Shown here: positions 1 through 64,000 of the stretch, in pieces
Position numbering within the stretch: the first letter of the stretch is position 1
How the letters are laid out: each line of letters starts with the position of its first letter
NCBI RefSeq assembly: GCF_001182045.1
Contig: NZ_CVTY01000007.1
Span: 496,001-560,000, forward strand
DNA length: 64,000 nucleotides
Source: Dakarella massiliensis
Lineage (GTDB): Bacteria > Pseudomonadota > Gammaproteobacteria > Burkholderiales > Burkholderiaceae_F
Direction: 5' to 3'
Made by a program: the position numbers and the translations under genes
Notes under the pieces: model-generated
Database searches by the model: none
What the model was told of the DNA's origin: nothing
The model's input: the letters and a program-made list of their open reading frames with translations, nothing else

Positions 1-53
1 TCCGTGGTCTCAACGGCGAGGCGCTGCTCGGGGTTCAGTTCAGCTTGCTGCAA
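1..53 (-). CDS. Start of a UvrD/Rep-like helicase gene (partial)
   Basis: Only the first 17 codons lie inside the window. Reading from a TTG at 53 the peptide is MQQAELNPEQRLAVETT. The LNPEQRxAVE block is the usual opening of superfamily 1 helicases of the UvrD/PcrA/Rep type, just before the Walker A loop. An AGAGGA Shine-Dalgarno-like stretch lies about 9 bases upstream of the TTG, and no ATG or GTG is available in this frame after the preceding stop. The assignment rests on one short block and could be wrong; the rest of the gene lies to the left of the window. Confidence 0.4.
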   Translation of the reverse strand, partial: MQQAELNPEQRLAVETT

Positions 54-140
54 AGCGGGAAATTCCTCTGAGGAAAAGATAAGCGGCCAGGATAGACCGT
101 GTCCGGTATCCTGAGTCAGACCATTATTCAGATAACCTGT

Positions 141-1247
141 TTATTTTAAAGAGCTCCGGGCGGCTGCCGGAGGTGCGCCTATCAGATCTTTTTCTTCGTA
201 GCAGAAAAGCTGCGTCACGCGGCCCTTCTCATCCACCTCGGCGCCAAACCTCGGCAGATGGCCGTTAAAAGCCGCTACCCGTGTGAGGAACGTGCTGAGA
301 TGCTTCGCCGGAGTCCCTTTGGCACCGCTCTCATCATCCGCTATGCGGGAGAGGAGCGTCACAGCCTCGCTCCAGGGGATACCGGCCGCGATCAGAAAGG
401 GGACCGCCACACGAAGCAGCGGCAGCCGGAATTTCGGCGGAAGGGATTTTTCTCCTTCCATCAGAGCTCGAAGCTTTTCTTCAGGCGGCATTTCGCCCTG
501 CTTCGCAAACGCTTCAAGGCGTGAGGCCTTCTCGCGCCACTCTGGCGGCACATCGGGCGACGCTTCAATCAGTCCTTTGAACCGGGTGGCCTCTTCAAGG
601 CAAACCCGGCGGAGAGCAGGAAGCAGCCGGTTAGTGAAAAGCACGCTTTTCACTTCGGGGATCGCGTCTGTCATCTGGCGGGAGTCTTCGAGCGGCAGAG
701 CGCTCTTTCGAATCATCTTTCCGTTTTTATCCCAGAAAATCTGAGTCACCGGGTCAGAAGCGTGTTTCGCAAGCACTGCGTTTCCCTGTTCCGGGGTCGC
801 TTCTGGCGGATAGGCGAATTCAAAATAGGCCCGGTCCGCGTTCTTTCCCCGGTCGCCGATCCCGGAGGCTGCGCCGAGCTGCCAGGCGAAAGGAATCCGG
901 ATATCGGGAAGAGCGCCAGTGATCGGCGTAAACGCCTCCAGGGATCCTGCCCTCATCGGCTGACAGGTGAAGAGCGTGATAAAGCCGGCAGGATCATCAA
1001 ACCCAAACGCGATCAGAGCGGGACCGAGCGGCCCCCGGAAAACCGGCTTTGGCTTAACGGTCTTTTTCGGAACAGCAGGAGCCGGGCGCTTCCCGACACG
1101 AACCCGGTCCCGGGACGGCCGGTAGCTTTCCGCTTTTGCTGCTCCCTGCACTGCATGGATACCGTGCCTCACCCGACGGATAATGAGAATCGCAAGAACC
1201 ACCGCCAGTACCACGCCCAGGGCGATCCAAAAAAACGTATCTCCCAC
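141..1247 (-). CDS. Membrane-anchored protein of unknown function
   Basis: A 368-residue protein I do not recognise. Residues 5-23 form one hydrophobic segment followed by a basic stretch (RRVRHG, then a Lys/Arg/Pro-rich linker to about residue 70), so the remaining roughly 300 residues would sit on the cytoplasmic side of a single N-terminal anchor. No catalytic motif is evident. It is transcribed away from the GT8 gene, with about 256 bases between them, and in the same direction as the partial helicase gene. Codon use matches the neighbours. The coding call is supported by length and composition; the function is unknown. Confidence 0.7.
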   Translation of the reverse strand: MGDTFFWIALGVVLAVVLAILIIRRVRHGIHAVQGAAKAESYRPSRDRVRVGKRPAPAVPKKTVKPKPVFRGPLGPALIAFGFDDPAGFITLFTCQPMRAGSLEAFTPITGALPDIRIPFAWQLGAASGIGDRGKNADRAYFEFAYPPEATPEQGNAVLAKHASDPVTQIFWDKNGKMIRKSALPLEDSRQMTDAIPEVKSVLFTNRLLPALRRVCLEEATRFKGLIEASPDVPPEWREKASRLEAFAKQGEMPPEEKLRALMEGEKSLPPKFRLPLLRVAVPFLIAAGIPWSEAVTLLSRIADDESGAKGTPAKHLSTFLTRVAAFNGHLPRFGAEVDEKGRVTQLFCYEEKDLIGAPPAAARSSLK

Positions 1248-1348
1248 GATTCCCCTCCTTCCGCCTCCGACTGAGGCTCATAACTGCTGATATTCCGTCT
1301 TATCGGTAGAGTGTCGTATAGTCCGGTTGATTTTTCAAGCAGACCCGC

Positions 1349-1364
1349 TCCGGCAATTGCCGGA
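1349..1364. promoter_or_regulatory. Perfect 16-base palindrome between divergent genes
   Basis: The sequence TCCGGCAATTGCCGGA reads identically on both strands. It sits about 100 bases upstream of the minus-strand membrane protein and 140 bases upstream of the GT8 gene, where a shared operator would be expected. No run of T follows directly, so a terminator is less likely. The binding protein is unknown. Confidence 0.3.
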
Positions 1365-1503
1365 CTGGCAATTTTCTTTCGCCCCCCGCGCCGGGTAAAC
1401 CATGGCAAGGTGACCTCTCTGATGCCGTAGAATAACGGATCTTCAGAGCGCTTCTCCGGTCGGATACCGGGAGGCTCCAATTCCCCGGAATGTCTTCACT
1501 GTT

Positions 1504-2523
1504 ATGTCTGTTATCACCTCTATCCCCAAAGCTTTCCCAGACGTAAATTCGTGCATCGTCTATACGTTTGACAAACGTTTTGTCCCGTATTTCTCGGTAG
1601 CTTTGCAGTCGCTGATTGACCAGGCATCCGGGAAAAAAAGAGATGTCCTTTGCTTCCATATTGATTTGCCGGCAGAGAGTGAAGAGCAGCTTCGCAGACA
1701 GTGCCCTCAGAATATTTCATTACGTTTTATCAACGTAGCCGACGCAGTAAGCACTTACTTTCCCGGGAACAGTTTTCGGGGAAAAGGCAACTGGCCTATC
1801 GCGACCTACTATCGGATGCTGATTCCCACACTCTGCCGGGAGTACCAGACGGTTCTCTATCTGGACGCTGACACAATCGTGGCTGGAGACATCGATCCGC
1901 TCCTTCAGCCCGCGCAGGGAGATGAACCTGCGGCCTGTGTGCCTGAAAGCCTGACTTTCTCACGCTCCTATGGGAAAAACGACATTGACCGGCAGAATGC
2001 CACTCTGCATCTGAAATACCCGGAAAAGTATTTCAATGCCGGCATGGTGGTTTTTTACCCCGGGAATATCGACGCGGCGGCGTTTAATGCGGAGGTCTCT
2101 GACACTCTGGCTCACAGAAACCTCCCGATGCTCGATCAGGACTGCCTCAATATCATTCTGAACACCCGGGTTCGGATGCTTGATATCCGCTATAACCTCA
2201 CGGTGCACACCTGGCCGAAGCTCCCCCCGCTGATCGGCGACCGAACTCTGAGACGCACGATTGAGTCTGCGCTTCAGTCTCCTGTTGTCATTCACTACAC
2301 CACCGCGGAAAAGCCCTGGCGCTCCAAACTCTATCCCTATTACGACAAGTGGTGGAAAGCCGCCAGGGAAACGCCTTTCTATGAAACGATTCGCGCGGCC
2401 GCGAATGTTCATCACCGGGATGATCTGCTGAAGTTCTGCTACCACTGTCTGCTGTCCCCAATCTCTAAAAGCCATCGGGAGTCTGCCGCCAAGTACGGTT
2501 ACCGGTTCTTCTCCCGCTTCTGA
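1504..2523 (+). CDS. Glycosyltransferase family 8 (LPS-type hexosyltransferase)
   Basis: A 339-residue retaining glycosyltransferase of the GT8 family, which includes LgtC and the RfaI/RfaJ lipopolysaccharide glucosyl/galactosyltransferases. It opens with a nucleotide-sugar-binding strand (CIVYTFDKRF at 17-26). The metal-binding DxD motif is in VLYLDADTIV (DAD at 121-123). The block YFNAGMVVFYPG, followed by LDQDCLNIIL, is also typical of GT8. It probably adds a hexose to cell-surface polysaccharide from a UDP-sugar, on the cytoplasmic face of the inner membrane. It stands alone, not inside an LPS operon. Donor and acceptor cannot be read from sequence. Confidence 0.85.
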   Translation: MSVITSIPKAFPDVNSCIVYTFDKRFVPYFSVALQSLIDQASGKKRDVLCFHIDLPAESEEQLRRQCPQNISLRFINVADAVSTYFPGNSFRGKGNWPIATYYRMLIPTLCREYQTVLYLDADTIVAGDIDPLLQPAQGDEPAACVPESLTFSRSYGKNDIDRQNATLHLKYPEKYFNAGMVVFYPGNIDAAAFNAEVSDTLAHRNLPMLDQDCLNIILNTRVRMLDIRYNLTVHTWPKLPPLIGDRTLRRTIESALQSPVVIHYTTAEKPWRSKLYPYYDKWWKAARETPFYETIRAAANVHHRDDLLKFCYHCLLSPISKSHRESAAKYGYRFFSRF

Positions 2524-2729
2524 CCTGATACGGGGAAGAAATAATCCGAAGGAATTAAATTCCTACTTCATGCGGCCACCCCGCATCTAAAGGATTTATT
2601 TGGCGATTTTGATGAAGCGCATACCTCATCCCCTAAAATGGGATGATAGTGGTAATAGCCTCCTCGTATTGCGGTCTGAATAAACGGGGCGACTAATCCG
2701 CTTTTGTCTTCTCTAACAGGGTCTCTTCC

Positions 2730-3584
2730 GTGCTCAGGTCGCCAGCAGACACAATTCATCTATCGAACGGCGTCAGAATGCCCTGCCTCGGAATCGGTTC
2801 GTGGCAGGTCCCGGAGGGCAACGCGCTCCTCAATTCGCTTAGCGACGCCATTCATGCCGGCTATCGTCTGATCGACACCGCGTCGATCTATGGGAACGAG
2901 CGTGCCGTAGGCATCGCCATGCGGAATTCCGGTGTTCCCCGGAGTGACTTTTTTCTGGTCGACAAAGTCTGGAATGCGGACCGAGGGTACGAAAAGACAC
3001 TGGACGCCTTCAGGAAAAGCACGGCGCTTCTAGGCACGTCTTATCTCGACCTCTACATGATTCACTGGCCCGCGACTCACGAAGAGCCGATCACCTGTCA
3101 GGCAATCAATGCGGGAACGTGGCGGGCGCTTGAAAAGCTGTATCGCGACGGCGCTGTACGCGCGATCGGGGTCAGTAACTTCCTTCCGCATCATCTTGTG
3201 CCGCTCCTTGCACGCGCGGAAATCACGCCGATGGTGAATTCGCTTGAATTTCATCCCGGCTACCCGCAGTTTCAGGCGCTTCGCTTTTCACACGAACACG
3301 GCATGAAGGTGCTGGGCTGGGCGCCGCTCGGGCGCGGCGCGTTGATGGAGGATCCGCTCCTTCAGAGCATCGCCGCGAAGCACGGCAAGACGGTTCCTCA
3401 GGTTGCCCTTCGCTGGGCGCTGGAGCACGGTGTAGTGCCGATCCCGAAAAGCACGTCCAAAGCCCACATCGAGGAAAATGCCTCGATCTTTGACTTCACG
3501 CTGCCACTGGACGAAATGCGCGCGATCGACAGACTGCCGCTCACGGCCTTCACGGGGCTTGATCCGGACACCGTGAACTACTGA
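2730..3584 (+). CDS. Aldo/keto reductase (2,5-diketo-gluconate reductase type)
   Basis: A 284-residue NADPH-dependent aldo/keto reductase. The full catalytic tetrad is present: Asp49 and Tyr54 in LIDTASIYGNE, Lys79 in FLVDKVW and His112 in YMIHWP. The VRAIGVSNF and IPKSTSKAHIEEN blocks follow, the latter being the NADPH phosphate-binding segment. The family reduces aldehydes and ketones in the cytoplasm; length and motifs fit the DkgA/DkgB subgroup. The start is a GTG with AGGG about 10 bases upstream. It is a single-gene unit ending in a strong terminator. The substrate is unknown. Confidence 0.9.
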   Translation: MLRSPADTIHLSNGVRMPCLGIGSWQVPEGNALLNSLSDAIHAGYRLIDTASIYGNERAVGIAMRNSGVPRSDFFLVDKVWNADRGYEKTLDAFRKSTALLGTSYLDLYMIHWPATHEEPITCQAINAGTWRALEKLYRDGAVRAIGVSNFLPHHLVPLLARAEITPMVNSLEFHPGYPQFQALRFSHEHGMKVLGWAPLGRGALMEDPLLQSIAAKHGKTVPQVALRWALEHGVVPIPKSTSKAHIEENASIFDFTLPLDEMRAIDRLPLTAFTGLDPDTVNY

Positions 3585-3615
3585 GCTTCCCCGATTTCCC
3601 GACTTTTTCTTTGAA

Positions 3616-3653
3616 GCCCGGTCAGAACACAACCCTGTTCTGACCGGGCTTTT
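3616..3653 (+). terminator. Rho-independent terminator after the aldo/keto reductase
   Basis: A perfect 13-base stem, GCCCGGTCAGAAC (3616-3628) pairing with GTTCTGACCGGGC (3637-3649), is followed by TTTTC. It lies 32 bases after the stop codon. Confidence 0.9.
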
Positions 3654-3698
3654 CGGCGTATTTCCAGGCACAAAAAAATGACTTCGGATAGACCTAAA

Positions 3699-3748
3699 CT
3701 AAAGTACTAGGACTTTAGTCTTGATTTTTAGGGCCAAAGTGCTATATT
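3699..3748 (+). promoter_or_regulatory. Inverted repeat and sigma70-like promoter of the flavoprotein gene
   Basis: CTAAAGT (3699-3705) and ACTTTAG (3712-3718) form a perfect 7-base inverted repeat with a 6-base spacer. It is followed at once by TTGATT (3721-3726), a 16-base gap and TATATT (3743-3748), a plausible -35/-10 pair. The repeat abuts the -35 box, a position used by both activators and repressors. The gene start is about 58 bases downstream of the -10 box. Confidence 0.45.
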
Positions 3749-4436
3749 TCCATCATCGGTTGGACGTACGCAGCCAGCCGCTCATCAATTTTCTGGAGAG
3801 AAATCATGGGTTCTATGGAAACTAGCCGCAGAAATCTTCTGAAAGCCGGCACCGCCGCTGCCGCAGCCGTTGCCGCTGCGCCGCTCGCGGCTCAGGCCGC
3901 TGTTTCGGCTGAAAACACCAAGTTTGACGCCACGTATGACGTAGTCGTCGTGGGCTCCGGTTTCGCCGGCATGGCCTGCGCTTATAAGGCTGCCAAGGCA
4001 GGCCTTTCCGTTCTCATGATTGAGAAGATGGGCGTCTTCGGCGGCAACTCCGCGATCTGCGGCGGCAATATGGCCTGCCCGGTGAATCCGGTTCAGAATG
4101 CTCATGTACGGTAAAGAAGCAAGCAACCGAAAACAATAGATAGACCGCCAGCACTACACTATTCCGAACCAAAGACCAAAAGATAAGCATTTTGAGAAAA
4201 TCTAAACTTTTGGATTTTCCTACAATGCCGACTACGGCGGAATCCCTCCCACTCCTTATATATTTCTTTCTGTATACATTGAATTTGTATTTAGTAAAAT
4301 GCAGACAACACCACGGATCGGCTTTTGGCTGGACAATTCCAACCAAACACCGCAGCAGACAGTAGAAACCATTCTGAACGTTAGGAAGCCGGTATGATTG
4401 TTACATATAAGGGGAAGAAAAATTTCTTTTAGATAC

Positions 4437-4465
4437 TTGTTTTCCTAAAACTGATGTGATATAAT
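4437..4465 (+). promoter_or_regulatory. Promoter of the tet(W) leader
   Basis: TTGTTT (4437-4442) and a perfect TATAAT (4460-4465) are separated by 17 bases. They lie 30 bases upstream of the leader ORF and in the AT-rich part of the insert. This matches the arrangement known upstream of ribosomal-protection tet genes. Confidence 0.7.
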
Positions 4466-4494
4466 AATTCAATTCCAGAAAAGGAGTAAAAAAT

Positions 4495-4518
4495 ATGCGG
4501 CAAGGTATTCTTAAATAA
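4495..4518 (+). CDS. tet leader peptide (7 codons)
   Basis: A short ORF, MRQGILK, is preceded by AAGGAG at 4481-4486. Its coding bases GGTATTCTTAAA (4504-4515) are nearly complementary to TTTAAGAATACT (4591-4602). Ribosome position on the leader could therefore decide which hairpin forms. A very similar leader lies upstream of tet(M) in Tn916-type elements, where drug-stalled ribosomes promote read-through. That mechanism is transferred here by analogy. Confidence 0.55.
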   Translation: MRQGILK

Positions 4519-4688
4519 AACTATAATCAAATAGTGGGAACAAAGGATTATGATAGTCCCTTTTGTAGGGGCTTAGTTTTTTGTACCCAATTTAAGAATA
4601 CTTTTGCCTTATCAATTTTGACATATCCCCAAAAACAGCACTCACAAACAGGTGTATGCTGTATATGTGTATGTCCGCAAATTATCAT

Positions 4689-4725
4689 CCCCAGTGGTAA
4701 AAGTATTTTACTGCTGGGGATTTTT
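4689..4725 (+). terminator. Attenuator hairpin upstream of tet(W)
   Basis: CCCCAG (4689-4694) pairs with CTGGGG (4714-4719) and the stem extends inward through GGTAAAA/TTTTACT. A run of Ts (4721-4725) follows. It stands about 35 bases before the tet(W) start and is a typical intrinsic terminator, presumably relieved when ribosomes stall under tetracycline. Confidence 0.65.
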
Positions 4726-4759
4726 ATGCCCTTCGGGGCAGTAAAGGGAGGACAATCAC

Positions 4760-6679
4760 ATGAAAATAATCAATATTGGAATTCTTGCCCATGTAGACGC
4801 TGGAAAGACGACCTTGACGGAGAGCCTGCTATATGCCAGCGGAGCCATTTCAGAACCGGGGAGCGTCGAAAAAGGGACAACGAGGACGGACACCATGTTT
4901 TTGGAGCGGCAGCGTGGGATTACCATTCAAGCGGCAGTCACTTCCTTCCAGTGGCACAGATGTAAAGTCAACATTGTGGATACGCCCGGCCACATGGATT
5001 TTTTGGCGGAGGTGTACCGCTCTTTGGCTGTTTTAGATGGGGCCATCTTGGTGATCTCCGCTAAAGATGGCGTGCAGGCCCAGACCCGTATTCTGTTCCA
5101 TGCCCTGCGGAAAATGAACATTCCCACCGTTATCTTTATCAACAAGATCGACCAGGCTGGCGTTGATTTGCAGAGCGTGGTTCAGTCTGTTCGGGATAAG
5201 CTCTCCGCCGATATTATCATCAAGCAGACGGTGTCGCTGTCCCCGGAAATAGTCCTGGAGGAAAATACCGACATAGAAGCATGGGATGCGGTCATCGAAA
5301 ATAACGATAAATTATTGGAAAAGTATATCGCAGGAGAACCAATCAGCCGGGAAAAACTTGTGCGGGAGGAACAGCGGCGGGTTCAAGACGCCTCCCTGTT
5401 CCCGGTCTATTATGGCAGCGCCAAAAAGGGCCTTGGCATTCAACCGTTGATGGATGCGGTGACAGGGCTGTTCCAACCGATTGGGGAACAGGGGAGCGCC
5501 GCCCTATGCGGCAGCGTTTTCAAGGTGGAGTATACAGATTGCGGCCAGCGGCGTGTCTATCTACGGCTATACAGCGGAACGCTGCGCCTGCGGGATACGG
5601 TGGCCCTGGCCGGGAGAGAAAAGCTGAAAATCACAGAGATGCGTATTCCATCCAAAGGGGAAATTGTTCGGACAGACACCGCTTATCCGGGTGAAATTGT
5701 TATCCTTCCCAGCGACAGCGTGAGGTTAAACGATGTATTAGGGGACCCAACCCGGCTCCCTCGTAAAAGGTGGCGTGAGGACCCCCTCCCCATGCTGCGG
5801 ACGTCGATTGCGCCGAAAACGGCAGCGCAAAGAGAACGGCTGCTGGACGCTCTTACGCAACTTGCGGATACTGACCCGCTTTTGCGCTGCGAGGTGGATT
5901 CCATCACCCATGAGATCATTCTTTCTTTTTTGGGCCGGGTGCAGTTGGAGGTTGTTTCCGCTTTGCTGTCGGAAAAATACAAGCTTGAAACAGTGGTAAA
6001 GGAACCCACCGTCATTTATATGGAGCGGCCGCTCAAAGCAGCCAGCCACACCATCCATATCGAGGTGCCGCCCAACCCGTTTTGGGCATCCATCGGACTG
6101 TCTGTTACACCACTCCCGCTTGGCTCCGGTGTACAATACGAGAGCCGGGTTTCGCTGGGATACTTGAACCAGAGTTTTCAAAACGCTGTCAGGGATGGTA
6201 TCCGTTACGGGCTGGAGCAGGGCTTGTTCGGCTGGAACGTAACGGACTGTAAGATTTGCTTTGAATACGGGCTTTATTACAGTCCGGTCAGCACGCCGGC
6301 GGACTTCCGCTCATTGGCCCCGATTGTATTGGAACAGGCATTGAAGGAATCAGGGACGCAACTGCTGGAACCTTATCTCTCCTTCACCCTCTATGCGCCC
6401 CGGGAATATCTTTCCAGGGCTTATCATGATGCACCGAAATACTGTGCCACCATCGAAACGGTCCAGGTAAAAAAGGATGAAGTTGTCTTTACTGGCGAGA
6501 TTCCCGCCCGCTGTATACAGGCATACCGTACTGATCTGGCCTTTTACACCAACGGGCAGAGCGTATGCCTTACAGAACTGAAAGGGTATCAGGCCGCTGT
6601 CGGCAAGCCAGTCATCCAGCCCCGCCGTCCAAACAGCCGCCTGGACAAGGTGCGCTATATGTTTCAGAAGATAATGTAA
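4760..6679 (+). CDS. tet(W): Tet(W) ribosomal protection protein
   Basis: A 639-residue EF-G-like GTPase that binds tetracycline-blocked ribosomes and releases the drug. GTPase motifs are intact: AHVDAGKTT (10-18), DTPGH (74-78) and NKID (128-131). The length and the sequence as I remember it match tet(W) almost residue for residue, with a few differences, so it is an allele rather than a distant homologue. GGGAGG lies just upstream of the ATG. Nothing suggests truncation, so resistance is expected. Tet(W) is widespread in gut anaerobes. Here it sits within a broken respiratory gene, and its base composition differs from the chromosomal neighbours. Tet(O) or tet(32) mosaics are less likely. 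Confidence 0.97.
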
Positions 6680-6760
6680 CGTCTTGCGCAATGCAAGCGT
6701 TCATTGCTGGCTATTGCGAAATATCATTGATAAAATCAGTATCAGAGAGGAGAAACTATT

Positions 6761-6820
6761 TTGAACCAGGAACAGACGAATATTACAACAGGAAAGCAAA
6801 TACGTCATCTGCGAACACAA
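6761..6820 (+). pseudogene. 5' fragment of an ORF cut by the right insert junction
   Basis: After tet(W), a GAGGAG ribosome-binding site (6746-6751) precedes a TTG that opens LNQEQTNITTGKQIRHLR before the sequence runs into the host flavoprotein gene. The GKQIRHLR block resembles the beginning of XRE-type helix-turn-helix regulators, but 18 residues cannot settle identity. It indicates that the donor element carried another gene downstream of tet(W) and that the insert end lies inside that gene. Confidence 0.35.
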
Positions 6821-8133
6821 GGCTCAGGGCATCAAGGACTCCCGCGAGCTCTTCATCAAGGACTGCCTGAAGGACGGCCTCGGCATCAACCACACCGAAC
6901 TGCTGAACGTTCTCGTTGACCGCTGCAACGACACGGTGAAGTTCGTTCAGGACTGCGGCGCTGAATTCGTGCCGAACAAGATGCTGTTTGAAGGCGGCCA
7001 CTCGGTTCCGCGTTCCTATGAAATCAAGGCGGGTTCCGGCTCCGGCTACATCGTCCCGATGTATGAAACCCTCTCGAAGCTGAAGAACGTCAAGATGCAG
7101 AGCCGTACGAAGTTTGACGACTTCGTAATGAATAAGGACGGCCGTGTGGTGGGTGTTGTCTGCCGCGAAGGCTATCGCTTCAACCGCAAGCTCGCGAGCG
7201 ATGACGTTGAGAATAAGACCGGCAAGCGTAAGGTCTACGGTGCCCGCCGCGCTGTGATGCTCGCGGCTGGTGGTTTCTCCCGCGACATCTGGTTCCGTCA
7301 GGTCCAGGATCCGCGCGTTGTGCCGTCCACTGATTCCACGAACCAGCCGGGCGCCACTGCCGGCGTGCTCCTGAAGGCCCTCGAAATCGGCGCCACGCCG
7401 CTTCAGATCTCCTGGCTGCAGTTCCTCCCCTATTGCAACCCGCATGAGGACGGCTTCGGCGTGACGGTGAACTTCACGAACCACGCCTGCATGGACCTCG
7501 GCATGGTGGTGAATAAGAAGACCGGCAAGCGCTTCATGGATGAGCACGCCGGCCGCAAGATCAAGAGCGACGCGGAACTCGAAGTGATCGGCACGGATAA
7601 GAACTACCCGATCGCGATCTGCGACGACGCCATTGTTCACGCGATCAACCCGTCCTTCGTGAAGGCTCCGCTCGCCGCGAAGACTGTCTTTGTCGCTCAG
7701 ACGCTGCCTGAACTCGCTGATCACTTCGGCATCAAGAAGGACGCGTTCCTTGAGGAAGTGAAGCGCTTCAATGGCTTCGTGAAGGATGGCGAAGACAAGG
7801 ACTTCCACCGTATTCTGAAGTTCAACAACGGCCTCAACATCTCGAAGCCTCCGTTCTACGGCGTTGAAGTGGCCCCGAAGATCCATCACACGATGGGCGG
7901 CCTCCTGATCAACACCAAGGCTCAGGTGATCAGCTCGAAGACCCACCAGCCGATTCCGGGCCTCTACGCCGGCGGCGAAATCACGGGCGGTGTCCACGGC
8001 GCTTCCCGCCTCGGCACGGTCGCTGTGCTTGACGCTCTGACCTTCGGTATGGTAGCGGGCGAAAACATCGCGAAGTAACCGACTCTCCTCGCTGCAGCTC
8101 CCCCCGCCCTCTCCCGGGCTGGAAAAATGCAGC

Positions 8134-8171
8134 CGCCCCCGGATTCCGAAAGGAACCCGGGGGCGTTTTTT
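8134..8171 (+). terminator. Terminator after the flavoprotein gene
   Basis: CGCCCCCGG (8134-8142) pairs with CCGGGGGCG (8157-8165) and is followed by a run of six Ts. Confidence 0.85.
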
Positions 8172-8225
8172 CTCTCTGACCGAAAGGCCTCTCCCCTCGC
8201 GGAGATCAGCCGACGAGAACCTGCT

Positions 8226-9386
8226 TCAGATCGAGAACGCGGTCATCTGCCCCGCCTCTGAGACCAGCCAGTCAGGAAGCGAAAAGACCCCAACCGTGTG
8301 ATCCTCGGTCCCCGCGTCTTCCTTCGTCCGTTTCACCGCGATCCGGACCTGATTCTTATCCTGGATGTCCTTCGGGTTCACCGGGAAAATCGTCCCATCG
8401 CTCCCCTGAGCGGACTGCAGAAGCTTTCCGTTCAGCGCGAGCGCGAGCTGCCCGGCGGAGTTCCCGAGGTCAAGCATCAGCGTACCGCCGTCAGGCACCG
8501 GGGGAAAGTCCGATCGATCCGCCTCGGTGCTGTAAAGCAGCGGGCCTTCGCCGGCAGACGCGTCCCAGTCCTGCGGAGCCGAAAGCGGCGTCTCAGGTTC
8601 TTCGCTCCGTTTCACCTGCCAACCCTCTTCTGACGCCGCAGGAAATCGCTCCGGCGTATCCGCAGCCGTCACCTCAACCACCGCGGGACGCGTGATCTTC
8701 GCCATCAGAACGGGACCAATCGCGGAACCGAGGTCAAGCGTTTCTTCCGTGAGAGCCCTGATCGATTTCGCGGGGAACGGGAGTCTCAGAATCCCGTCCC
8801 AGCCCGGCTCATCCGGAGAAAGCTCGATCTGCCAGACTTCACGCCCGGATGACAGATCAAGCGACACGCCCTTTTCAACCCGAGTGACCGCCGTTTCCGA
8901 AAAGAATCCGGGACGCCGCATGCGAAGTGACGGAATCCCTTTCTGAAGCAGCTCCGCGTTGATCTCATCCCAGGGATCCGCGCGGCTCGTGTACTGCTCC
9001 ACCCGGGCGATCTGGGACCGGACGGTGAACGAGTTCCGTCCCTCCGCTTCGCGGATCGCGGAAGAACCGGAAAGTCTGGGGCCGGAAGCCGCGATCGCGC
9101 CGCCGAAAATCACGAAATTAAGAAGCAGATCGAGAGTCGACGCACTGTAGCCCCGGATTTCAGAAAGAATCAGGGCGTCAGTGAGACAGCCGCCGGCTGA
9201 CAGCCGGTTTCCGGCAAGCTCTCCCGCTTCCAGCTCCTCAAGCGGGCGGCAGACGGGAATCGCGCCGATGTTTCTAGCCGCTTCGCTCCAAACACCGGCC
9301 ATTTCGACACTCCGGTCGGATTCGGGGTCGAAAATGATGAGGCAGTCACAGTACGGTGTGCCCTGAAGAGTCTTTGCCGCTTCCAT
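8226..9386 (-). CDS. Unrecognised protein, possible C-terminal jelly-roll domain
   Basis: The start chosen is the ATG at 9386, because AAGGAG lies 8 bases upstream; an upstream extension to 9518 is open but begins in the next promoter region. The 386-residue product has no signal peptide. Residues around 300-370 (LMLDLGNSAGQLALALNGK, then an Asn/Lys-rich strand ending in VRIAVKRT) resemble the galactose-binding-like jelly-roll found in glycoside hydrolases, but no catalytic module accompanies it. The N-terminal third has alternating hydrophobic strands and may be a Rossmann-like or glutamine-amidotransferase-like fold (LIIFDPESDRS). Function is unknown. The gene is divergent from the OsmC-like gene. 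Confidence 0.6.
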   Translation of the reverse strand: MEAAKTLQGTPYCDCLIIFDPESDRSVEMAGVWSEAARNIGAIPVCRPLEELEAGELAGNRLSAGGCLTDALILSEIRGYSASTLDLLLNFVIFGGAIAASGPRLSGSSAIREAEGRNSFTVRSQIARVEQYTSRADPWDEINAELLQKGIPSLRMRRPGFFSETAVTRVEKGVSLDLSSGREVWQIELSPDEPGWDGILRLPFPAKSIRALTEETLDLGSAIGPVLMAKITRPAVVEVTAADTPERFPAASEEGWQVKRSEEPETPLSAPQDWDASAGEGPLLYSTEADRSDFPPVPDGGTLMLDLGNSAGQLALALNGKLLQSAQGSDGTIFPVNPKDIQDKNQVRIAVKRTKEDAGTEDHTVGVFSLPDWLVSEAGQMTAFSI

Positions 9387-9591
9387 CACGTACTCCTTAT
9401 TCCTGGCGTCTGAGGAAGAGAGGGAATCTGCCTCACATTTTTTCTGCAACGCCGTATGCTTAGAGTTATCAGTAAACCTGCGCCGCGAAGGAATCCTCCA
9501 TTGGCGCGCCGGTTGCATTATAGGGGAGAGTCTGACGGTTCCTGACCCTCAGCTTTTTCTCCTCTTTTTATCTCTCTAAGGAGCTGCATTT

Positions 9592-9996
9592 ATGGCTGAT
9601 ATCGTTGCCCGTTACGTTGGAAACAAGCGTGTTGAAGCGGAAAATCCCCGCTCTGGCGGCCGTCTGACTTTTGATCAGGGGAAACCTGACGGGCTCGGCG
9701 AATCCTATGACCCGGTGGAGGGACTGCTCGGTGCCTTCGCGGGCTGCACGCTTACGATGATTGCCTACGCGGCTGAAGCGAACGGCGCTGATGCGAAGGG
9801 CGCCACCGCTGAGTGCGACTGCACGATGGCGGAACGCCCTCACCGCATTGCCTCCATCACGCTCACGATCCGCATGCCGCAGGCTGAATACACGGATAGC
9901 CAGAAGAAGGTGATTCAGAAGTACGCGGATGCCTGCCCGGTCGGTCTCGCCCTTTCCGATAAGATCGATAAGAAGGTCGAAATCCTCTGGCCGTAA
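9592..9996 (+). CDS. OsmC-family protein
   Basis: A 134-residue OsmC/YhfA-type protein. The two redox cysteines of the family are visible at Cys52 (AGCTLTMIAYA) and Cys115 (ADACPVGLAL). In OsmC/Ohr relatives these reduce organic hydroperoxides; many YhfA-like members have no proven substrate. AAGGAG lies 8-13 bases upstream of the ATG. It forms a single-gene unit with its own terminator and is divergent from the unknown gene at 8226-9386. Cytoplasmic. Confidence 0.88.
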   Translation: MADIVARYVGNKRVEAENPRSGGRLTFDQGKPDGLGESYDPVEGLLGAFAGCTLTMIAYAAEANGADAKGATAECDCTMAERPHRIASITLTIRMPQAEYTDSQKKVIQKYADACPVGLALSDKIDKKVEILWP

Positions 9997-10040
9997 CGCG
10001 GTCTGAGGATTTCCCGGCATCTGCCGGGCCGAAGCTGAAA

Positions 10041-10070
10041 AGCGCAGGGACGCGAGCCCTGCGCTTTTTT
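10041..10070 (+). terminator. Terminator after the OsmC-like gene
   Basis: AGCGCAGGG (10041-10049) pairs with CCCTGCGCT (10057-10065), followed by TTTTT. Confidence 0.88.
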
Positions 10071-10179
10071 GCTATCCGCCGCCAGTCCCACCGGGCATAG
10101 AATCATTACTGTAGACAGATTTTCCGCGCGAAAAACGCGCCCGACGCTTTTTGCCGCGTCTCTCAAAGGATATTGAATC

Positions 10180-10563
10180 TTGCTGCTCTCCATTCTTGTG
10201 ATCGGTTTCGGTGCGGGCTGCGGCGCTGTTCTCCGCTGGGCGCTCGGGCTCTGGCTGAACAGCCTCTTCCCCGCCATCCCGCCGGGAACACTCGCCGCGA
10301 ACCTGATCGGCGGCTACGTGATCGGCGCCGCGATCGCGTTCTTCGCGGCGCTTCCTGAACTCTCGCCTGAATGGAGACTGCTCGTTGTCACGGGGTTCTG
10401 CGGCGGTCTCACCACGTTTTCCACGTTTTCCGCTGAAACCCTGACTCTCCTCACGCGGGGCGAATTCGCGCTCGCCGCGATGGAGGTCTGCGTTCACGTC
10501 GGCGGATCCCTTATCGCTACGCTGGCCGGCATGGGCACCATTGCCATGCTTCGCCACCTTTAA
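10180..10563 (+). CDS. crcB: Fluoride exporter CrcB/Fluc
   Basis: A 127-residue, four-helix membrane protein of the CrcB/Fluc family, which forms dual-topology dimers that let fluoride out of the cell. Diagnostic blocks are [10 protein letters not shown] near the start, [14 protein letters not shown] (the conserved Asn of helix 2) and [14 protein letters not shown] (the helix 3 break with the TFST motif). The start is TTG with AAAGGA about 9 bases upstream. It is followed after 14 bases by a DUF190 gene, a common pairing. No fluoride riboswitch is recognisable in the 180 bases upstream. Confidence 0.93.
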
Positions 10564-10577
10564 AGAAGGAGCTGTCC

Positions 10578-10889
10578 ATGCAGAAGGGATATCAGATTTC
10601 GTTTTTCACTGAGCAGAGCAGAAGAAAGGACGGACGTCCCATGGGGAACTGGATTCTTGAAACCGCGAAGAATCTGGAGATCCCGGGCGCGACGCTCTTC
10701 CCGGCAGCAGAAGGTTACGGCCGGGACGGGTGGCTTAAAAGCGCGAGTTTCTTTGAGTCCGGCGAGCAGAGTGTTGAAGTCCGCGTGGCCGTGACAGAAG
10801 CCGACGCTGAGCGCCTGATCGAGCGGATCCGGTCCGAAAATCTCGGGGTTTTCTGTGTGAAAACGCCGATCGAATTCGGAATTTTGTAA
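10578..10889 (+). CDS. DUF190 family protein linked to CrcB
   Basis: A 103-residue cytoplasmic protein with the pattern of DUF190 (PII-like fold): LETAKNLEIPGATLFPAAEGYGRDG, here in part, with an acidic C-terminal half. It lies 14 bases after crcB and is almost certainly co-transcribed. DUF190 proteins are often encoded next to CrcB and are presumed to modulate or report on fluoride export; their biochemical role is not settled. AAGGAG precedes the ATG at a normal distance. Confidence 0.85.
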   Translation: MQKGYQISFFTEQSRRKDGRPMGNWILETAKNLEIPGATLFPAAEGYGRDGWLKSASFFESGEQSVEVRVAVTEADAERLIERIRSENLGVFCVKTPIEFGIL

Positions 10890-11010
10890 CAAATATCCCT
10901 ATCAGTACTTTAAATAGGAACGAAAAGGCTCCACAGGCTGTGGGTTTTCCCGTAAAATATCGCCCTCACCTTTCATTTCTTTGGACTTTTTACCCTATAT
11001 CGACTGACTG

Positions 11011-11541
11011 ATGATCACTGCTCTTCTCGCGCACCCCTATCCCCGTTTCTCTGTAATCAGCATCCCGCTGCTTGAGGGATTGAAAGAACAATTCCCTCAA
11101 ATGGATATCCGGGCGCTTTATGACCTTTACCCTGACAGTTCAATAGATCTGTGGGAAGAGAGGAAAGCAGTCGCTCATTCGTCCCTTATCCTCGTCGTGC
11201 ACCCGGTCTTCTGGTACAGCGTCCCGGCGCTTCTGAAGAAGTGGTTCGACGAAGTGCTCGCCTATGGCTTTGCCTACGGGAACGGCGGCGACGCCGTGAA
11301 GGGAAAGGGCGTCCTCTGGATTCCGTCACTCGGCACCGGGTATCGCGACGGCGAATTCCCGGGCGAAGTGGAAATCTCGGAAGTTGAAGCTCCGATCCGC
11401 CGCATGTGGACTTTCTGCGGTGCGAAGTGGCTGGATCCCGAGATTATCGATTCCCGGCAGCCGCTCACCCCCGAGCAGTTCTCTTCAATCATCGATTCGC
11501 TCGCTGACCGCATCGCTGACTGGGAGTCCTACCATGTTTGA
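11011..11541 (+). CDS. kefF: KefF-like NAD(P)H oxidoreductase (Kef ancillary subunit)
   Basis: A 176-residue flavodoxin-fold quinone reductase. The strand/phosphate loop is ALLAHPYPRFSVIS near the N-terminus; VVHPVFWYSVPALLKKWFDEVLAYGFAYG is the flavin and dimer region characteristic of KefF, KefG and MdaB. In enterobacteria KefF binds the cytoplasmic domain of KefC and is needed for full potassium efflux. Its stop overlaps the kefC start by 8 bases (ATGTTTGA), which strongly supports a shared operon and function. Confidence 0.9.
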   Translation: MITALLAHPYPRFSVISIPLLEGLKEQFPQMDIRALYDLYPDSSIDLWEERKAVAHSSLILVVHPVFWYSVPALLKKWFDEVLAYGFAYGNGGDAVKGKGVLWIPSLGTGYRDGEFPGEVEISEVEAPIRRMWTFCGAKWLDPEIIDSRQPLTPEQFSSIIDSLADRIADWESYHV

Positions 11542-13978
11542 ACTCGCCTGGTCGAAGCTCCTTGAATTCTGGGGCGGGTTCCTGACGCACGCCTCGGCGC
11601 TCCTTCCCCCGACAAACTCCATCGCGGCGGGTATTTCGTTCGCGCTGATCGCGGCGGTGATCCTCGTTCCGATCATGTCCCGGGTTGGACTCGGCACCAT
11701 GATCGGGTATCTGCTCGCCGGTATTGTGGTGGGTCCCTATGGTCTCGGACTGGTCGAAGAAGTCGAGACGATCATGAATTTCGCTGAGTTCGGCATCGTA
11801 CTCATGATGTTTCTGATCGGTCTGGAACTCGATCCGAAGCGACTCTGGGAAATGAAGCTGCCCGTGTTCGCGGGCGGACCGCTTCAGATGATCCTCTGCG
11901 CGTTTCCCTTCGCGCTGCTCCTCGATCTCGCGGGAATGCCGTGGCCGGTCGCCGTGCTGTCTGGATTCGCGCTCGCGATGAGCTCCACCGCGGTGGCGGT
12001 GCAGGAGCTCTCATCCCGCAGCATGATGGGGCAGCCCGTGGGGCAGAAGGCTTTTTCGATTCTGCTCTTCCAGGATCTCGCCTCGATCCCACTGATTGCC
12101 TCGATTCCGGTGCTCGCACTCACGATGGGGAGCTCAGACTCAAATGGCGCCGCGAACCCTGGCGCGATTGACACGCTGATCCGCGCCGCAATCGCCCTCA
12201 TTTTCATGGTGGGTGTCGGACGATTCCTCACCGTGCCTTTCCTCCGCTTTACGATCCGGAGCGGCGCACGCGAGATGCTCACAGCCTTTGCGCTGCTCCT
12301 CACGGTAGGCTCGGCCTGGATCATGCAGGCCGCGGGGCTCTCTTCCGCCATGGGCGGCTTTGTCGGCGGTCTGCTCCTCGGCAGCTCGGGTTTCCGACAC
12401 CAGCTGGAAGCTGAGATTTCGACCTTCAAGCAGCTCCTCCTCGGTCTCTTCTTTGTGACGGTCGGCATGAGTATCGACATGCATCTCGTCATGTCGGAAC
12501 CCGTGAAGGTAATCCTCGCGCTCGCGATTCTCCTGATCGTGAAGACCGGAATGCTTTTCGCCCTGGCTTTCGCGATGCGGCTGAAGGGCCTCGCGAACAA
12601 ACTGAATTTCGCGGCGTCCCTTTCCCAGGGCGGTGAATTCGCGTTTGTTGTCTTTTCGCTCGCGCAGGGTCAGGGAGTGCTCTCAAACTCGTGGGCCGCC
12701 ATTCTCACGGTGGCTGTCGCCTGCTCGATGGGAACGACACCGATCCTGATGCAGCTTGCGTCCAAGTGGCTCCAGCACCGGGCGCGGCGGCTGGATGATG
12801 AAGAGGATGACCGCGAGGAACTCGCCACAGCCCCGGATCTCTCCGTCATCATCGCGGGCTACGGTGATTTCGGCGCGATCGTCGCCCGAATGCTCGTTGC
12901 CATGGGGATTACGCCGACCATTATCGATAACGATCCGGACCGGATCCGGCAGGCAAAACACTTCGGCACCAAGGTGTACTACGGAGACGCGAGTCAGCTC
13001 GCCCTGCTTAAGGCTGCCGGCGCTGATGAGGCGAAAATTCTCGTCATTGCGGTCGGTCCCGGCGGAATGACAGAAAAGATCGCGGATCTCGCGCATGAGG
13101 CATTTCCTCACCTGCACATCATTGCTCAGGTGTCGACGATCGAAAACCATCTCGAACTCCTTGCGAAGGATATTGAGGGGTATCTCGTCAATTTCGAGCC
13201 TGCGATCGAGGCAGCCCGCTCGTGCCTTGTGAGGCTGAACGTGCTTTCGCCCTATGAAGCGCGCGAAATCGGCGATATTTTCAGACGCTACACCGTCAAA
13301 CTTATCCGGGAAATGGTGGATACCGGCGGCGATATTGATCAGGCGGTCGCAGCCTACCGGTCAAACGATGAGACGCTTGAATCCGTGATGAAGCAGATAC
13401 GGACGTATCGACGGGAACGAATCGCCGCGATCCGCTCGAGATCCATGCATCTCGCGGAAACTCCCGGGCCTATGCCGAAAGCCGCGGAACCTTCCTCTGA
13501 CGAGAAACCCACGGAGCCTGCTCCTCCGGATCCCGCGCAGGTGAAGAAACAGGCTTCCATGAGGGAAGACGCTTTTGCTGCCTGGCCGCCTCTTGAAGAA
13601 GAAAAACCGTCAGACAACCGGACGCCTGAACCCGCCGCGGCCCCGGAACCCAGGCCGGCATCAGAACCGCAGCCGACCGCTGCCTCTGCTGATGCGTCTC
13701 GCGCGGACGCCAAACCGCAGGATAAGAGCCCGGAAGGAACCGCTCCGGCATCCGTCGCCGCGGCTCCGAAGGCTGACGCTCCGGCCCCGGATGAAGACAC
13801 GCTTGATCCGGCGTCCGCCGCAGCGAAGAAGGCTCAGGAAGAAGCGCTGAAGGAAATCGCGAAGGAAGCCGCGAAGGCACCGCCTCCGAACCCCGAGGAG
13901 CTCCCTGTGTCCGACTACTTCCGGATTTATCAGGGCGACACTGAACCCCCGGCTTCCAAAGAGAACGGTAAAGCCTAG
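11534..13978 (+). CDS. kefC: Glutathione-gated K+/H+ antiporter KefC/KefB type
   Basis: The start at 11534 (MFELAWSKLL) overlaps the kefF stop; an upstream in-frame extension is only a shadow of kefF. The protein is 814 residues: a CPA2 transporter domain of about 12 helices (roughly 20-400), then an RCK/TrkA-N domain with GYGDFGAIVARM at about 440 and VYYGDASQLALLKAAGADEA typical of the nucleotide/glutathione-binding pocket. The family exports K+ in exchange for H+ during electrophile stress. The last 150 or so residues are an unusual Pro/Ala/Glu-rich tail not seen in the E. coli protein. KefB, KefC or a YbaL-type homologue cannot be separated firmly; KefF next door favours Kef. Confidence 0.9.
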   Translation: MFELAWSKLLEFWGGFLTHASALLPPTNSIAAGISFALIAAVILVPIMSRVGLGTMIGYLLAGIVVGPYGLGLVEEVETIMNFAEFGIVLMMFLIGLELDPKRLWEMKLPVFAGGPLQMILCAFPFALLLDLAGMPWPVAVLSGFALAMSSTAVAVQELSSRSMMGQPVGQKAFSILLFQDLASIPLIASIPVLALTMGSSDSNGAANPGAIDTLIRAAIALIFMVGVGRFLTVPFLRFTIRSGAREMLTAFALLLTVGSAWIMQAAGLSSAMGGFVGGLLLGSSGFRHQLEAEISTFKQLLLGLFFVTVGMSIDMHLVMSEPVKVILALAILLIVKTGMLFALAFAMRLKGLANKLNFAASLSQGGEFAFVVFSLAQGQGVLSNSWAAILTVAVACSMGTTPILMQLASKWLQHRARRLDDEEDDREELATAPDLSVIIAGYGDFGAIVARMLVAMGITPTIIDNDPDRIRQAKHFGTKVYYGDASQLALLKAAGADEAKILVIAVGPGGMTEKIADLAHEAFPHLHIIAQVSTIENHLELLAKDIEGYLVNFEPAIEAARSCLVRLNVLSPYEAREIGDIFRRYTVKLIREMVDTGGDIDQAVAAYRSNDETLESVMKQIRTYRRERIAAIRSRSMHLAETPGPMPKAAEPSSDEKPTEPAPPDPAQVKKQASMREDAFAAWPPLEEEKPSDNRTPEPAAAPEPRPASEPQPTAASADASRADAKPQDKSPEGTAPASVAAAPKADAPAPDEDTLDPASAAAKKAQEEALKEIAKEAAKAPPPNPEELPVSDYFRIYQGDTEPPASKENGKA

Positions 13979-14090
13979 CCTCTCTTCTGTCTTCCTCCCG
14001 GGCGGTATGATTCAGGGCTGAAATAAAGGCGGTCCGCGCGGCACGCGGCCGCCTCTCCCTGCAGTCACTTATTTGGAGGAGACGCTTCTC

Positions 14091-15191
14091 ATGACGGAAA
14101 TCTTTAATTCCACCGAGCTGCGGCGCGAGCTTCATCCGCTTGCCGAGCTGGGACTCAACACCAAAAACACCGCGCAGTACGTTCTCGATCACCTGAAAAA
14201 AATCGGCGTTGAGGCTCATCGGATTGGAAACACAAATGGTGTCCTTGGCGTCATTGATTCCGGCGTTCCGGGACCCACCGTCATGCTGCGGGCTGACATG
14301 GACGCGCTCCCCTTTGAGGTTGACGGAAAGAAAACGGCAATCCACGCCTGCGGTCACGATGGTCACACGGCAATGCTTCTTGAAGCCGCGAGCCGCCTCG
14401 TCGGAAATATCAAAAAGGGCAAGCTGAAGCTGCTTTTCCAGCCCGCTGAAGAAACGCTGGAAGGCGCCAATGTGATGATCAAGGAAGGGGTGCTTGATGG
14501 CGTCGACTACCTTATCGGGGCTCACGTCCGCCCGATTCAGGACCTTGAAATCGGAACGCTCTGCCCCGCGGTCAACCACACCGCATCCTGCCCCTGCGAT
14601 ATTTATATCCACGGAAAGAGCGCTCACGCGTCCCGCCCGCACCTCGGCATCAACTCGATCTATGTCGGTACGGCGATCGTGAACGCGATTTCCCAGATTC
14701 AGCTGCCCCCCAATATGGCCTGGTCTGTGAAGCCGACGCAGTTTGACGCGAATGACGGTGCCCTCAACATCATCCCCGCTTCCGCTCACCTCGGGATCGA
14801 TATGCGGGCTCAGACAACGGAACTCATGAAGCAGCTGATTGAGGAAGTCCGCCGCGCCGCGGAATCCTCCGCAGCCGCGTTCGGCGCCACGGTTGACGTG
14901 AAGTTCGCGACGCTCTGCCCTGCCGCGAACTACGACCCCGAAATCACGGATGAGCTTGCGGAGTGCATCCGCGAGGTGGCTGGTGACGACAAACTCGCCC
15001 CGGCCTGCGGTGGCGGCGGTGAGGATTTCCACTTCTATAAGATCGCGCGTCCTGAGCTGAAGAACGGTTACTTCGGTGTCGGTGTCGGCGTGACGCCCGG
15101 TCTTCATAAGCAGAACATGACGTTTGATGACAAGCTCCTGCCGCTCGGCGCCGCGGTCTTCGTGAAGTTCGCGCTCCGGCATCTTGGCTGA
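14091..15191 (+). CDS. M20D amidohydrolase (hippurate hydrolase type)
   Basis: The ATG at 14091 is preceded by GGAGGAG. The protein is 366 residues. Metal-binding motifs of the M20D group are present: DMDALP (69-74), HACGHDGHT (85-93) and QPAEE (117-121), then GAHVRP and GGGGEDFHFY near the C-terminus. The family removes amino acids or acyl groups from N-acyl amino acids or peptides in the cytoplasm. There is no signal peptide. It heads a group of three hydrolases (M20, C69, M20) pointing the same way, although each has its own terminator. The exact substrate is unknown. Confidence 0.88.
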   Translation: MTEIFNSTELRRELHPLAELGLNTKNTAQYVLDHLKKIGVEAHRIGNTNGVLGVIDSGVPGPTVMLRADMDALPFEVDGKKTAIHACGHDGHTAMLLEAASRLVGNIKKGKLKLLFQPAEETLEGANVMIKEGVLDGVDYLIGAHVRPIQDLEIGTLCPAVNHTASCPCDIYIHGKSAHASRPHLGINSIYVGTAIVNAISQIQLPPNMAWSVKPTQFDANDGALNIIPASAHLGIDMRAQTTELMKQLIEEVRRAAESSAAAFGATVDVKFATLCPAANYDPEITDELAECIREVAGDDKLAPACGGGGEDFHFYKIARPELKNGYFGVGVGVTPGLHKQNMTFDDKLLPLGAAVFVKFALRHLG

Positions 15192-15218
15192 TCACTGAAG
15201 CTGCATCAGGCAGGTCAG

Positions 15219-15255
15219 ATCCGGCGGCTCGGGAGTCCGAACCGCCGGATTTTTT
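15219..15255 (+). terminator. Terminator after the M20D gene
   Basis: ATCCGGCGG (15219-15227) pairs with CCGCCGGAT (15242-15250), followed by TTTTT. Confidence 0.88.
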
Positions 15256-15337
15256 CTCCCCCGAAGCCCTTCCGGCCCGGCCCTCTGCGGCTAAACTGTT
15301 TTCACCTGTTTTTTTATTTCATTCGAGGTGAAACTGA

Positions 15338-16756
15338 ATGCCCTGCACCACGATCCTTGCCGGTCCGAAAGCGACTGAGGACGGCGCGCTTTATATTTCG
15401 CGGAACGAAGACTGCTCACCTGACGACGCGAAGCGTCTTGTGTATCACCCGGCGGTGAAGAACACCGAGGGCTCTGTCTTCCGCTCCTTCCGGAATGACT
15501 TCACCTGGCCTCTGCCGCCAGAGTCCCTCGCGTACCTTTCGGTCTCTGACTCCGCGACCGACGGCGCTTCCGAGGGCGAAGCCGGTTTCAACGAAGCCGG
15601 TGTCGGCATCACCGCGACAGAAACAATCTTCGCAAGCGCCGCTTCCCTCGCGATCGACCCCTATCTTCCGAAAACCGGCGTGATCGAGGATTCGCTCGAA
15701 GACTCCGTACTCCCCTTTATCCATTCGGCGCGCGAAGGCGTGCTGCTGCTCGGGAAACAGGTGGAAACTGCCGGTGCCGGTGAGGGCTGCGGCGTCGCCT
15801 TTGTCGACTCGAAGGAAATCTGGTGGTTTGAAACCTGTTCCGGTCACCGCTGGGCCGCGGTGAGGCTTCCGGACGATGCCTGCTATGTCACGGCGAATCA
15901 CGCGAGACTCCAGGAGTTTGATCCGGAAGATACCGAAAACTGCCTTGGCTCCCCGGATCTCATTTCTTTCGCGGAAGAGCACGGTCTCTGGAAAGCCGGT
16001 GCCCGTCCCTTCAATGTGAGAAAGGCTTATGTGGACGAAAACACCGTCCGGGATACGTACTACAACTTCGCCCGGAACCGCGTGCTTCTCGAGAAGTACT
16101 GCCCGTCGCTTCGGCTGAAGCCTGAGGAAGACCTCACATTCCCGGTCTTCGTGAAGCCGGAATCAAAACTTACGTTTGCTTCAATCGCGTCCGGTCTCCG
16201 GAATCGCTATGAAGGGACGGATTCTGATCCCTATCAGACAGATAACCCGCACACGGCCTGGAGACCGATCTCGGTCTTCCGCTGCAGCCAGAGCCACATT
16301 CTGCAGCTGAAACCCTGGCTGCCGCTCGCGGTGGGCGCTGTGACCTGGGTGTCCTGGGGAATGCCGTCTCTTGGCGTCTTTGTCCCCGTGTTCCAGGGAG
16401 CCAAGTGGTTCCCGAAGGCATATGGCATCGGAACGCACGACGCGGACAGCATCTCCGCCGGCTGGGCTTTCCGAAAGGCCCAGACGCTTGCCATGACGGA
16501 CTATCGCGCCTTTGAGCCGATTGTCCGCCGCGTATGGGATGCCTGGGAGCGGGAGGCTGAAGAGCGCGTGAACCGGATCCAGATCCGCTACACCGCGCTC
16601 GTAGAGAAGAGTGTTGAAGAAGCTGACCGCTTCCTGCAGCTGGAGTCGGATCGGATTCTCGAAGACGCTCTCACCCGGGCCCGTGCGCTTGAGAACGAAC
16701 TGATGACGCTCCTCACGCGGAAAATCAGCGCGAAGTTCCCGTTTAACGGGGCCTGA
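15338..16756 (+). CDS. C69-family dipeptidase
   Basis: A 472-residue Ntn-hydrolase of family C69 (PepD/dipeptidase A). The start MPCTTILAG places the probable nucleophile at Cys3, followed by ISRNEDC, the conserved RNED block. Further matches are the NEAGVGITATET segment and CYVTANHARL. Members cleave a broad set of dipeptides. No signal peptide is evident, so a cytoplasmic location is expected, consistent with final breakdown of imported peptides together with the neighbouring M20 enzymes. GAGGTGAAACTGA lies just upstream of the ATG. Whether the first two residues are processed to expose the cysteine cannot be told. Confidence 0.9.
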   Translation: MPCTTILAGPKATEDGALYISRNEDCSPDDAKRLVYHPAVKNTEGSVFRSFRNDFTWPLPPESLAYLSVSDSATDGASEGEAGFNEAGVGITATETIFASAASLAIDPYLPKTGVIEDSLEDSVLPFIHSAREGVLLLGKQVETAGAGEGCGVAFVDSKEIWWFETCSGHRWAAVRLPDDACYVTANHARLQEFDPEDTENCLGSPDLISFAEEHGLWKAGARPFNVRKAYVDENTVRDTYYNFARNRVLLEKYCPSLRLKPEEDLTFPVFVKPESKLTFASIASGLRNRYEGTDSDPYQTDNPHTAWRPISVFRCSQSHILQLKPWLPLAVGAVTWVSWGMPSLGVFVPVFQGAKWFPKAYGIGTHDADSISAGWAFRKAQTLAMTDYRAFEPIVRRVWDAWEREAEERVNRIQIRYTALVEKSVEEADRFLQLESDRILEDALTRARALENELMTLLTRKISAKFPFNGA

Positions 16757-16787
16757 CGGAATTCTGTTCTCCCACGCTGACATCAAG

Positions 16788-16817
16788 GCCGGAAGGTTCT
16801 CCCCTTCCGGCTTTTTT
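16788..16817 (+). terminator. Terminator after the dipeptidase gene
   Basis: GCCGGAAGG (16788-16796) pairs with CCTTCCGGC (16803-16811), followed by TTTTTT. Confidence 0.88.
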
Positions 16818-17067
16818 CTGACCGTTTGCTGGAGCCGCGTTTCCGCTCCCGAAAGCACCAAAACCCCTCCCCGTCAATGCCCTGACGCAATTGATGTATA
16901 TCTTTTCTCACGGCTCTGATCATTACCTATTCCGGCCTAATCCCTGAAACCTATTCGCCTATAATCGATCGTGCCGGCGGCATACCGGACGCAGTCCGGA
17001 AGGCTGTCCGAAACCGATTTATCCGAAGTTCCATGTGTTTCTCTTTTCTGTGAAGGAGATCAAGAAA
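16818..17067 (+). promoter_or_regulatory. Upstream region of the AbgA-like gene
   Basis: This non-coding stretch contains a perfect TATAAT at 16960-16965 without a convincing -35 box at 17 bases, which suggests dependence on an activator. AAGGAG (17053-17058) is the ribosome-binding site for the ATG at 17068. No other structured element stands out. Confidence 0.35.
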
Positions 17068-18348
17068 ATGGCTTTTTCTTCGTATTACCCGCAGCTCGTC
17101 TCTCAGCGCCGTGAACTTCATCAGTGGCCGGAACCCGGCTGGACTGAATTCACGACCACTTACTATCTCGTTAAGAAATTGAAGGAGTGGGGGTACGACG
17201 TCCTCCTCGGGACGAAAGTCGTGAATCCTGATGCCGTTCTCGGCCGATCCGAAAAAGACGTGGAGGCCGGTCTTCAGACCGCCCGTGATCATCACGTTCC
17301 GGAAGAATTTCTGAAGGCCACTGAGGGCTACACAGGAGCTGTCGGCATCTTTGATTCCGGCCGCCCGGGCCCGACGCTTGCTATGCGTTTCGATATCGAT
17401 TGCATCCCGGTTCAGGAAACCACCGATGCCGCTCATATTCCGACCAAGGAAGGCTTCCGCTCGAAGCATGACGGCTACATGCATGCCTGCGGCCACGACT
17501 GCCACATGTCGATCGGGCTCACTGTCGCGAAATTCATCGTTGACCATAAGGACGAACTCTGCGGCCGGATCAAGATTGTTTTCCAGCCGGCAGAAGAAGG
17601 CGTCCGCGGCGCGAACGCGGTCGCTGAATCAGGCGTCCTTGACGATGTCGACTACTTCGTCGGAAGCCACATCGGCATGGTTGCGAAGTACGGCGAAGTC
17701 GTGATTGATCCCTGGGGCTTCCTCTGCACGACAAAGTTTGATGTCACCTACACCGGTAAGCCTGCTCACGCCGGTATTGAGCCGAACGCCGGCCGGAACG
17801 CTCTGGCTGCGGCCTGCTCCGCTACGCTTCAGCTTCTCGGCATCCCCCGTCACGGCTCCGGCATGACCCGCGTGAATGTCGGCATGCTGAACGCCGGCAA
17901 GGGTCGGAACGTAATCCCGCCGAACGCTACTATGGTGATGGAAGTGCGCGGTGAAACCGCCGAAATCAATGACTACATGGCGGAACAGGCCATGGCGATC
18001 ATCAAGGGGAATGCCGTTTCCTACGGTGTCGAATACGACGTCCGGAAGATGGGTGCGGCCTGCGATATGAAGAACGATCCCGACATGATCGAGGCGCTCC
18101 GCGATGTGGCAAAGGGAATCCCCGAAATCAAGACAATCACGGAGAAAGCGAACTTCGGCGGTTCTGAAGACGCCTCGCTCCTCGCGCGCCGCGTGAAGGA
18201 TCATGGCGGCAAAGTCGCGTTCTTTGTGAACGGCGCTGACCGCGAAGCCGGTCACCATCAGTTCAATTTCGACGTGAATGAAGAGGCGCTTGACACCGGC
18301 TTCAAGATGTTCGCCGGCATGGTGAAGAAGATCTGCGGCCGGAAGTAA
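17068..18348 (+). CDS. abgA: AbgA-like p-aminobenzoyl-glutamate hydrolase subunit
   Basis: The ATG at 17068 follows AAGGAG; an extension to 17035 lacks one. The 426-residue protein belongs to family M20 and resembles AbgA of E. coli over its whole length: RRELHQWPEPGWTEFTT, VVNPDAVLGR, FDIDCIPV, HACGHDCHMSIGL (metal ligands His139, Asp144 region) and FQPAEEG. AbgA pairs with AbgB to release p-aminobenzoate from folate breakdown products. No AbgB or AbgT gene is adjacent here, so the protein may act alone or on other acyl-amino acids. A LysR-family gene follows it, as AbgR accompanies abg in E. coli, though in a different order. Confidence 0.8.
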   Translation: MAFSSYYPQLVSQRRELHQWPEPGWTEFTTTYYLVKKLKEWGYDVLLGTKVVNPDAVLGRSEKDVEAGLQTARDHHVPEEFLKATEGYTGAVGIFDSGRPGPTLAMRFDIDCIPVQETTDAAHIPTKEGFRSKHDGYMHACGHDCHMSIGLTVAKFIVDHKDELCGRIKIVFQPAEEGVRGANAVAESGVLDDVDYFVGSHIGMVAKYGEVVIDPWGFLCTTKFDVTYTGKPAHAGIEPNAGRNALAAACSATLQLLGIPRHGSGMTRVNVGMLNAGKGRNVIPPNATMVMEVRGETAEINDYMAEQAMAIIKGNAVSYGVEYDVRKMGAACDMKNDPDMIEALRDVAKGIPEIKTITEKANFGGSEDASLLARRVKDHGGKVAFFVNGADREAGHHQFNFDVNEEALDTGFKMFAGMVKKICGRK

Positions 18349-18370
18349 CACTTCTGCCGCTGTCATTCAG

Positions 18371-18408
18371 CGCGGCTTCAGAGTCAAGTCTCTGAAGCCG
18401 CGTTTTTT
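18371..18408 (+). terminator. Terminator after the AbgA-like gene
   Basis: CGCGGCTTCAGA (18371-18382) pairs perfectly with TCTGAAGCCGCG (18391-18402), followed by TTTTTT. Confidence 0.92.
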
Positions 18409-18418
18409 GCGAATAGTT

Positions 18419-18435
18419 TTTGCGTCTTCCGCAAA
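18419..18435 (+). promoter_or_regulatory. Inverted repeat upstream of the LysR gene
   Basis: TTTGCG-TCTTC-CGCAAA is a perfect 6-base inverted repeat with a 5-base spacer, 40 bases before the LysR start. LysR-type proteins usually bind short interrupted palindromes and often control themselves, so this is a candidate autoregulatory site. It is close to the preceding terminator but not part of its stem. Confidence 0.4.
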
Positions 18436-18474
18436 CTGTGCAAAAATGAATTCCCCTCTTCGGATCCGCTAACC

Positions 18475-19455
18475 ATGCCGAAATACGATGATCTTGGCAG
18501 CTGGAAAATCTTTCTTTCGCTCGCGGAGTCCCGGAGTTTCTCAGTCACCGCGGAGGCTTTCGGAGTGGAGCCGTCAACCATCAGCCGGACTCTTGGAACG
18601 CTGGAAAATTCGCTCGGCCAGAAACTGGTTGACCGCTCCGCGAGGCCCCTTGAACTGACCCCCAAGGGGCTCTGGGCCGTCAAACGAATCGCGCCGATCA
18701 TCCGATCTCACGAGAAACTGATTGACGAGATGACGGAGGACAGCACGGGGCTTGAGGGGCAGATCCGGGTTTCCGTTGCTCCTGGCTTTGCGACGCGGTA
18801 TCTTGTGCCGATGCTCGCCCGCTTTTCCGAACACTATCCGAATATCACGTTTGAAATCCAGGTTGGCATGGGTGCCGCAGATCTGAAGAAACAGAAAACC
18901 GATGTCGCGATTATTACCGGCAATCCGGAGGATCCAAAACTTATGACGCTTCCCCGGGGGCGGAATATCTACCTGCCGCTTGCCTCCCCCGCCTACATCA
19001 AGGCGCACGGCATGCCGCTTGAACCCGCGGATCTCGCTCACCACACCGTGTTCATCTATTCAGGCCCCGTCCGTGAGCAGACGAGAACTCTGAGAAAAGG
19101 GACTCTCGAGGCTCCGGTACCCGCAGGGAAGACGCTTCTCAGCCCGGATATTCTGTCGATCCGTCAGGGGCTGATTGACGGACTTGGCGTATCGCTTGAT
19201 ATGCCTCTCGTTCAATGCTGGGAAGCGATCCGCGATGGAACTCTTGTTTCGATTCTTCCCGGATGGCGCCGCCCGCAGGCGGAATGCTTTGTGGCCCTCT
19301 CCCGCTCCAGCTGGCATATCAGACGGTGCCGGATTTTCGCGGAGTGGTTCGCGTCTGAACTGAGGAAACTCTTCCTAAGCTTTGAAGAGGCGGTTGAAGG
19401 CATTGTGCCGCTTGAGGGACCGACCGGCACAAAATCTTCGGATTCAACCGGATAG
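18475..19455 (+). CDS. LysR-family transcriptional regulator
   Basis: A 326-residue LysR-type regulator. The helix-turn-helix occupies about residues 10-66, with FLSLAESRSFSVTAEAFGVEPSTISRTLGTLE followed by LVDRSARPLELTPKG. A periplasmic-binding-like effector domain follows, including VAPGFATRYLVPMLARFSEHYPNI. It lies 127 bases after the AbgA-like gene in the same direction. Possible targets are itself (see the TTTGCG repeat) and the upstream hydrolase genes. The ligand is unknown. Confidence 0.9.
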   Translation: MPKYDDLGSWKIFLSLAESRSFSVTAEAFGVEPSTISRTLGTLENSLGQKLVDRSARPLELTPKGLWAVKRIAPIIRSHEKLIDEMTEDSTGLEGQIRVSVAPGFATRYLVPMLARFSEHYPNITFEIQVGMGAADLKKQKTDVAIITGNPEDPKLMTLPRGRNIYLPLASPAYIKAHGMPLEPADLAHHTVFIYSGPVREQTRTLRKGTLEAPVPAGKTLLSPDILSIRQGLIDGLGVSLDMPLVQCWEAIRDGTLVSILPGWRRPQAECFVALSRSSWHIRRCRIFAEWFASELRKLFLSFEEAVEGIVPLEGPTGTKSSDSTG

Positions 19456-19599
19456 CCGTCCTGAACGTTTCATGTGCAGATTCGTGCGGCTTATCGGCCC
19501 AAGCTTTGAATCATTTTGCAGAGTCATCCTGAGCTACGCGTTTCCTTTTCAATCGATACAATTAATCAGTCTTTCTCCTTTTTCATTAAAGGCATTTTT

Positions 19600-20448
19600 A
19601 TGGTTTCTCCGATTCGCAAAGTGGTTTTCCCTGTGGCGGGGCTTGGAACCCGTTTTCTCCCGGCAACCCGGGCGGTTCCAAAGGAAATGATCCCCGTGGT
19701 TGACAAACCGCTGATTCAATACGCAGTCGAAGAAGCCGCAAAGGCCGGTATCACTGACATGGTTTTTGTGACGGCTGCGGGGAAAGAAGCCATCATGAAC
19801 CACTTTGACTATTCCTATGAACTCTGGAATGAGCTGCAGTCAAAGGGAAAGAAGGAGCTTCTCGATGTCGTCCGTTCCATCTGCCCGCCTGGCGTTCATT
19901 TGATTTTCACCCGCCAATATTCCCCGAAGGGGCTGGGGGACGCGGTCCTCTGCGCGAAGCCCGTTATCGGAGACTCTCCTTTTGCGGTGATTCTTCCTGA
20001 TGATCTTGTCGACTCCCCGAGCTCCTGCATTGGGGAACTAATCGCCAAGCGGGAAGAGAAAGGCGGCGGAAACGTGGTCGCTGTGCAGAATGTCCCTCGG
20101 GACAAGACAAACCTGTACGGTATCGCAAGTGTTAAGGCGGACGCCCCTGAGTCTGTTATCGGTCTGGTCGAGAAACCGAAGCCTGAAGTGGCACCCTCCA
20201 CGCTCGCTGTTATAGGCCGCTATGTTTTCGAACCGTCCATTTTTGACTATCTGGAGAAAGTCACACCTGGAGCCGGCGGTGAGATCCAGCTGACAGACGC
20301 TATGGAGGCCTCGCTCGAAAGTGTCCCTATGACTGCCTGCAGATTTTCCGGACGGCGCTTTGACTGCGGTTCCAAGCAGGGATTTATTACCGCTACGGTT
20401 CATTATGCGAAGAAGGCTGGATTCGATACATCAGGAGACGCAGAGTAA
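19600..20448 (+). CDS. galU: UTP-glucose-1-phosphate uridylyltransferase
   Basis: The enzyme makes UDP-glucose from UTP and glucose-1-phosphate, feeding LPS, exopolysaccharide and the GT8-type glycosyltransferases. The start chosen is MVSPIRKVVFPVAGLGTRFLP; a 28-residue upstream extension has no ribosome-binding site. At 282 residues the length is normal for GalU. The nucleotidyl-transfer signature AGLGTRFLPATRAVPKEM, the VEKP block and GKRFDCGSK-like GRRFDCGSKQGF are all present. It neighbours the broken rhamnan-synthesis gene, consistent with a cell-surface polysaccharide region. Confidence 0.95.
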   Translation: MVSPIRKVVFPVAGLGTRFLPATRAVPKEMIPVVDKPLIQYAVEEAAKAGITDMVFVTAAGKEAIMNHFDYSYELWNELQSKGKKELLDVVRSICPPGVHLIFTRQYSPKGLGDAVLCAKPVIGDSPFAVILPDDLVDSPSSCIGELIAKREEKGGGNVVAVQNVPRDKTNLYGIASVKADAPESVIGLVEKPKPEVAPSTLAVIGRYVFEPSIFDYLEKVTPGAGGEIQLTDAMEASLESVPMTACRFSGRRFDCGSKQGFITATVHYAKKAGFDTSGDAE

Positions 20449-20478
20449 CTCTCTGCTGATACCTGACTGATCTAATTG

Positions 20479-20509
20479 AAAAAAGGGAGAACTGAAGTTC
20501 TCCCTTTCT
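20479..20509. terminator. Bidirectional terminator between galU and the rhamnan-synthesis gene
   Basis: AGGGAGAAC (20484-20492) pairs with GTTCTCCCT (20497-20505). It is flanked by a run of As on the left and TTTCT on the right, so it can stop transcription from either side of this convergent pair. The T-rich side is stronger for the minus strand. Confidence 0.8.
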
Positions 20510-21058
20510 AGTATCCGAAACCTGATTGCTGCTACATAAATTTCTTAAGATAGACCTGCAGCTTTTTGCAGTAATGTTCTTTCCTTTTCCCTGAAAGACA
20601 CTTTGCAAAAACGCAATACTTAATGAGTTTTGGAACTGAAATTTGGCGGATATTCTTTTGCTTATCGGATGGGCCAACTATTTTCAGCATGCTCTGATAA
20701 TTATGGGTGTCATAGCGCTTGAAAAGACAAGCGTTCAAATTTCTTAATCTCAGGAAAGTATTCCCATAATAAACATCACTCAGAGAAGATGGGATCGCTA
20801 TCACCGGATAGTATCCATCATTTTGTGCAGCATAAGCCCAGATCCGCTCAATCCCATGCAGCAATGTACCGTCCGGGGCAAGAGGTTCTTCCGGCATCTC
20901 GTCATACGTCCAGGGACGCGAGAGTATTGTCCTAGATGCTTCTTTTTTGATCCAGAAAACGGATCCGAAAGGAGCGATCACCAGCCCTTTTTCAACAGGA
21001 ACATCAATACCAAGCTTCTCCCAAAGTTTTTCAAACGCAGATAAATTCGGCCCGATTT

Positions 21059-21064
21059 CATCAC
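21059..21064. repeat. Target-site duplication, left copy
   Basis: CATCAC directly abuts the left IS end. The same six bases abut the right end at 23014-23019, and one copy is needed to restore the rhamnan-synthesis reading frame. Confidence 0.75.
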
Positions 21065-21072
21065 CCCAAACT

Positions 21073-21098
21073 CCCGGAACATAGCTCCGGGATTTTTT
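21073..21098 (+). terminator. Terminator-like hairpin at the left IS end
   Basis: CCCGGA (21073-21078) pairs with TCCGGG (21086-21091), followed by ATTTTTT. Its left arm is part of the terminal inverted repeat. It points into the element and would stop transcripts entering from the left flank, which would limit unscheduled transposase expression. Confidence 0.6.
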
Positions 21099-21194
21099 CA
21101 TTCTGGAAAAAATTCCTAGTAAATTTAAATAGTTGAGATTGACATTAAGGGTAATTCTTGATATTATAGTCTATAAATATTGATAAAGACTATT

Positions 21195-22991
21195 ATGGCT
21201 CGACCAAGAACTCTACCAGACAACCATTTCCGTTTCTCCACCTTCAGAAAAGGAGATTCCACCTATGTTTATGGCTATAGAAATGAGTGGGATCCGGTGA
21301 AGAAACAGTCAAGAATTGCCAAAAGGATTTATGTCGGCACGCTCAATGAAGCAACCGGAAGACTTAGACTGGGCAAAAAGTACTTATCCAATCATCCTGA
21401 GTATGAAGGCAAGACGCTTTACTTTGAAAATCGTACCCTCGTTGAAAGATCCGAGCAGGATGCTGCAGAAGAAGTTCAACAGCGCGAGCAGTCATGGGCT
21501 TCAAACAACCTTTCTTACGCTGCCACCTGGGCCCTTTGGCAGTTCGCCTCCAAGAACCGAATTCTGCAAAACCTGCAGGCGGCGTTCGGAAAACAATTAG
21601 GAACCGGCCTTCTGGCTTTGGCCGTCTATCAGCTCTTAGACGGGGGCGCCATGAACGGCTATGAAGACTGGCTTCCCGACAACTGGCTTCCTGTAAGCGC
21701 TCCTTTAAGCTCTCAGCGCATCAGCGAACTGCTTGCTCAAGTCGACCATGAGGACATGGTTAATTATTTCCGTTTACGATTTGACCGATCCAAGCAGAAT
21801 TATCAGAAATGGCTTGAGGAAATAAAACAAAAGGCTCAGAAGCAGGGCTCGGCCATGCCGCCTTCAACTCTGCAAAAGATGTATATGGCGCTGGACTCCA
21901 CGGCAATAAGTACCTTCTCTATGACAATCGAGGATGCGGCTTACGGGCACGCCAAACAGAATCCTGAACTCAAACAGATAAACCTTACGCTTGCCGTGGA
22001 TTTCTTGAACGGAGACGTCTGCTATGCCAGAGAAGACGAAGGCTCGATAACCGATAAGTCGGTCTACAAATCCATCCTGGCTCAGATGAAAAGCTACGGC
22101 TTTGATCTTGACGAGACAGTCCTGGTGACCGACCGGGGTTACTCTTCCCTAATGAATCTTCAGAATCTTTTTAATACCGATGTCAGCTTCGTCGCCGGCG
22201 TTCCTATCGTGGAAAAGGGTTTAAAAGATAAATTTACAAAGTTCCGTGAAGCACTTTGCGACCTCGCTTTTTACAACAGTGAGTATGAAGTTTATTGCCG
22301 AACCATAAAAGAAGACTGGAAGCAAAACACAGAGGCCGGCTCAGTAAATCGTGACTGCTTCGTGCATCTGTATCGGTTCCCGGAAATTGCGCTCTCTCAG
22401 CAGAAGCAGCTACTAAAGAAAATAGATAAGGTCTTAGATAAAAAACGCGATGGAAAAGTCGTAGATCGAGATGACTGGAACTTCGCTGCCCGCTTCATAA
22501 CTGAGTGCAAAGAAGAGCAAGACGGCAAGGAAAGGAAAATATGGGAGAAAAACCTCGAGGCTCTCAGACTCTGGGAACGCACTGCCGGCTGCTTTGTTAT
22601 CCGCAGCGACTGGCTCGAAGATCCGATCGAGGCTCTAAGAATTTACAGGCGCAGGAATATCGTTGAGGTGGCTTTCCGACAGTTTAAAGTCCTTAACGGA
22701 GGAGACCGACTGCAGGCAACCCAAACCTCTTACATGGGCAAATTGATGGTACACATAATCGCTCAGTCTCTGAGGATGGCTATAACAGTGCAGGCTAAAA
22801 AAAGAGAAACTCAGGAATTAAAACTCCCCGATAACTCGGTGGAAAAGTTACTGGCCGCATTGAAGAGGATCAGAGCGGTGAGGGCACCAACGAGAGCTAC
22901 ATGGGTTGTGGAGCCTCTGACGAAAAAAGCCCAAGACATGCTTGAGCTTTTAAACCTGCCTAAACCTCCCATGACGTTTAAGTCAATATAG
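21195..22991 (+). CDS. IS transposase, DDE type with YREK signature
   Basis: A 598-residue transposase starting at ATG 21195 (MARPRTLPDN); a TTG at 21180 is an alternative. Catalytic residues are recognisable as Asp at about 234 (MALDSTAIS), Asp at about 313 (TDRGYSS) and Glu at about 491 within IYRRRNIVEVAFRQFK. This block satisfies the Y-(2)-R-(3)-E-(6)-K signature of IS4-superfamily enzymes. The reading frame is complete, so the element may still be active. The C-terminus ends only about 22 bases before the right IS end. Confidence 0.92.
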   Translation: MARPRTLPDNHFRFSTFRKGDSTYVYGYRNEWDPVKKQSRIAKRIYVGTLNEATGRLRLGKKYLSNHPEYEGKTLYFENRTLVERSEQDAAEEVQQREQSWASNNLSYAATWALWQFASKNRILQNLQAAFGKQLGTGLLALAVYQLLDGGAMNGYEDWLPDNWLPVSAPLSSQRISELLAQVDHEDMVNYFRLRFDRSKQNYQKWLEEIKQKAQKQGSAMPPSTLQKMYMALDSTAISTFSMTIEDAAYGHAKQNPELKQINLTLAVDFLNGDVCYAREDEGSITDKSVYKSILAQMKSYGFDLDETVLVTDRGYSSLMNLQNLFNTDVSFVAGVPIVEKGLKDKFTKFREALCDLAFYNSEYEVYCRTIKEDWKQNTEAGSVNRDCFVHLYRFPEIALSQQKQLLKKIDKVLDKKRDGKVVDRDDWNFAARFITECKEEQDGKERKIWEKNLEALRLWERTAGCFVIRSDWLEDPIEALRIYRRRNIVEVAFRQFKVLNGGDRLQATQTSYMGKLMVHIIAQSLRMAITVQAKKRETQELKLPDNSVEKLLAALKRIRAVRAPTRATWVVEPLTKKAQDMLELLNLPKPPMTFKSI

Positions 22992-23013
22992 AACTATGTC
23001 ACGGGAGTTCAGG

Positions 23014-23019
23014 CATCAC
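23014..23019. repeat. Target-site duplication, right copy
   Basis: CATCAC follows the right IS end and matches 21059-21064. Confidence 0.75.
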
Positions 23020-24570
23020 CTACCACCGTAAATGGACCAAAATTCGGAGGAGGAGAAAAGATCATCCCTAGCGATTGTTCGCGGGAGAGGAGACTGATGC
23101 AGTTATTGACGTAATCTTTAGAAAACAAAACTCCGTTCCAGCACAACCGATCGAATGAGTCCCCTACAATCTGCCTTAATTGAGGAGATTTCTTATCCTT
23201 AACACAGCAGATATAGTCGTATTGATCAAAAATATCCCGGGCAGCTATGCAATAAGCCGCAAAATCCCGTCCCTTGTTAATCTTGATCCGGTATTCAATA
23301 TCAAGATCGTAAGTGCTGAATGCTTTTCGGTATGCTTCTAACGTCTCTTTTTTAGTAGAAATCAGGCAGATATGGGTTTTAGATGGAAGATTCAGGATAT
23401 AGGGAATATATTTATCAACAGAGTCTTCATAGTATGCAAAGAAAATGGCTGCTATTTTCTTTGATTCCAGTAGTTTGTCAATATTTTCGGATCTATCATC
23501 TGGGATCGTCTGATTAAAATGAATATTACTGTTCAAGACACTTAGCTGCGTGGTGCCCAGCAGGTCTTCATATATTTCGCTCACAGGATATCCCAGTTTA
23601 TCCAGTTTTTCCATCACAAGCCGAGGTATTTCTCCGCCTGTAACTTCAGTCCAGACTTCAGGTGATGAGCTGAATAGTTTTCTTTTTACCAAGGGGTATC
23701 GGCAGTTAATATAATCGTAAGCCTGATAATACGAAGGATTCATTATTCCTTCAGGTTTATAAACTGTGTCCCAGCTAAAACCAAGAGACTCAAGATAAGC
23801 TGTGAATTGAGTCTCATGCCAATAGACTTCTTCCAAAAACTTATCGTAGTAGTGAAGGTTTTTCCAATATTTTTCGAATCCCTCGGATTCGATAACAGGA
23901 CGCCTCAGAACGATAAAGAAAGACTGGATATGCTCTCGGATATACGAGTCCGGCTTATCAGGCAGAAGCTGGGATTTTTTGATCTCCACCTGACGAGTCA
24001 GTCCCCAGAAATCACAGGGATTGCCCTCCATTTTTTGGAAACTTTCTGAGAACGGATACACTGGGCCATAGCAGCTGCAGTTTGTCAGAATCAGCTCATC
24101 GAACCGTCAGACCTCACTCCACCCAAGATGATCGAAAGCTGCCTTCCATGCGCCAAAATCAATTCCTCGATTTTCACGCTGCAAAACATCTACGCCAAGA
24201 CGCTCAAGCGCCTTTTTTCCTTCCGAGGACAAATTTCCATTGGCGATAACAATAATCCTGTCAGCAACCTCCTGAAGTCCCTTCAGATACGTCAGAACAT
24301 ATTTTCTGACAATTCCATTTTTTTCCCAAAAGGTATAAAAGGCTAATCGTTTCATAACAGGCTCTAAGAGGTTTCCAGTTTTCGGACTTGTCGATGACAA
24401 ATAAAAACTGGATTCACAGACTGGTGAAGAGATTTTACTGCAGATGACTCAGGTCACTAATCTGAAGAAAAAAACTTAATACTGCAAATATTTGATTAAT
24501 AATATTTTTTTATTTTATTATTCACCAAAATTTAATCGGCTGAATGTTTATCTTTACACTGAATGGATAT

Positions 24571-24598
24571 TAAAAAACCGCCGTTTGACGCGGCGGTT
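24571..24598 (-). terminator. Terminator after pgi
   Basis: On the minus strand AACCGCCG (24598-24591) pairs with CGGCGGTT (24583-24576), followed by a run of Ts. The 170 bases to the right of the broken glycosyltransferase gene, up to this point, are AT-rich and hold no gene I can recognise. Confidence 0.88.
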
Positions 24599-24626
24599 CT
24601 CAGATGAATTAAATATCTGATGTCAC

Positions 24627-26060
24627 TCAGGCATCTTCTCTCAGTCTGTTCTCGGCCTCCCGCGACAGTTTCTTCCCAAACTCAACACCCGGCTGATCAA
24701 ACGGATTGAGACCAAAAAGCGTTCCAAGCATTGTGATCTTATGTTCATACATCGCCATCAGCGCTCCCAGCGTCTTAGGCGTGAGGTCACTGATGCTGAT
24801 CGTCGTGACACCGTTAAACCACGGCATAGAAGGGTCACGGGTAACAAGGGCTTCCGCCTGAGCTCTGGCATTCGCGATCATGACGCGATGCAGTTCTTCA
24901 TGGCTATGCCCCGGCTTCTCGCAGGAAATCAGGTCAATGCTCGTTCTTCCGGTCCCTTCACGCAGCCACTGATAGAAAGAATGCTGTGACTCATCACCGT
25001 GACCGCCCCAGACAGCCTGTCCCGTATTGCCAACAATCACAGTACCGTCCGCCTGGGTAGTCTTCCCGAGACTCTCCATCTCAAGCTGCTGCTCCCAGGA
25101 AACAAAGATTCTCAGTCTCTCGTCATACGGCAGCACACACTGAAGCGTGATATTGAGTCTCGTGGCGTTCCAAAAAGCAATCAGGGCGAGCAGTGCGGAA
25201 ATGTTTTCGGCCACCGGTGCATCGTAGACATAGCGATCCATCTCATAGGCACCCGACAGGAACTGATCAAAAACATCAGTGCCAAGAGCAATCATATCGG
25301 GGATTCCGATACAGCCCCACACAGAAAACCGGCCACCAACCCAATCCCAGAGCGGATATAAGTTTTCCTCCGGAATCCGAAGATCCTTATACGCATCAGG
25401 ATTAGCGGAGACCGCAATAACGTGGTGATCACGGGAGCTTCCGGTAATTCCAGCAGCCGCAAGCCACTCATCAACGACAGACGCGTTGACCAGTGTCTCC
25501 CGGGTGTGGAAACTCTTGCTCGATACAACGACGAGCGTGCGGAAGGGATCAAGACCATAAAGAATCCGGTCCAGCTGGACCCCGTCAACACCTGACAGGA
25601 AATGAACCTTGATTGGCTGCGGCAGCCCCATCAGAGCGTGATAGACAGCGCGAGGTCCGACCTCAGAGCCGCCGATACCAATATTGATGACATCTGTGAT
25701 CGTGTCTCCGCGGCATCCTGTCCATTTGCCGGATCTCACGGATTCCGCGAAAGCATAGGCCCGATCCCGCGCCTCTTTGACCTCATCAAAATGAGGCGAC
25801 GCCGGATCCTGAGAGCGAAGGGATGTGTGAAGAGCTGCCCGGTTCTCAGACTTGTTCACGATTTCGCCCTGAACCATAGCGTGATGGGCTTCCATCAGGC
25901 CAAGACCATTTGCAAAATCAACCAGTCTGGCGAGATCATCCTGCGTCAGTCTCTGGCGGCTGAAGTCCACCCGCAGTCCGCACGCTTCAAAAGCAGTGAC
26001 TCCGTCCCCGTCACGAAGAAACGGAAGGAGCGGCTGAGCAAATTTTCTTGGGCTATTCAT
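24627..26060 (-). CDS. pgi: Glucose-6-phosphate isomerase
   Basis: The enzyme interconverts glucose-6-phosphate and fructose-6-phosphate. Family blocks are ITDVINIGIGGSEVGPRAVYHAL (phosphate loop), VVVSSKSFHTRETL, WDWVGGRFSVW and HRVMIANARAQAEALV. The start chosen is the ATG at 26060 (MNSPRKFAQPL), giving 477 residues; an ATG at 26123 with AGGTGA just upstream would add 21 residues that do not look like the family. The gene follows mobA, ppx and ppk on the minus strand and ends in a clear terminator. It supplies sugar phosphates for the same nucleotide-sugar pathway as galU. Confidence 0.93.
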   Translation of the reverse strand: MNSPRKFAQPLLPFLRDGDGVTAFEACGLRVDFSRQRLTQDDLARLVDFANGLGLMEAHHAMVQGEIVNKSENRAALHTSLRSQDPASPHFDEVKEARDRAYAFAESVRSGKWTGCRGDTITDVINIGIGGSEVGPRAVYHALMGLPQPIKVHFLSGVDGVQLDRILYGLDPFRTLVVVSSKSFHTRETLVNASVVDEWLAAAGITGSSRDHHVIAVSANPDAYKDLRIPEENLYPLWDWVGGRFSVWGCIGIPDMIALGTDVFDQFLSGAYEMDRYVYDAPVAENISALLALIAFWNATRLNITLQCVLPYDERLRIFVSWEQQLEMESLGKTTQADGTVIVGNTGQAVWGGHGDESQHSFYQWLREGTGRTSIDLISCEKPGHSHEELHRVMIANARAQAEALVTRDPSMPWFNGVTTISISDLTPKTLGALMAMYEHKITMLGTLFGLNPFDQPGVEFGKKLSREAENRLREDA

Positions 26061-26144
26061 TCTTTTTCTCTGAACAGTTTCATCAATATGAATCACATAA
26101 CGGCCATTGTACCGGGTTGGCATATGGTTTTCACCTAAATAAGC

Positions 26145-26762
26145 CTACCTGTCCGATAGAGAAAAAGCTAATTGTTCAGCCTGCTTTATTTCTTCAAATG
26201 TATTGCAGTTATCAAAGGCAGAAATATCGGGAAAAACAGCCGTCGCAGCTCCGATTTCCTTGAACCATTGCCGAACCCGATGATTGCCGGCAACGTTGTA
26301 GGCCTCAAGCTCAGGAAAGAGGTCTGCCCTGACACAGGCAAACGTGGGCTGAAGCGCCCCATCCGCCTCTGCAATCGCGGCACGGGATCCGGCAGCGTCT
26401 GCTGCGGAAATAAGTTTCTCAGCGAGATCAGACGGGAAAAAAGGGCAGTCACAGGGAACGGTGAAAACCCAGGTTTCATTCCGGGACTTCTCAGGGAGCC
26501 CTGCGATCGCGGCTTCCAGCCCTGCCAGAGGGCCAGGAAAAGAATCTGTACGGTCCGGTATAAGCTCTGTATCTGGAGGAAGGACCTTCCGGTATTCGTC
26601 AAATGACCGATTGGCACTCACCAGAATCCTGTCGATCTGAGGTGAAAGCCGCCGATAGGCGCGAAGTGCCAGCGGCTCTCCCTGAAAAGGAACAAGCCCC
26701 TTATCAGCCCCGCCCAGCCGTGTGGCGCGGCCTCCCGCAAGAATCAATCCAATCCGCATCAT
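26145..26762 (-). CDS. mobA: Molybdenum cofactor guanylyltransferase
   Basis: MobA attaches GMP to molybdopterin to make the guanine dinucleotide form needed by DMSO-reductase-family enzymes. The 205-residue protein begins MMRIGLILAGGRATRLGG, with the nucleotide-binding AGG-x-x-x-R-L-G-G signature and DKGLVPF. FTVPCDCPFF supplies the metal-binding aspartate region. Its ATG overlaps the ppx stop by four bases (ATGA), so it is translationally coupled to ppx. The presence of mobA implies molybdoenzymes elsewhere in the genome, in line with an anaerobic respirer. Confidence 0.92.
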   Translation of the reverse strand: MMRIGLILAGGRATRLGGADKGLVPFQGEPLALRAYRRLSPQIDRILVSANRSFDEYRKVLPPDTELIPDRTDSFPGPLAGLEAAIAGLPEKSRNETWVFTVPCDCPFFPSDLAEKLISAADAAGSRAAIAEADGALQPTFACVRADLFPELEAYNVAGNHRVRQWFKEIGAATAVFPDISAFDNCNTFEEIKQAEQLAFSLSDR

Positions 26763-28516
26763 TTCTTGTGGTGCTTCTTCAGCTTATTTTTGGCTTTCTT
26801 AAGTTTGGACTTCTTTTTTCTATTGGCTTTCTTCCGTCTCCAGGCCTTGATCGCCGTTTCCGGAACACCATCCTTCACTTCACCGCCAATCGGATCAGTC
26901 CACAGAATCTCAATCGGGGAATTAAGCGCCTTAGCGATGCTTTTCGCCATCCGCTCGAGGCAGTCCCGTTCAATCGGGCTTGGAGAATCGGATTCGACCC
27001 GGACAGTCAATCCTTTCTCGCTTCTCTGAAGCGTAACCCCGGTAACCGCCGACCGATGGCTCTTATCCAGACCTACCGCCAGACAAAGGAAAATGCCGGC
27101 CTGCGCCGCCTTTTTCCAGTCATCATCTGACAGACGGATGAAAAAGGGATGCGATTTGCCGTAATACTTGCTGCTATAGATGATCGCCGCGAGGAGGTGC
27201 GTTTCACGCTGCGTAAAGCCGAGGAGATCGGAATCCGCGACGATATAGGCGCTGTGCTGACGCTGCCTGAGATAGGAAATGGAGATGCCGGTTTCCTGAA
27301 GCCAGGAAGCGTATCCCAGCAGCGCCTCCCACTCTTTAGGCAGATCAGTGAGCCCCAGCTCCCGCGCCTGTGAGAACAGACTGCGGGACAAGAAGGACAC
27401 CTGTTTGGCGTGGCGCACGTCAATCTGGAAAGTCTTGGCAAGGCTCTTCACAGCGTGGCCTCGCTGCTTCGACTCCACCGCCCGCCCGGGAATCAGGCCC
27501 TCCGTCTCGAGGTACTGGATGAGAACCCCGTCACGGAGTCCGCGATCCGTAATCGAAATCTGATTGAAACCGAGTTCTTCCATCGCTGTGAGGAAGATCG
27601 CGGCTCCCGGAATAATGACGCCGACACGCTTCTGATTCATGCCGGGAAGCGCTGCGCGCTCGGCAGCTGTCGAGCTGCAGATCTTATCAACAACAGCCCG
27701 GACTTCATCAATCGTGATAACCGTGATATCGGACGACACTGAGGTCTGCTCCGCGGTACGCATAGATAAGGCGAGACTCGCGATCGCGCCGGCCGTTCCG
27801 GAGCTCGCGATCAGCTCACGGGGCTTCTTTGCCAGAAGCCGCTTAAACGGCATTACAGACTTATCGCGGACATAGTCCTGGACCTCACGGAACTTCGCCT
27901 TCGGCACGGCATCGGGAAAATCTTTGAAAAAGAGATCCGCGAGCCGCACACAGCCAACACGAAGTGACTCAGCCGCGAGCAGCTCCCCTTCCCGCGACAC
28001 GGAGAACTCCGTACTGCCGCCTCCGATATCCATATAAGCACGCGGATAGTCGGCTCTGGGAAGGGACGCCTCAACGCCCTTCGTGATCAGACGGGCCTCT
28101 TCCGGCCCTGAAATCACGCTGAAATCGATTCCGGTCTCAGCCTTGACCCGCTCAGTGAATTCCTTTCCGTTTTCCGCCTCGCGGACAGAAGCCGTAGCGA
28201 CCGCCACCACCTTGCTCACGCCGTAGGAGCGGCACGTTCTCGCAAAGGTTTTCAGTACCGAAACCGTGCGCTCAATCGCCTGCGGCTGCAGCGCCTGATT
28301 TTCGAACGCCCCTTCGCCAAGCCGAACCATCGACTTGACGCAGTTCAGAACCTGAATCCTCCCATCTCCGCCGACCTGACTCACCAGAAGCCTGAGCGAG
28401 TTGCTTCCCAGGTCAATCACCGCAACACGCCGGGCCCCCTCAGGAAGAGGCACCTGTGAATCTTGTTCGGACGCATCAGCCGCGTCCGGCAACTCCAGAT
28501 AGGAGGATGGTTTCAT
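26759..28516 (-). CDS. ppx: Exopolyphosphatase / GppA-type phosphatase
   Basis: A 585-residue Ppx/GppA enzyme that trims polyphosphate from its ends, or hydrolyses pppGpp. The actin-like ATPase blocks are clear: VIDLGSNSLRLLV near residue 33, YMDIGGGSTEFSVS and ASSGTAGAIASLAL, followed by an HD-like helical C-terminal region. It lies 16 bases after ppk on the minus strand, the standard ppk-ppx pairing. The last 26 residues are strongly basic (RRKKANRKKKSKLKKAKNK, then LKKHHKK), a tail absent from the E. coli proteins. Ppx versus GppA activity cannot be decided by eye; the ppk partner favours Ppx. Confidence 0.92.
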   Translation of the reverse strand: MKPSSYLELPDAADASEQDSQVPLPEGARRVAVIDLGSNSLRLLVSQVGGDGRIQVLNCVKSMVRLGEGAFENQALQPQAIERTVSVLKTFARTCRSYGVSKVVAVATASVREAENGKEFTERVKAETGIDFSVISGPEEARLITKGVEASLPRADYPRAYMDIGGGSTEFSVSREGELLAAESLRVGCVRLADLFFKDFPDAVPKAKFREVQDYVRDKSVMPFKRLLAKKPRELIASSGTAGAIASLALSMRTAEQTSVSSDITVITIDEVRAVVDKICSSTAAERAALPGMNQKRVGVIIPGAAIFLTAMEELGFNQISITDRGLRDGVLIQYLETEGLIPGRAVESKQRGHAVKSLAKTFQIDVRHAKQVSFLSRSLFSQARELGLTDLPKEWEALLGYASWLQETGISISYLRQRQHSAYIVADSDLLGFTQRETHLLAAIIYSSKYYGKSHPFFIRLSDDDWKKAAQAGIFLCLAVGLDKSHRSAVTGVTLQRSEKGLTVRVESDSPSPIERDCLERMAKSIAKALNSPIEILWTDPIGGEVKDGVPETAIKAWRRKKANRKKKSKLKKAKNKLKKHHKK

Positions 28517-28532
28517 ACTGTTTTCCCTTTGT

Positions 28533-30839
28533 TCAGGACCCGTACTTTTCGCTCATCAGCGCCTGGGCATCAACGAGAGGCTTGCCTTCAGCCGGAAGGA
28601 TGCGTACATACTCATCCCCCTCAAGCTTCCAGGTACGGGCGTTATCCGCAAGCTGAAGCTTCAGCACTTCGTTCGCGATACGCTCCTTCAGGGCTTCATC
28701 GAGCACCGGTGTCACCACTTCGATACGGCGATCGAGGTTGCGGCCCATGAGGTCAGCCGATCCCATGTAGCATAAGCTCTTCTCAGTATCTTCAAGAGGT
28801 CCGAACCAGTACACGCGGGCATGCTCAAGGAACTTGCCGAGAATCGCGCGCACGGTAATGTTGTCAGAAATCCCCTTGATGCCGGTCTTAAGGCAGCAGA
28901 TGCCGCGCACGAGGCAGTCCACCTTGACACCCGCGATCGAGGCTTCATAAAGCAGCCGGATCATATCGGGGTCAACAAGCTGATTGCACTTCAGCACAAT
29001 ACGGCCATTCCCCTCACGCTTATGGCGTTCAATCTCAGCGCGGATAGCGCGCTCGATTCCGCTTCGCATGCAGGTCGGAGAAACAAAGAGCCGGCGATAG
29101 TTATCGCGGACGGCGTATCCGGTCATCACGTTGAAGAGGTCCGTCACATCGGAGCAGATATCCTGCGCAGACGTGAGAAGGCCAAGGTCGGTGTAGTTCT
29201 TCGCGGAGCCGGGGTTGTAGTTGCCGGTGCCGATATGAACGTAGGAGCGGATGCCGCTCGCTTCCTTACGGATCACGAGGCAGAGCTTGGCATGCACTTT
29301 GAGCCCCACGAAGCCGTAAACCACGTTCACGCCCTGGCGCTCCATTTCTTCCGCCCAGTTGATGTTCCGCTCTTCGTCGAAACGGGCCTTCAGTTCCACC
29401 ACGGCGGTAACCTGCTTCCCGCGCTGACGCGCTTCCATCAGCGCCTTCACGATCGGGGAGTTATTGCCCACGCGGTAAAGCGTCATCTTGATACCCAGCA
29501 CTGCGGGGTCCTTGGCCGCCTGCTGCACCAGATCCACGACTGAAGTGAATGTCTGGTAGGGGTGGTAAAGCAGAATGTCGCGCTTCGCGATGTTTTCAAA
29601 GAGCTTCTCAACCGGCTGAGTATCCGGGTTGAAGCTCGCGAAATACGGCGTGTCCTTCAGCTTCGGATAATCCAGATCGTTCAGAGCCATGTAACCCGCA
29701 AAGGCCATCGGACCCTTGACGCTGTAAACCTGGAAGGGCTTCAGCTTCATCTTCTGAATGATGAATTCCGTGATGTTCGAAGGCATACCGTGCTCGGTTT
29801 CAAGGCGAACCACACCGCCCCACTGACGGCGGGTCACGGAGTCACGCACAGCCTCAAGCAGGTCGTCCGCCTCATCCTCTTCAATCTCCACGTCCGTGTT
29901 ACGGGTGATGCGGAACATGCCCTTGCTCACCACCTGGTAGCCCGGGAAAAGCAACGGGAGGAATTCGCCGATGATTTCTTCTGTCGGCACCACATCGATT
30001 CGGCGGTTTCCAAGCGGATCATCCGTCTCCATCTCATCCCCCTCGCTCGTCACAAAGAAGAAACGGGGAATGTTATGCGGCACGCGGAGACGTGCGTAGT
30101 GATGCGTGCCGTCGCGGCTCTGCAGTTCGATCAGGAAGTTGATAGAGACATTCGAGATTCTCGGGAAAGGATGCCCCGGATCGATCGCCTGAGGCGTGAG
30201 AATCGGATAAATCTCCGTCTGGAACCGCGCGAGAAGCGTTCTCTGGGCATCAGGCGACAGCTGATCATAAGAAGCGACCCGGACGCCTGCCTCGGCAAGG
30301 GCGGGCTGCAGTTTCTCGGTCCAGTGAGCAGCCGCTACATCAATAAGCGCCAGCGCCTTTTTGCGAATTTCCGTCAGCTGACGGGCGGGCGTCATCTTGT
30401 CAGGGCCGGAAGAACCGGAACCCGTCTTGTACTGCTTAAAGATGTTCGCCACGCGGACCATGAAAAATTCATCAAGATTCGTATAGAAAATCGAGAGGAA
30501 CTTCACCTGATCGAGCAGAGGGCGGTTCGGCTCAATCGCGGTTTCGAGAACGCGCTTATTGAAGTCGAGCCAGGAAAGCTCACGGTTCGTATAGAGAGCA
30601 GGAGAAGTGAGCGAAGTTACCTTGCGCTGGGCACGCTTCGGGCGGGCTGACGCGGCTGTCTTCGCAGCGCGGGATGCGGCGGCCTTGACCGGGCGGGATG
30701 TGGCAGCTGCAGCAGGCTTCGCGGCTCGGCGGGTGCGCGGACGGCGTGCTGCCGGCTTGGCACTCTTCTCTGCTGTAACAGGGGACTCAGTAACCTGAGC
30801 AGGTGCATTCTGATCGGAAGTTTTCTTGGAAACTGGCAT
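28533..30839 (-). CDS. ppk: Polyphosphate kinase 1
   Basis: PPK1 builds polyphosphate from ATP and can run in reverse. The conserved core begins at about residue 78 (YTNRELSWLDFNKRVLE). The autophosphorylated histidine lies in SYVHIGTGNYNPGSAKNYTD, at about residue 535, and MGSADLMGRNLDRRIE is the second conserved site. The first 75 residues are an Ala/Lys/Arg-rich extension of histone-H1-like composition (for example RPVKAAASRAAKTAASARPK) not present in E. coli PPK. At 768 residues the length is core plus this extension. Transcription runs into ppx, mobA and possibly pgi. Confidence 0.95.
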   Translation of the reverse strand: MPVSKKTSDQNAPAQVTESPVTAEKSAKPAARRPRTRRAAKPAAAATSRPVKAAASRAAKTAASARPKRAQRKVTSLTSPALYTNRELSWLDFNKRVLETAIEPNRPLLDQVKFLSIFYTNLDEFFMVRVANIFKQYKTGSGSSGPDKMTPARQLTEIRKKALALIDVAAAHWTEKLQPALAEAGVRVASYDQLSPDAQRTLLARFQTEIYPILTPQAIDPGHPFPRISNVSINFLIELQSRDGTHHYARLRVPHNIPRFFFVTSEGDEMETDDPLGNRRIDVVPTEEIIGEFLPLLFPGYQVVSKGMFRITRNTDVEIEEDEADDLLEAVRDSVTRRQWGGVVRLETEHGMPSNITEFIIQKMKLKPFQVYSVKGPMAFAGYMALNDLDYPKLKDTPYFASFNPDTQPVEKLFENIAKRDILLYHPYQTFTSVVDLVQQAAKDPAVLGIKMTLYRVGNNSPIVKALMEARQRGKQVTAVVELKARFDEERNINWAEEMERQGVNVVYGFVGLKVHAKLCLVIRKEASGIRSYVHIGTGNYNPGSAKNYTDLGLLTSAQDICSDVTDLFNVMTGYAVRDNYRRLFVSPTCMRSGIERAIRAEIERHKREGNGRIVLKCNQLVDPDMIRLLYEASIAGVKVDCLVRGICCLKTGIKGISDNITVRAILGKFLEHARVYWFGPLEDTEKSLCYMGSADLMGRNLDRRIEVVTPVLDEALKERIANEVLKLQLADNARTWKLEGDEYVRILPAEGKPLVDAQALMSEKYGS

Positions 30840-31094
30840 ATGACCCTCGCGCTGACTCTCTTCAGCTCAAAAAGCCGTTATGGGAATCTGTCTATTTTTC
30901 GGAGCTTCTTATAGGCTAAAAGAAGCCGTAAAGATAACCTTAGCACCAGAAAGTGACAAATGCATTACAACCCGCAAAGTTGCGGGGATAGGCTCTTTCA
31001 GGAGGGGGTAAAAACCGATCGGAAAGCGATTGATAAATCAGAGGAAACAGGCGGAGGAAGAAACGGGAAAGAAATTTTCCGGATTCCAGAACGG
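30840..31094. promoter_or_regulatory. Upstream region of ppk
   Basis: This non-coding stretch should hold the ppk promoter on the minus strand, but I see no clear -35/-10 pair or Pho-box-like repeat. It contains one small perfect hairpin, CCCGCAA (30971-30977) and TTGCGGG (30980-30986), of unknown role. Nothing else stands out. Confidence 0.3.
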
Positions 31095-31121
31095 AAAAAG
31101 GCCAGCTATCATTAGCCGGCC
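31095..31121 (-). terminator. Terminator of the single tRNA-Gly gene
   Basis: On the minus strand GGCCGGCT (31121-31114) pairs with AGCTGGCC (31107-31100), followed by TTTTT. It lies 23 bases beyond the CCA end of the tRNA. Confidence 0.8.
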
Positions 31122-31144
31122 TCTCATCGTCACATCAGGAATTC

Positions 31145-31220
31145 TGGAGCGGGAGACGAGTCTCGAACTCGCGACCTCAACCTTGGCAAGGTTGCGCTCT
31201 ACCAACTGAGCTACTCCCGC
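31145..31220 (-). tRNA. tRNA-Gly (GCC)
   Basis: A 76-base cloverleaf including an encoded CCA end. The acceptor stem starts GCGGGAG, the D arm contains AGCTCAGTTGGTAGAGC, the anticodon GCC lies in CCTTGCCAAGG, and the T arm has GTTCGAGTC. The mature sequence is identical to the two copies in the cluster at 51.1-51.4 kb. Confidence 0.97.
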
Positions 31221-31385
31221 AGAACGAGGATATATTTTACACAGTCTTATACAAAAAGCAAATGCCGTCACAAAAATACGGTATAAACTATTCTATTCAG
31301 TCTGTATTGGCCTTCCTGCTGAGGCGGCCTGTCAGACTACAATAGGCGCACCACTCACTCAGTTTTACAAAGCAGGCTCGACACT

Positions 31386-31772
31386 ATGAATTCCAGGCTT
31401 CTCTGCACCGTTTCCACCGCCCTGATCGCGCTTTTTTCTGCCGCCGCCGGGGCAGCGGTTCCTGATCATTCAGCAGCCTTCTGCCCCGCGAAGGGCAAGA
31501 TCTCAATCGTCGACTTTGAAGCCAGCTGGTGCACACCCTGCAAGATGATGAAACCTGCCTGGAAAGCCGTCGAAAAAGAGTACAAGGGGAAAATTTCCTT
31601 CGTCCATATTGATATCGATGAGCATCCGGATATCTCGAAGGCCATGCAGATCAGCGCTGTGCCGACCCAGATCCTTTTTGACCGGCAGTGCAAATTTATT
31701 GACGCTCATTCGGGCTATCTGTCCGAATCTGACCTCCGCGCCACATTTAATAATGTTCTTAAGAAGTACTGA
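31386..31772 (+). CDS. Exported thioredoxin-like protein
   Basis: A 128-residue protein with a signal peptide (residues 1-23, ending SAAAGAA) and a single thioredoxin fold. The active site is WCTPCKMMKP, and the cis-proline is in ISAVPTQILF. The CTPC dipeptide differs from the CGPC of cytoplasmic thioredoxin. After export it would act in the periplasm as a disulfide reductant or isomerase-type helper. There is no partner gene (DsbD, cytochrome c maturation) nearby. GCAGGC lies near the ATG; the site is weak. Confidence 0.88.
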   Translation: MNSRLLCTVSTALIALFSAAAGAAVPDHSAAFCPAKGKISIVDFEASWCTPCKMMKPAWKAVEKEYKGKISFVHIDIDEHPDISKAMQISAVPTQILFDRQCKFIDAHSGYLSESDLRATFNNVLKKY

Positions 31773-31991
31773 GTGGTATCCTTTCAATAAGGTCTGGTAA
31801 TCTGTAGAATAAATCGTTACTAGCAATCTGTAACGAACGGATAACCTTTTATACCTTTTCTTAGCAGTCAGCCATCAATCGGCGCCGCTAGAATGAAAGA
31901 AATAAAGCAGGGATCCGGCCCTGACGCTGCAGATCCCGCTGCGGAGCTTTGCTTTGTGAGGTCTCCGCCTGTTCACACAGAAGGAATACAT

Positions 31992-32540
31992 ATGAATCTC
32001 AGATTTCTTGCCCTTCCGGCTGCGCTCGCTGCCGTTCTTGCCCTCTCCGGCTGCGCTAACGACAACGCGCGCTACCGCGCGGATGTCTACGGTCCGGGTT
32101 CCCTTAACCAGGCTCAGGCTGTGAAAACCGTTGAAATTCTGTCGGTTCAGACGACCCGCATCGCGCTCCCGAATGAAACCAAGAACTCTGCGGCCCAGCT
32201 CGCCGGTACCGTTGCCGGCGCCGCAGCCGGCATGATTCTTGGCAATCAGTTCGGCCATGGCCCGGGCTCCCGTCAGGATGCCCGCATCTTCGGCGGTATC
32301 GCGGGCGGCATTCTCGGTAACCGCGCCTCCAACCTCGCGGCCGGCGAAACCGATTACCAGCAGGGTGTACAGATCACCTTCCGGGACGGGAATCAGATGT
32401 TTACCTCGGTTCAGGTCGGCAATCCCTGTGAGTATCAGCTCGGAACCGCTGTGATGATTCAGGAAACTGCCCGCGGCTCCCGTATTCAGCCGAACAATCC
32501 GGGCGGCTGCGGATCCGCGACAACGTCTGTCGCTCACTAA
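31992..32540 (+). CDS. SlyB/PcP-like outer-membrane lipoprotein
   Basis: The ATG at 31992 follows AAGGA; an in-frame extension to 31893 is not supported. The 182-residue precursor has a lipoprotein signal with lipobox LSGC at about residues 18-21. The middle contains a glycine-zipper segment (AGTVAGAAAGMILGNQFG, then GGIAGGILGNRAS) typical of SlyB, PcP and related 17 kDa surface antigens, which insert two helices in a membrane. A small beta-rich domain follows. These lipoproteins stabilise the envelope; the precise role is not known. Confidence 0.88.
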   Translation: MNLRFLALPAALAAVLALSGCANDNARYRADVYGPGSLNQAQAVKTVEILSVQTTRIALPNETKNSAAQLAGTVAGAAAGMILGNQFGHGPGSRQDARIFGGIAGGILGNRASNLAAGETDYQQGVQITFRDGNQMFTSVQVGNPCEYQLGTAVMIQETARGSRIQPNNPGGCGSATTSVAH

Positions 32541-32561
32541 GCCAGAGGCTTGGTTTTCCTG

Positions 32562-32583
32562 GGCGTCTCACACGTGGGACGCC
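32562..32583 (+). terminator. Hairpin after the lipoprotein gene
   Basis: GGCGTCTCAC and GTGGGACGCC form a near-perfect stem with a minimal loop, 22 bases after the stop. The T-run that follows is poor (GTTTCACCTTTT), so termination may be partial. Confidence 0.5.
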
Positions 32584-32628
32584 GTTTCACCTTTTAAGTG
32601 AACTTCCGGGCTTCTGAAGGATAAAAGC

Positions 32629-33207
32629 ATGAAAGAATCTCTGGTTCTCGCGATCTTTACAGTTGGTCTTGCCGCAAGCAGCGCGGCATCGGCTGCCGGC
32701 GCGGTTCCCCCGGACTACGTTCCGCCGTCCGCTTCTTCTGCCGGTGTTCCTCCTGACTACAATCCGAACACGGCAACGACTGTGACCGCTCCCCGCGGAT
32801 TCACTCCGCCCACTGCCGTGAGCCAAGTTCCTCCGGACACGCAGAATTCTCAGACCGCCACGGTTACGGACGGTCGGGTTACGACAACAACGACCTATCC
32901 GCCGACCCCGATTATCAAGACAGAATCCGGCGTGCTGAACAGCCTGAAGCCCCGCGCGCCCCAGCTGCCGCTTTCCGAGCAGATTGATCTCATTCGCCGG
33001 AATCAGGCCGATATCGCGGAAAGGCGGGCGGCAGACGCAGCCCCGCGGCTCAGGGTCAGACAGCTTCCGATTATTACTACGGGCGTTAGAACAGTTTTTT
33101 TCGTTTTATCCGTTCTTGACGCAGTGCGTCAGAAACACAGAAGCTCCGGAATACCTGATTCCGGAGCTTCTTTTTTACTTCAGGCACAGATATTTACCAG
33201 CTCATAA
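32629..33207 (+). CDS. Exported proline-rich protein, probably frameshifted at its end
   Basis: A signal peptide (residues 1-22) is followed by a Pro/Thr/Ser-rich region with the repeat VPPDYVP / VPPDYNP / VPPDTQN, then a helical stretch LSEQIDLIRRNQADIAERR. I do not recognise a family. In the current frame the protein runs through the terminator hairpin at 33140-33176, which is unnatural. One extra C in the CCCC run at 33041-33044 would switch to a frame ending AAQGQTASDYYYGR with a stop at 33087-33089, just before a T-run. Either the gene or the assembly has lost one base, or the long C-terminus is real. The signal peptide and repeats are solid; the end is not. Confidence 0.6.
   Translation: MKESLVLAIFTVGLAASSAASAAGAVPPDYVPPSASSAGVPPDYNPNTATTVTAPRGFTPPTAVSQVPPDTQNSQTATVTDGRVTTTTTYPPTPIIKTESGVLNSLKPRAPQLPLSEQIDLIRRNQADIAERRAADAAPRLRVRQLPIITTGVRTVFFVLSVLDAVRQKHRSSGIPDSGASFLLQAQIFTSS
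33140..33176 (+). terminator. Terminator after the proline-rich protein gene
   Basis: GAAGCTCCGGA (33140-33150) pairs perfectly with TCCGGAGCTTC (33160-33170), followed by TTTTTT. A perfect 15-base palindrome TGACGCAGTGCGTCA lies just before it at 33117-33131. Confidence 0.88.
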
Positions 33208-34810
33208 TCTGGCCATCCGTCCGTTTCTCAGTGCCGCCCACCAGGACTCCTGTCCGGCTGTCCCTCAGAATGGCCTGTCCGCGTCCCATCAGCACCTTAT
33301 CTGCTATCAGAGTGACATCGTGTCCTCGTCTCTGGAGCTGCCGCACGATATGGTTCGGCGTATCCTGCTCAACCTGAACCTTCTTCCCGCCGACCCACTG
33401 CCAGCGCGGAGCGTCGAGCGCCTGCTGCGGGTTCAGCCCCCAGTCAACCATATTCATGACGAACTGCACGTGAGCCTGAGGCTGCATATAGCCGCCCATA
33501 ATGCCGAAGGGACCCAGGGCTTCACCGTTCTGAGTGAGGAAACCCGGAATAATGGTGTGATACGGACGCTTCATGCCGGCAAGCCCATTCGGGTGCTCGG
33601 GATCAAACCGGAAATTAAAACCGCGGTCATTAAACGAAATCCCGGTTGACGGGTCGACAATTCCGGATCCAAATCCATAGAAATTGCTCTGAATCATCGA
33701 GACCATGTTTCCCTCGCCGTCCGCCGCGCAGAAGTAGACGGTCGAGTTGTACCGGGGATCGCCCACCTGAGGATCTATCGCTTCTTCACCAATCAGGGCC
33801 CGGCGGTCCGCCGCATAGCGTTCCGAGAGCAGCTGTTCAGGCGTTACCCGCATGAAGGAGGGTTCCGCCACATATTCCTTCGTATCGGTAAAGGCGAGTT
33901 TCAGAGCCTCAATCTGGCGGTGGATCGTCGCCGGATCCTCACGGTCACCAAGCTCCATGCCCTTCAGAATCTGAAGCGCCATAAGAACCGTAATGCCGTG
34001 TCCGTTCGGCGGCAGTTCCCAGACATCCACCCCGCGGTAGTTGACCGAGATCGGATTTACCCATTCCGGAGAGTAAGCGGCGAGGTCTTCGCCCGTGAGG
34101 AAACCGTTATGAGCCTTCATAAAGGCATCCGTCCGCTCCGCGATCTCACCCGTATAGAAAGAGCGGCCGTTCGTCTTCGCGATGCTCCGGATGGTGTCCG
34201 CCATGGCCTGGCTGCGGAAGATTTCTCCCGCGCGAAGCGGGTGACCCTGAGGAGCAAAAGTCTTCATCCAGCCCTCAAACTCAGGGCGATCCTTCGCGAG
34301 CGGCGCAAAGCGCTTAAAGGCGTCATCCCAGAGGCGGCTGATGTTAGGCGACACCGGATAGCCGTTTTCAGCGTAGTGCGCGGCCGGCTCCGCCACGGTT
34401 TCAAGATCGAGAGCGCCGAATTTTTCATGCAGCGCGCACCACGTTGCGACCGCTCCCGGCACATCAATCGGTTCTACTCCCAGCATCGGGATCTTATCGA
34501 AACCGCGCGCTTTAAGAGCGTCAATCGACGCCGCTCTGGGAGCCGGGCCTGACCCGTTGATCCCATACATCTTTCCCTTGTACCAGACAATCGCGAAACA
34601 TTCGCACCCGAGGCCGTTACCGGATGGCTCCACCACGGGCTGCGACAGCGCCATCGCGACCGCAGCATCAATCGCGTTGCCTCCCTTCAGGAGTGTCTGC
34701 AGACCGGCAGATGCCGCGCTCGGGTTCCCGGCGCAGCACATGCCGTTTTTGGCATAGACCACATTGCGGGTCGACGCGTACGGATAATGAAGCGGATCAA
34801 ATTCAATCAT
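33194..34810 (-). CDS. Gamma-glutamyltransferase-like Ntn hydrolase, cytoplasmic type
   Basis: A 538-residue gamma-glutamyltransferase-family protein. The probable nucleophile is the Thr of NSTVYFCAADGEGNMVSMIQS, followed by GFGSGIVDPSTGISFNDRG and the GIMGGYMQPQAH block. Unlike E. coli GGT it has no signal peptide; it starts MIEFDPLHYPYASTRN, as in YwrD-like members. The latter are less well characterised and some act on glutaryl or other acyl substrates rather than glutathione. The ATG at 34810 is preferred over the one at 34825. A transporter gene lies 107 bases upstream in the same direction, suggesting that its substrate is imported. Confidence 0.88.
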   Translation of the reverse strand: MIEFDPLHYPYASTRNVVYAKNGMCCAGNPSAASAGLQTLLKGGNAIDAAVAMALSQPVVEPSGNGLGCECFAIVWYKGKMYGINGSGPAPRAASIDALKARGFDKIPMLGVEPIDVPGAVATWCALHEKFGALDLETVAEPAAHYAENGYPVSPNISRLWDDAFKRFAPLAKDRPEFEGWMKTFAPQGHPLRAGEIFRSQAMADTIRSIAKTNGRSFYTGEIAERTDAFMKAHNGFLTGEDLAAYSPEWVNPISVNYRGVDVWELPPNGHGITVLMALQILKGMELGDREDPATIHRQIEALKLAFTDTKEYVAEPSFMRVTPEQLLSERYAADRRALIGEEAIDPQVGDPRYNSTVYFCAADGEGNMVSMIQSNFYGFGSGIVDPSTGISFNDRGFNFRFDPEHPNGLAGMKRPYHTIIPGFLTQNGEALGPFGIMGGYMQPQAHVQFVMNMVDWGLNPQQALDAPRWQWVGGKKVQVEQDTPNHIVRQLQRRGHDVTLIADKVLMGRGQAILRDSRTGVLVGGTEKRTDGQIMSW

Positions 34811-34932
34811 TTCTTTGCCCCTCAAAAGTTAATCGCTGAGACCGGCCGTGAAAAAACGGCGGCGGACAGGCGCATCCGTTATTTTTGCGCCTTCCGTACG
34901 CCGTTGCGTTATTCATTCAGGACGGAAGCCTT

Positions 34933-36117
34933 TTATCCGACGAAAGGAACGAGAATACCGGCAATCAGAACCGAGACTGACGACACAGTCGCAAAGCCAG
35001 CCACCAGGTACTTCGGGAGAATCGCGTCAAGAATCACCTCGCGTTCAGTTTCCGTCTCACCGACCGCTTTGGCGACTTCGTTTGCGATCAGATAAGTCGC
35101 CGGGAAGCCAAGCAGCTGGCAGACAGAAACCGCGAGCGCCATATTCTTCGACCCCAGAATCTTCCAGAACGGAAGAAGCCAGAAAGCGAGATACAGCACG
35201 ACAAAGACGGCCGCGAAAATGATGAGTGTATTGACGCCAAGCCCCAGGAGCTGCGAAGGCTTGATCGTCGCGAGACTTGGAATAATCGTCGCGAAGCAGG
35301 CCACATTGAAAATACCAAGCGACTTCGCGTGAAGCAGGATGTTCTTCGGCACAAGACCCAGAGAAGTCACGACAACACCGAGGAGCAAAGCCCAGATCGG
35401 AGCGGAGATGTGAGTCATCTTGCCGATCACAAAGGAGAGCCAAGCGAAGAGCGCCGTAATCGCGAGAGACACAAAAACACCGTAGTACTTCTTATTGCGC
35501 TCGAAGAAGTTGGGATTCGAGAGCGTCCCGTCCTCCTTCTTCGGCGCTTCTTTCTTGTACTTATTCACGCCGGTCTTACGGAAATCCGCAACCACTGATT
35601 CCGCTTCCTTGATACCGAAGTGGGAGGCAAAGGGCGTGCCAAAGAATTTCTGCACGGCGTACACGATCGTACCGAGGGCCGCGGCCAGAGCGAAGCCATG
35701 CTCAAGAGCTGCGGTCGTCATGATCTGGGTCGCCACAATGCCGCCATTCACGATCGGGATCGTGACCAGCGCTTCATTCTTGCCGATCACCGGGATTAGA
35801 GCGAACCCGGTCACGACAACGAGCGCCATCGCGATAAAGGAAACGGCGAGCGTCCGCCACTCATCAATCAGCTCACGGAGATTGATGGTGGTGCCAAGCG
35901 AAAACACAATGAAGAGAATGGCCCACTTGCCGAAATCCGCCAGACCCGCCTGCTTGATGATGTCAGGCGGAATGATCCCCGTAATAAAGGCAATCAGGAA
36001 AAGAAGCAGGCTCACGAAAACGGAGGAAACCTTCGCCTTGGTAAGCACTGAGAGAAAATCTCCGATACCGAAGAAGAGCAGGCATATAAAGAGATAGAAG
36101 AACATATTGTTGAACAT
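34933..36117 (-). CDS. Multi-pass membrane transporter, glutamate-symporter-like
   Basis: A 394-residue protein with about ten hydrophobic helices in two halves, separated by a charged cytoplasmic loop (residues roughly 180-215, KYKKEAPKKEDG). Glycine-rich reentrant-like segments are IPIVNGGIVATQ and LLGFPATYLIANEVAKAVGE. The two-half layout recalls ESS-type sodium/glutamate symporters and related families, but the match is by overall pattern, not a signature. Its position directly upstream of a gamma-glutamyltransferase-like gene on the same strand suggests uptake of glutamate-like or gamma-glutamyl compounds. The substrate is unproven. Confidence 0.55.
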   Translation of the reverse strand: MFNNMFFYLFICLLFFGIGDFLSVLTKAKVSSVFVSLLLFLIAFITGIIPPDIIKQAGLADFGKWAILFIVFSLGTTINLRELIDEWRTLAVSFIAMALVVVTGFALIPVIGKNEALVTIPIVNGGIVATQIMTTAALEHGFALAAALGTIVYAVQKFFGTPFASHFGIKEAESVVADFRKTGVNKYKKEAPKKEDGTLSNPNFFERNKKYYGVFVSLAITALFAWLSFVIGKMTHISAPIWALLLGVVVTSLGLVPKNILLHAKSLGIFNVACFATIIPSLATIKPSQLLGLGVNTLIIFAAVFVVLYLAFWLLPFWKILGSKNMALAVSVCQLLGFPATYLIANEVAKAVGETETEREVILDAILPKYLVAGFATVSSVSVLIAGILVPFVG

Positions 36118-36423
36118 GACAGCCTCTTATTACAGGGTTCGGGACCCTTTTTTCGTAGACGCGTGGAGGTTGGGTTCCATTTGTCCGGGGGATCGTTATA
36201 AAGATGTCCTTCAAATATCTTACGTATTCCAAAAAAGAAACCCGGAGCGAAGTTACTCAGTTATCCCTAGGCGACACGGTACTAGATCATGTTTTCTGTA
36301 GTCTCTGATTGTTTTTTCTGTTCCCGATTTCCCCCGTTCCCAAAACTAGGTACGGCTGAACTGCGGTATTCTTCTCCTTTCGGATGACCAAACAACCTTG
36401 GATCAAGAAGGCAAAATAATTCC
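36118..36423. promoter_or_regulatory. Divergent promoter region between transporter and COG4648-like gene
   Basis: There are no ORFs of credible composition in these 306 bases. The stretch must hold promoters for both flanking genes, but I see no convincing -35/-10 pair or palindrome. Confidence 0.3.
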
Positions 36424-37101
36424 ATGTCCAAACGCTTGACTGAAAACAAACCGGCTGACACTCCTGTTACCGCGGCCCGTCCTGTCAAAAACACTGACAC
36501 CCTGCCCCGCCGCATCGCCTCCTGGCTCGGACTGCTGCTTCTTATCGCCTTCCCCGGGGTCACGTATTTCATAGAGCCTCGGTTCGGCGTTGCGGCGTCC
36601 GCCTGTCTTCTGATCCTCGCGACTCTGCTTCGGATTCTCTATAAGCCGAACGCTCTTACCGGGATCATGGCAATGGTCACGGCGATTCTTGGAATTCTTG
36701 TCGCGCTTTCGCAGAGCCTTCTGATGCTGAAGTTCTGGCCGGTTCTCGCGGTGATTCTCGTGATCTTCGCGCTCTTCATCGGACTCGGCAAGGATGACGG
36801 CATGGTCGCCAAAGCGGTCGCGGGTCCTGAAGGCGCGAAGACGGATCCTCAGCGGGTCTACGCCCGGAGCCTCTCCTACGTCTGGATCGTGCTCTTTGTG
36901 CTGCTCGGCGCGGTTGCCGCGCTGACCTGCTTCTGGGGCAATCTCAAGTCCTGGGCTTTCTGGAATGGCGGTGTCGCCTGGTTTGTGATCCTGATTTTCT
37001 ATGGCACGGAGCGAGCCGCCCGCGGCTTTATTCTTCGGGATCTCGAACGCCAGGCGGAAAAGAACCGTGCGACGCTGCAGCAGATGCAGCAGAAGAAATA
37101 A
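36424..37101 (+). CDS. COG4648-type inner-membrane protein
   Basis: A 225-residue membrane protein with about six helices between a soluble N-terminal tail (residues 1-28) and a charged C-terminal helix (LERQAEKNRATLQQMQQKK). The GKDDGMVAKAVAG and YARSLSYVWIVLF region resembles the COG4648 proteins that accompany aryl-polyene and related acyl-lipid gene clusters. Some databases mislabel these as DNA gyrase subunit. Here its convergent neighbour is a phosphopantetheinyl transferase, another typical member of such clusters, although no ketosynthase genes are in the window. Family match is by memory; the role is unknown. Confidence 0.6.
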   Translation: MSKRLTENKPADTPVTAARPVKNTDTLPRRIASWLGLLLLIAFPGVTYFIEPRFGVAASACLLILATLLRILYKPNALTGIMAMVTAILGILVALSQSLLMLKFWPVLAVILVIFALFIGLGKDDGMVAKAVAGPEGAKTDPQRVYARSLSYVWIVLFVLLGAVAALTCFWGNLKSWAFWNGGVAWFVILIFYGTERAARGFILRDLERQAEKNRATLQQMQQKK

Positions 37102-37107
37102 AACGCT

Positions 37108-37776
37108 TCAGCTCTGGCGGCCGGACGCCGCCAGAGTTTCTAGCACCTCAGGCTCCGGTCGCCATTGTGTGACCGGGGCCTTTCTTGAAAGCGCGGTCAC
37201 CCGCATCCAGCCGTCCGTGAGGTCGGTTCTGACCACCATGCCCCGGATCCGCGGCTCGTGATCTTCCCAGTAAAACGCTCTCGGGCAGTCCGCCTTGACG
37301 GCGCACTCATAGGCCCCCCAGGCCCTGAAAAAAACGGTCCCGATATCAGGCTCCGCTTTGACACGCGCCGCTGTTTCGTGATTAAAGGCTACGTCCGCGT
37401 AGCGAAGGAGAGGACGCGAGAGGTCTATCTTCTCGAGATCCGCCGCACAGATTTCGGAGTCAATGAGACACGCCACGCGGCTCCCGCTATGCGTGATCGA
37501 TGTCCGAAGCACACCGCCCGGAAGCACGATCCGGGGAGCGCGGGGCGGATCCTCAACAATCTGAATCGCGTGACGCGGAATATCGGGGTACAGCTTCTCA
37601 GCGAGCAGCCGGATCAGAACCCGGGCCCAGATATGCTGGTTACGGCGGAGAGTCTTCGTGAAACGCGCGGCCCGCGCGAGCTGCTCATCCGAAAGAAGCC
37701 CGAGACACTCAGGTGTCACAGGCCTCTCGGTGATCTCAATCTCCGCGTAAACGGGAAGTGTTAGACGGCTTTCCAT
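37108..37776 (-). CDS. 4'-phosphopantetheinyl transferase (Sfp superfamily)
   Basis: A 222-residue protein that should transfer phosphopantetheine from CoA to carrier proteins. SITHSGSRVACLI matches the family's N-SITHS block, CAADLEKID supplies the Mg-binding Asp and Glu, and FFRAWGAYECAVKA corresponds to the W-x-x-K-E-x-x-x-K motif. In this motif the Lys before Glu is replaced by Tyr, which is unusual. It begins 9 bases after the preceding lipoprotein gene, so the two are co-transcribed. The target carrier protein is not in the window. Activity is uncertain given the motif change. Confidence 0.72.
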   Translation of the reverse strand: MESRLTLPVYAEIEITERPVTPECLGLLSDEQLARAARFTKTLRRNQHIWARVLIRLLAEKLYPDIPRHAIQIVEDPPRAPRIVLPGGVLRTSITHSGSRVACLIDSEICAADLEKIDLSRPLLRYADVAFNHETAARVKAEPDIGTVFFRAWGAYECAVKADCPRAFYWEDHEPRIRGMVVRTDLTDGWMRVTALSRKAPVTQWRPEPEVLETLAASGRQS

Positions 37777-37785
37777 CTGCCCTGC

Positions 37786-39036
37786 TTAGTGGGTCGTATC
37801 AAGCCTTGCGGTACCCGTGAAGCGGCTCGCGCCTGAATTCACTTCAGCGATGTCGCCCGTTCCCTTCTTCCAGAAGAAAATCCGTCCTTCGTCAGACGTG
37901 AGCAGCCGGTCGCCGACCTTAAGCAGGATCGGACCCACGCCCTGAACCTTGGCGCCGCCCGTCACCTCAATCCACTCACGGCCGTCTCCGGGCGCGGCAG
38001 CTTCAGCTGTCGCGGTCAGCGCGCCAGGCTTTACACCGCAGACCGGAACCGCGGTTCCGGGTGTCATCGAGCAGCGGCGGACAGGATAAGTCTTCCCATC
38101 CGGGGCCTGCAGCGTACCGTCACCCGCGAGTCCCTCCGGGAAAAGCGTAATGCGGAGATCAGGAATCAGATCCTTAGCCTTCGCCTCACCGATTCCGCCG
38201 TCTGTCCTGAGGTTATCAATCGACGTGTAAGCCTGCCAGGTTTCCAAGGCCTCCGGAATCAGCGGCATCGGCTTGGCTTCAGGCACCCGGAATTCGTACC
38301 CGGCATGAGTCTCAATCCACTGACGGAGCGACTGATGAAGCGTCGCTCCGCCGCTCGGTTCCGTGACATTGATGAACGCCGCATCCACTTCGCGGATCGC
38401 GATCAGGAAGTCTCGCTTCCCGAGCTCAGCCATATTTCCGATATCGAGAGCAATACCGGGAACATCTCCCGGGAAAGCCACGCTTTTCACGCGAAGCTGA
38501 ATGTCGTCCGTTCCGGCTCCGACAGCGCCGGGAGCTGAAACCATCGTGCTTTTCGCCTCTTCAAGCCACTTGGAGACCGGTTCAACACCGGACGGCGTTT
38601 CGATCCCCACGCGGGTTGCCATCGCTTCAGGAATCCGAAGAACCAGTCTGCGGCTGAGAATCGCGGAGTCTTTGTTCCGGGCGTCGAGCGTAATCAGAAT
38701 TGCCGGGCTCCCGTCATCGATTCCCTGCCCTGTGATCACGAATCCCGGCTGCATCGGCACAGGAGCCGCCGCGGCCGCGTCAAATTCTGTCGAAAAGGAC
38801 GTCGTGGGAGCGGGTGACTGAGTCTGAGCAACCGGTGCCGGTTTCTTCACGTCAGAGGTCGATAGATCCGTCACAGGAGCGGTTCCGGGAGTCACGGTCT
38901 GAGACCCCGTCCCCGAAGTCTCTCCGCCGCCGAGAGGCGGCTGCCAGATCGGCACCGGCGTCTCACAGCCAGAAAGGAGAAGCAGCGCTGCAGCTGCCGC
39001 GGCTGCGGTACGAGAGACACAGGAAACTTTCTTCAT
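37786..39036 (-). CDS. Unknown lipoprotein with Pro/Thr-rich linker
   Basis: The ATG at 39036 follows AAGGAG at six bases; an ATG at 39063 is less likely. The 416-residue precursor has a lipoprotein signal ending LLSGC, a low-complexity Gly/Thr/Pro linker to about residue 85, and a globular domain I do not recognise (for example ILSRRLVLRIPEAMATRV and YEFRVPEAKPMPLIPEA). The globular part contains a single CSMTPGTAVPVC pair that could form a disulfide. It sits between a small membrane protein and the phosphopantetheinyl transferase, in the same direction. Confidence 0.7.
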   Translation of the reverse strand: MKKVSCVSRTAAAAAAALLLLSGCETPVPIWQPPLGGGETSGTGSQTVTPGTAPVTDLSTSDVKKPAPVAQTQSPAPTTSFSTEFDAAAAAPVPMQPGFVITGQGIDDGSPAILITLDARNKDSAILSRRLVLRIPEAMATRVGIETPSGVEPVSKWLEEAKSTMVSAPGAVGAGTDDIQLRVKSVAFPGDVPGIALDIGNMAELGKRDFLIAIREVDAAFINVTEPSGGATLHQSLRQWIETHAGYEFRVPEAKPMPLIPEALETWQAYTSIDNLRTDGGIGEAKAKDLIPDLRITLFPEGLAGDGTLQAPDGKTYPVRRCSMTPGTAVPVCGVKPGALTATAEAAAPGDGREWIEVTGGAKVQGVGPILLKVGDRLLTSDEGRIFFWKKGTGDIAEVNSGASRFTGTARLDTTH

Positions 39037-39046
39037 CGTTTTCTCC

Positions 39047-39304
39047 TTAAATAAACTGTTCACGGACGTTCTGAATCGGGTTTGGAGCCTTTTGCGTTAT
39101 TTCTCGGCGGAAGCGCTCTGAGAGGCGGCGGGGCTCTGCGCAGCGGCGGCAGCCGACGCGGAGAGGCACCCCGAAGCGGGGGCCGTCTTCCTGGAAATAG
39201 AGCACCTGCGTCTTCACGACCTGCCAGATGCAGTACAGCACCACGATCGCCGCGATGACCCGAAGCACCTCGAAAAAGATCCGCTTCAGTTTTTCGTCGT
39301 CCAA
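39047..39304 (-). CDS. Small single-helix membrane protein, probably frameshifted
   Basis: The first 40 residues form a charged start and one membrane helix (VLRVIAAIVVLYCIWQVV). In the listed frame the rest is Arg-rich and runs to within 10 bases of the next gene's start. Removing one base from the GGGGG run at 39178-39182 (CCCCC on the coding strand) gives instead an Ala/Ser-rich tail (CLSASAAAAAQSPAASQSAS) ending at 39097-39099, a more natural end with a 60-base gap to the lipoprotein gene. So a one-base insertion, real or from sequencing, is likely. Confidence 0.5.
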   Translation of the reverse strand: MDDEKLKRIFFEVLRVIAAIVVLYCIWQVVKTQVLYFQEDGPRFGVPLRVGCRRCAEPRRLSERFRREITQKAPNPIQNVREQFI

Positions 39305-39378
39305 AATTCCTCTCCCTCTTGATTCCGAGCTCTCAACGGCCCCTATCAGAATAATCCCTTATTCTACCTGCTCACGCC

Positions 39379-41403
39379 TCAGGACTTCCCGAGACTGATC
39401 GGCGCTTTTGCTTTTGGCAACACAATTGTCATCACGCAGCCGTGACCAATAGCGGTGTTCGGGGCCGCCATGGCGTGCCCTTTATGACGCTCAGCGATAT
39501 TCGCCACAATGGAGAGCCCAAGCCCCATGCCAGACATTTTCCCGGTGTGAAGCGGCTCAAAGAACAGATCCGCCTTTTCCTGCGTGAGCTCGAGCCCGTT
39601 ATCCGCGACTGACAGATGCCACATGCCATCAACATCCTTAAGCGAGATATGGATCTGAGGATCCGGGCAGCCATGAAGCGCTTCTGACGCGTTTTTCAGG
39701 AGATTCAGAACTGCGAGCTGGATTTCCCAGGCATCCACCTCAGCCCAGGAGTACGGCAGGCAGGCAAGCGTAATAGGCGTCGCGTCTGGATAGATATGGT
39801 GAAATTCCTTCGCCGCTTTCTCGAGCACTGGCTTCATATCGAGCACCTGCATCACAGGATCGGGGTGCTTCGCGTAGCCTCGGACACGGTCAACAATCTC
39901 TGACGCCCTGGTCCCCTGCCCGACAATTTCCTCAAGCGCCCCTTCGAGAACCTTGAGGTCCACGGGGCCGCGGTGAAGGCGCCGCAGCAGGCCGTTTCCG
40001 AAATTATTGATGGCACCGAGCGGCTGCTTCAGCTCGTGCGCGATCATGGAGGACATCTGGCCGATGATGCCGGTACGCTCAATCGCGGCGATATGCTCAC
40101 GCGACGCCGCGATTTCCTGCTCGTAGCGCTGCCGCTCCTTCATCGATTTCCGAAGCGCGAGAGTCTTTCGCCGCACCATCATCTGAAGCACTGCGGCGTA
40201 TGACACCACCATCAGGATGAAAATCAGCGCAACCGCCACCTCTGCCGCGTTTTCTTTCACAAACCGCTGGATGCTCCACTGCGCGAGATACTGATACGGC
40301 CCGATTTTCAGGCGGTAAAAAACATCGAGAACGCTCTGCATGGAAGCGGGCAGTGCCCACTGAGCCTCTCGGCCTGAATGCGGCATCAGGTAAAGCGCGG
40401 TTGCCATTGTTTTCTGGGTATTGCCGTCAGTCTTCTGAAGAGACGCGACGGTAAGCGATGGAAACACATCGGTCGAATGCGAGCACTGAAGCTCGGTTTC
40501 CCGCCTCAGGTTGATAATCCGGAAGTCGGAGAGACTGATCTTCTTCTGACGCTCGAGCGCCTCGAGCACGCAGGCTGGAAGAATACCAGCCGCGGCTTTC
40601 CCGGAAAGCACGTCGCGCGTCACATTTTCATACGGCGGTCCCGTGAAGTAGAGCTCCTGAAGGTAACCCGGCGCGTAGCCGCGGCGCGAGAGCTCATAAA
40701 GCGGAACCAGATACCCTGGGAATGAATCCGGACTGATCGCGGCAACCGTGTGATCACCGAGCTGCGCGAGTGACTGCACATCGAGACTCTGCGCCTTGGT
40801 GAAGAAAACCGCGGAGGCAACGCTATTCACGTCACGCGCTTCAACCGGCCAGAAAGACGCGATCAGACGGAGATTATTTTCCATCTGCGCCTGAGCAATG
40901 AAGTCTGACTGCCCGATCACGAAATCCACGTCACCGTTCCGGATCGCCTCAGCAAGTTCCCCTCGGGTGAGCGTCATGAATTCCACCCGTCGGGAACCGA
41001 AAGCCTCGCGGATACGGTCTTTCGTGCGATCGAGGAACCCGCCGTCGCCTGGCTGCAGCACAGTCACTGCGGTTGTCTGCTGGATTCCGATCCTCACTGC
41101 GGCGTTCATGTCCGCGGGAGACGCGGGGCCGTCCGCGAGCGGCCCGGGGCTCATCATCTGAGGCGCATAATCCGGATCCAGTACCGAGCGGCTCGGCATC
41201 GGCACCGCTGTTTTTCCCGCGGCCTGCGACCGGGGAGCCACGAGTTCCGCCGCGATCGGTTCAGCCGCTGCCGGAAACGCGATCGCCGCCGCCATAAGCA
41301 AAGCGACGGCTTTCTTCAGCGAAACACCCGCGAGACGCGAAAAGGCATGCCGCGGAGAAAATCCGCGGCATGCCTCAGTGTATGTCGGACGATCAGATCG
41401 CAT
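39379..41403 (-). CDS. TtrS-like sensor histidine kinase with periplasmic binding domain
   Basis: A 674-residue sensor. An N-terminal hydrophobic signal or anchor (about 28-48) precedes a PhnD/periplasmic-binding-like domain (about 100-370; VRIGIQQTTAVTVLQPG, VDFVIGQSDF). A membrane helix (about 390-412) follows, then a short coiled coil and the kinase core: phospho-acceptor His in SMIAHELKQPLGAINNF, then NLLKNASEAL (N box), VADNGLELTQEKADLFFEPLHT and MGLGLSIV (G box). The layout matches TtrS, which senses tetrathionate. No response regulator is adjacent, so it must pair with one elsewhere. The ligand cannot be told. Confidence 0.85.
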   Translation of the reverse strand: MRSDRPTYTEACRGFSPRHAFSRLAGVSLKKAVALLMAAAIAFPAAAEPIAAELVAPRSQAAGKTAVPMPSRSVLDPDYAPQMMSPGPLADGPASPADMNAAVRIGIQQTTAVTVLQPGDGGFLDRTKDRIREAFGSRRVEFMTLTRGELAEAIRNGDVDFVIGQSDFIAQAQMENNLRLIASFWPVEARDVNSVASAVFFTKAQSLDVQSLAQLGDHTVAAISPDSFPGYLVPLYELSRRGYAPGYLQELYFTGPPYENVTRDVLSGKAAAGILPACVLEALERQKKISLSDFRIINLRRETELQCSHSTDVFPSLTVASLQKTDGNTQKTMATALYLMPHSGREAQWALPASMQSVLDVFYRLKIGPYQYLAQWSIQRFVKENAAEVAVALIFILMVVSYAAVLQMMVRRKTLALRKSMKERQRYEQEIAASREHIAAIERTGIIGQMSSMIAHELKQPLGAINNFGNGLLRRLHRGPVDLKVLEGALEEIVGQGTRASEIVDRVRGYAKHPDPVMQVLDMKPVLEKAAKEFHHIYPDATPITLACLPYSWAEVDAWEIQLAVLNLLKNASEALHGCPDPQIHISLKDVDGMWHLSVADNGLELTQEKADLFFEPLHTGKMSGMGLGLSIVANIAERHKGHAMAAPNTAIGHGCVMTIVLPKAKAPISLGKS

Positions 41404-41425
41404 CAGCGAAACGCCGTTCCGAAAA

Positions 41426-42340
41426 TCAGACTCCAGGGATCGGAATGTGCTTTCCGGGCTTACGGTGATCCAGGACGCGGATCACTTCGTAGTCGCTCAC
41501 GAGACCGGCAGGAGTCTGAACGGTCTTTACATGAAGATTCACGATCAGGATGTCATCCGCGTTCAGACGGAAGACACCGTTATCGATGATACGGAGGAAG
41601 TCTTTATCCGCCATACGGGCGCGGATCGTCTGTTCACCATCGAAGAAGGTCCAGATCTGATCATCGCGGAAGTTGGAGGTCGGGAGCATCAGGGCACGGG
41701 TGTGGATATCATCCACGAGCACCACTTCCTCTTCCTTCGGAACCGCGTAGAACGCGGCATCCTCGCGCGCGAGCTTCACGGTCACATTGCCGGTCGCGCG
41801 GTTACGGATCTCAATTGCCTGCACTTCCGGATTCTTGAAGACACCGGCAAGCTGCTCAACCGCCTCGCGTACACCGAGGTGGCGGAAAAGCTTGTAGGTA
41901 TGGGTCGACACTTCATAGGTATCGCGGCCGCAGGTGATAAGAACGGTATCATCCTTCAGCGTGACCGCGTCAATACGGCGGCCGGCGATCTGCTTCAGCA
42001 GCTGGAAGAGCCCCAGCAGAGACGTGTTTTCAGTCTCAAGCCAGCCCAGCGCCTCACCGACAGAAGATTCCGGCGGATTGATGAACTCAGCGACACCAGC
42101 CAGCTGAGCGCGGCGCGCCATGCCGAAATTCTTCCTGAACCCGAGATCAACGCTATAGGCCGTGAGCGACGGATCGCGGCGCACGTCCACTTCCGGATCA
42201 ATCAGATAGCCGTAGAGCGCCCGGGACCCCATCGTCAGCAGCTGGTCCACGCCGATAATCGCCTGCGCGAGCGGCTGATTGGTAGTAGTCGTTTCAACCT
42301 TCTGCGCACCGGCAAAGGCAATATCAAAAGCGGCAATCAT
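41426..42340 (-). CDS. Conserved-looking protein of unknown function
   Basis: A 304-residue soluble protein with no signal peptide, membrane helix or familiar motif. It begins MIAAFDIAFAGAQKVETTTTN and contains QLLTMGSRALYGYLIDPEVDVRRD, two long beta-rich stretches, and a C-terminal domain ending LDHRKPGKHIPIPGV. Even composition and lack of low complexity suggest a real, conserved protein. It lies 22 bases upstream of the sensor kinase gene in the same direction and may be co-transcribed with it, but no functional link is evident. I do not recognise the family. Confidence 0.75.
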   Translation of the reverse strand: MIAAFDIAFAGAQKVETTTTNQPLAQAIIGVDQLLTMGSRALYGYLIDPEVDVRRDPSLTAYSVDLGFRKNFGMARRAQLAGVAEFINPPESSVGEALGWLETENTSLLGLFQLLKQIAGRRIDAVTLKDDTVLITCGRDTYEVSTHTYKLFRHLGVREAVEQLAGVFKNPEVQAIEIRNRATGNVTVKLAREDAAFYAVPKEEEVVLVDDIHTRALMLPTSNFRDDQIWTFFDGEQTIRARMADKDFLRIIDNGVFRLNADDILIVNLHVKTVQTPAGLVSDYEVIRVLDHRKPGKHIPIPGV

Positions 42341-42540
42341 GGCTTTAAAAAAACCTCAGTTCAGGTTTCCACGGAGAACGAAAGAAATCTTTCGCTCGTG
42401 TACGGGTAACAAAACCCGGCGCATAAGGGACCGCCGGGCGGAAAATTCATAAAATGATAAAACGGAATGCGGGAGGCTGCACCTCACGGTGTTCCGCTTC
42501 AGACAGATTCTTTTATTGAACCGGGGGGATCAGAGGCCGG

Positions 42541-43809
42541 ATGTCCGCCAAATCAGACGCCAATCCAGAAATCGAAGGCTGCGCAGTGATCCTCTCCTCG
42601 GAAAGGACCGCTCCGGGCATCGCGCCTCTCGAGTCGCTTGGCCTCCCCGCGCTCCTCGATGGATCCCAGGGGCGGAACCGGGGGCCTGAAGAGAAATCCG
42701 CGCTTGATGCTTCAAACGACCTCGAAGCGATCCACGCCTGGCTCGCTTCGCGCGCCTCAAACCCCAACACCCGAAGCGCTTATCAGAAAGAGGCTGAACG
42801 GTTTCTCCTCTGGTGCATCATGGAAAAAAACACGGCTCTCAGTTCGGTAACCGTCCCTCAGGCCTCTCAGTATCTCCGGTGGCTTGAGGATCTCGCGCGT
42901 CTCACGCCTGAAGCCTGGAGCCGGAAGTGGCGGGTTCCGGCCGCACAGTGGATTGGAAAGAAGAGCGAAAGGCGGGATTCCCCCGCGTGGCGCCCTTTCA
43001 ACGGACCGCTTTCCCACACGAGCCGGCGTCAGGCTCTGACAGTGGTGAAGCTCCTTTTCAGTTTTCTCACGAAAACCGGCTACCTCCGCACAAATCCCTT
43101 TGATCAGGTCCCGCAGCGTGTCCGTTTTCTCCCCGGGGAAGGTGCGCCGAAAGAGTTTTCTGACCGATCACTCACACCTGAGCAGTGGAGCGACGTCCTC
43201 CGGTGCCTTGACGCCATGGAGGACGGGATCGAAAAGTCGAGGCTTGAAGCCATTCTCATGATGGGAAAGGGACTCGGTATGCGGGCGAGCGAAATGCTCT
43301 CCGCTACGGCGGACTGGATCACGCAGCGCCGGATCGGAAACGAATCCGTCACCATTATTGAGGTAATCGGAAAGGGGGACAAGGTCCGCCGCCTGCCGCT
43401 TCAGCAGGAGCATCTCGACGCCTTCAACGCCTATCTGAAGATCCGGGGGCTTCCCCCGATCGGAAGCTGCCCCAAGGGAACCCCGCTTCTCGCGAATCTC
43501 GGAAAGGGAAAGCGGCCGAAGAACTCGACAGACGCCCTCTCCCGCTCCGGACTTCACCGCATACTGAAAAAATTTCTTGAGGAAGCAGCGCTTCTCGCGG
43601 ATCAGAAGAATCCGATCGACGGCGCGAAGCTCCGCACGGCATCCGCTCACTGGCTGCGGCACACCTTTGCTGAAACCGCCCTTGAATCCATGCCGGTGAA
43701 TGTCGTGCAGACGGCGCTTGGCCACTCGTCTCTCTCCACCACATCGCTCTACCTTGTGCCGGCGGACGCCCGGGTGATCCGGGAATTCAAGAAGGTGAAG
43801 CCAATCTGA
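42541..43809 (+). CDS. Tyrosine recombinase, lone and with long N-terminal extension
   Basis: A 422-residue integrase-family protein. Catalytic residues are recognisable: Arg in GLGMRASEM, Lys in IGKGDKVRRLP, the HxxR of HWLRHTFAE, His in LGHSS and the Tyr nucleophile in TTSLYLVP. A SAM-like core-binding domain covers about residues 62-180, and the first 60 residues are extra. No excisionase, phage genes, integron cassettes or attachment repeats are visible, and it abuts holB tail to tail. Function could be chromosome maintenance, a degenerate island or a resolvase. XerC/XerD themselves are shorter and lack this extension. Confidence 0.85.
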   Translation: MSAKSDANPEIEGCAVILSSERTAPGIAPLESLGLPALLDGSQGRNRGPEEKSALDASNDLEAIHAWLASRASNPNTRSAYQKEAERFLLWCIMEKNTALSSVTVPQASQYLRWLEDLARLTPEAWSRKWRVPAAQWIGKKSERRDSPAWRPFNGPLSHTSRRQALTVVKLLFSFLTKTGYLRTNPFDQVPQRVRFLPGEGAPKEFSDRSLTPEQWSDVLRCLDAMEDGIEKSRLEAILMMGKGLGMRASEMLSATADWITQRRIGNESVTIIEVIGKGDKVRRLPLQQEHLDAFNAYLKIRGLPPIGSCPKGTPLLANLGKGKRPKNSTDALSRSGLHRILKKFLEEAALLADQKNPIDGAKLRTASAHWLRHTFAETALESMPVNVVQTALGHSSLSTTSLYLVPADARVIREFKKVKPI

Positions 43810-43818
43810 GGCAGCCAG

Positions 43819-44832
43819 TCAGCTCCTGAAAACCGAGCGGTAGCTTTCCAGAATCTTTTCCAGCGCGAGCTTGTTATTGAGGGGCACTGAGGAAGCCCGC
43901 TTCAGGGACTCCGTTTCATCAAGCCAGTGAAAGAGCCTCTGAAGGTCCGCGCCCGGCGCGATTGACTGCAGTTCCGGTGTCTCGCCGACAAAGTAGGACG
44001 GCTGAAGACCGGACTTCACGCGGATGAGATCCGTGCCCCAGCGGGAAAGAAAATCCGCGCAGGCATCGAGCTTCCAGCCAGTGCCGACACCCGGAGCGAC
44101 CTTGGTGATATCAAGCCGCTTCCCGGTCTTAAGGAGGCCGAGGAAAAGCGCCCTCGCCTCATCCGGAACGATCTTATGACCGCGGATCACGGCAAGCGGA
44201 TTTCCGCCCGCTTCGGCAAGTTGCTCATCAAAGTCTTTCAGCCCCTTGGCTTCAAGCCAGGACGCTGCGGCTTCCGGGTCCGGCTTCCTCGCGTGAAGCA
44301 GAACGCAGCGCGAGCGAAGCGTCGGGAGAATAGCGTCGAGATCCTCCGCGATCATGATGAAACTCAGGTCAGGCGGCGGCTCCTCCACCATCTTCAGAAG
44401 GACTGAGGCGGCGTCCGGCCGGATGCGGTCCGCAGGCGAAATGAGATTGACGCGCCTCGGGCTCCGGTGAGGCTTCAGCGCCACATAGTCCCGGAGCTCA
44501 CGGACAGATGCGATGGAGATTTCGTCCGACAGTTTCTTCCCGGCACTTTCAGGGATGGGCAGATCGTGCCTCGCAGCCTCCTCTTCCGAAAGCAGAAAAC
44601 GGATATCCGGGTGAGTACCGGCTTCCGCGAGCCGGCACCCCGGGCACTTTCCGCAGGGAGTACCGTCCGGCGCCGGATTCTCACACATCAGGCTCTTCGT
44701 GAAAGCGAGCACGAGCTCATAGGTGCCGATATCCCGGGGTCCGCTTACGATAATGCCGCTCGGCATCCGGTGTCTGAAGATTTCCAGATCCCGGCTGAGC
44801 GCTTCCTGCCAGGGGTAAATCGCGAGCGGCAT
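43819..44832 (-). CDS. holB: DNA polymerase III delta-prime subunit
   Basis: A 337-residue clamp-loader subunit with the AAA+ layout of HolB. A Zn-binding cluster is visible (CGKCPGC, preceded by a distant Cys in CENP). The SRC motif is in PTLRSRCVLL, and the MVEEPPP and NLISPADRIRPDAASVLLKM blocks correspond to the sensor and Walker B region. As usual for delta-prime, the Walker A loop is degenerate (SGPRDIGTYE). It follows mltG by about 80 bases; the tmk gene normally between mltG and holB is absent. Confidence 0.9.
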   Translation of the reverse strand: MPLAIYPWQEALSRDLEIFRHRMPSGIIVSGPRDIGTYELVLAFTKSLMCENPAPDGTPCGKCPGCRLAEAGTHPDIRFLLSEEEAARHDLPIPESAGKKLSDEISIASVRELRDYVALKPHRSPRRVNLISPADRIRPDAASVLLKMVEEPPPDLSFIMIAEDLDAILPTLRSRCVLLHARKPDPEAAASWLEAKGLKDFDEQLAEAGGNPLAVIRGHKIVPDEARALFLGLLKTGKRLDITKVAPGVGTGWKLDACADFLSRWGTDLIRVKSGLQPSYFVGETPELQSIAPGADLQRLFHWLDETESLKRASSVPLNNKLALEKILESYRSVFRS

Positions 44833-44911
44833 AGGTTTTTCCTTCGCTGGTGTGAAGAAACGGGAGAAACAGAAAGGGGCGGCAGAGCCGCCTCCTTCAG
44901 GATTCCCCCCG

Positions 44912-45988
44912 TTATTTCTTCAGAATGTACTGATTCACGGCGGCGTTATGTTCGCCGAGCGTTTCTGAAAACTTGGAGCGGCCGGCCCCGGACGCGACAA
45001 AATAAAGATACTTCGTGTCCGCCGGATGCATCGCGGCGTGAATCGCCTCACGTGACGGGCAGGCGATCGGCGTAGGCGGAAGGCCGCGCTGGCGGTACGT
45101 ATTATAAATATTGTCTTTCAGCAGATCGTCTTTCGTGATGTTCTTCGGGTCAGAGCGGGTTTCAAGCCCCTTCGCGTAGAGCACCGTGGGATCGGTCTGA
45201 AGCGGCATTCCGATTTTCAGGCGGTTATAGAAGACACTCGACACGAGATATTTCTCCTGCCCCTGCCCCGCTTCCTTGTCGATAAGAGACGCGAGAATCA
45301 GCGCCTCATACGGCGTCCGGATGAGAGCGGTAGCCGCCGTATCGCGGTTCTGCCACTCAGAATCCAGAATCTGCTTCTGATGACGCACCATCTTCGCGAG
45401 AAGCGCCGCGTCAGACTGCCCCGGCTTGTAGTAGTACGTGTCCGGCGCGGCGAGCCCTTCGTAATAACTGACAGAAGCGGATTCCCTGAATTTTTTGCGG
45501 ACTGAATCAATATCCTGATCAAACCCGCTGAAAACCTCCGGATCCGCTTTCAGAGAAGCGTCCGAAAAATCCGCAAGCTTCCGATCGAGATCCGGGCTCT
45601 CCTTAAAGAGTTTCTCAACCCCCCAGATATTCGCTCCGTCCGGGATCCGGATCACAAGATAACTCACGCGCCCTGCGGCGAGCTTGAAGAAAAGCGAAAT
45701 CAAAGGCGACTTCGGGGAAAGCTGATAGCAGCCCTTCTTCAGACCCGAAGAGGAAAACGCGCTCGCTGCCGACACCACGGGGTACAGGATCACTTCCGGT
45801 GTCTGAACGCCGGAGAGACGGAGTTTCCTCACCGCGTCCGCTGTCGTTGTGTCTGTCCGGTCAATAATCACCGAAAGCACACCGTTTTTCGGAACGGTCG
45901 TCCAGGATATGGGCTGGAAAATAAAAAGCAGGGCCAGGAGAATGACCACTACAACGGTGGCTCTCCGGTCAAATCGGATCCGTTTCAT
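44912..45988 (-). CDS. mltG: Endolytic murein transglycosylase MltG
   Basis: A 358-residue inner-membrane-anchored enzyme (helix at about 11-30) that cuts nascent glycan strands. Family blocks include APDTYYYKPGQSDAALLAKM, SSVFYNRLKIGMPLQTDPTV, YNTYRQRGLPPTPIACPS and AAMHPADTKYLYFVASG. The catalytic segment reads ASLIDKEAG, where family members usually have (I/V)EKE; the first acidic residue is Asp here rather than Glu. The ATG at 45988 is preferred; a TTG at 46000 is possible. Neither has a clear Shine-Dalgarno. Transcribed before holB. Confidence 0.9.
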   Translation of the reverse strand: MKRIRFDRRATVVVVILLALLFIFQPISWTTVPKNGVLSVIIDRTDTTTADAVRKLRLSGVQTPEVILYPVVSAASAFSSSGLKKGCYQLSPKSPLISLFFKLAAGRVSYLVIRIPDGANIWGVEKLFKESPDLDRKLADFSDASLKADPEVFSGFDQDIDSVRKKFRESASVSYYEGLAAPDTYYYKPGQSDAALLAKMVRHQKQILDSEWQNRDTAATALIRTPYEALILASLIDKEAGQGQEKYLVSSVFYNRLKIGMPLQTDPTVLYAKGLETRSDPKNITKDDLLKDNIYNTYRQRGLPPTPIACPSREAIHAAMHPADTKYLYFVASGAGRSKFSETLGEHNAAVNQYILKK

Positions 45989-46164
45989 GAAATAACGCAA
46001 AAATCAGCAAATACGGCAGACGGGCCTGAATGCTTTCCCCGGACCGCTGCGGAAACAAAACTTTTCTGATGATAAAAGATTTCTGAATCCGGTTCGGGCG
46101 GGAGAAGCCCCGGAGCCGTATCGAAAAGTTTCAGATAAAGAAACAGCGCTTCGCGCTCCTTACC

Positions 46165-46206
46165 AGACAAAAGAAACCGGCTTCCCCGGTGTAACAGGAA
46201 AGCCGG
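46165..46206 (-). terminator. Terminator after carB
   Basis: On the minus strand CCGGCTTTCC (46206-46197) pairs with GGAAGCCGG (46185-46177), followed by TTTCTTTT. It lies 43 bases past the carB stop. Confidence 0.8.
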
Positions 46207-46249
46207 CAGGTCCCGTGATTCCCGGACGAATCCGGGATCAGAGAGACAC

Positions 46250-49200
46250 TCAGGCGCGGTTCATCGCGTGAAGTTCCTGCAGGCTGCGGACTTCGACATC
46301 CTTCGCGTGCTTCTGGCCTTCAACCGCTGCGGCTGCGCCCGAAATCGTCGTGTAGTAGACAACGCCGAGCTGCGCAAGCGCCGTCTGACGGATCTGACGC
46401 GCGTCGCTGATCTGGGTACGGGATTCGTCAGCCGTCGCGATCACGAGCTGCACGTCACCGTTCTTGATCATATCGACCACGTTCGGACGGCCTTCAGAAA
46501 CCTTATTCACCACACGGCAGGGAATCGCCGCATGCTGCAGAAGAGCCGCCGTGCCGCGCGTCGCGACGATATTGAAGCCCTGATCACGGAGGTGCGTGGC
46601 AACCGACACCGCGCGGGCCTTATCGACATCGCGGACCGAAATAAACGCCGTACCCTTTTCGGGGAGACGGTCACCGGCGCCGAGCTCAGCCTTATAAAGC
46701 GCTTCGCCGAACGACGCGCCGACACCCATCACTTCGCCGGTCGACCGCATTTCAGGCCCAAGGACCGGGTCCACACCGAGGAACTTGGTGAACGGGAACA
46801 CGGCTTCCTTCACGCACATGTACTTCGGCGTTACCTCAACCTTGACTCCCTGAGCCTTCATCGTCTCACCGACCATCACGCGGGCCGCGATCTTCGCGAG
46901 CGGCTCACCGGTCGCCTTGCAGACAAACGGCACGGTACGCGAGGCGCGCGGATTCACTTCGAGAATGTAGACCTTCGGGTTCTCGGAGTAGGCGTGCTGC
47001 ACGGCGAGCTGCACATTCATGAGGCCCTTCACCTTCAGCGCCTCAGCAAGGAGTCTCGTCTCACGCTTGATCTCTTCAACAAGCTCAGGGCGGAGGCTGT
47101 AAGGCGGAAGCGAGCACGCCGCGTCGCCCGAGTGAACGCCGGCCTGCTCGATATGCTGCATGATGCCGCCGATCCGGACTTCGTCGCCGTCACTCACAGC
47201 GTCAACGTCCATTTCCACCGCGTCATCCAGGAACCGATCAAGGAGCACCGGGCTGTCGTTGCTCACCTTGATCGCCTCACGCATGTAGGCCTCGAGATCC
47301 TTCCGGCTGTGGACGATATCCATCGCGCGGCCGCCAAGCACGTAAGACGGACGCACAACAAGCGGGTACCCGATTTCGTCCGCCATCACAATGGCGTCTT
47401 CCTCGGACCGGGCCGCGCGGTTCGGCGGCTGCAGGATGCCAAGGTCAGCAGCAAGCTTCTGGAACCGGCCGCGGTCTTCCGCGATATCGATTGAATCCGG
47501 AGTCGTACCGAGAATCGGCACACCTTCCTTCTCGAGCTTCCGGCAGAGATTGATCGGGGTCTGACCGCCGTACTGCACGATGACGCCGAACGGCTTCTCA
47601 ATGCGGCAGATCTCGAGCACGTCTTCGAGCGTCACCGGTTCAAAGAACAGGCGATCCGACGTGTCATAGTCAGTCGACACCGTTTCCGGATTGCAGTTCA
47701 CCATGATGGTCTCGTAGCCATCTTCGCGGAGCGCGTGAGCGGCGTGGACGCAGCAATAGTCGAACTCGATACCCTGACCGATGCGGTTCGGACCGCCGCC
47801 AAGCACCACCACCTTCTTCCGGTCATCCGGATCGGCCTCACTCGCGCCGTGGTAGGTGGAGTAGAGGTAAGCGGTTGTGGTCTTGAATTCCGCGGCGCAC
47901 GTATCAACGCGCTTATAGGAGGGGTGCAGCTTCATCATCCAGCGGTCTGAACGCACTTCATCCTCAGACACGTGGAGGAGCTTCGCGAGACGCCGGTCGG
48001 AGAAGCCCTTCTGCTTGAGGAAGAGGAGCTCCTCCCGCGTGAGCGAGGAAAGCGTCCGGCCTTCAAGCCGCTTCTCAATATCGATGATTTCCTGGATCTG
48101 GATCAGGAACCACGGATCGATATTCGTCGCTTCCTGAACTTCCTTCAGCGTCATGCCGATACGGAACGCGTCACCGACATAGAAGATACGCTCGGGACCC
48201 GCGTCGGAAATCTCGTACACGATCTGCTCGCGGTCAGACGTCTTGCTGTCAAGACCGTCCTTACCGGTCTCAAGCCCGCGCAGCGCCTTCTGGAAGGATT
48301 CCTGGAACGTGCGGCCGATCGCCATCACTTCGCCCACAGCCTTCATCTGCGTGGTCAGGCGGTCATCCGCCTGCGGGAACTTCTCAAAGGCGAAACGCGG
48401 CATCTTCGTCACGACGTAGTCAATCGTCGGCTCGAAGGAAATCGGGGTCTTGCCGCCTGTGATGTCGTTCCGGAGCTCGTCAAGCGTGTAACCCACGGCG
48501 AGCTTTGCCGCAACCTTTGCGATCGGGAAACCCGTCGCCTTGGAAGCGAGAGCGGACGAACGCGACACACGCGGATTCATTTCGATCACGATCAGGCGGC
48601 CGTTCTTCGGATTCACGGCGAACTGCACGTTCGAACCGCCCGTATCCACGCCGATCTCGCGGAGAATCGCGATCGAGGCGTTACGCATGATCTGATACTC
48701 TTTGTCGGTCAGCGTCTGGGCCGGAGCAACGGTAATCGAGTCACCCGTGTGGATGCCCATCGGATCGAGGTTCTCAATTGAGCAGACTATGATGCAGTTA
48801 TCCGCGTGATCGCGGACCACTTCCATCTCGTACTCTTTCCAGCCGAGGAGCGACTCTTCAATCAGAAGCTCGTGCGTCGGGGAAAGCTTGAGACCGCGCT
48901 GGCAGATCCGCACGAACTCTTCCATGTTGTAGGCAATGCCGCCGCCCGAGCCGCCGAGCGTGAAGCTCGGGCGGATGATCGTGGGGAATCCCACGGTCTG
49001 CTGCACTTCGAGCGCTTCCTGCATGTTGTAGGCGATGCCGGACTTCGCGCATTCAAGGCCGATTTTCTCCATCGCTTCCTTGAAGAGCTTGCGGTCCTCA
49101 GCTTTTTCGATCGCTTTCGGCGAGGCACCGATCAGTTCGATCCCGTACTTATCGAGCACGCCGTGATTCTTCAGATCGAGCGCGCAGTTGAGCGCCGTCT

Positions 49201-49477
49201 GACCGCCCATCGTCGGCAGAATCACATCGGGCCGTTCCTTCGCGATGATCCGCTCAACCACCTCCCAGGTGATCGGCTCAATGTAGGTCGCGTCCACGAG
49301 CCCCGGATCCGTCATGATCGTGGCGGGGTTCGAGTTCACGAGAATGACGCGGTACCCTTCTTCCTTCAGCGCCTTGCAGGCCTGAGCACCGGAGTAGTCA
49401 AACTCACAGGCCTGGCCGATGATGATCGGGCCAGCGCCGATGATGAGAATGGATTTTATGTCCTGACGTTTTGGCAT
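46250..49477 (-). CDS. carB: Carbamoyl-phosphate synthase large subunit
   Basis: CarB makes carbamoyl phosphate from bicarbonate, ammonia and two ATP for arginine and pyrimidine synthesis. The start at 49477 ([30 protein letters not shown]) is the normal CarB opening; an extension to 49531 is not. At 1075 residues it has both ATP-grasp halves: [12 protein letters not shown] in the first and [20 protein letters not shown] opening the second, each with [15 protein letters not shown]-type metal sites. The C-terminal MGS-like allosteric domain follows. It lies 81 bases after carA. Confidence 0.97.
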
Positions 49478-49558
49478 TTCGCTATCCTGTCTGCCGCCTT
49501 TCCCCGAGTGGCCGTAGCGCTCCCCGGGCAAAGGCCAAAATTAAGAATTACCGGAAAA

Positions 49559-50752
49559 TTACCTGGCCGCCTTGCTTTCAGCGTATGTACGGACCATCTG
49601 TCCGAAACGCTCGAAAAGCGGGGAAATGTCCTGAGGTCCCGGACTCGCTTCAGGGTGACCCTGGAAGCTGAAGGCCGGAGCGTCGGTGAGCTCCATTCCC
49701 TGGAGCGTGCCGTCAAAGAGCGACTCGTGCGTCACACGGACATTCGCGGGAAGCGTGGAGGCGTCGACCGCAAACCCATGGTTCTGGCTCGTGATGTAAA
49801 CGTGCTTCGTCTTCACATCGATCACCGGGTGATTGGCGCCGTGGTGACCGGTCTTCATCTTCACGGTCTTTCCGCCCACCGCGAGACCGAGGATCTGGTG
49901 CCCGAGGCAGATGCCGAAGAACGGAATGCCGGACTTCAGAATCTTTTTCGCGGTTTCAATCGCGTACGTGCAGGGTTCCGGATCTCCCGGGCCGTTTGAA
50001 AAGAAGAAACCATCCGGGGAATACTTCATCGCGTCTTCAAAGGAAGTCTTCGCAGGCAGCACGGTAACGCGCAGTCCCTGATTCACGAGAAGGCGGAGAA
50101 TGTTCTGCTTCACGCCGAAGTCATAAGCCACGATGTGGAAGGGGAGCTCAGGCTTCGTGTAGGAGGTGGCGCCCGTGTCGTTATCGATCTGCCAGGTGCC
50201 TTCGGTCCACTCGTACGGGGCCTTGGTGGTCACGACCTGAGCAAGGTCCTGACCCACCATGCCGGTGTAGCTCTTTGCGGCTTCCACAGCGGCGTTCAGC
50301 TCATCCTCCGTCAGCGTGCCGTTCGCCGCCGTCAGAATACAGGCTGCCTGCGCGCCGCGATCGCGGATGATCTGGGTGAGGAGACGGTTATCGACTTCCG
50401 CAATGCCAACCACGCCGGAACGCGTGAGGTATTCGGAAAGCGTTTCCTTCGCGCGGAAGTTCGAGACGATGGGAGAAAGGGTTTCGATGACGAGGCCCGC
50501 TGCGTAAATGCGGCCCGATTCGGTATCTTCGTTATTCACGCCCACGTTGCCGATATGCGGATACGTGAGATTGACGATCTGACCGGTGTAGGACGGATCT
50601 GTCAGGATTTCCTGATAGCCCGTCATGGACGTATTGAAAACGACTTCAGCGATGGCACGACCGGGCGCGCCGATGGAACGGCCGCGGAACAGCGTTCCGT
50701 CGGCCAGGGCCAGTACAGCCTCAGGCCGGTTGTCTTGAATGAGTGAGCTCAC
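49559..50752 (-). CDS. carA: Carbamoyl-phosphate synthase small (glutaminase) subunit
   Basis: CarA hydrolyses glutamine and passes ammonia to CarB. The 397-residue protein has the CPSase N-terminal domain ([20 protein letters not shown]) and a class I glutaminase with the nucleophile Cys in [12 protein letters not shown] and the His/Glu pair in [11 protein letters not shown]. The start is GTG with GGAG nine bases upstream. It is transcribed after the tRNA cluster and followed by carB. Confidence 0.97.
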
Positions 50753-50919
50753 GTGCTTCTCCCGTTACGTTAAACAGTGTGCCCGGCGGGCAACCGACGG
50801 GTTCCTCGCTTTCGGGGCGCACGAGCCGGAACCAGCTTTGAAGGGAAAAGAAGGCACCGGCTTACAGATTGTGTTGCTCGAGACCTCCGAAACCGAAAGT
50901 CTGTCGCGGTTAACTGATT

Positions 50920-50943
50920 ATTATACTGTGAGACGAACGTCTC
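50920..50943 (-). promoter_or_regulatory. Hairpin and -10 box between tRNA-Leu and carA
   Basis: GAGACG-AA-CGTCTC (50930-50943) is a perfect inverted repeat 11 bases beyond the tRNA-Leu end. On the minus strand it is followed by TATAAT (50925-50920). The repeat may end or help process the tRNA transcript, and the TATAAT may serve carA. No good -35 box is seen. Confidence 0.35.
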
Positions 50944-50953
50944 TGGAAATGCC

Positions 50954-51036
50954 TGGTACCCGGGACGGGACTCGAACCCGTATGCCGAAGCGAGGGATTT
51001 TAAGTCCCCTGCGTCTACCAATTCCGCCACCCGGGC
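50954..51036 (-). tRNA. tRNA-Leu (TAA)
   Basis: An 83-base class II tRNA with an encoded CCA. The acceptor stem starts GCCCGGG, the anticodon TAA lies in GGACTTAAAATCC, and a long variable arm (CTCGCTTCGGCA) precedes GGGTTCGAGTCCC. Last in the minus-strand cluster. Confidence 0.96.
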
Positions 51037-51093
51037 ACTCGCTGATGCAGATATGAAAAAAGGAAGCCCTTGAAAGCTTCCTCTTCTCGAATA

Positions 51094-51169
51094 TGGAGCG
51101 GGAGACGAGTCTCGAACTCGCGACCTCAACCTTGGCAAGGTTGCGCTCTACCAACTGAGCTACTCCCGC
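51094..51169 (-). tRNA. tRNA-Gly (GCC), second copy
   Basis: A 76-base tRNA identical to the one at 31145-31220, with the same acceptor stem, GCC anticodon and CCA. It lies between tRNA-Cys and tRNA-Leu. Confidence 0.97.
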
Positions 51170-51190
51170 ATCAGTACGCCTGCTGAATTA

Positions 51191-51264
51191 TGGAGGCGCG
51201 AGGCAGAATCGAACTGCCGTGAACGGATTTGCAATCCGGTGCATAACCACTTTGCTATCGCGCC
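51191..51264 (-). tRNA. tRNA-Cys (GCA)
   Basis: A 74-base tRNA starting GGCGCGA. The anticodon GCA lies in GGATTGCAAATCC, the T arm contains CAGTTCGATTCTG, and the CCA is encoded. Confidence 0.96.
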
Positions 51265-51295
51265 ACCACTCTTCCTCAGCACTACTGAAGAATCC

Positions 51296-51371
51296 TGGAG
51301 CGGGAGACGAGTCTCGAACTCGCGACCTCAACCTTGGCAAGGTTGCGCTCTACCAACTGAGCTACTCCCGC
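51296..51371 (-). tRNA. tRNA-Gly (GCC), third copy
   Basis: A 76-base tRNA identical to the other two Gly copies, and first in the minus-strand cluster. The order Gly-Cys-Gly-Leu recalls the glyW-cysT-leuZ operon of E. coli with one extra Gly gene. Confidence 0.97.
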
Positions 51372-51533
51372 ATAGGGATACAAATTTTACGGATAAAAAG
51401 CCGTTTGTCAAGGGTTAGAGCTCTAAGATTTTTTCCCTCTTCTGGTTTTTCGTTACGATTCCGCCCATAACGGATTGACACGCACCTATATAATTAATGA
51501 GATAGGACTTCCATTTACTTAATCAGAAAAGCC

Positions 51534-52661
51534 ATGCCGCTGAGCCGCCGAAATCTGCTGACACTGCTTCTGACAGCCGCGATACCCGGGCTGCCGGCGG
51601 CTGTCTGCGCGCAGCTTCCGGATCCGGCTCTGAGAAAGACGGAGTCGAGCGAGGATACGTCTTACCCCGCGATGCCTGAGGTACAGGCTTACATTGAGGA
51701 AACGGCCGCGGCAACGCAGCTCCCGAAGTCTTTCATCGAGGACGTTCTCGCGCAGGCCACGTATTCAGCCCGCGTGGAACAGCTGATGACGCCGAAACCT
51801 CGGAAGCCGAACGCGCCGAAAACCGCGGTCCGCGGCGACTGGCGGGTTTATCAGCACCGGATGGTCGGAAAATCCCGGATTGAGAAGGGATCGGAATTCC
51901 TTGAGGAAAACGACGAAGCCTTTGGGAAGGCGGAGGACCGCTATGGCATTCCGCGTGACATCGTAGCGTCGATCATCGGCGTTGAAACGGTGTACGGCAG
52001 AAACCAGGGCAGTTTCCGCGTTCTGGATTCCCTCTGCACGCTCACTTTCGATTACAAGCGCCGCGCGGACTACTTCAGGACGGAACTCACCGAGTTTCTC
52101 CTGCTGCTTCGCGAGCAGCATCTCGATCCCGCCACGGTCTATGGGAGCTTTGCGGGTGCCATCGGCATGGGGCAGTTTATGCCTTCCTCGGTGCGCAAAT
52201 ACGCGGTCGACTTTGACGGGGACGGTCAGATCGATCTCGTTGGGTCGAGCGCGGATGCGATCGGCTCGGTAGCAAACTACCTCGCAAGCCACGGCTGGGT
52301 CCGGGGGCTTCCGCCGTTCTTCTCCTGCACACCGGACAGCGACGCCGATATGCGCCTTGTGACCGGCGGTATCGCCACCGATACGACGTTTGACCACGCG
52401 CTCCGGGCCGGGTTCATTCCGGATTTTGAACTCAATATCCCGGGCGACGAACCTCTGATGATCGTCGATCTCCCGTACCGCGACCAGGATGGAAAGCAGG
52501 CGACGGAGTATCGCCTCGGAACCCGGAATTTCCAGACGATTCTGAACTATAACCACAGCTATTTCTACGCCAGCGCCGTGTCTGATCTCGCGGAGGAAAT
52601 CGAAACGATCTCGATGGACAGCGCGGCGGCCAGCATGGCGTCAGGCTCCGCCTCTTCCTGA
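51534..52661 (+). CDS. mltB: Lytic murein transglycosylase B (GH103)
   Basis: A 375-residue exported enzyme that cleaves peptidoglycan with formation of 1,6-anhydro ends. The N-terminus (SRRNLLTLLLTAAIPGLPA) has a twin arginine followed by a hydrophobic stretch and a cleavage-like AVCAQ; no lipobox is obvious, unlike E. coli MltB. The catalytic Glu is in IIGVETVYGRNQGSF. Family blocks TLTFDYKRRADYFRTEL, GSFAGAIGMGQFMPSSVRKYAVDFDGDG and SVANYLASHGW are intact. Followed by its own terminator. Confidence 0.93.
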   Translation: MPLSRRNLLTLLLTAAIPGLPAAVCAQLPDPALRKTESSEDTSYPAMPEVQAYIEETAAATQLPKSFIEDVLAQATYSARVEQLMTPKPRKPNAPKTAVRGDWRVYQHRMVGKSRIEKGSEFLEENDEAFGKAEDRYGIPRDIVASIIGVETVYGRNQGSFRVLDSLCTLTFDYKRRADYFRTELTEFLLLLREQHLDPATVYGSFAGAIGMGQFMPSSVRKYAVDFDGDGQIDLVGSSADAIGSVANYLASHGWVRGLPPFFSCTPDSDADMRLVTGGIATDTTFDHALRAGFIPDFELNIPGDEPLMIVDLPYRDQDGKQATEYRLGTRNFQTILNYNHSYFYASAVSDLAEEIETISMDSAAASMASGSASS

Positions 52662-52689
52662 AGCCGACGATCATTTCCCAAAACGCGAA

Positions 52690-52725
52690 AACCGGCCCCG
52701 GTTCCGTACCGAGGTCGGTTTTTTT
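52690..52725 (+). terminator. Terminator after mltB
   Basis: AACCGGCC (52690-52697) pairs with GGTCGGTT (52713-52720), with a G-T pair, followed by TTTTT. Confidence 0.75.
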
Positions 52726-52759
52726 CTTGCCTCTCCCGAAGGCGAGCAGGACTGACGTA

Positions 52760-53452
52760 TCAGACGATCTTCATATCGAGCGTACCGACACCCGCGATGC
52801 CGCCCTTCAGAATATCGCCTTTCTTCACGGGACCGACACCGGCCGGCGTTCCGGTGAAGACAATGTCACCCGCCTTCAGTTCCCAGAATTTCGAGAGATG
52901 GCTGATCAGCTCAGCCGGCGTGAAAAGCATCTGATCGATATTGCCGTCCTGCTTTTTTTCGCTGTTCACGTAGAGCCAGATCCCCAGATTCTGCAGTTCC
53001 GGTGTCCGCTCAATCGGGCGGAGCGCTGTGACGGGAAGCGCGCTGTCAACGGTCTTCCCCTTTTCCCAGGGCTGTCCTTTGTCACGCATCCTGAAGTGCC
53101 AGTCGCGGCGCGTAAAGTCGCATCCGACCGCGAAGCCGTAAATCGCCTTTTCGGCTTCTTCGGGCGTGAGGTCGCGGCCGCCAGACTTCAGCGCGACAAC
53201 GAGCTCAATCTCATGCTGGAAATTATCGGACTGAGGAGGATACGGAATTTCGGCCACGGTTCCTTCCGGAACCGGCACAACCGCGTCAACAGGCTTCAGG
53301 AAGATCACCGGCTCGTCCGGAGCGTTCAGCTCCTTATTGTGGGCCGAGTAGTTGTGACCGATGAAATACACGCGATGCAGGGAGAAGTAAAGATTCTTCT
53401 CCCCCACGATCGGCAGAACGGCCTGAGGGGGCGGTGCAAAAAGAAATGACAT
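52760..53452 (-). CDS. Fumarylacetoacetate hydrolase family protein
   Basis: The ATG at 53452 follows AGGAG; an extension to 53494 is not needed. The 230-residue protein has FAH-fold markers: VYFIGHNYSAHNKEL (catalytic His and metal region), FQHEIELVVAL (metal-binding Glu pair), GYAVGCDFTRRDW-like GFAVGCDFTRRDWHFR and GDIVFTGTPAGVGPVKKGD. Such enzymes cleave C-C bonds in acylpyruvates or decarboxylate oxaloacetate. Substrate is unknown. It follows pssA on the minus strand with a gap of about 90 bases. Confidence 0.9.
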   Translation of the reverse strand: MSFLFAPPPQAVLPIVGEKNLYFSLHRVYFIGHNYSAHNKELNAPDEPVIFLKPVDAVVPVPEGTVAEIPYPPQSDNFQHEIELVVALKSGGRDLTPEEAEKAIYGFAVGCDFTRRDWHFRMRDKGQPWEKGKTVDSALPVTALRPIERTPELQNLGIWLYVNSEKKQDGNIDQMLFTPAELISHLSKFWELKAGDIVFTGTPAGVGPVKKGDILKGGIAGVGTLDMKIV

Positions 53453-53545
53453 AGGAACTCCTCTGATAAAGGGCGGCTCGCGCCGCGTCCGCATGATGTT
53501 TCATTCTATGCCTGCTGCCCTCAGGGCTTCGGCGGAAAAGCCAGA

Positions 53546-54367
53546 TCAGGCTTCTTCCTCATCACGCTCAGGCTTCACGGGGTTCGGACGGCCTTTCCAC
53601 CAGAGATAAGCCTGATAGACGTAGCCCGACACGGCGTAAATGCAGAAGATGATGAAGATCGAGAGTGACGGATTGCTCGAAATAATGATGAAGAGAATCG
53701 CCGCGACGAAAAGGAACCAGAACGGCACGGTTCTCACCACGGCAAGGCTCTTGCCGGAGAAGAACGGCGCGTTGCAGACCATCGTGAGGCCGGCGAAAAC
53801 GGCGAGCACCGCGGCCATCCAGGGAAGAGCGTCGCCCGTCCAGGCGGGGAGCTTGTTATCCACCGCGAGCCACACAAACCCCGCGATCAGGGCGGCAGCC
53901 GCCGGGCTCGGAAGCCCCTGGAAGAAGCTCTTATCCACGACCTTCACATTGGTATTGAAGCGGGCAAGACGGAGACCGGCGCCCAGGCAGTAAATGAAAG
54001 CCGCGGCCCAGCCGATCTTCCCAAGGCCGGAAAGCGCGAACTGATAGATCACGAGGGCCGGCGCCACGCCGAACGCCGTCATATCCGCGATCGAGTCATA
54101 CTGGACACCGAACTCGCTCTGCGTATGAGTGAGGCGGGCGACACGGCCGTCACAGCCGTCAAAAATCATCGAGAAGAAGATCGCGATGGAGGCAATATCA
54201 AAGTGCCCGGCCATAGCCTGGACAATCGCGTAAAACGCGCAGAAAAGCGACGCCGTCGTAAAAAGGTTCGGCAGAACGTAGATGCCCCGCGTGCGGACAA
54301 TCCTGATATTGCGCTTTCCGATTTCGGTAAGCGGAACTCGCTGACCCGGGATGTGTTCTGAAGTCAT
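53546..54367 (-). CDS. pssA: CDP-diacylglycerol-serine O-phosphatidyltransferase
   Basis: PssA makes phosphatidylserine from CDP-diacylglycerol and serine in the inner membrane. The CDP-alcohol phosphotransferase motif is intact across DGRVARLTHTQSEFGVQYDS and the following IAD. About seven or eight helices follow the soluble N-terminal 27 residues, for a total of 273. It lies about 100 bases after psd, which decarboxylates its product, in the order ilvC-psd-pssA common in betaproteobacteria. Confidence 0.95.
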   Translation of the reverse strand: MTSEHIPGQRVPLTEIGKRNIRIVRTRGIYVLPNLFTTASLFCAFYAIVQAMAGHFDIASIAIFFSMIFDGCDGRVARLTHTQSEFGVQYDSIADMTAFGVAPALVIYQFALSGLGKIGWAAAFIYCLGAGLRLARFNTNVKVVDKSFFQGLPSPAAAALIAGFVWLAVDNKLPAWTGDALPWMAAVLAVFAGLTMVCNAPFFSGKSLAVVRTVPFWFLFVAAILFIIISSNPSLSIFIIFCIYAVSGYVYQAYLWWKGRPNPVKPERDEEEA

Positions 54368-54471
54368 TTTTATCGTCTTTTTCCTGAATAACTGAATGCA
54401 GACGCGGACGCCGGGTCTTATCCTGGCATCCGCTTTGCTTTTTTTGGGGGAACGGTCAGAGCGCCGAAGCC

Positions 54472-55389
54472 TTACTTCGCGGAGGTATCAGCGTCTTTCG
54501 CGGAATCAGCCGCGGCAGGAGCGGCTGCCTCAGTCTCCGCGGGAGCGGCAGCAGCCGGCTCGGACTCCGTGGGCTTGGCCTCCGTAGGAGCAGCCGGAGC
54601 TTCCGCTTCAGCCGCAGGGGCTGAGGAAGCTGCGGGGGCCGCGGCCGGAGCAGCGGGAGTCTCACTCTGAGGAGCCGCAGGCGCGGTCACAGAGGTCTCA
54701 TCCGACTCCGCGAGCGGAGCCTCGGGTTCATCCAGAGCCTCGCCAAGAACCGCGAGGACGGTTGTCGTGCCCCAGACCTTTTCACCGATCACCACCTTCG
54801 GACGGGCGTTCAGCGGGAGGTACATATCCACGCGGCTTCCGAAACGGATGAAGCCGTAACGATCGCCCCGGTTCAGATGATCGCCTTCCTTCACGTAATT
54901 CAGAATGCGATGCGTGACGAGCCCCGCGATCTGAACAAACGTCACGAGGTTTCCATCATCCGCCCGCACCACGAGACCGCACTGCTCGTTCTCAGCGCTT
55001 GCCTTATCGAGCGATGCGTTGAAATACTTGCCCGGACGGTACACCTTCTTCAGCACGGTGCCGTCAACCGGAGACTTCTGGCTGTGGACGTTGAAAAGAT
55101 TCATGAAGACGGAGATCAGAATCGCGTCGCGTCCCGTATAGGGATCCTTCGCCTTTTCAACCTTCAGAACCTGGCCGTCAACGACGGAAAGCACGAGTTT
55201 CTCACCCTGGGGAATCTCACGCGCCGGGTCCCGGAAGAACTGAACCACAAGAATGAAAAGCGCCCAGAAGACGACGCTCAGAAAGCCCCAGCCCATCGCT
55301 GTCGCGAGGAGCGCCAGAACGCCCGTGCCCGCCATGAAGGGCCAACCCTCTTTTGCAAAGATGGGATGGGGATAGATTCTTTTATCCAT
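54472..55389 (-). CDS. psd: Phosphatidylserine decarboxylase with Ala/Pro/Glu-rich tail
   Basis: Psd converts phosphatidylserine to phosphatidylethanolamine. The start at 55389 (MDKRIYPHPIFAKEGWPF) follows GGAG. Two hydrophobic stretches (about 20-50) are followed by SVFMNLFNVHSQKSPVDG and GFIRFGSRVDMYLP, where cleavage before Ser would make the pyruvoyl cofactor; this is the short soluble-core type. After about residue 215 come some 90 residues of Ala/Pro/Glu-rich low complexity, which are not part of the family. It is upstream of pssA. Confidence 0.94.
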   Translation of the reverse strand: MDKRIYPHPIFAKEGWPFMAGTGVLALLATAMGWGFLSVVFWALFILVVQFFRDPAREIPQGEKLVLSVVDGQVLKVEKAKDPYTGRDAILISVFMNLFNVHSQKSPVDGTVLKKVYRPGKYFNASLDKASAENEQCGLVVRADDGNLVTFVQIAGLVTHRILNYVKEGDHLNRGDRYGFIRFGSRVDMYLPLNARPKVVIGEKVWGTTTVLAVLGEALDEPEAPLAESDETSVTAPAAPQSETPAAPAAAPAASSAPAAEAEAPAAPTEAKPTESEPAAAAPAETEAAAPAAADSAKDADTSAK

Positions 55390-55520
55390 AGATATTGATC
55401 TCCAGGATCTCACCAAAAACGTATTTCCGATAGGGCATTCTATCAGGGTGACCGCGCAATTTCTCTACGCCTCCCTCGTATCCGTTTTCATTCCGCGAGA
55501 GTGTCCCTTCTGATACGAGG

Positions 55521-55552
55521 CCGCCCCGGAGAATAAGGATTCCCCGGGGCGG
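55521..55552. other. Hairpin between ilvC and psd
   Basis: CCGCCCCGG (55521-55529) and CCGGGGCGG (55544-55552) form a perfect 9-base stem 34 bases after the ilvC stop. No T-run follows on the minus strand, so it may be an RNA-stability or partial attenuation element between the ilv genes and psd. Confidence 0.5.
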
Positions 55553-55585
55553 CGGAAAGCGTCAGTTACGGCCGAGCGTGACGGA

Positions 55586-56665
<1,080 letters not shown>

Positions 56666-56696
56666 TCAGATCAGTAAATAAGAAACTCTTTTGCTG

Positions 56697-57197
56697 CTAG
56701 GACTTCAGAATGTGTTCGCCACGGCCGATCCCGAGAACGCCTGACCGGACAGTTTCGAGAATCTGCTTCGGATCAATCGCGGTGAGAAATGCGTCAAGCT
56801 TTCCGGCGTCGCCGGTGATCTCGATCGTGAAAGAGCGTTCCGTCACGTCGATGATGTGACCGCGGAAAATATCCGTAAGCCGCATCATTTCATCGCGCTC
56901 ACGGCCCGCTGCCCTGACCTTTACGAGCATCAGGTCGCGTTCCGCATAGGGAGCCTCAGTCAGATCCACCACCTTCAGCACCTCAATCAGCTTATTGAGG
57001 TGCTTTGTGATCTGTTCCACGAGCGCTTCGTCACCGTGGCTCACGATCGTCATGCGCGAGAGGTGTTCAGACTCAGTCGGCGCGACCGTAAGGCTGTCAA
57101 TGTTGTAGCCGCGGGCCGAAAAGAGTCCCACGACGCGCGAAAGCGCCCCGGAGCGATTCTCGAGGAGAATCGAAATCACGTGTCTTTCTCCGCTCAT
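56697..57197 (-). CDS. ilvN: Acetolactate synthase small (regulatory) subunit
   Basis: The 166-residue regulatory subunit binds valine through its ACT domain, HVISILLENRSGALSRVVGLFSARGYNIDSL, and activates IlvB. The ATG at 57197 is preferred because GGAGG stands about 10 bases before it; an ATG at 57203 overlaps the ilvB stop but sits on top of that site. The C-terminal domain (DIFRGHIIDVTERSFTIEITG) is complete, so it is the IlvH/IlvN long form. Confidence 0.95.
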   Translation of the reverse strand: MSGERHVISILLENRSGALSRVVGLFSARGYNIDSLTVAPTESEHLSRMTIVSHGDEALVEQITKHLNKLIEVLKVVDLTEAPYAERDLMLVKVRAAGRERDEMMRLTDIFRGHIIDVTERSFTIEITGDAGKLDAFLTAIDPKQILETVRSGVLGIGRGEHILKS

Positions 57198-57199
57198 TC

Positions 57200-58942
57200 T
57201 CATTCCTCCCTCAGAATCATTCGGGTGAGACCTTCGCCAGGCCCAACCATCGGGTACACGGGTTCATCACGCTTGATCTGAACATCGAGCACGCAGCATT
57301 CGTTCCGGTTTTCCCCGAAAGCATCCTTAAGCGCCGCGTCGAGTTCCGCGTACGTGCGGCAGCGGTAGCCGACGTGCCCATAGGCTTTGGCAAGCGCCAC
57401 AAAGTCAGGCTGCGGATCCAGCGTCGTTTCGGAAAGCCGTCCGCCGCAGTAAAGCTTCTGCCAGACCGCCACCATGCCGAGGTATCCGTTATTGAAGATC
57501 ACAATCTTCGGCGCGAGGCCGTAACGCTTGCAGGTGATCAGCTCCTGGATACACATCTGGATCGACCCGTCACCCGTGAAGCAGACGACCGGCTTATCCG
57601 GGAACGCGACCGCAGCGCCGACCGCGGCGGGCAGTCCAAAGCCCATCGTGCCCTGACCGCCGCTCGTCAGGAAGTGTCTCGGTTCATCGAGCTTCAGGTA
57701 CTGGGCGGCGTACATCTGATGTTCGCCCACGTCGGTGGTATAGATCGTGTCCGCGGGAGCTGCGGCCTGAACCTTTTCAACCAGCGCTTCCGGCATGATC
57801 GACTTGCTGTCAGCCGGGTAATCAAGCGACTTCCTCGACCTCCACTCGTCAATCTGATTCCACCAGGGCGTGAGCAGCTCGGTGTTCTGCCGATAGTCCT
57901 CTTCCTCAAGAAGGCTCACCATGTCAGCGAGCACCGACTTCACGTCGCCCACGATCGGGATCTGAGCCTTCACGCGTTTCGAAATGGATGAAGGGTCCAC
58001 ATCGATATGAATGACAGTTCTCGGGCGGCTTTCAAAATCCGGGACATTGGAGACCAAACGATCTTCCATCCGGGAGCCGAAATTAATGAGAACCTCGCTG
58101 TTCTGCAGCGCGTAGTTCGCTTCCAGCGTTCCATGCATGCCGGCCATGCCGAGGAACTTGCGGTCCGAACCGCGGAAACCGCCAAGCCCCATCAGGGTCG
58201 AAATCACGGGAATTCCTGTCAGCCGGGCAAACCGATTCATCAGTTCAGAGGCATCCGACAGCACCACGCCGCCGCCCACAAGGATCAGCGGGCGGGCTGA
58301 GTCGAGAAGCGCGTTGAGCGCCTTCCTGATCTGCCCCATGTGACCGCGGATAATCGGCTTATAGGTCGGGATATCCACTTTCTCGGGATAGTCGAAAACG
58401 CATTTCTGAAGCTGAATATCCTTCGGAATATCAATCAGCACGGGACCCGGACGGCCGGTCGTCGCGATATAGAAGGCTTCTTTGATCGTCTTCGCCAGAT
58501 CCTCCACATGACGCACGAGGAAATTGTGCTTCACGCAGGGGCGGGTAATGCCCACGGTATCGCACTCCTGGAAAGCATCGGTGCCGATGAAGGAGGTGCC
58601 TACCTGGCCTGAAATAATGATGAGGGGGATGGAATCGCTGTAGGCGGTCGAGATGCCGGTCACGGCATTTGTCGCGCCTGGACCAGACGTCACGATAAGG
58701 ACGCCAGGCTTTCCGGTAGCGCGCGCATAGGCATCCGCGGCATGCGCCGCGCCCTGCTCGTGCCCCGTCAGGATGTGCCGGAAAGCGCTTTGCTTGAAGA
58801 TTTCGTCATAAATCGGGATGACCGCTCCGCCCGGGTAACCGAAAACCTTCGTCACCCCTTCCTCGGCGAGCGCCCGACAGACGATCTCAGCGCCTGTAAT
58901 CGGCGTTCCGGCCGCGCGGGCGGCCGTCTCACTGGCATTCAT
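57200..58942 (-). CDS. ilvB: Acetolactate synthase large (catalytic) subunit
   Basis: A 580-residue thiamine-diphosphate enzyme that condenses pyruvate to acetolactate. It has the catalytic Glu in ILTGHEQGAAHAADAYARATG and the ThDP-binding motif in GDGSIQMCIQELITCKRYG with the closing NN (IFNNGYLGM). The FAD-binding middle region contains MLGMAGMHGT-like FLGMAGMHGTLEANYAL. The stop is adjacent to the ilvN start. Confidence 0.97.
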   Translation of the reverse strand: MNASETAARAAGTPITGAEIVCRALAEEGVTKVFGYPGGAVIPIYDEIFKQSAFRHILTGHEQGAAHAADAYARATGKPGVLIVTSGPGATNAVTGISTAYSDSIPLIIISGQVGTSFIGTDAFQECDTVGITRPCVKHNFLVRHVEDLAKTIKEAFYIATTGRPGPVLIDIPKDIQLQKCVFDYPEKVDIPTYKPIIRGHMGQIRKALNALLDSARPLILVGGGVVLSDASELMNRFARLTGIPVISTLMGLGGFRGSDRKFLGMAGMHGTLEANYALQNSEVLINFGSRMEDRLVSNVPDFESRPRTVIHIDVDPSSISKRVKAQIPIVGDVKSVLADMVSLLEEEDYRQNTELLTPWWNQIDEWRSRKSLDYPADSKSIMPEALVEKVQAAAPADTIYTTDVGEHQMYAAQYLKLDEPRHFLTSGGQGTMGFGLPAAVGAAVAFPDKPVVCFTGDGSIQMCIQELITCKRYGLAPKIVIFNNGYLGMVAVWQKLYCGGRLSETTLDPQPDFVALAKAYGHVGYRCRTYAELDAALKDAFGENRNECCVLDVQIKRDEPVYPMVGPGEGLTRMILREE

Positions 58943-59344
58943 ATAGTTGCGTTCCTTTCAAACCTAATCTGGATTTGATTGGGAGACCTCCGGGACTGCT
59001 TTTGGCCAGCCTGTCGGTCAACTCGAATTGCTGCCGCATCTGCTCAGGTCCGTTCTGCGGATCGATTGATACGTGTTCCTGGTTTTGATAAAACCAATAA
59101 TAAAAAAATATACACTTTTGAACATTGGCTTGCCAACAGGAAACTCAGCAGAACTACAGGGAAACAACTAGACAGAACCGGGTATTATCAATATTCTTTC
59201 AATTCGTAGCAGAATTTCTGAAGGACCTCCCGGCGCGACATTTCCTCTGCCTCTCGAGAGATATTTCGGTTCTTCTTCGGAGAATCTCACAAAGATCCCC
59301 CTCTTCTCCGGGGCTCTCCTCACAAAAAAATCAAGGACAGCAAC
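58943..59344. promoter_or_regulatory. Divergent region between ilvB and the sodium symporter, with a palindrome
   Basis: These 402 bases hold no credible gene. TGGTTTT-GAT-AAAACCA (59080-59096) is a perfect 7-base inverted repeat located centrally, followed by an AT-rich tract (59097-59115) that could contain promoters in either direction. I see no leader peptide rich in Ile/Val/Leu of the classic attenuation kind on the minus strand. Confidence 0.4.
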
Positions 59345-60679
59345 ATGGCGAAATCAACCGAATGGGGCTCGCGTATCGGCTTCATTCTCGCTTCCGCGGG
59401 CTCAGCCATCGGCCTCGGCGCAATCTGGAAATTCCCCTTCTGGGCGGGCGCGAATGGCGGCGGAAATTTCATCATTCCCTATATCATCTTCACCTTCACG
59501 ATCGGTGTTGCTCTCCTGATGGCTGAGGCCTCGGTCGGCCGGGCCGGCCGTGGCTCCGCTGTTCAGGCGATGAAGAAGATGGGAGGGCCGTTCTTCGCGA
59601 TCGCCGGTTTTATTGGTGTGATCTCCTCCTTTATCATCCTTTCCTACTATTCCGTGGTCGGCGGCTGGTGTGTGTCGTACCTCATCGGGTCGCTCTCGAA
59701 CAGCGTGCTTTCGAGCGACGCGGAAACGCTGAAAGAAGGCTTCGCGGTACTCGTGTCGGATCCGGTAAAAAATGTCTTCTGGCACTTCTGCTTCCTCACG
59801 CTCACCTGCGGCGTCGTGGCGCTTGGCGTTGAGAAGGGAATCGAGCGGATCGCGAAATTCCTGATGCCGCTCCTCTTTATCCTGATGGTGGTGATCCTCA
59901 TCCGAAGCCTCACCTTCCCCGGCGCGATGAAAGGGGTGGAATTCCTCTTCGCAATCCACCCAGAGACGATGAGCGCGTCCACCATTCTGAACGCGCTTGG
60001 GTTTACGTTCTTCTCGCTCTCACTTGGCTGCGGCACGATCGTCACGTACGGCTGCTACGTGAAGGAAACGACGGATATTCCGTCCTCTTCCGGATGGATC
60101 GCGTTCCTCGCACTTCTCGGCTCCATTCTTTCCGGTCTCATGATTCTGCCCGCGGTGTTCGCTTTCGGGCTCGATCCGAACGCCGGTCCGGGGCTCGTCT
60201 TTGTGACGCTGCCGATTGTGTTTGATCATTTCCCGGGCGGAGCGTTCTTCGCGGTGCTTTTCTATATCTGCCTTCTCACGGCCGCCCTTACGAGCTCGAT
60301 CTCCATGCTGGAAGTCGTGATCGCGTACCTGGGGAACGAGTGGAATGTGAGGCGCCCGCGCGGGTGCTTTGCCTGCTGGATCGCGCTTTTCCTCTTCGGC
60401 TGCGTTTCCGCCCTTTCCTTCGGGCCGTGGTCGGATGTGAAAGTTTTCGGAAAGACTCTTTTTGACGCGCTCGACTTCCTTTCCTCGAACATCCTGCTCC
60501 CGATGGGCGGTCTCTTTATCGCGCTTCTCACGGGCTGGATCGCCTGGCCGAAGTTCAAGGAGCAGCTGAACTACGTGAAGAACCGGGGCACGGCCTACAC
60601 CACCTTTATTCACGCGATGGTGGCGATCATCGCGCCGATCGTCGTGCTTCTCGTGATCTATCAGGGGTGCTTCGCCTGA
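59345..60679 (+). CDS. Neurotransmitter:sodium symporter family transporter
   Basis: A 444-residue, 11- to 12-helix NSS/SNF protein of the LeuT/MhsT/TnaT type, which imports amino acids or amines with sodium. The helix 1 signature is intact: WGSRIGFILASAGSAIGLGAIWKFPF, with the unwound sodium site. Further matches are LGCGTIVTYGCYVKE (helix 6 region) and FYICLLTAALTSSISMLEVVIAYL (helix 8). AAGGA lies about 10 bases before the ATG. It is divergent from the branched-chain biosynthesis operon, which might hint at an amino-acid substrate, but this is only positional. Confidence 0.93.
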   Translation: MAKSTEWGSRIGFILASAGSAIGLGAIWKFPFWAGANGGGNFIIPYIIFTFTIGVALLMAEASVGRAGRGSAVQAMKKMGGPFFAIAGFIGVISSFIILSYYSVVGGWCVSYLIGSLSNSVLSSDAETLKEGFAVLVSDPVKNVFWHFCFLTLTCGVVALGVEKGIERIAKFLMPLLFILMVVILIRSLTFPGAMKGVEFLFAIHPETMSASTILNALGFTFFSLSLGCGTIVTYGCYVKETTDIPSSSGWIAFLALLGSILSGLMILPAVFAFGLDPNAGPGLVFVTLPIVFDHFPGGAFFAVLFYICLLTAALTSSISMLEVVIAYLGNEWNVRRPRGCFACWIALFLFGCVSALSFGPWSDVKVFGKTLFDALDFLSSNILLPMGGLFIALLTGWIAWPKFKEQLNYVKNRGTAYTTFIHAMVAIIAPIVVLLVIYQGCFA

Positions 60680-60710
60680 GAGCACCCCCGTTTTCAGACC
60701 CAGTAAGAAG

Positions 60711-60746
60711 GGGGCAGTTCACTCATGAACTGCCCCTTTGCTTTTT
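60711..60746 (+). terminator. Terminator after the sodium symporter
   Basis: GGGGCAGTTC (60711-60720) pairs perfectly with GAACTGCCCC (60727-60736), followed by TTTGCTTTTT. Confidence 0.88.
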
Positions 60747-61159
60747 CAGAACCCTCCCTGATTTTCGTACCGGGAAACCTCGATCAGATTCCCATCCGGG
60801 TCCCGGAAGTAAACCGAGCGGATGGGGCCCGCGGCGCCGGTGCGCTTCACGGGTCCGAGTTCGATCGGAACACCGTTTTCAGAAAGCCGCTCCCGCACGG
60901 CATCGAGCGACCCCTCCGTGATCAGGCAGAGATCCGCGGATCCCGGCGTGGGGCGGAGCGCGTAAGGCGCGATTTCTGCCCCTGCCTGATGGAGATTGAT
61001 CTTCGTATTTCCAAACTGAAGCGCGAGCCGCTCTTCTCCAAACCGCACGGGTTTCATGCCAAGAACCGCTTCATAAAAACGCACTGTCGCCTGGGGGTCC
61101 CTGACTGTCAGCACCAGGTGATCAAGCCGCACGACAAGCGGTTCGTCGTTTTCAGTCAT
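60746..61159 (-). CDS. VOC/glyoxalase-family protein
   Basis: The ATG at 61159 follows GGAGG at nine bases. The 137-residue protein is a two-module VOC protein: LDHLVLTVRDPQATVRFYEAVLGM opens it (metal-ligand His), and YFRDPDGNLIEVSRY closes it (metal-ligand Glu). It resembles YwkD/fosfomycin-resistance-like dioxygenases in size, but the specific activity cannot be assigned. It lies about 90 bases after purF on the same strand. Confidence 0.88.
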   Translation of the reverse strand: MTENDEPLVVRLDHLVLTVRDPQATVRFYEAVLGMKPVRFGEERLALQFGNTKINLHQAGAEIAPYALRPTPGSADLCLITEGSLDAVRERLSENGVPIELGPVKRTGAAGPIRSVYFRDPDGNLIEVSRYENQGGF

Positions 61160-61266
61160 CGTTTTTTTTCCTCCACCCAAAAACTAAGACCCGACCGCAG
61201 GTAACGCGGGCGGGCCTCGAAGGCTGCCGGGCGGACAGCCCCGCGCGGCGTCAGAACCGGAAACTA

Positions 61267-62769
61267 TCAGTCCTCTTCCGCCTTTCTGCGCTTATCGGCT
61301 TCCTTCGCGAGACGCTTCTCTTCCTCAAGCTGGCTGAGATACGCGTCATCGATGTCACCCGTCACATACCGGCCGTCGAAGCACGAGCAGTCGAAATCAG
61401 AGATTTCCGGGTTCATATCGGAAAGTGCGCCTTTCAGGCCGTCGATCGTCTGATAGACGACCTTATCAGCGCCGATGATACGGGCCACTTCATCCGCGCC
61501 CTTGCCGTCGCCGCAGAGGAGTTCCGAGCGGGTCGGCATATCAATGCCGTAGACATTCGGAAAGCAGACACGGGGAGCGGAGGACGCGACATACACCTTC
61601 TTCGCACCGGCGCTGCGGGCCATGGCCACGATTTCATCCATCGTGGTGCCGCGGACGATCGAGTCATCCACGAGCAGCACGTTCTTATCCTTGAATTCGA
61701 CCGGCATCGGGTTCAGCTTCTGGCGAACGCTCTTCTTGCGGACCGTCTGGCCCGGCATGATGAACGTACGGCCGACGTAGCGGTTCTTGATCAGACCCTC
61801 GCGGTACGGTAGGTTCAGGCGGGAAGCGAGCTGCTGCGCGCACGGGCGGGCAGAGTCCGGAACCGGCATCACAACATCGATGTCCTTCAGCTCAATCTCG
61901 TGCGCCACCGTGTCAGCGAGATATTCACCGAGACGCAGGCGGGCGCCGTAAACGCTGATGCCGTCAAGCACGCTGTCCGGACGGGCAAAATAGACGAGCT
62001 CGAACGCGCAGGGAGTGAGCTTCGGATTCTCAGCGCACTGGCAGCGCTCGATGTTGCCGTTCAGATCGATCCAGATCGCCTCGCCCGGCTTCACATCGTC
62101 CTCGAAATTGAAGCCCGTGCCGGTAAGAGCGACGGATTCAGAGGCCACCATGTACTCGGTGAAGCCGCGTTCGTTCGTGTAGGAACCGTAGCAAAGCGGA
62201 CGGATGCCATTCGGATCGCGGAAAGCAAGAAGTCCCTTTCCGGCAATCAGCGCGACGCAGGAGTATCCGCCGCGGATACGCTTATGAACGCCGCGCACCG
62301 CCTGGAAAGCCTTCTCGGCGGTAAGCGTGGTGCCGACCACGAGGTGGCTGATTTCATCCGCGAGGACGTTCAGCAGCGCCTCACTGTCACTCGACGTATT
62401 GATGTGACGGTGATCGAGCTCATAGAGTTCCTGCTTCAGGCGCGAAGCATTCGTGAGGTTCCCGTTATGCGCAAACATGATGCCGTACGGGGCATTCACG
62501 TAAAAAGGCTGCGCCTCGTCAGACGACGTGGAGCAGCCTGCAGTGGGATAGCGGGTATGCGCAATGCCGGCATTCCCGAGGAGGTTTCTCATGTTGCGGG
62601 TACGGAAGACTTCGCGCACGAGACCCATCGCTTTATGCTGATGGAAGGTCAGACCGTCCAGCGTTGCGATGCCGGCAGCATCCTGACCGCGGTGCTGAAG
62701 GAGAAGAAGCGCGTCATAAAGGCGCTGATTTACGGGGCTGTCAGAGACCATCCCTACAATGCCGCACAT
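61267..62769 (-). CDS. purF: Amidophosphoribosyltransferase
   Basis: PurF performs the first committed step of purine synthesis, making phosphoribosylamine from PRPP and glutamine. The mature N-terminal nucleophile is Cys2 (MCGIVGMVSDSPVNQRLYDALLLLQHRGQD). The PRPP-binding loop is in NVLLVDDSIVRGTTMDEIV, and GVPDSG-like PVPDSARPCAQQLA is also present. At 500 residues the length is normal. It follows cvpA, the standard dedD-cvpA-purF order. Confidence 0.97.
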   Translation of the reverse strand: MCGIVGMVSDSPVNQRLYDALLLLQHRGQDAAGIATLDGLTFHQHKAMGLVREVFRTRNMRNLLGNAGIAHTRYPTAGCSTSSDEAQPFYVNAPYGIMFAHNGNLTNASRLKQELYELDHRHINTSSDSEALLNVLADEISHLVVGTTLTAEKAFQAVRGVHKRIRGGYSCVALIAGKGLLAFRDPNGIRPLCYGSYTNERGFTEYMVASESVALTGTGFNFEDDVKPGEAIWIDLNGNIERCQCAENPKLTPCAFELVYFARPDSVLDGISVYGARLRLGEYLADTVAHEIELKDIDVVMPVPDSARPCAQQLASRLNLPYREGLIKNRYVGRTFIMPGQTVRKKSVRQKLNPMPVEFKDKNVLLVDDSIVRGTTMDEIVAMARSAGAKKVYVASSAPRVCFPNVYGIDMPTRSELLCGDGKGADEVARIIGADKVVYQTIDGLKGALSDMNPEISDFDCSCFDGRYVTGDIDDAYLSQLEEEKRLAKEADKRRKAEED

Positions 62770-62867
62770 AGCTCTTTTATTTCCTCGAGAATGATGGAAG
62801 GAGAGAAACTGCTTATTTTACTTGAAAGAAAAGAAAGCACACTGATGAAAAAGCGGAAAAGCTTCCT

Positions 62868-63449
62868 CTATTTAAGCGATCCCGCATGATCTTCCAGCCG
62901 GTACTTCGCGTTCCACAGGGCTTTTGCCGCGTCCTGCTGCTTTTTCGCGATGTCCGCGATCTGCACGAGCGTATTCGGCATCAGCGGGCGGCACATCACG
63001 AGCCCTTTTTCAGCGTACGGAATCAGTTCGCTCTGCTGCCACATCCGGGATTCCGGGGACGAAGTGAAAGAGGCAACAAAAACGCCGGCCATCACGATCA
63101 CCGCGCCCCGGATAAAACCGAAGATAAACCCAAGCGCTCCGTCACCGACACCGCCTGAAACCGCCTTGATCACCAGCCTGAGAAGAGAACCGAAAATCGC
63201 GAACGCGGCAAGCGTCACGAGTATCACAATCACCGCGCCCGCCGCGGTCCGTCCCACCGGCCCAAAAGACGTGATCGGCAACACCTGCCCCACATCCGCG
63301 GCGTGCCGGAACGCGAAAATAAAGCCCGCGATCCAGCTGGCGACCGAAAACACTTCCTTCACAACGCCGCGCCAGACACCGAGAATGGAGGACGCCGCGA
63401 GTACCGCGAGTATCACCCAGTCGAGCTGATTCAGTGTTCCGCTGTCCAT
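62868..63449 (-). CDS. cvpA: CvpA family inner-membrane protein
   Basis: A 193-residue protein with four predicted membrane helices beginning LDWVILAVLAASSILGVWRGVVKEVFSV. This is the CvpA/colicin V production family signature, including the conserved RG-x-x-x-E. GDGALGFIFGFIRGAVIV is the second diagnostic block. In E. coli CvpA is needed for colicin V export and for envelope tolerance to deoxycholate. It sits between dedD and purF. Confidence 0.93.
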   Translation of the reverse strand: MDSGTLNQLDWVILAVLAASSILGVWRGVVKEVFSVASWIAGFIFAFRHAADVGQVLPITSFGPVGRTAAGAVIVILVTLAAFAIFGSLLRLVIKAVSGGVGDGALGFIFGFIRGAVIVMAGVFVASFTSSPESRMWQQSELIPYAEKGLVMCRPLMPNTLVQIADIAKKQQDAAKALWNAKYRLEDHAGSLK

Positions 63450-63491
63450 ATGGAAAATCCGAGCCTCTGAGAGGCAGAAAATTGAAAGGCG

Positions 63492-64000
63492 CTATTTTGC
63501 CTGATGTACGCCGCCCGTACGGATACCGGCCATAGCGAGTTTCGCTTCGGCAGCTTCCGCCTGATCACGCGTCTTGAAGGGACCCGCGATCACACGGGTG
63601 AGTGTCGTGCTGCCGGACTTCACGCTTGAAGTGCTGAGCGACACACCGTTCGCACGGCCGTTTGCCACAACCTTCTTCGCCGCCGCGGGATCCGAGAACG
63701 CCCCGACCGGAATCACCCAGCGCTGCTGGGAGGCGTCAGCCGCGGCCTTCTTCGCTGCGGCTTCTTTCTTCTGCTGCTGCGCGATGGCAGCCTGCAGCTG
63801 ATCATCGCGGGCAGCCTTCGCGGCCTTCGCTTTCTTTTCGATTTCAGCCTTCTGGCGCACGTTCTCTTCCTGCGCAGCCTTCATCCGGGCCTTGGCCGCG
63901 TTATCCGCGGCGAGTTTCGCCTTCGCGATATCGGCCTGAGTCTGGGACTGGGGAACCGCTGCGGCAGGAGCCTGCTGAGTGCTCGGGGCGGCCTGCGCCA
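63492..64000 (-). CDS. dedD: DedD-like SPOR-domain protein (C-terminal part)
   Basis: The gene continues beyond the right edge. The visible part has an Ala/Gln/Lys-rich coiled linker and a C-terminal SPOR domain (WVIPVGAFSDPAAAKKVVANG, then TTLTRVIAGPFKTRDQAEAAEA), which binds septal peptidoglycan lacking stem peptides. Position before cvpA-purF matches dedD in other proteobacteria. FtsN-like proteins are similar, but gene order favours DedD. Confidence 0.88.
   Translation of the reverse strand, partial: AQAAPSTQQAPAAAVPQSQTQADIAKAKLAADNAAKARMKAAQEENVRQKAEIEKKAKAAKAARDDQLQAAIAQQQKKEAAAKKAAADASQQRWVIPVGAFSDPAAAKKVVANGRANGVSLSTSSVKSGSTTLTRVIAGPFKTRDQAEAAEAKLAMAGIRTGGVHQAK

Follow-up and report, generated by a model that had tools for sequence, protein, structure and literature searches.

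What brings proteins to polyphosphate (polyP) granules is an open question, and isoelectric point is reported to be an imperfect predictor (PMC9239181). A locus of the gut bacterium Dakarella massiliensis raises this question for the enzymes of polyP metabolism themselves: a first-pass annotation of the window, the whole 64,000-nucleotide stretch of contig NZ_CVTY01000007.1 that was analysed, had described polycationic tails on both its polyphosphate kinase and the adjacent exopolyphosphatase. Are these tails genuine additions to the enzymes, are they unusual in this genome and its relatives, and what might they bind?

Results

The ppk-ppx-mobA gene group

The genes are ordered on the minus strand as ppk (polyphosphate kinase 1, PPK1; 28533..30839, 768 aa), then ppx (an exopolyphosphatase of the Ppx/GppA family with domain III; 26759..28516, 585 aa), then mobA (26145..26762), whose start codon overlaps the ppx stop codon as ATGA. 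The same position of mobA, 3' of ppx, is found in the related loci L032 and L034, one with and one without a Ppx tail; L033 probably shares it, its open reading frame as found starting 45 bases downstream. The PPK1 core is 99% identical to that of Mesosutterella multiformis 4NBBH2 (L032), and the genome itself lies near M. multiformis.

PPK1 scores 792.7 bits against the TIGR03705 cut-off of 465.85 and contains four PP_kinase Pfam domains; H516, K518 and H673, which we take to be its catalytic residues, are invariant in 20 aligned rows. Ppx scores 212.7 bits against the PF02541 cut-off of 27, its DIGGGS stretch (D163-S168) is invariant in 10 rows, and it reaches 275.4 bits against the NCBIfam exopolyphosphatase model TIGR03706, below the curated cut-off of 307. 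Its exopolyphosphatase activity is putative, resting on homology and the neighbouring ppk, and the assignment does not tell Ppx and GppA apart.

Both tails lie outside the catalytic domains

The N-terminal extension of PPK1 (aa 1-78; 30606..30839, minus strand) is rich in Ala, Lys, Arg and Pro, with a histone-H1-like composition and a net charge of +16, and residues 1-80 hold 9 K, 10 R, 21 A and 9 P for that same net charge. Because the first Pfam PPK domain begins at residue 83, and the alignments of the five solved PPK1 sequences found begin at residues 81-83, about 78 residues are extra, close to the roughly 75 originally proposed. With the extension, the calculated pI moves from 6.5 (residues 79-768) to 9.1 for the whole protein. 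In the AlphaFold model (20-row alignment) residues 1-71 are without secondary structure at pLDDT <50. No ATG, GTG or TTG codon separates the start of PPK1 from its conserved core in this copy (L002), so the tail is translated if the core is made from an ordinary start; a mis-called start is ruled out by this and by the presence of the tail in 18-19 of 19 Sutterellaceae-type rows. By eye, the tail holds two KPAA words (aa 28-31 and 41-44), and a long tandem KPAA array of the AlgP/PhaF type is absent from it. The extension is thus confirmed as real, disordered and outside the catalytic domains.

The C-terminal tail of Ppx (aa 553-585; 26762..26860, minus strand) is of a different make. Its last 26 residues (26762-26839) include 17 K/R and two His, just as had been described, and the last 31 comprise 15 K, 3 R, 2 H and no acidic residue, for a net charge of +18, with 12 K falling within 20 residues. 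The calculated pI accordingly rises from 7.0 (residues 1-555) to 9.45 for the whole protein. The family domains stop at about residue 508, the closest solved Ppx aligns up to 512, and in the AlphaFold model (10-row alignment) the fold stops at about 541, followed by a low-confidence linker (543-555, pLDDT <50) and a lone helix, also of low confidence (553-584, about 50-70). That this tail, too, is real and outside the catalytic domains is confirmed.

The Ppx tail codes in frame through an A AAA AAG heptamer (26813-26819, minus strand), presumably a slippery site. Slipping into the -1 frame at this heptamer would soon terminate the protein, dropping most of the tail.

Tails of this kind are rare in the genome

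For a control within the same genome, 619 genes were called over 856 kb (35%) by a simple codon-based home-made script, which assigns just 73% of the sampled bases to genes, with the result that small proteins are too few in the sample and some start sites are uncertain. When the 619 are ordered by net charge, PPK1 heads the list for the N-terminal 80 residues (+16, against +14 for the runner-up) and Ppx that for the C-terminal 31 (+18, against +9), as both do again in a smaller control (456 kb, 285 genes); these ranks are partly selected and post hoc because both proteins were picked for their tails. A scan for H1-like windows returned three of the 619 proteins, with PPK1 the strongest. By lysine count per 20 residues, Ppx (12) and a PPK2 kinase, PPK2b (10), rank first and second and are the only two with at least 9, followed by three proteins that tie at 8: the C-terminal piece of a second PPK2 (PPK2a), an NlpC/P60 protein and a peptide deformylase. 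A general proteome habit of growing such tails is ruled out by these ranks and by the background of nine Sutterellaceae genomes, in which seven of 857 genes have at least five lysines in the last 15 residues; the spread over many unrelated proteins that the first-pass annotation had named as fatal to its reading was not seen.

Ten tail-bearing proteins of the genome were given to Pfam, PPK2b and nine others. Five of the nine are nucleic-acid proteins (a topoisomerase, a UvrD-type helicase, two HhH-GPD proteins and a PhoH-PIN protein), and four are not (the peptide deformylase, the NlpC/P60 protein, a TonB-like protein and one that matches no family). The NlpC/P60 protein (L203:9243-10205, minus strand) has a Lys/Arg-rich C-terminus ending in RRHGHS and is encoded close to the PPK2a gene. 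Among the PPK1, PPK2 and Ppx-family genes found in the genome, four of five carry tails; the second Ppx-family protein (306 aa, L187) is without one.

Tails recur on the PPK2 kinases

Both PPK2 kinases of the genome end in charged tails and, having been found later and outside the original finding, provide an unselected replication. One of the two genes is interrupted: PPK2a (L229:1036-2445, on C6 of this genome, near 27 kb) holds an in-frame TGA, and its counterpart in the sister genome G002 is an uninterrupted frame of 478 aa. The stop could be real or an assembly error. The tail of PPK2b is a near-neutral PASK stretch, defined as 20 residues with at least 75% D/E/S/K and with a lysine (PMC12345225), in which 18 of 20 residues qualify.

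At least five lysines in the last 15 residues are present in 10 of 29 Sutterellaceae PPK2 rows (PPK2a of this genome, with its in-frame stop, excluded), compared with 0 of 21 PPK2 rows from other Burkholderiales and the 7 of 857 background genes; Fisher's p for Sutterellaceae PPK2 against background is 4e-12, a value that overstates the contrast because the rows are related and not independent. A looser measure, the maximum number of lysines in any 15 of the last 40 residues, gives 11/29, 4/21 and 22/857 for at least five and 8/29, 3/21 and 9/857 for at least six in the same three groups; PPK2 rows of other Burkholderiales thus score as well, and the Sutterellaceae contrast is weaker by this measure. 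A density of 9 K per 20 residues is found in 3 of 30 Sutterellaceae PPK2 rows (two near-identical) and, outside this genome, in 2 of 279 Sutterellaceae background genes.

PASK windows occur in 2 of the 619 genes of this genome, PPK2b being the stronger and Ppx not listed, and in none of the 279 genes sampled from eight other Sutterellaceae. They were found in 5 of 51 PPK2 rows, all from Sutterellaceae and two of them near-identical, versus 1 of 897 other genes; the window lies in the C-terminal tail in four of these five rows and is N-terminal in L246. The PPK1 tails fail this definition, with 6-12 of 20 residues in 19 rows.

The PPK1 extension is family-wide and probably gained after transfer

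PPK1 was found in 60 of the 61 genomes searched, our own included. In a BLAST-based scan, a basic N-extension was defined as a net charge of at least +5 in 20 residues with the nearest start at least 10 codons upstream, and L146, L152, L153 (same family), L168 (order) and L064 (other phyla) were left out as having no usable core or start. By nearest start, such an extension is present in 18/19 Sutterellaceae-type PPK1s (own included), 11/15 from same-family genera with a native-type PPK1, 5/24 from other families of the order, 0/4 from Desulfovibrionaceae-labelled MAGs and 6/68 from other phyla; by farthest start the counts become 19/19, 11/15, 6/24, 1/4 and 11/68. The native-type PPK1s of the same-family genera (L142-L159) often have a short, very basic start such as MVRKHHRKHTKRKRSK; this holds for 11 of the 15 rows whose start is usable, three more rows having none.

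In a quick-method PPK1 tree of 61 rows, the Sutterellaceae and Desulfovibrionaceae-labelled enzymes fall on one side of a 100% branch and 11 native Burkholderiales PPK1s stand apart, also at 100%; the Sutterellaceae do not form a single group within their side, where forks are supported at 81-93. Sutterellaceae PPK1 was likely acquired horizontally, in one or more transfers, with the Desulfovibrionaceae labels of the MAGs taken as provisional. Since this PPK1 groups with Desulfovibrionaceae-labelled enzymes that are without the tail (by nearest start), the tail was probably gained after transfer. This grouping concerns 28533-30839 of the window and L035-L038, with ppx adjacent in some lineages.

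The tail keeps its composition and not its sequence. Its K+R content is 21% versus 14% in the core across genome GC of 0.40-0.66 and shows no significant link with GC (Spearman 0.33, p 0.16), whereas its arginine content does track genome GC (Spearman 0.56, p 0.013). In 16 of 19 rows the more basic half of the tail adjoins the catalytic domain.

The Ppx tail is confined to part of Mesosutterella

By the same measure of at least five lysines in the last 15 residues, a Ppx tail is present in 3 of 24 Sutterellaceae Ppx rows (second Ppx-family matches of G002, G004 and G025 excluded), all of them from Mesosutterella, where three of five genomes carry it (our own, G000, together with G002 and G003). 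It is absent from the M. porci pair (G001, G004), from genus g8, whose Ppx is of the same type, and from every native-type Sutterellaceae Ppx examined. These counts rule out the pairing of PPK1 and Ppx tails across Sutterellaceae that the first-pass annotation had put up for checking; of the two, only that of PPK1 runs through the family. A single Lys codon separates the G000 Ppx tail from that of G002. The three genomes with a Ppx tail have PPK2 tails too, and each member of the M. porci pair has a single PPK2 that is without a tail; this co-occurrence is not independent evidence, because the PPK1 tree within Mesosutterella, (G001,G004),(G003,(G000,G002)) with support 83, permits a single event. 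Elsewhere, the Ppx of a Planctomycetia MAG (L051:2147-3883) has an Arg-rich C-terminal end of its own.

Discussion

Our analysis upholds the central observation at this locus, in that the tails are real, additional and rare and mark polyP enzymes, the two PPK2s included, while the family-wide pairing of the PPK1 and Ppx tails has to be given up. We put the probability at about one half that these tails serve as polyanion-binding anchors keeping polyP enzymes on polyP chains or granules. Under such a mechanism, neutral or slightly acidic folded enzymes would acquire a flexible, sequence-independent charged arm; the arm would bind polyP non-covalently, retain PPK1, Ppx and the PPK2s on the granule, and increase the local concentration of chain ends. 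Granule localisation, and any gain in processivity, might be expected by extension from published work on other proteins. The tails fall into two chemistries, the K/H-rich or PASK C-terminal tails of Ppx and PPK2 being good candidates for polyP binding and the R/A-rich, H1-like N-terminal tail of PPK1 being one that could bind polyP, DNA or RNA.

Anchoring to polyP is favoured because lysine-rich stretches (PMC12077175, PMC12345225), PASK stretches (PMC12345225) and histidine repeats (PMC11094774) are all reported to bind polyP, and the Ppx tail unites lysine and histidine, though with only two His. In one published test, the two positives held 9 K per 20 residues and the two negatives 5 and 7 (PMC12077175). 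This density of 9 K in 20, that of the positives for lysine polyphosphate modification (KPM), is reached by Ppx and PPK2b, whereas PPK1 peaks at 4, below the published value. The KPM targets EngA and SrmB of P. aeruginosa, at 9 K in 20, are lysine-dense like Ppx and PPK2b but are described as a ribosome-tied GTPase and an RNA helicase (PMC12077175), whereas the bearers here are polyP enzymes. PASK motifs, for which the PPK2b tail qualifies and the PPK1 tails do not, are reportedly rare in the bacteria used for polyP research (PMC12345225). Another parallel is RNase R of E. coli, whose lysine-rich S1 and basic part is reported to bind polyP; it resembles the present tails in having a lysine-rich C-terminal part with a disordered basic domain, and differs in being a nuclease whose region also serves ribosome and tmRNA contacts (PMC12345225). 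Growth was normal when its lysines were changed, according to the same report, so polyP binding need not mean function (PMC12345225).

In R. eutropha, only polyP kinases of basic pI sit on granules, as reported in PMC9239181; the same source describes the Ppx of R. eutropha and of P. aeruginosa as not granule-associated, and the Ppk1 of P. aeruginosa (pI 7.72) as depleted, making pI an imperfect predictor there. CHAD proteins also bind polyP, but via a folded domain (PMC6537752), and a CHAD search returned no match in this genome and was positive in 6 of 14 control genomes. In the literature search, tailed PPK or Ppx in Sutterellaceae was not found among the matches listed, as judged by titles and abstract starts.

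The tails might instead bind nucleic acid, in the nucleoid or as RNA, which would couple granules or polyP metabolism to the chromosome or ribosome in the way proposed for the H1-like tails of AlgP and PhaF; we regard this as unlikely. AlgP is reported to be needed for even granule spacing via its KPAA domain, peptides of which bind DNA (PMC9239181), and the PPK1 tail resembles in composition, with its two KPAA words, the A/K/P-rich disordered domains of AlgP and PhaF that are linked to granule positioning, while five of the nine other tail bearers are nucleic-acid proteins. The likeness goes no further than composition, however: AlgP and PhaF are separate proteins with long tandem arrays (25 perfect KPAA copies in AlgP; PMC9239181), whereas the PPK1 tail is short, richer in Arg, fused to the synthase and without such an array. 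For DNA binding, the Ppx tail with its K and H and the near-neutral PASK stretch of PPK2b would also be odd; both would suit polyP better. Given that AlgP, H1-like in composition, is needed for granule spacing, a nucleoid link is conceivable for the PPK1 tail only.

Quite unlikely, in our view, is a purely regulatory role in which the charged arm responds to polyP, as product or substrate, by altering activity or processivity, with no part in location. The adjacency of the more basic half of the PPK1 tail to the catalytic domain would fit such a role, as would the extra helix past the linker in the Ppx model, yet the tail sequence is unconserved and both tails are modelled at low confidence, with no sign of a fixed docking site in the predictions. 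Drift of low-complexity sequence, in which lysine or alanine/arginine codon runs build up at tolerant ends without selected function, strikes us as distinctly improbable. Tail lengths and sequences do vary freely, the G000 and G002 Ppx tails are a single Lys codon apart, the M. porci pair does without Ppx and PPK2 tails, and PPK1-tail arginine follows genome GC; but the charged C-terminal ends are rare in the background and nevertheless recur on Ppx and two PPK2 types, and the PPK1 tail persists over the whole GC range, its K+R enriched over the core and not significantly tied to GC.

Returning to anchoring on polyP, a broader version of this reading can be offered only tentatively, and we would sooner doubt than assert it: the family may have put polyP-binding arms on its own PPK1, Ppx and two kinds of PPK2 through repeated growth of sequence-independent K/R/H-rich tails, perhaps replacing granule proteins such as CHAD, with an arm added even to a PPK1 from a Desulfovibrio-like donor without it. 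Because four of five polyP-family genes of this genome carry removable tails, and a sister species is without the Ppx and PPK2 tails, the question of granule targeting becomes directly testable here. Anchoring of this kind would extend polyP binding by lysine-rich and PASK stretches from polyP 'targets' to the enzymes by which the polymer is built and degraded, and, if true, most of the machinery of polyP synthesis and breakdown would be self-anchored to its product.
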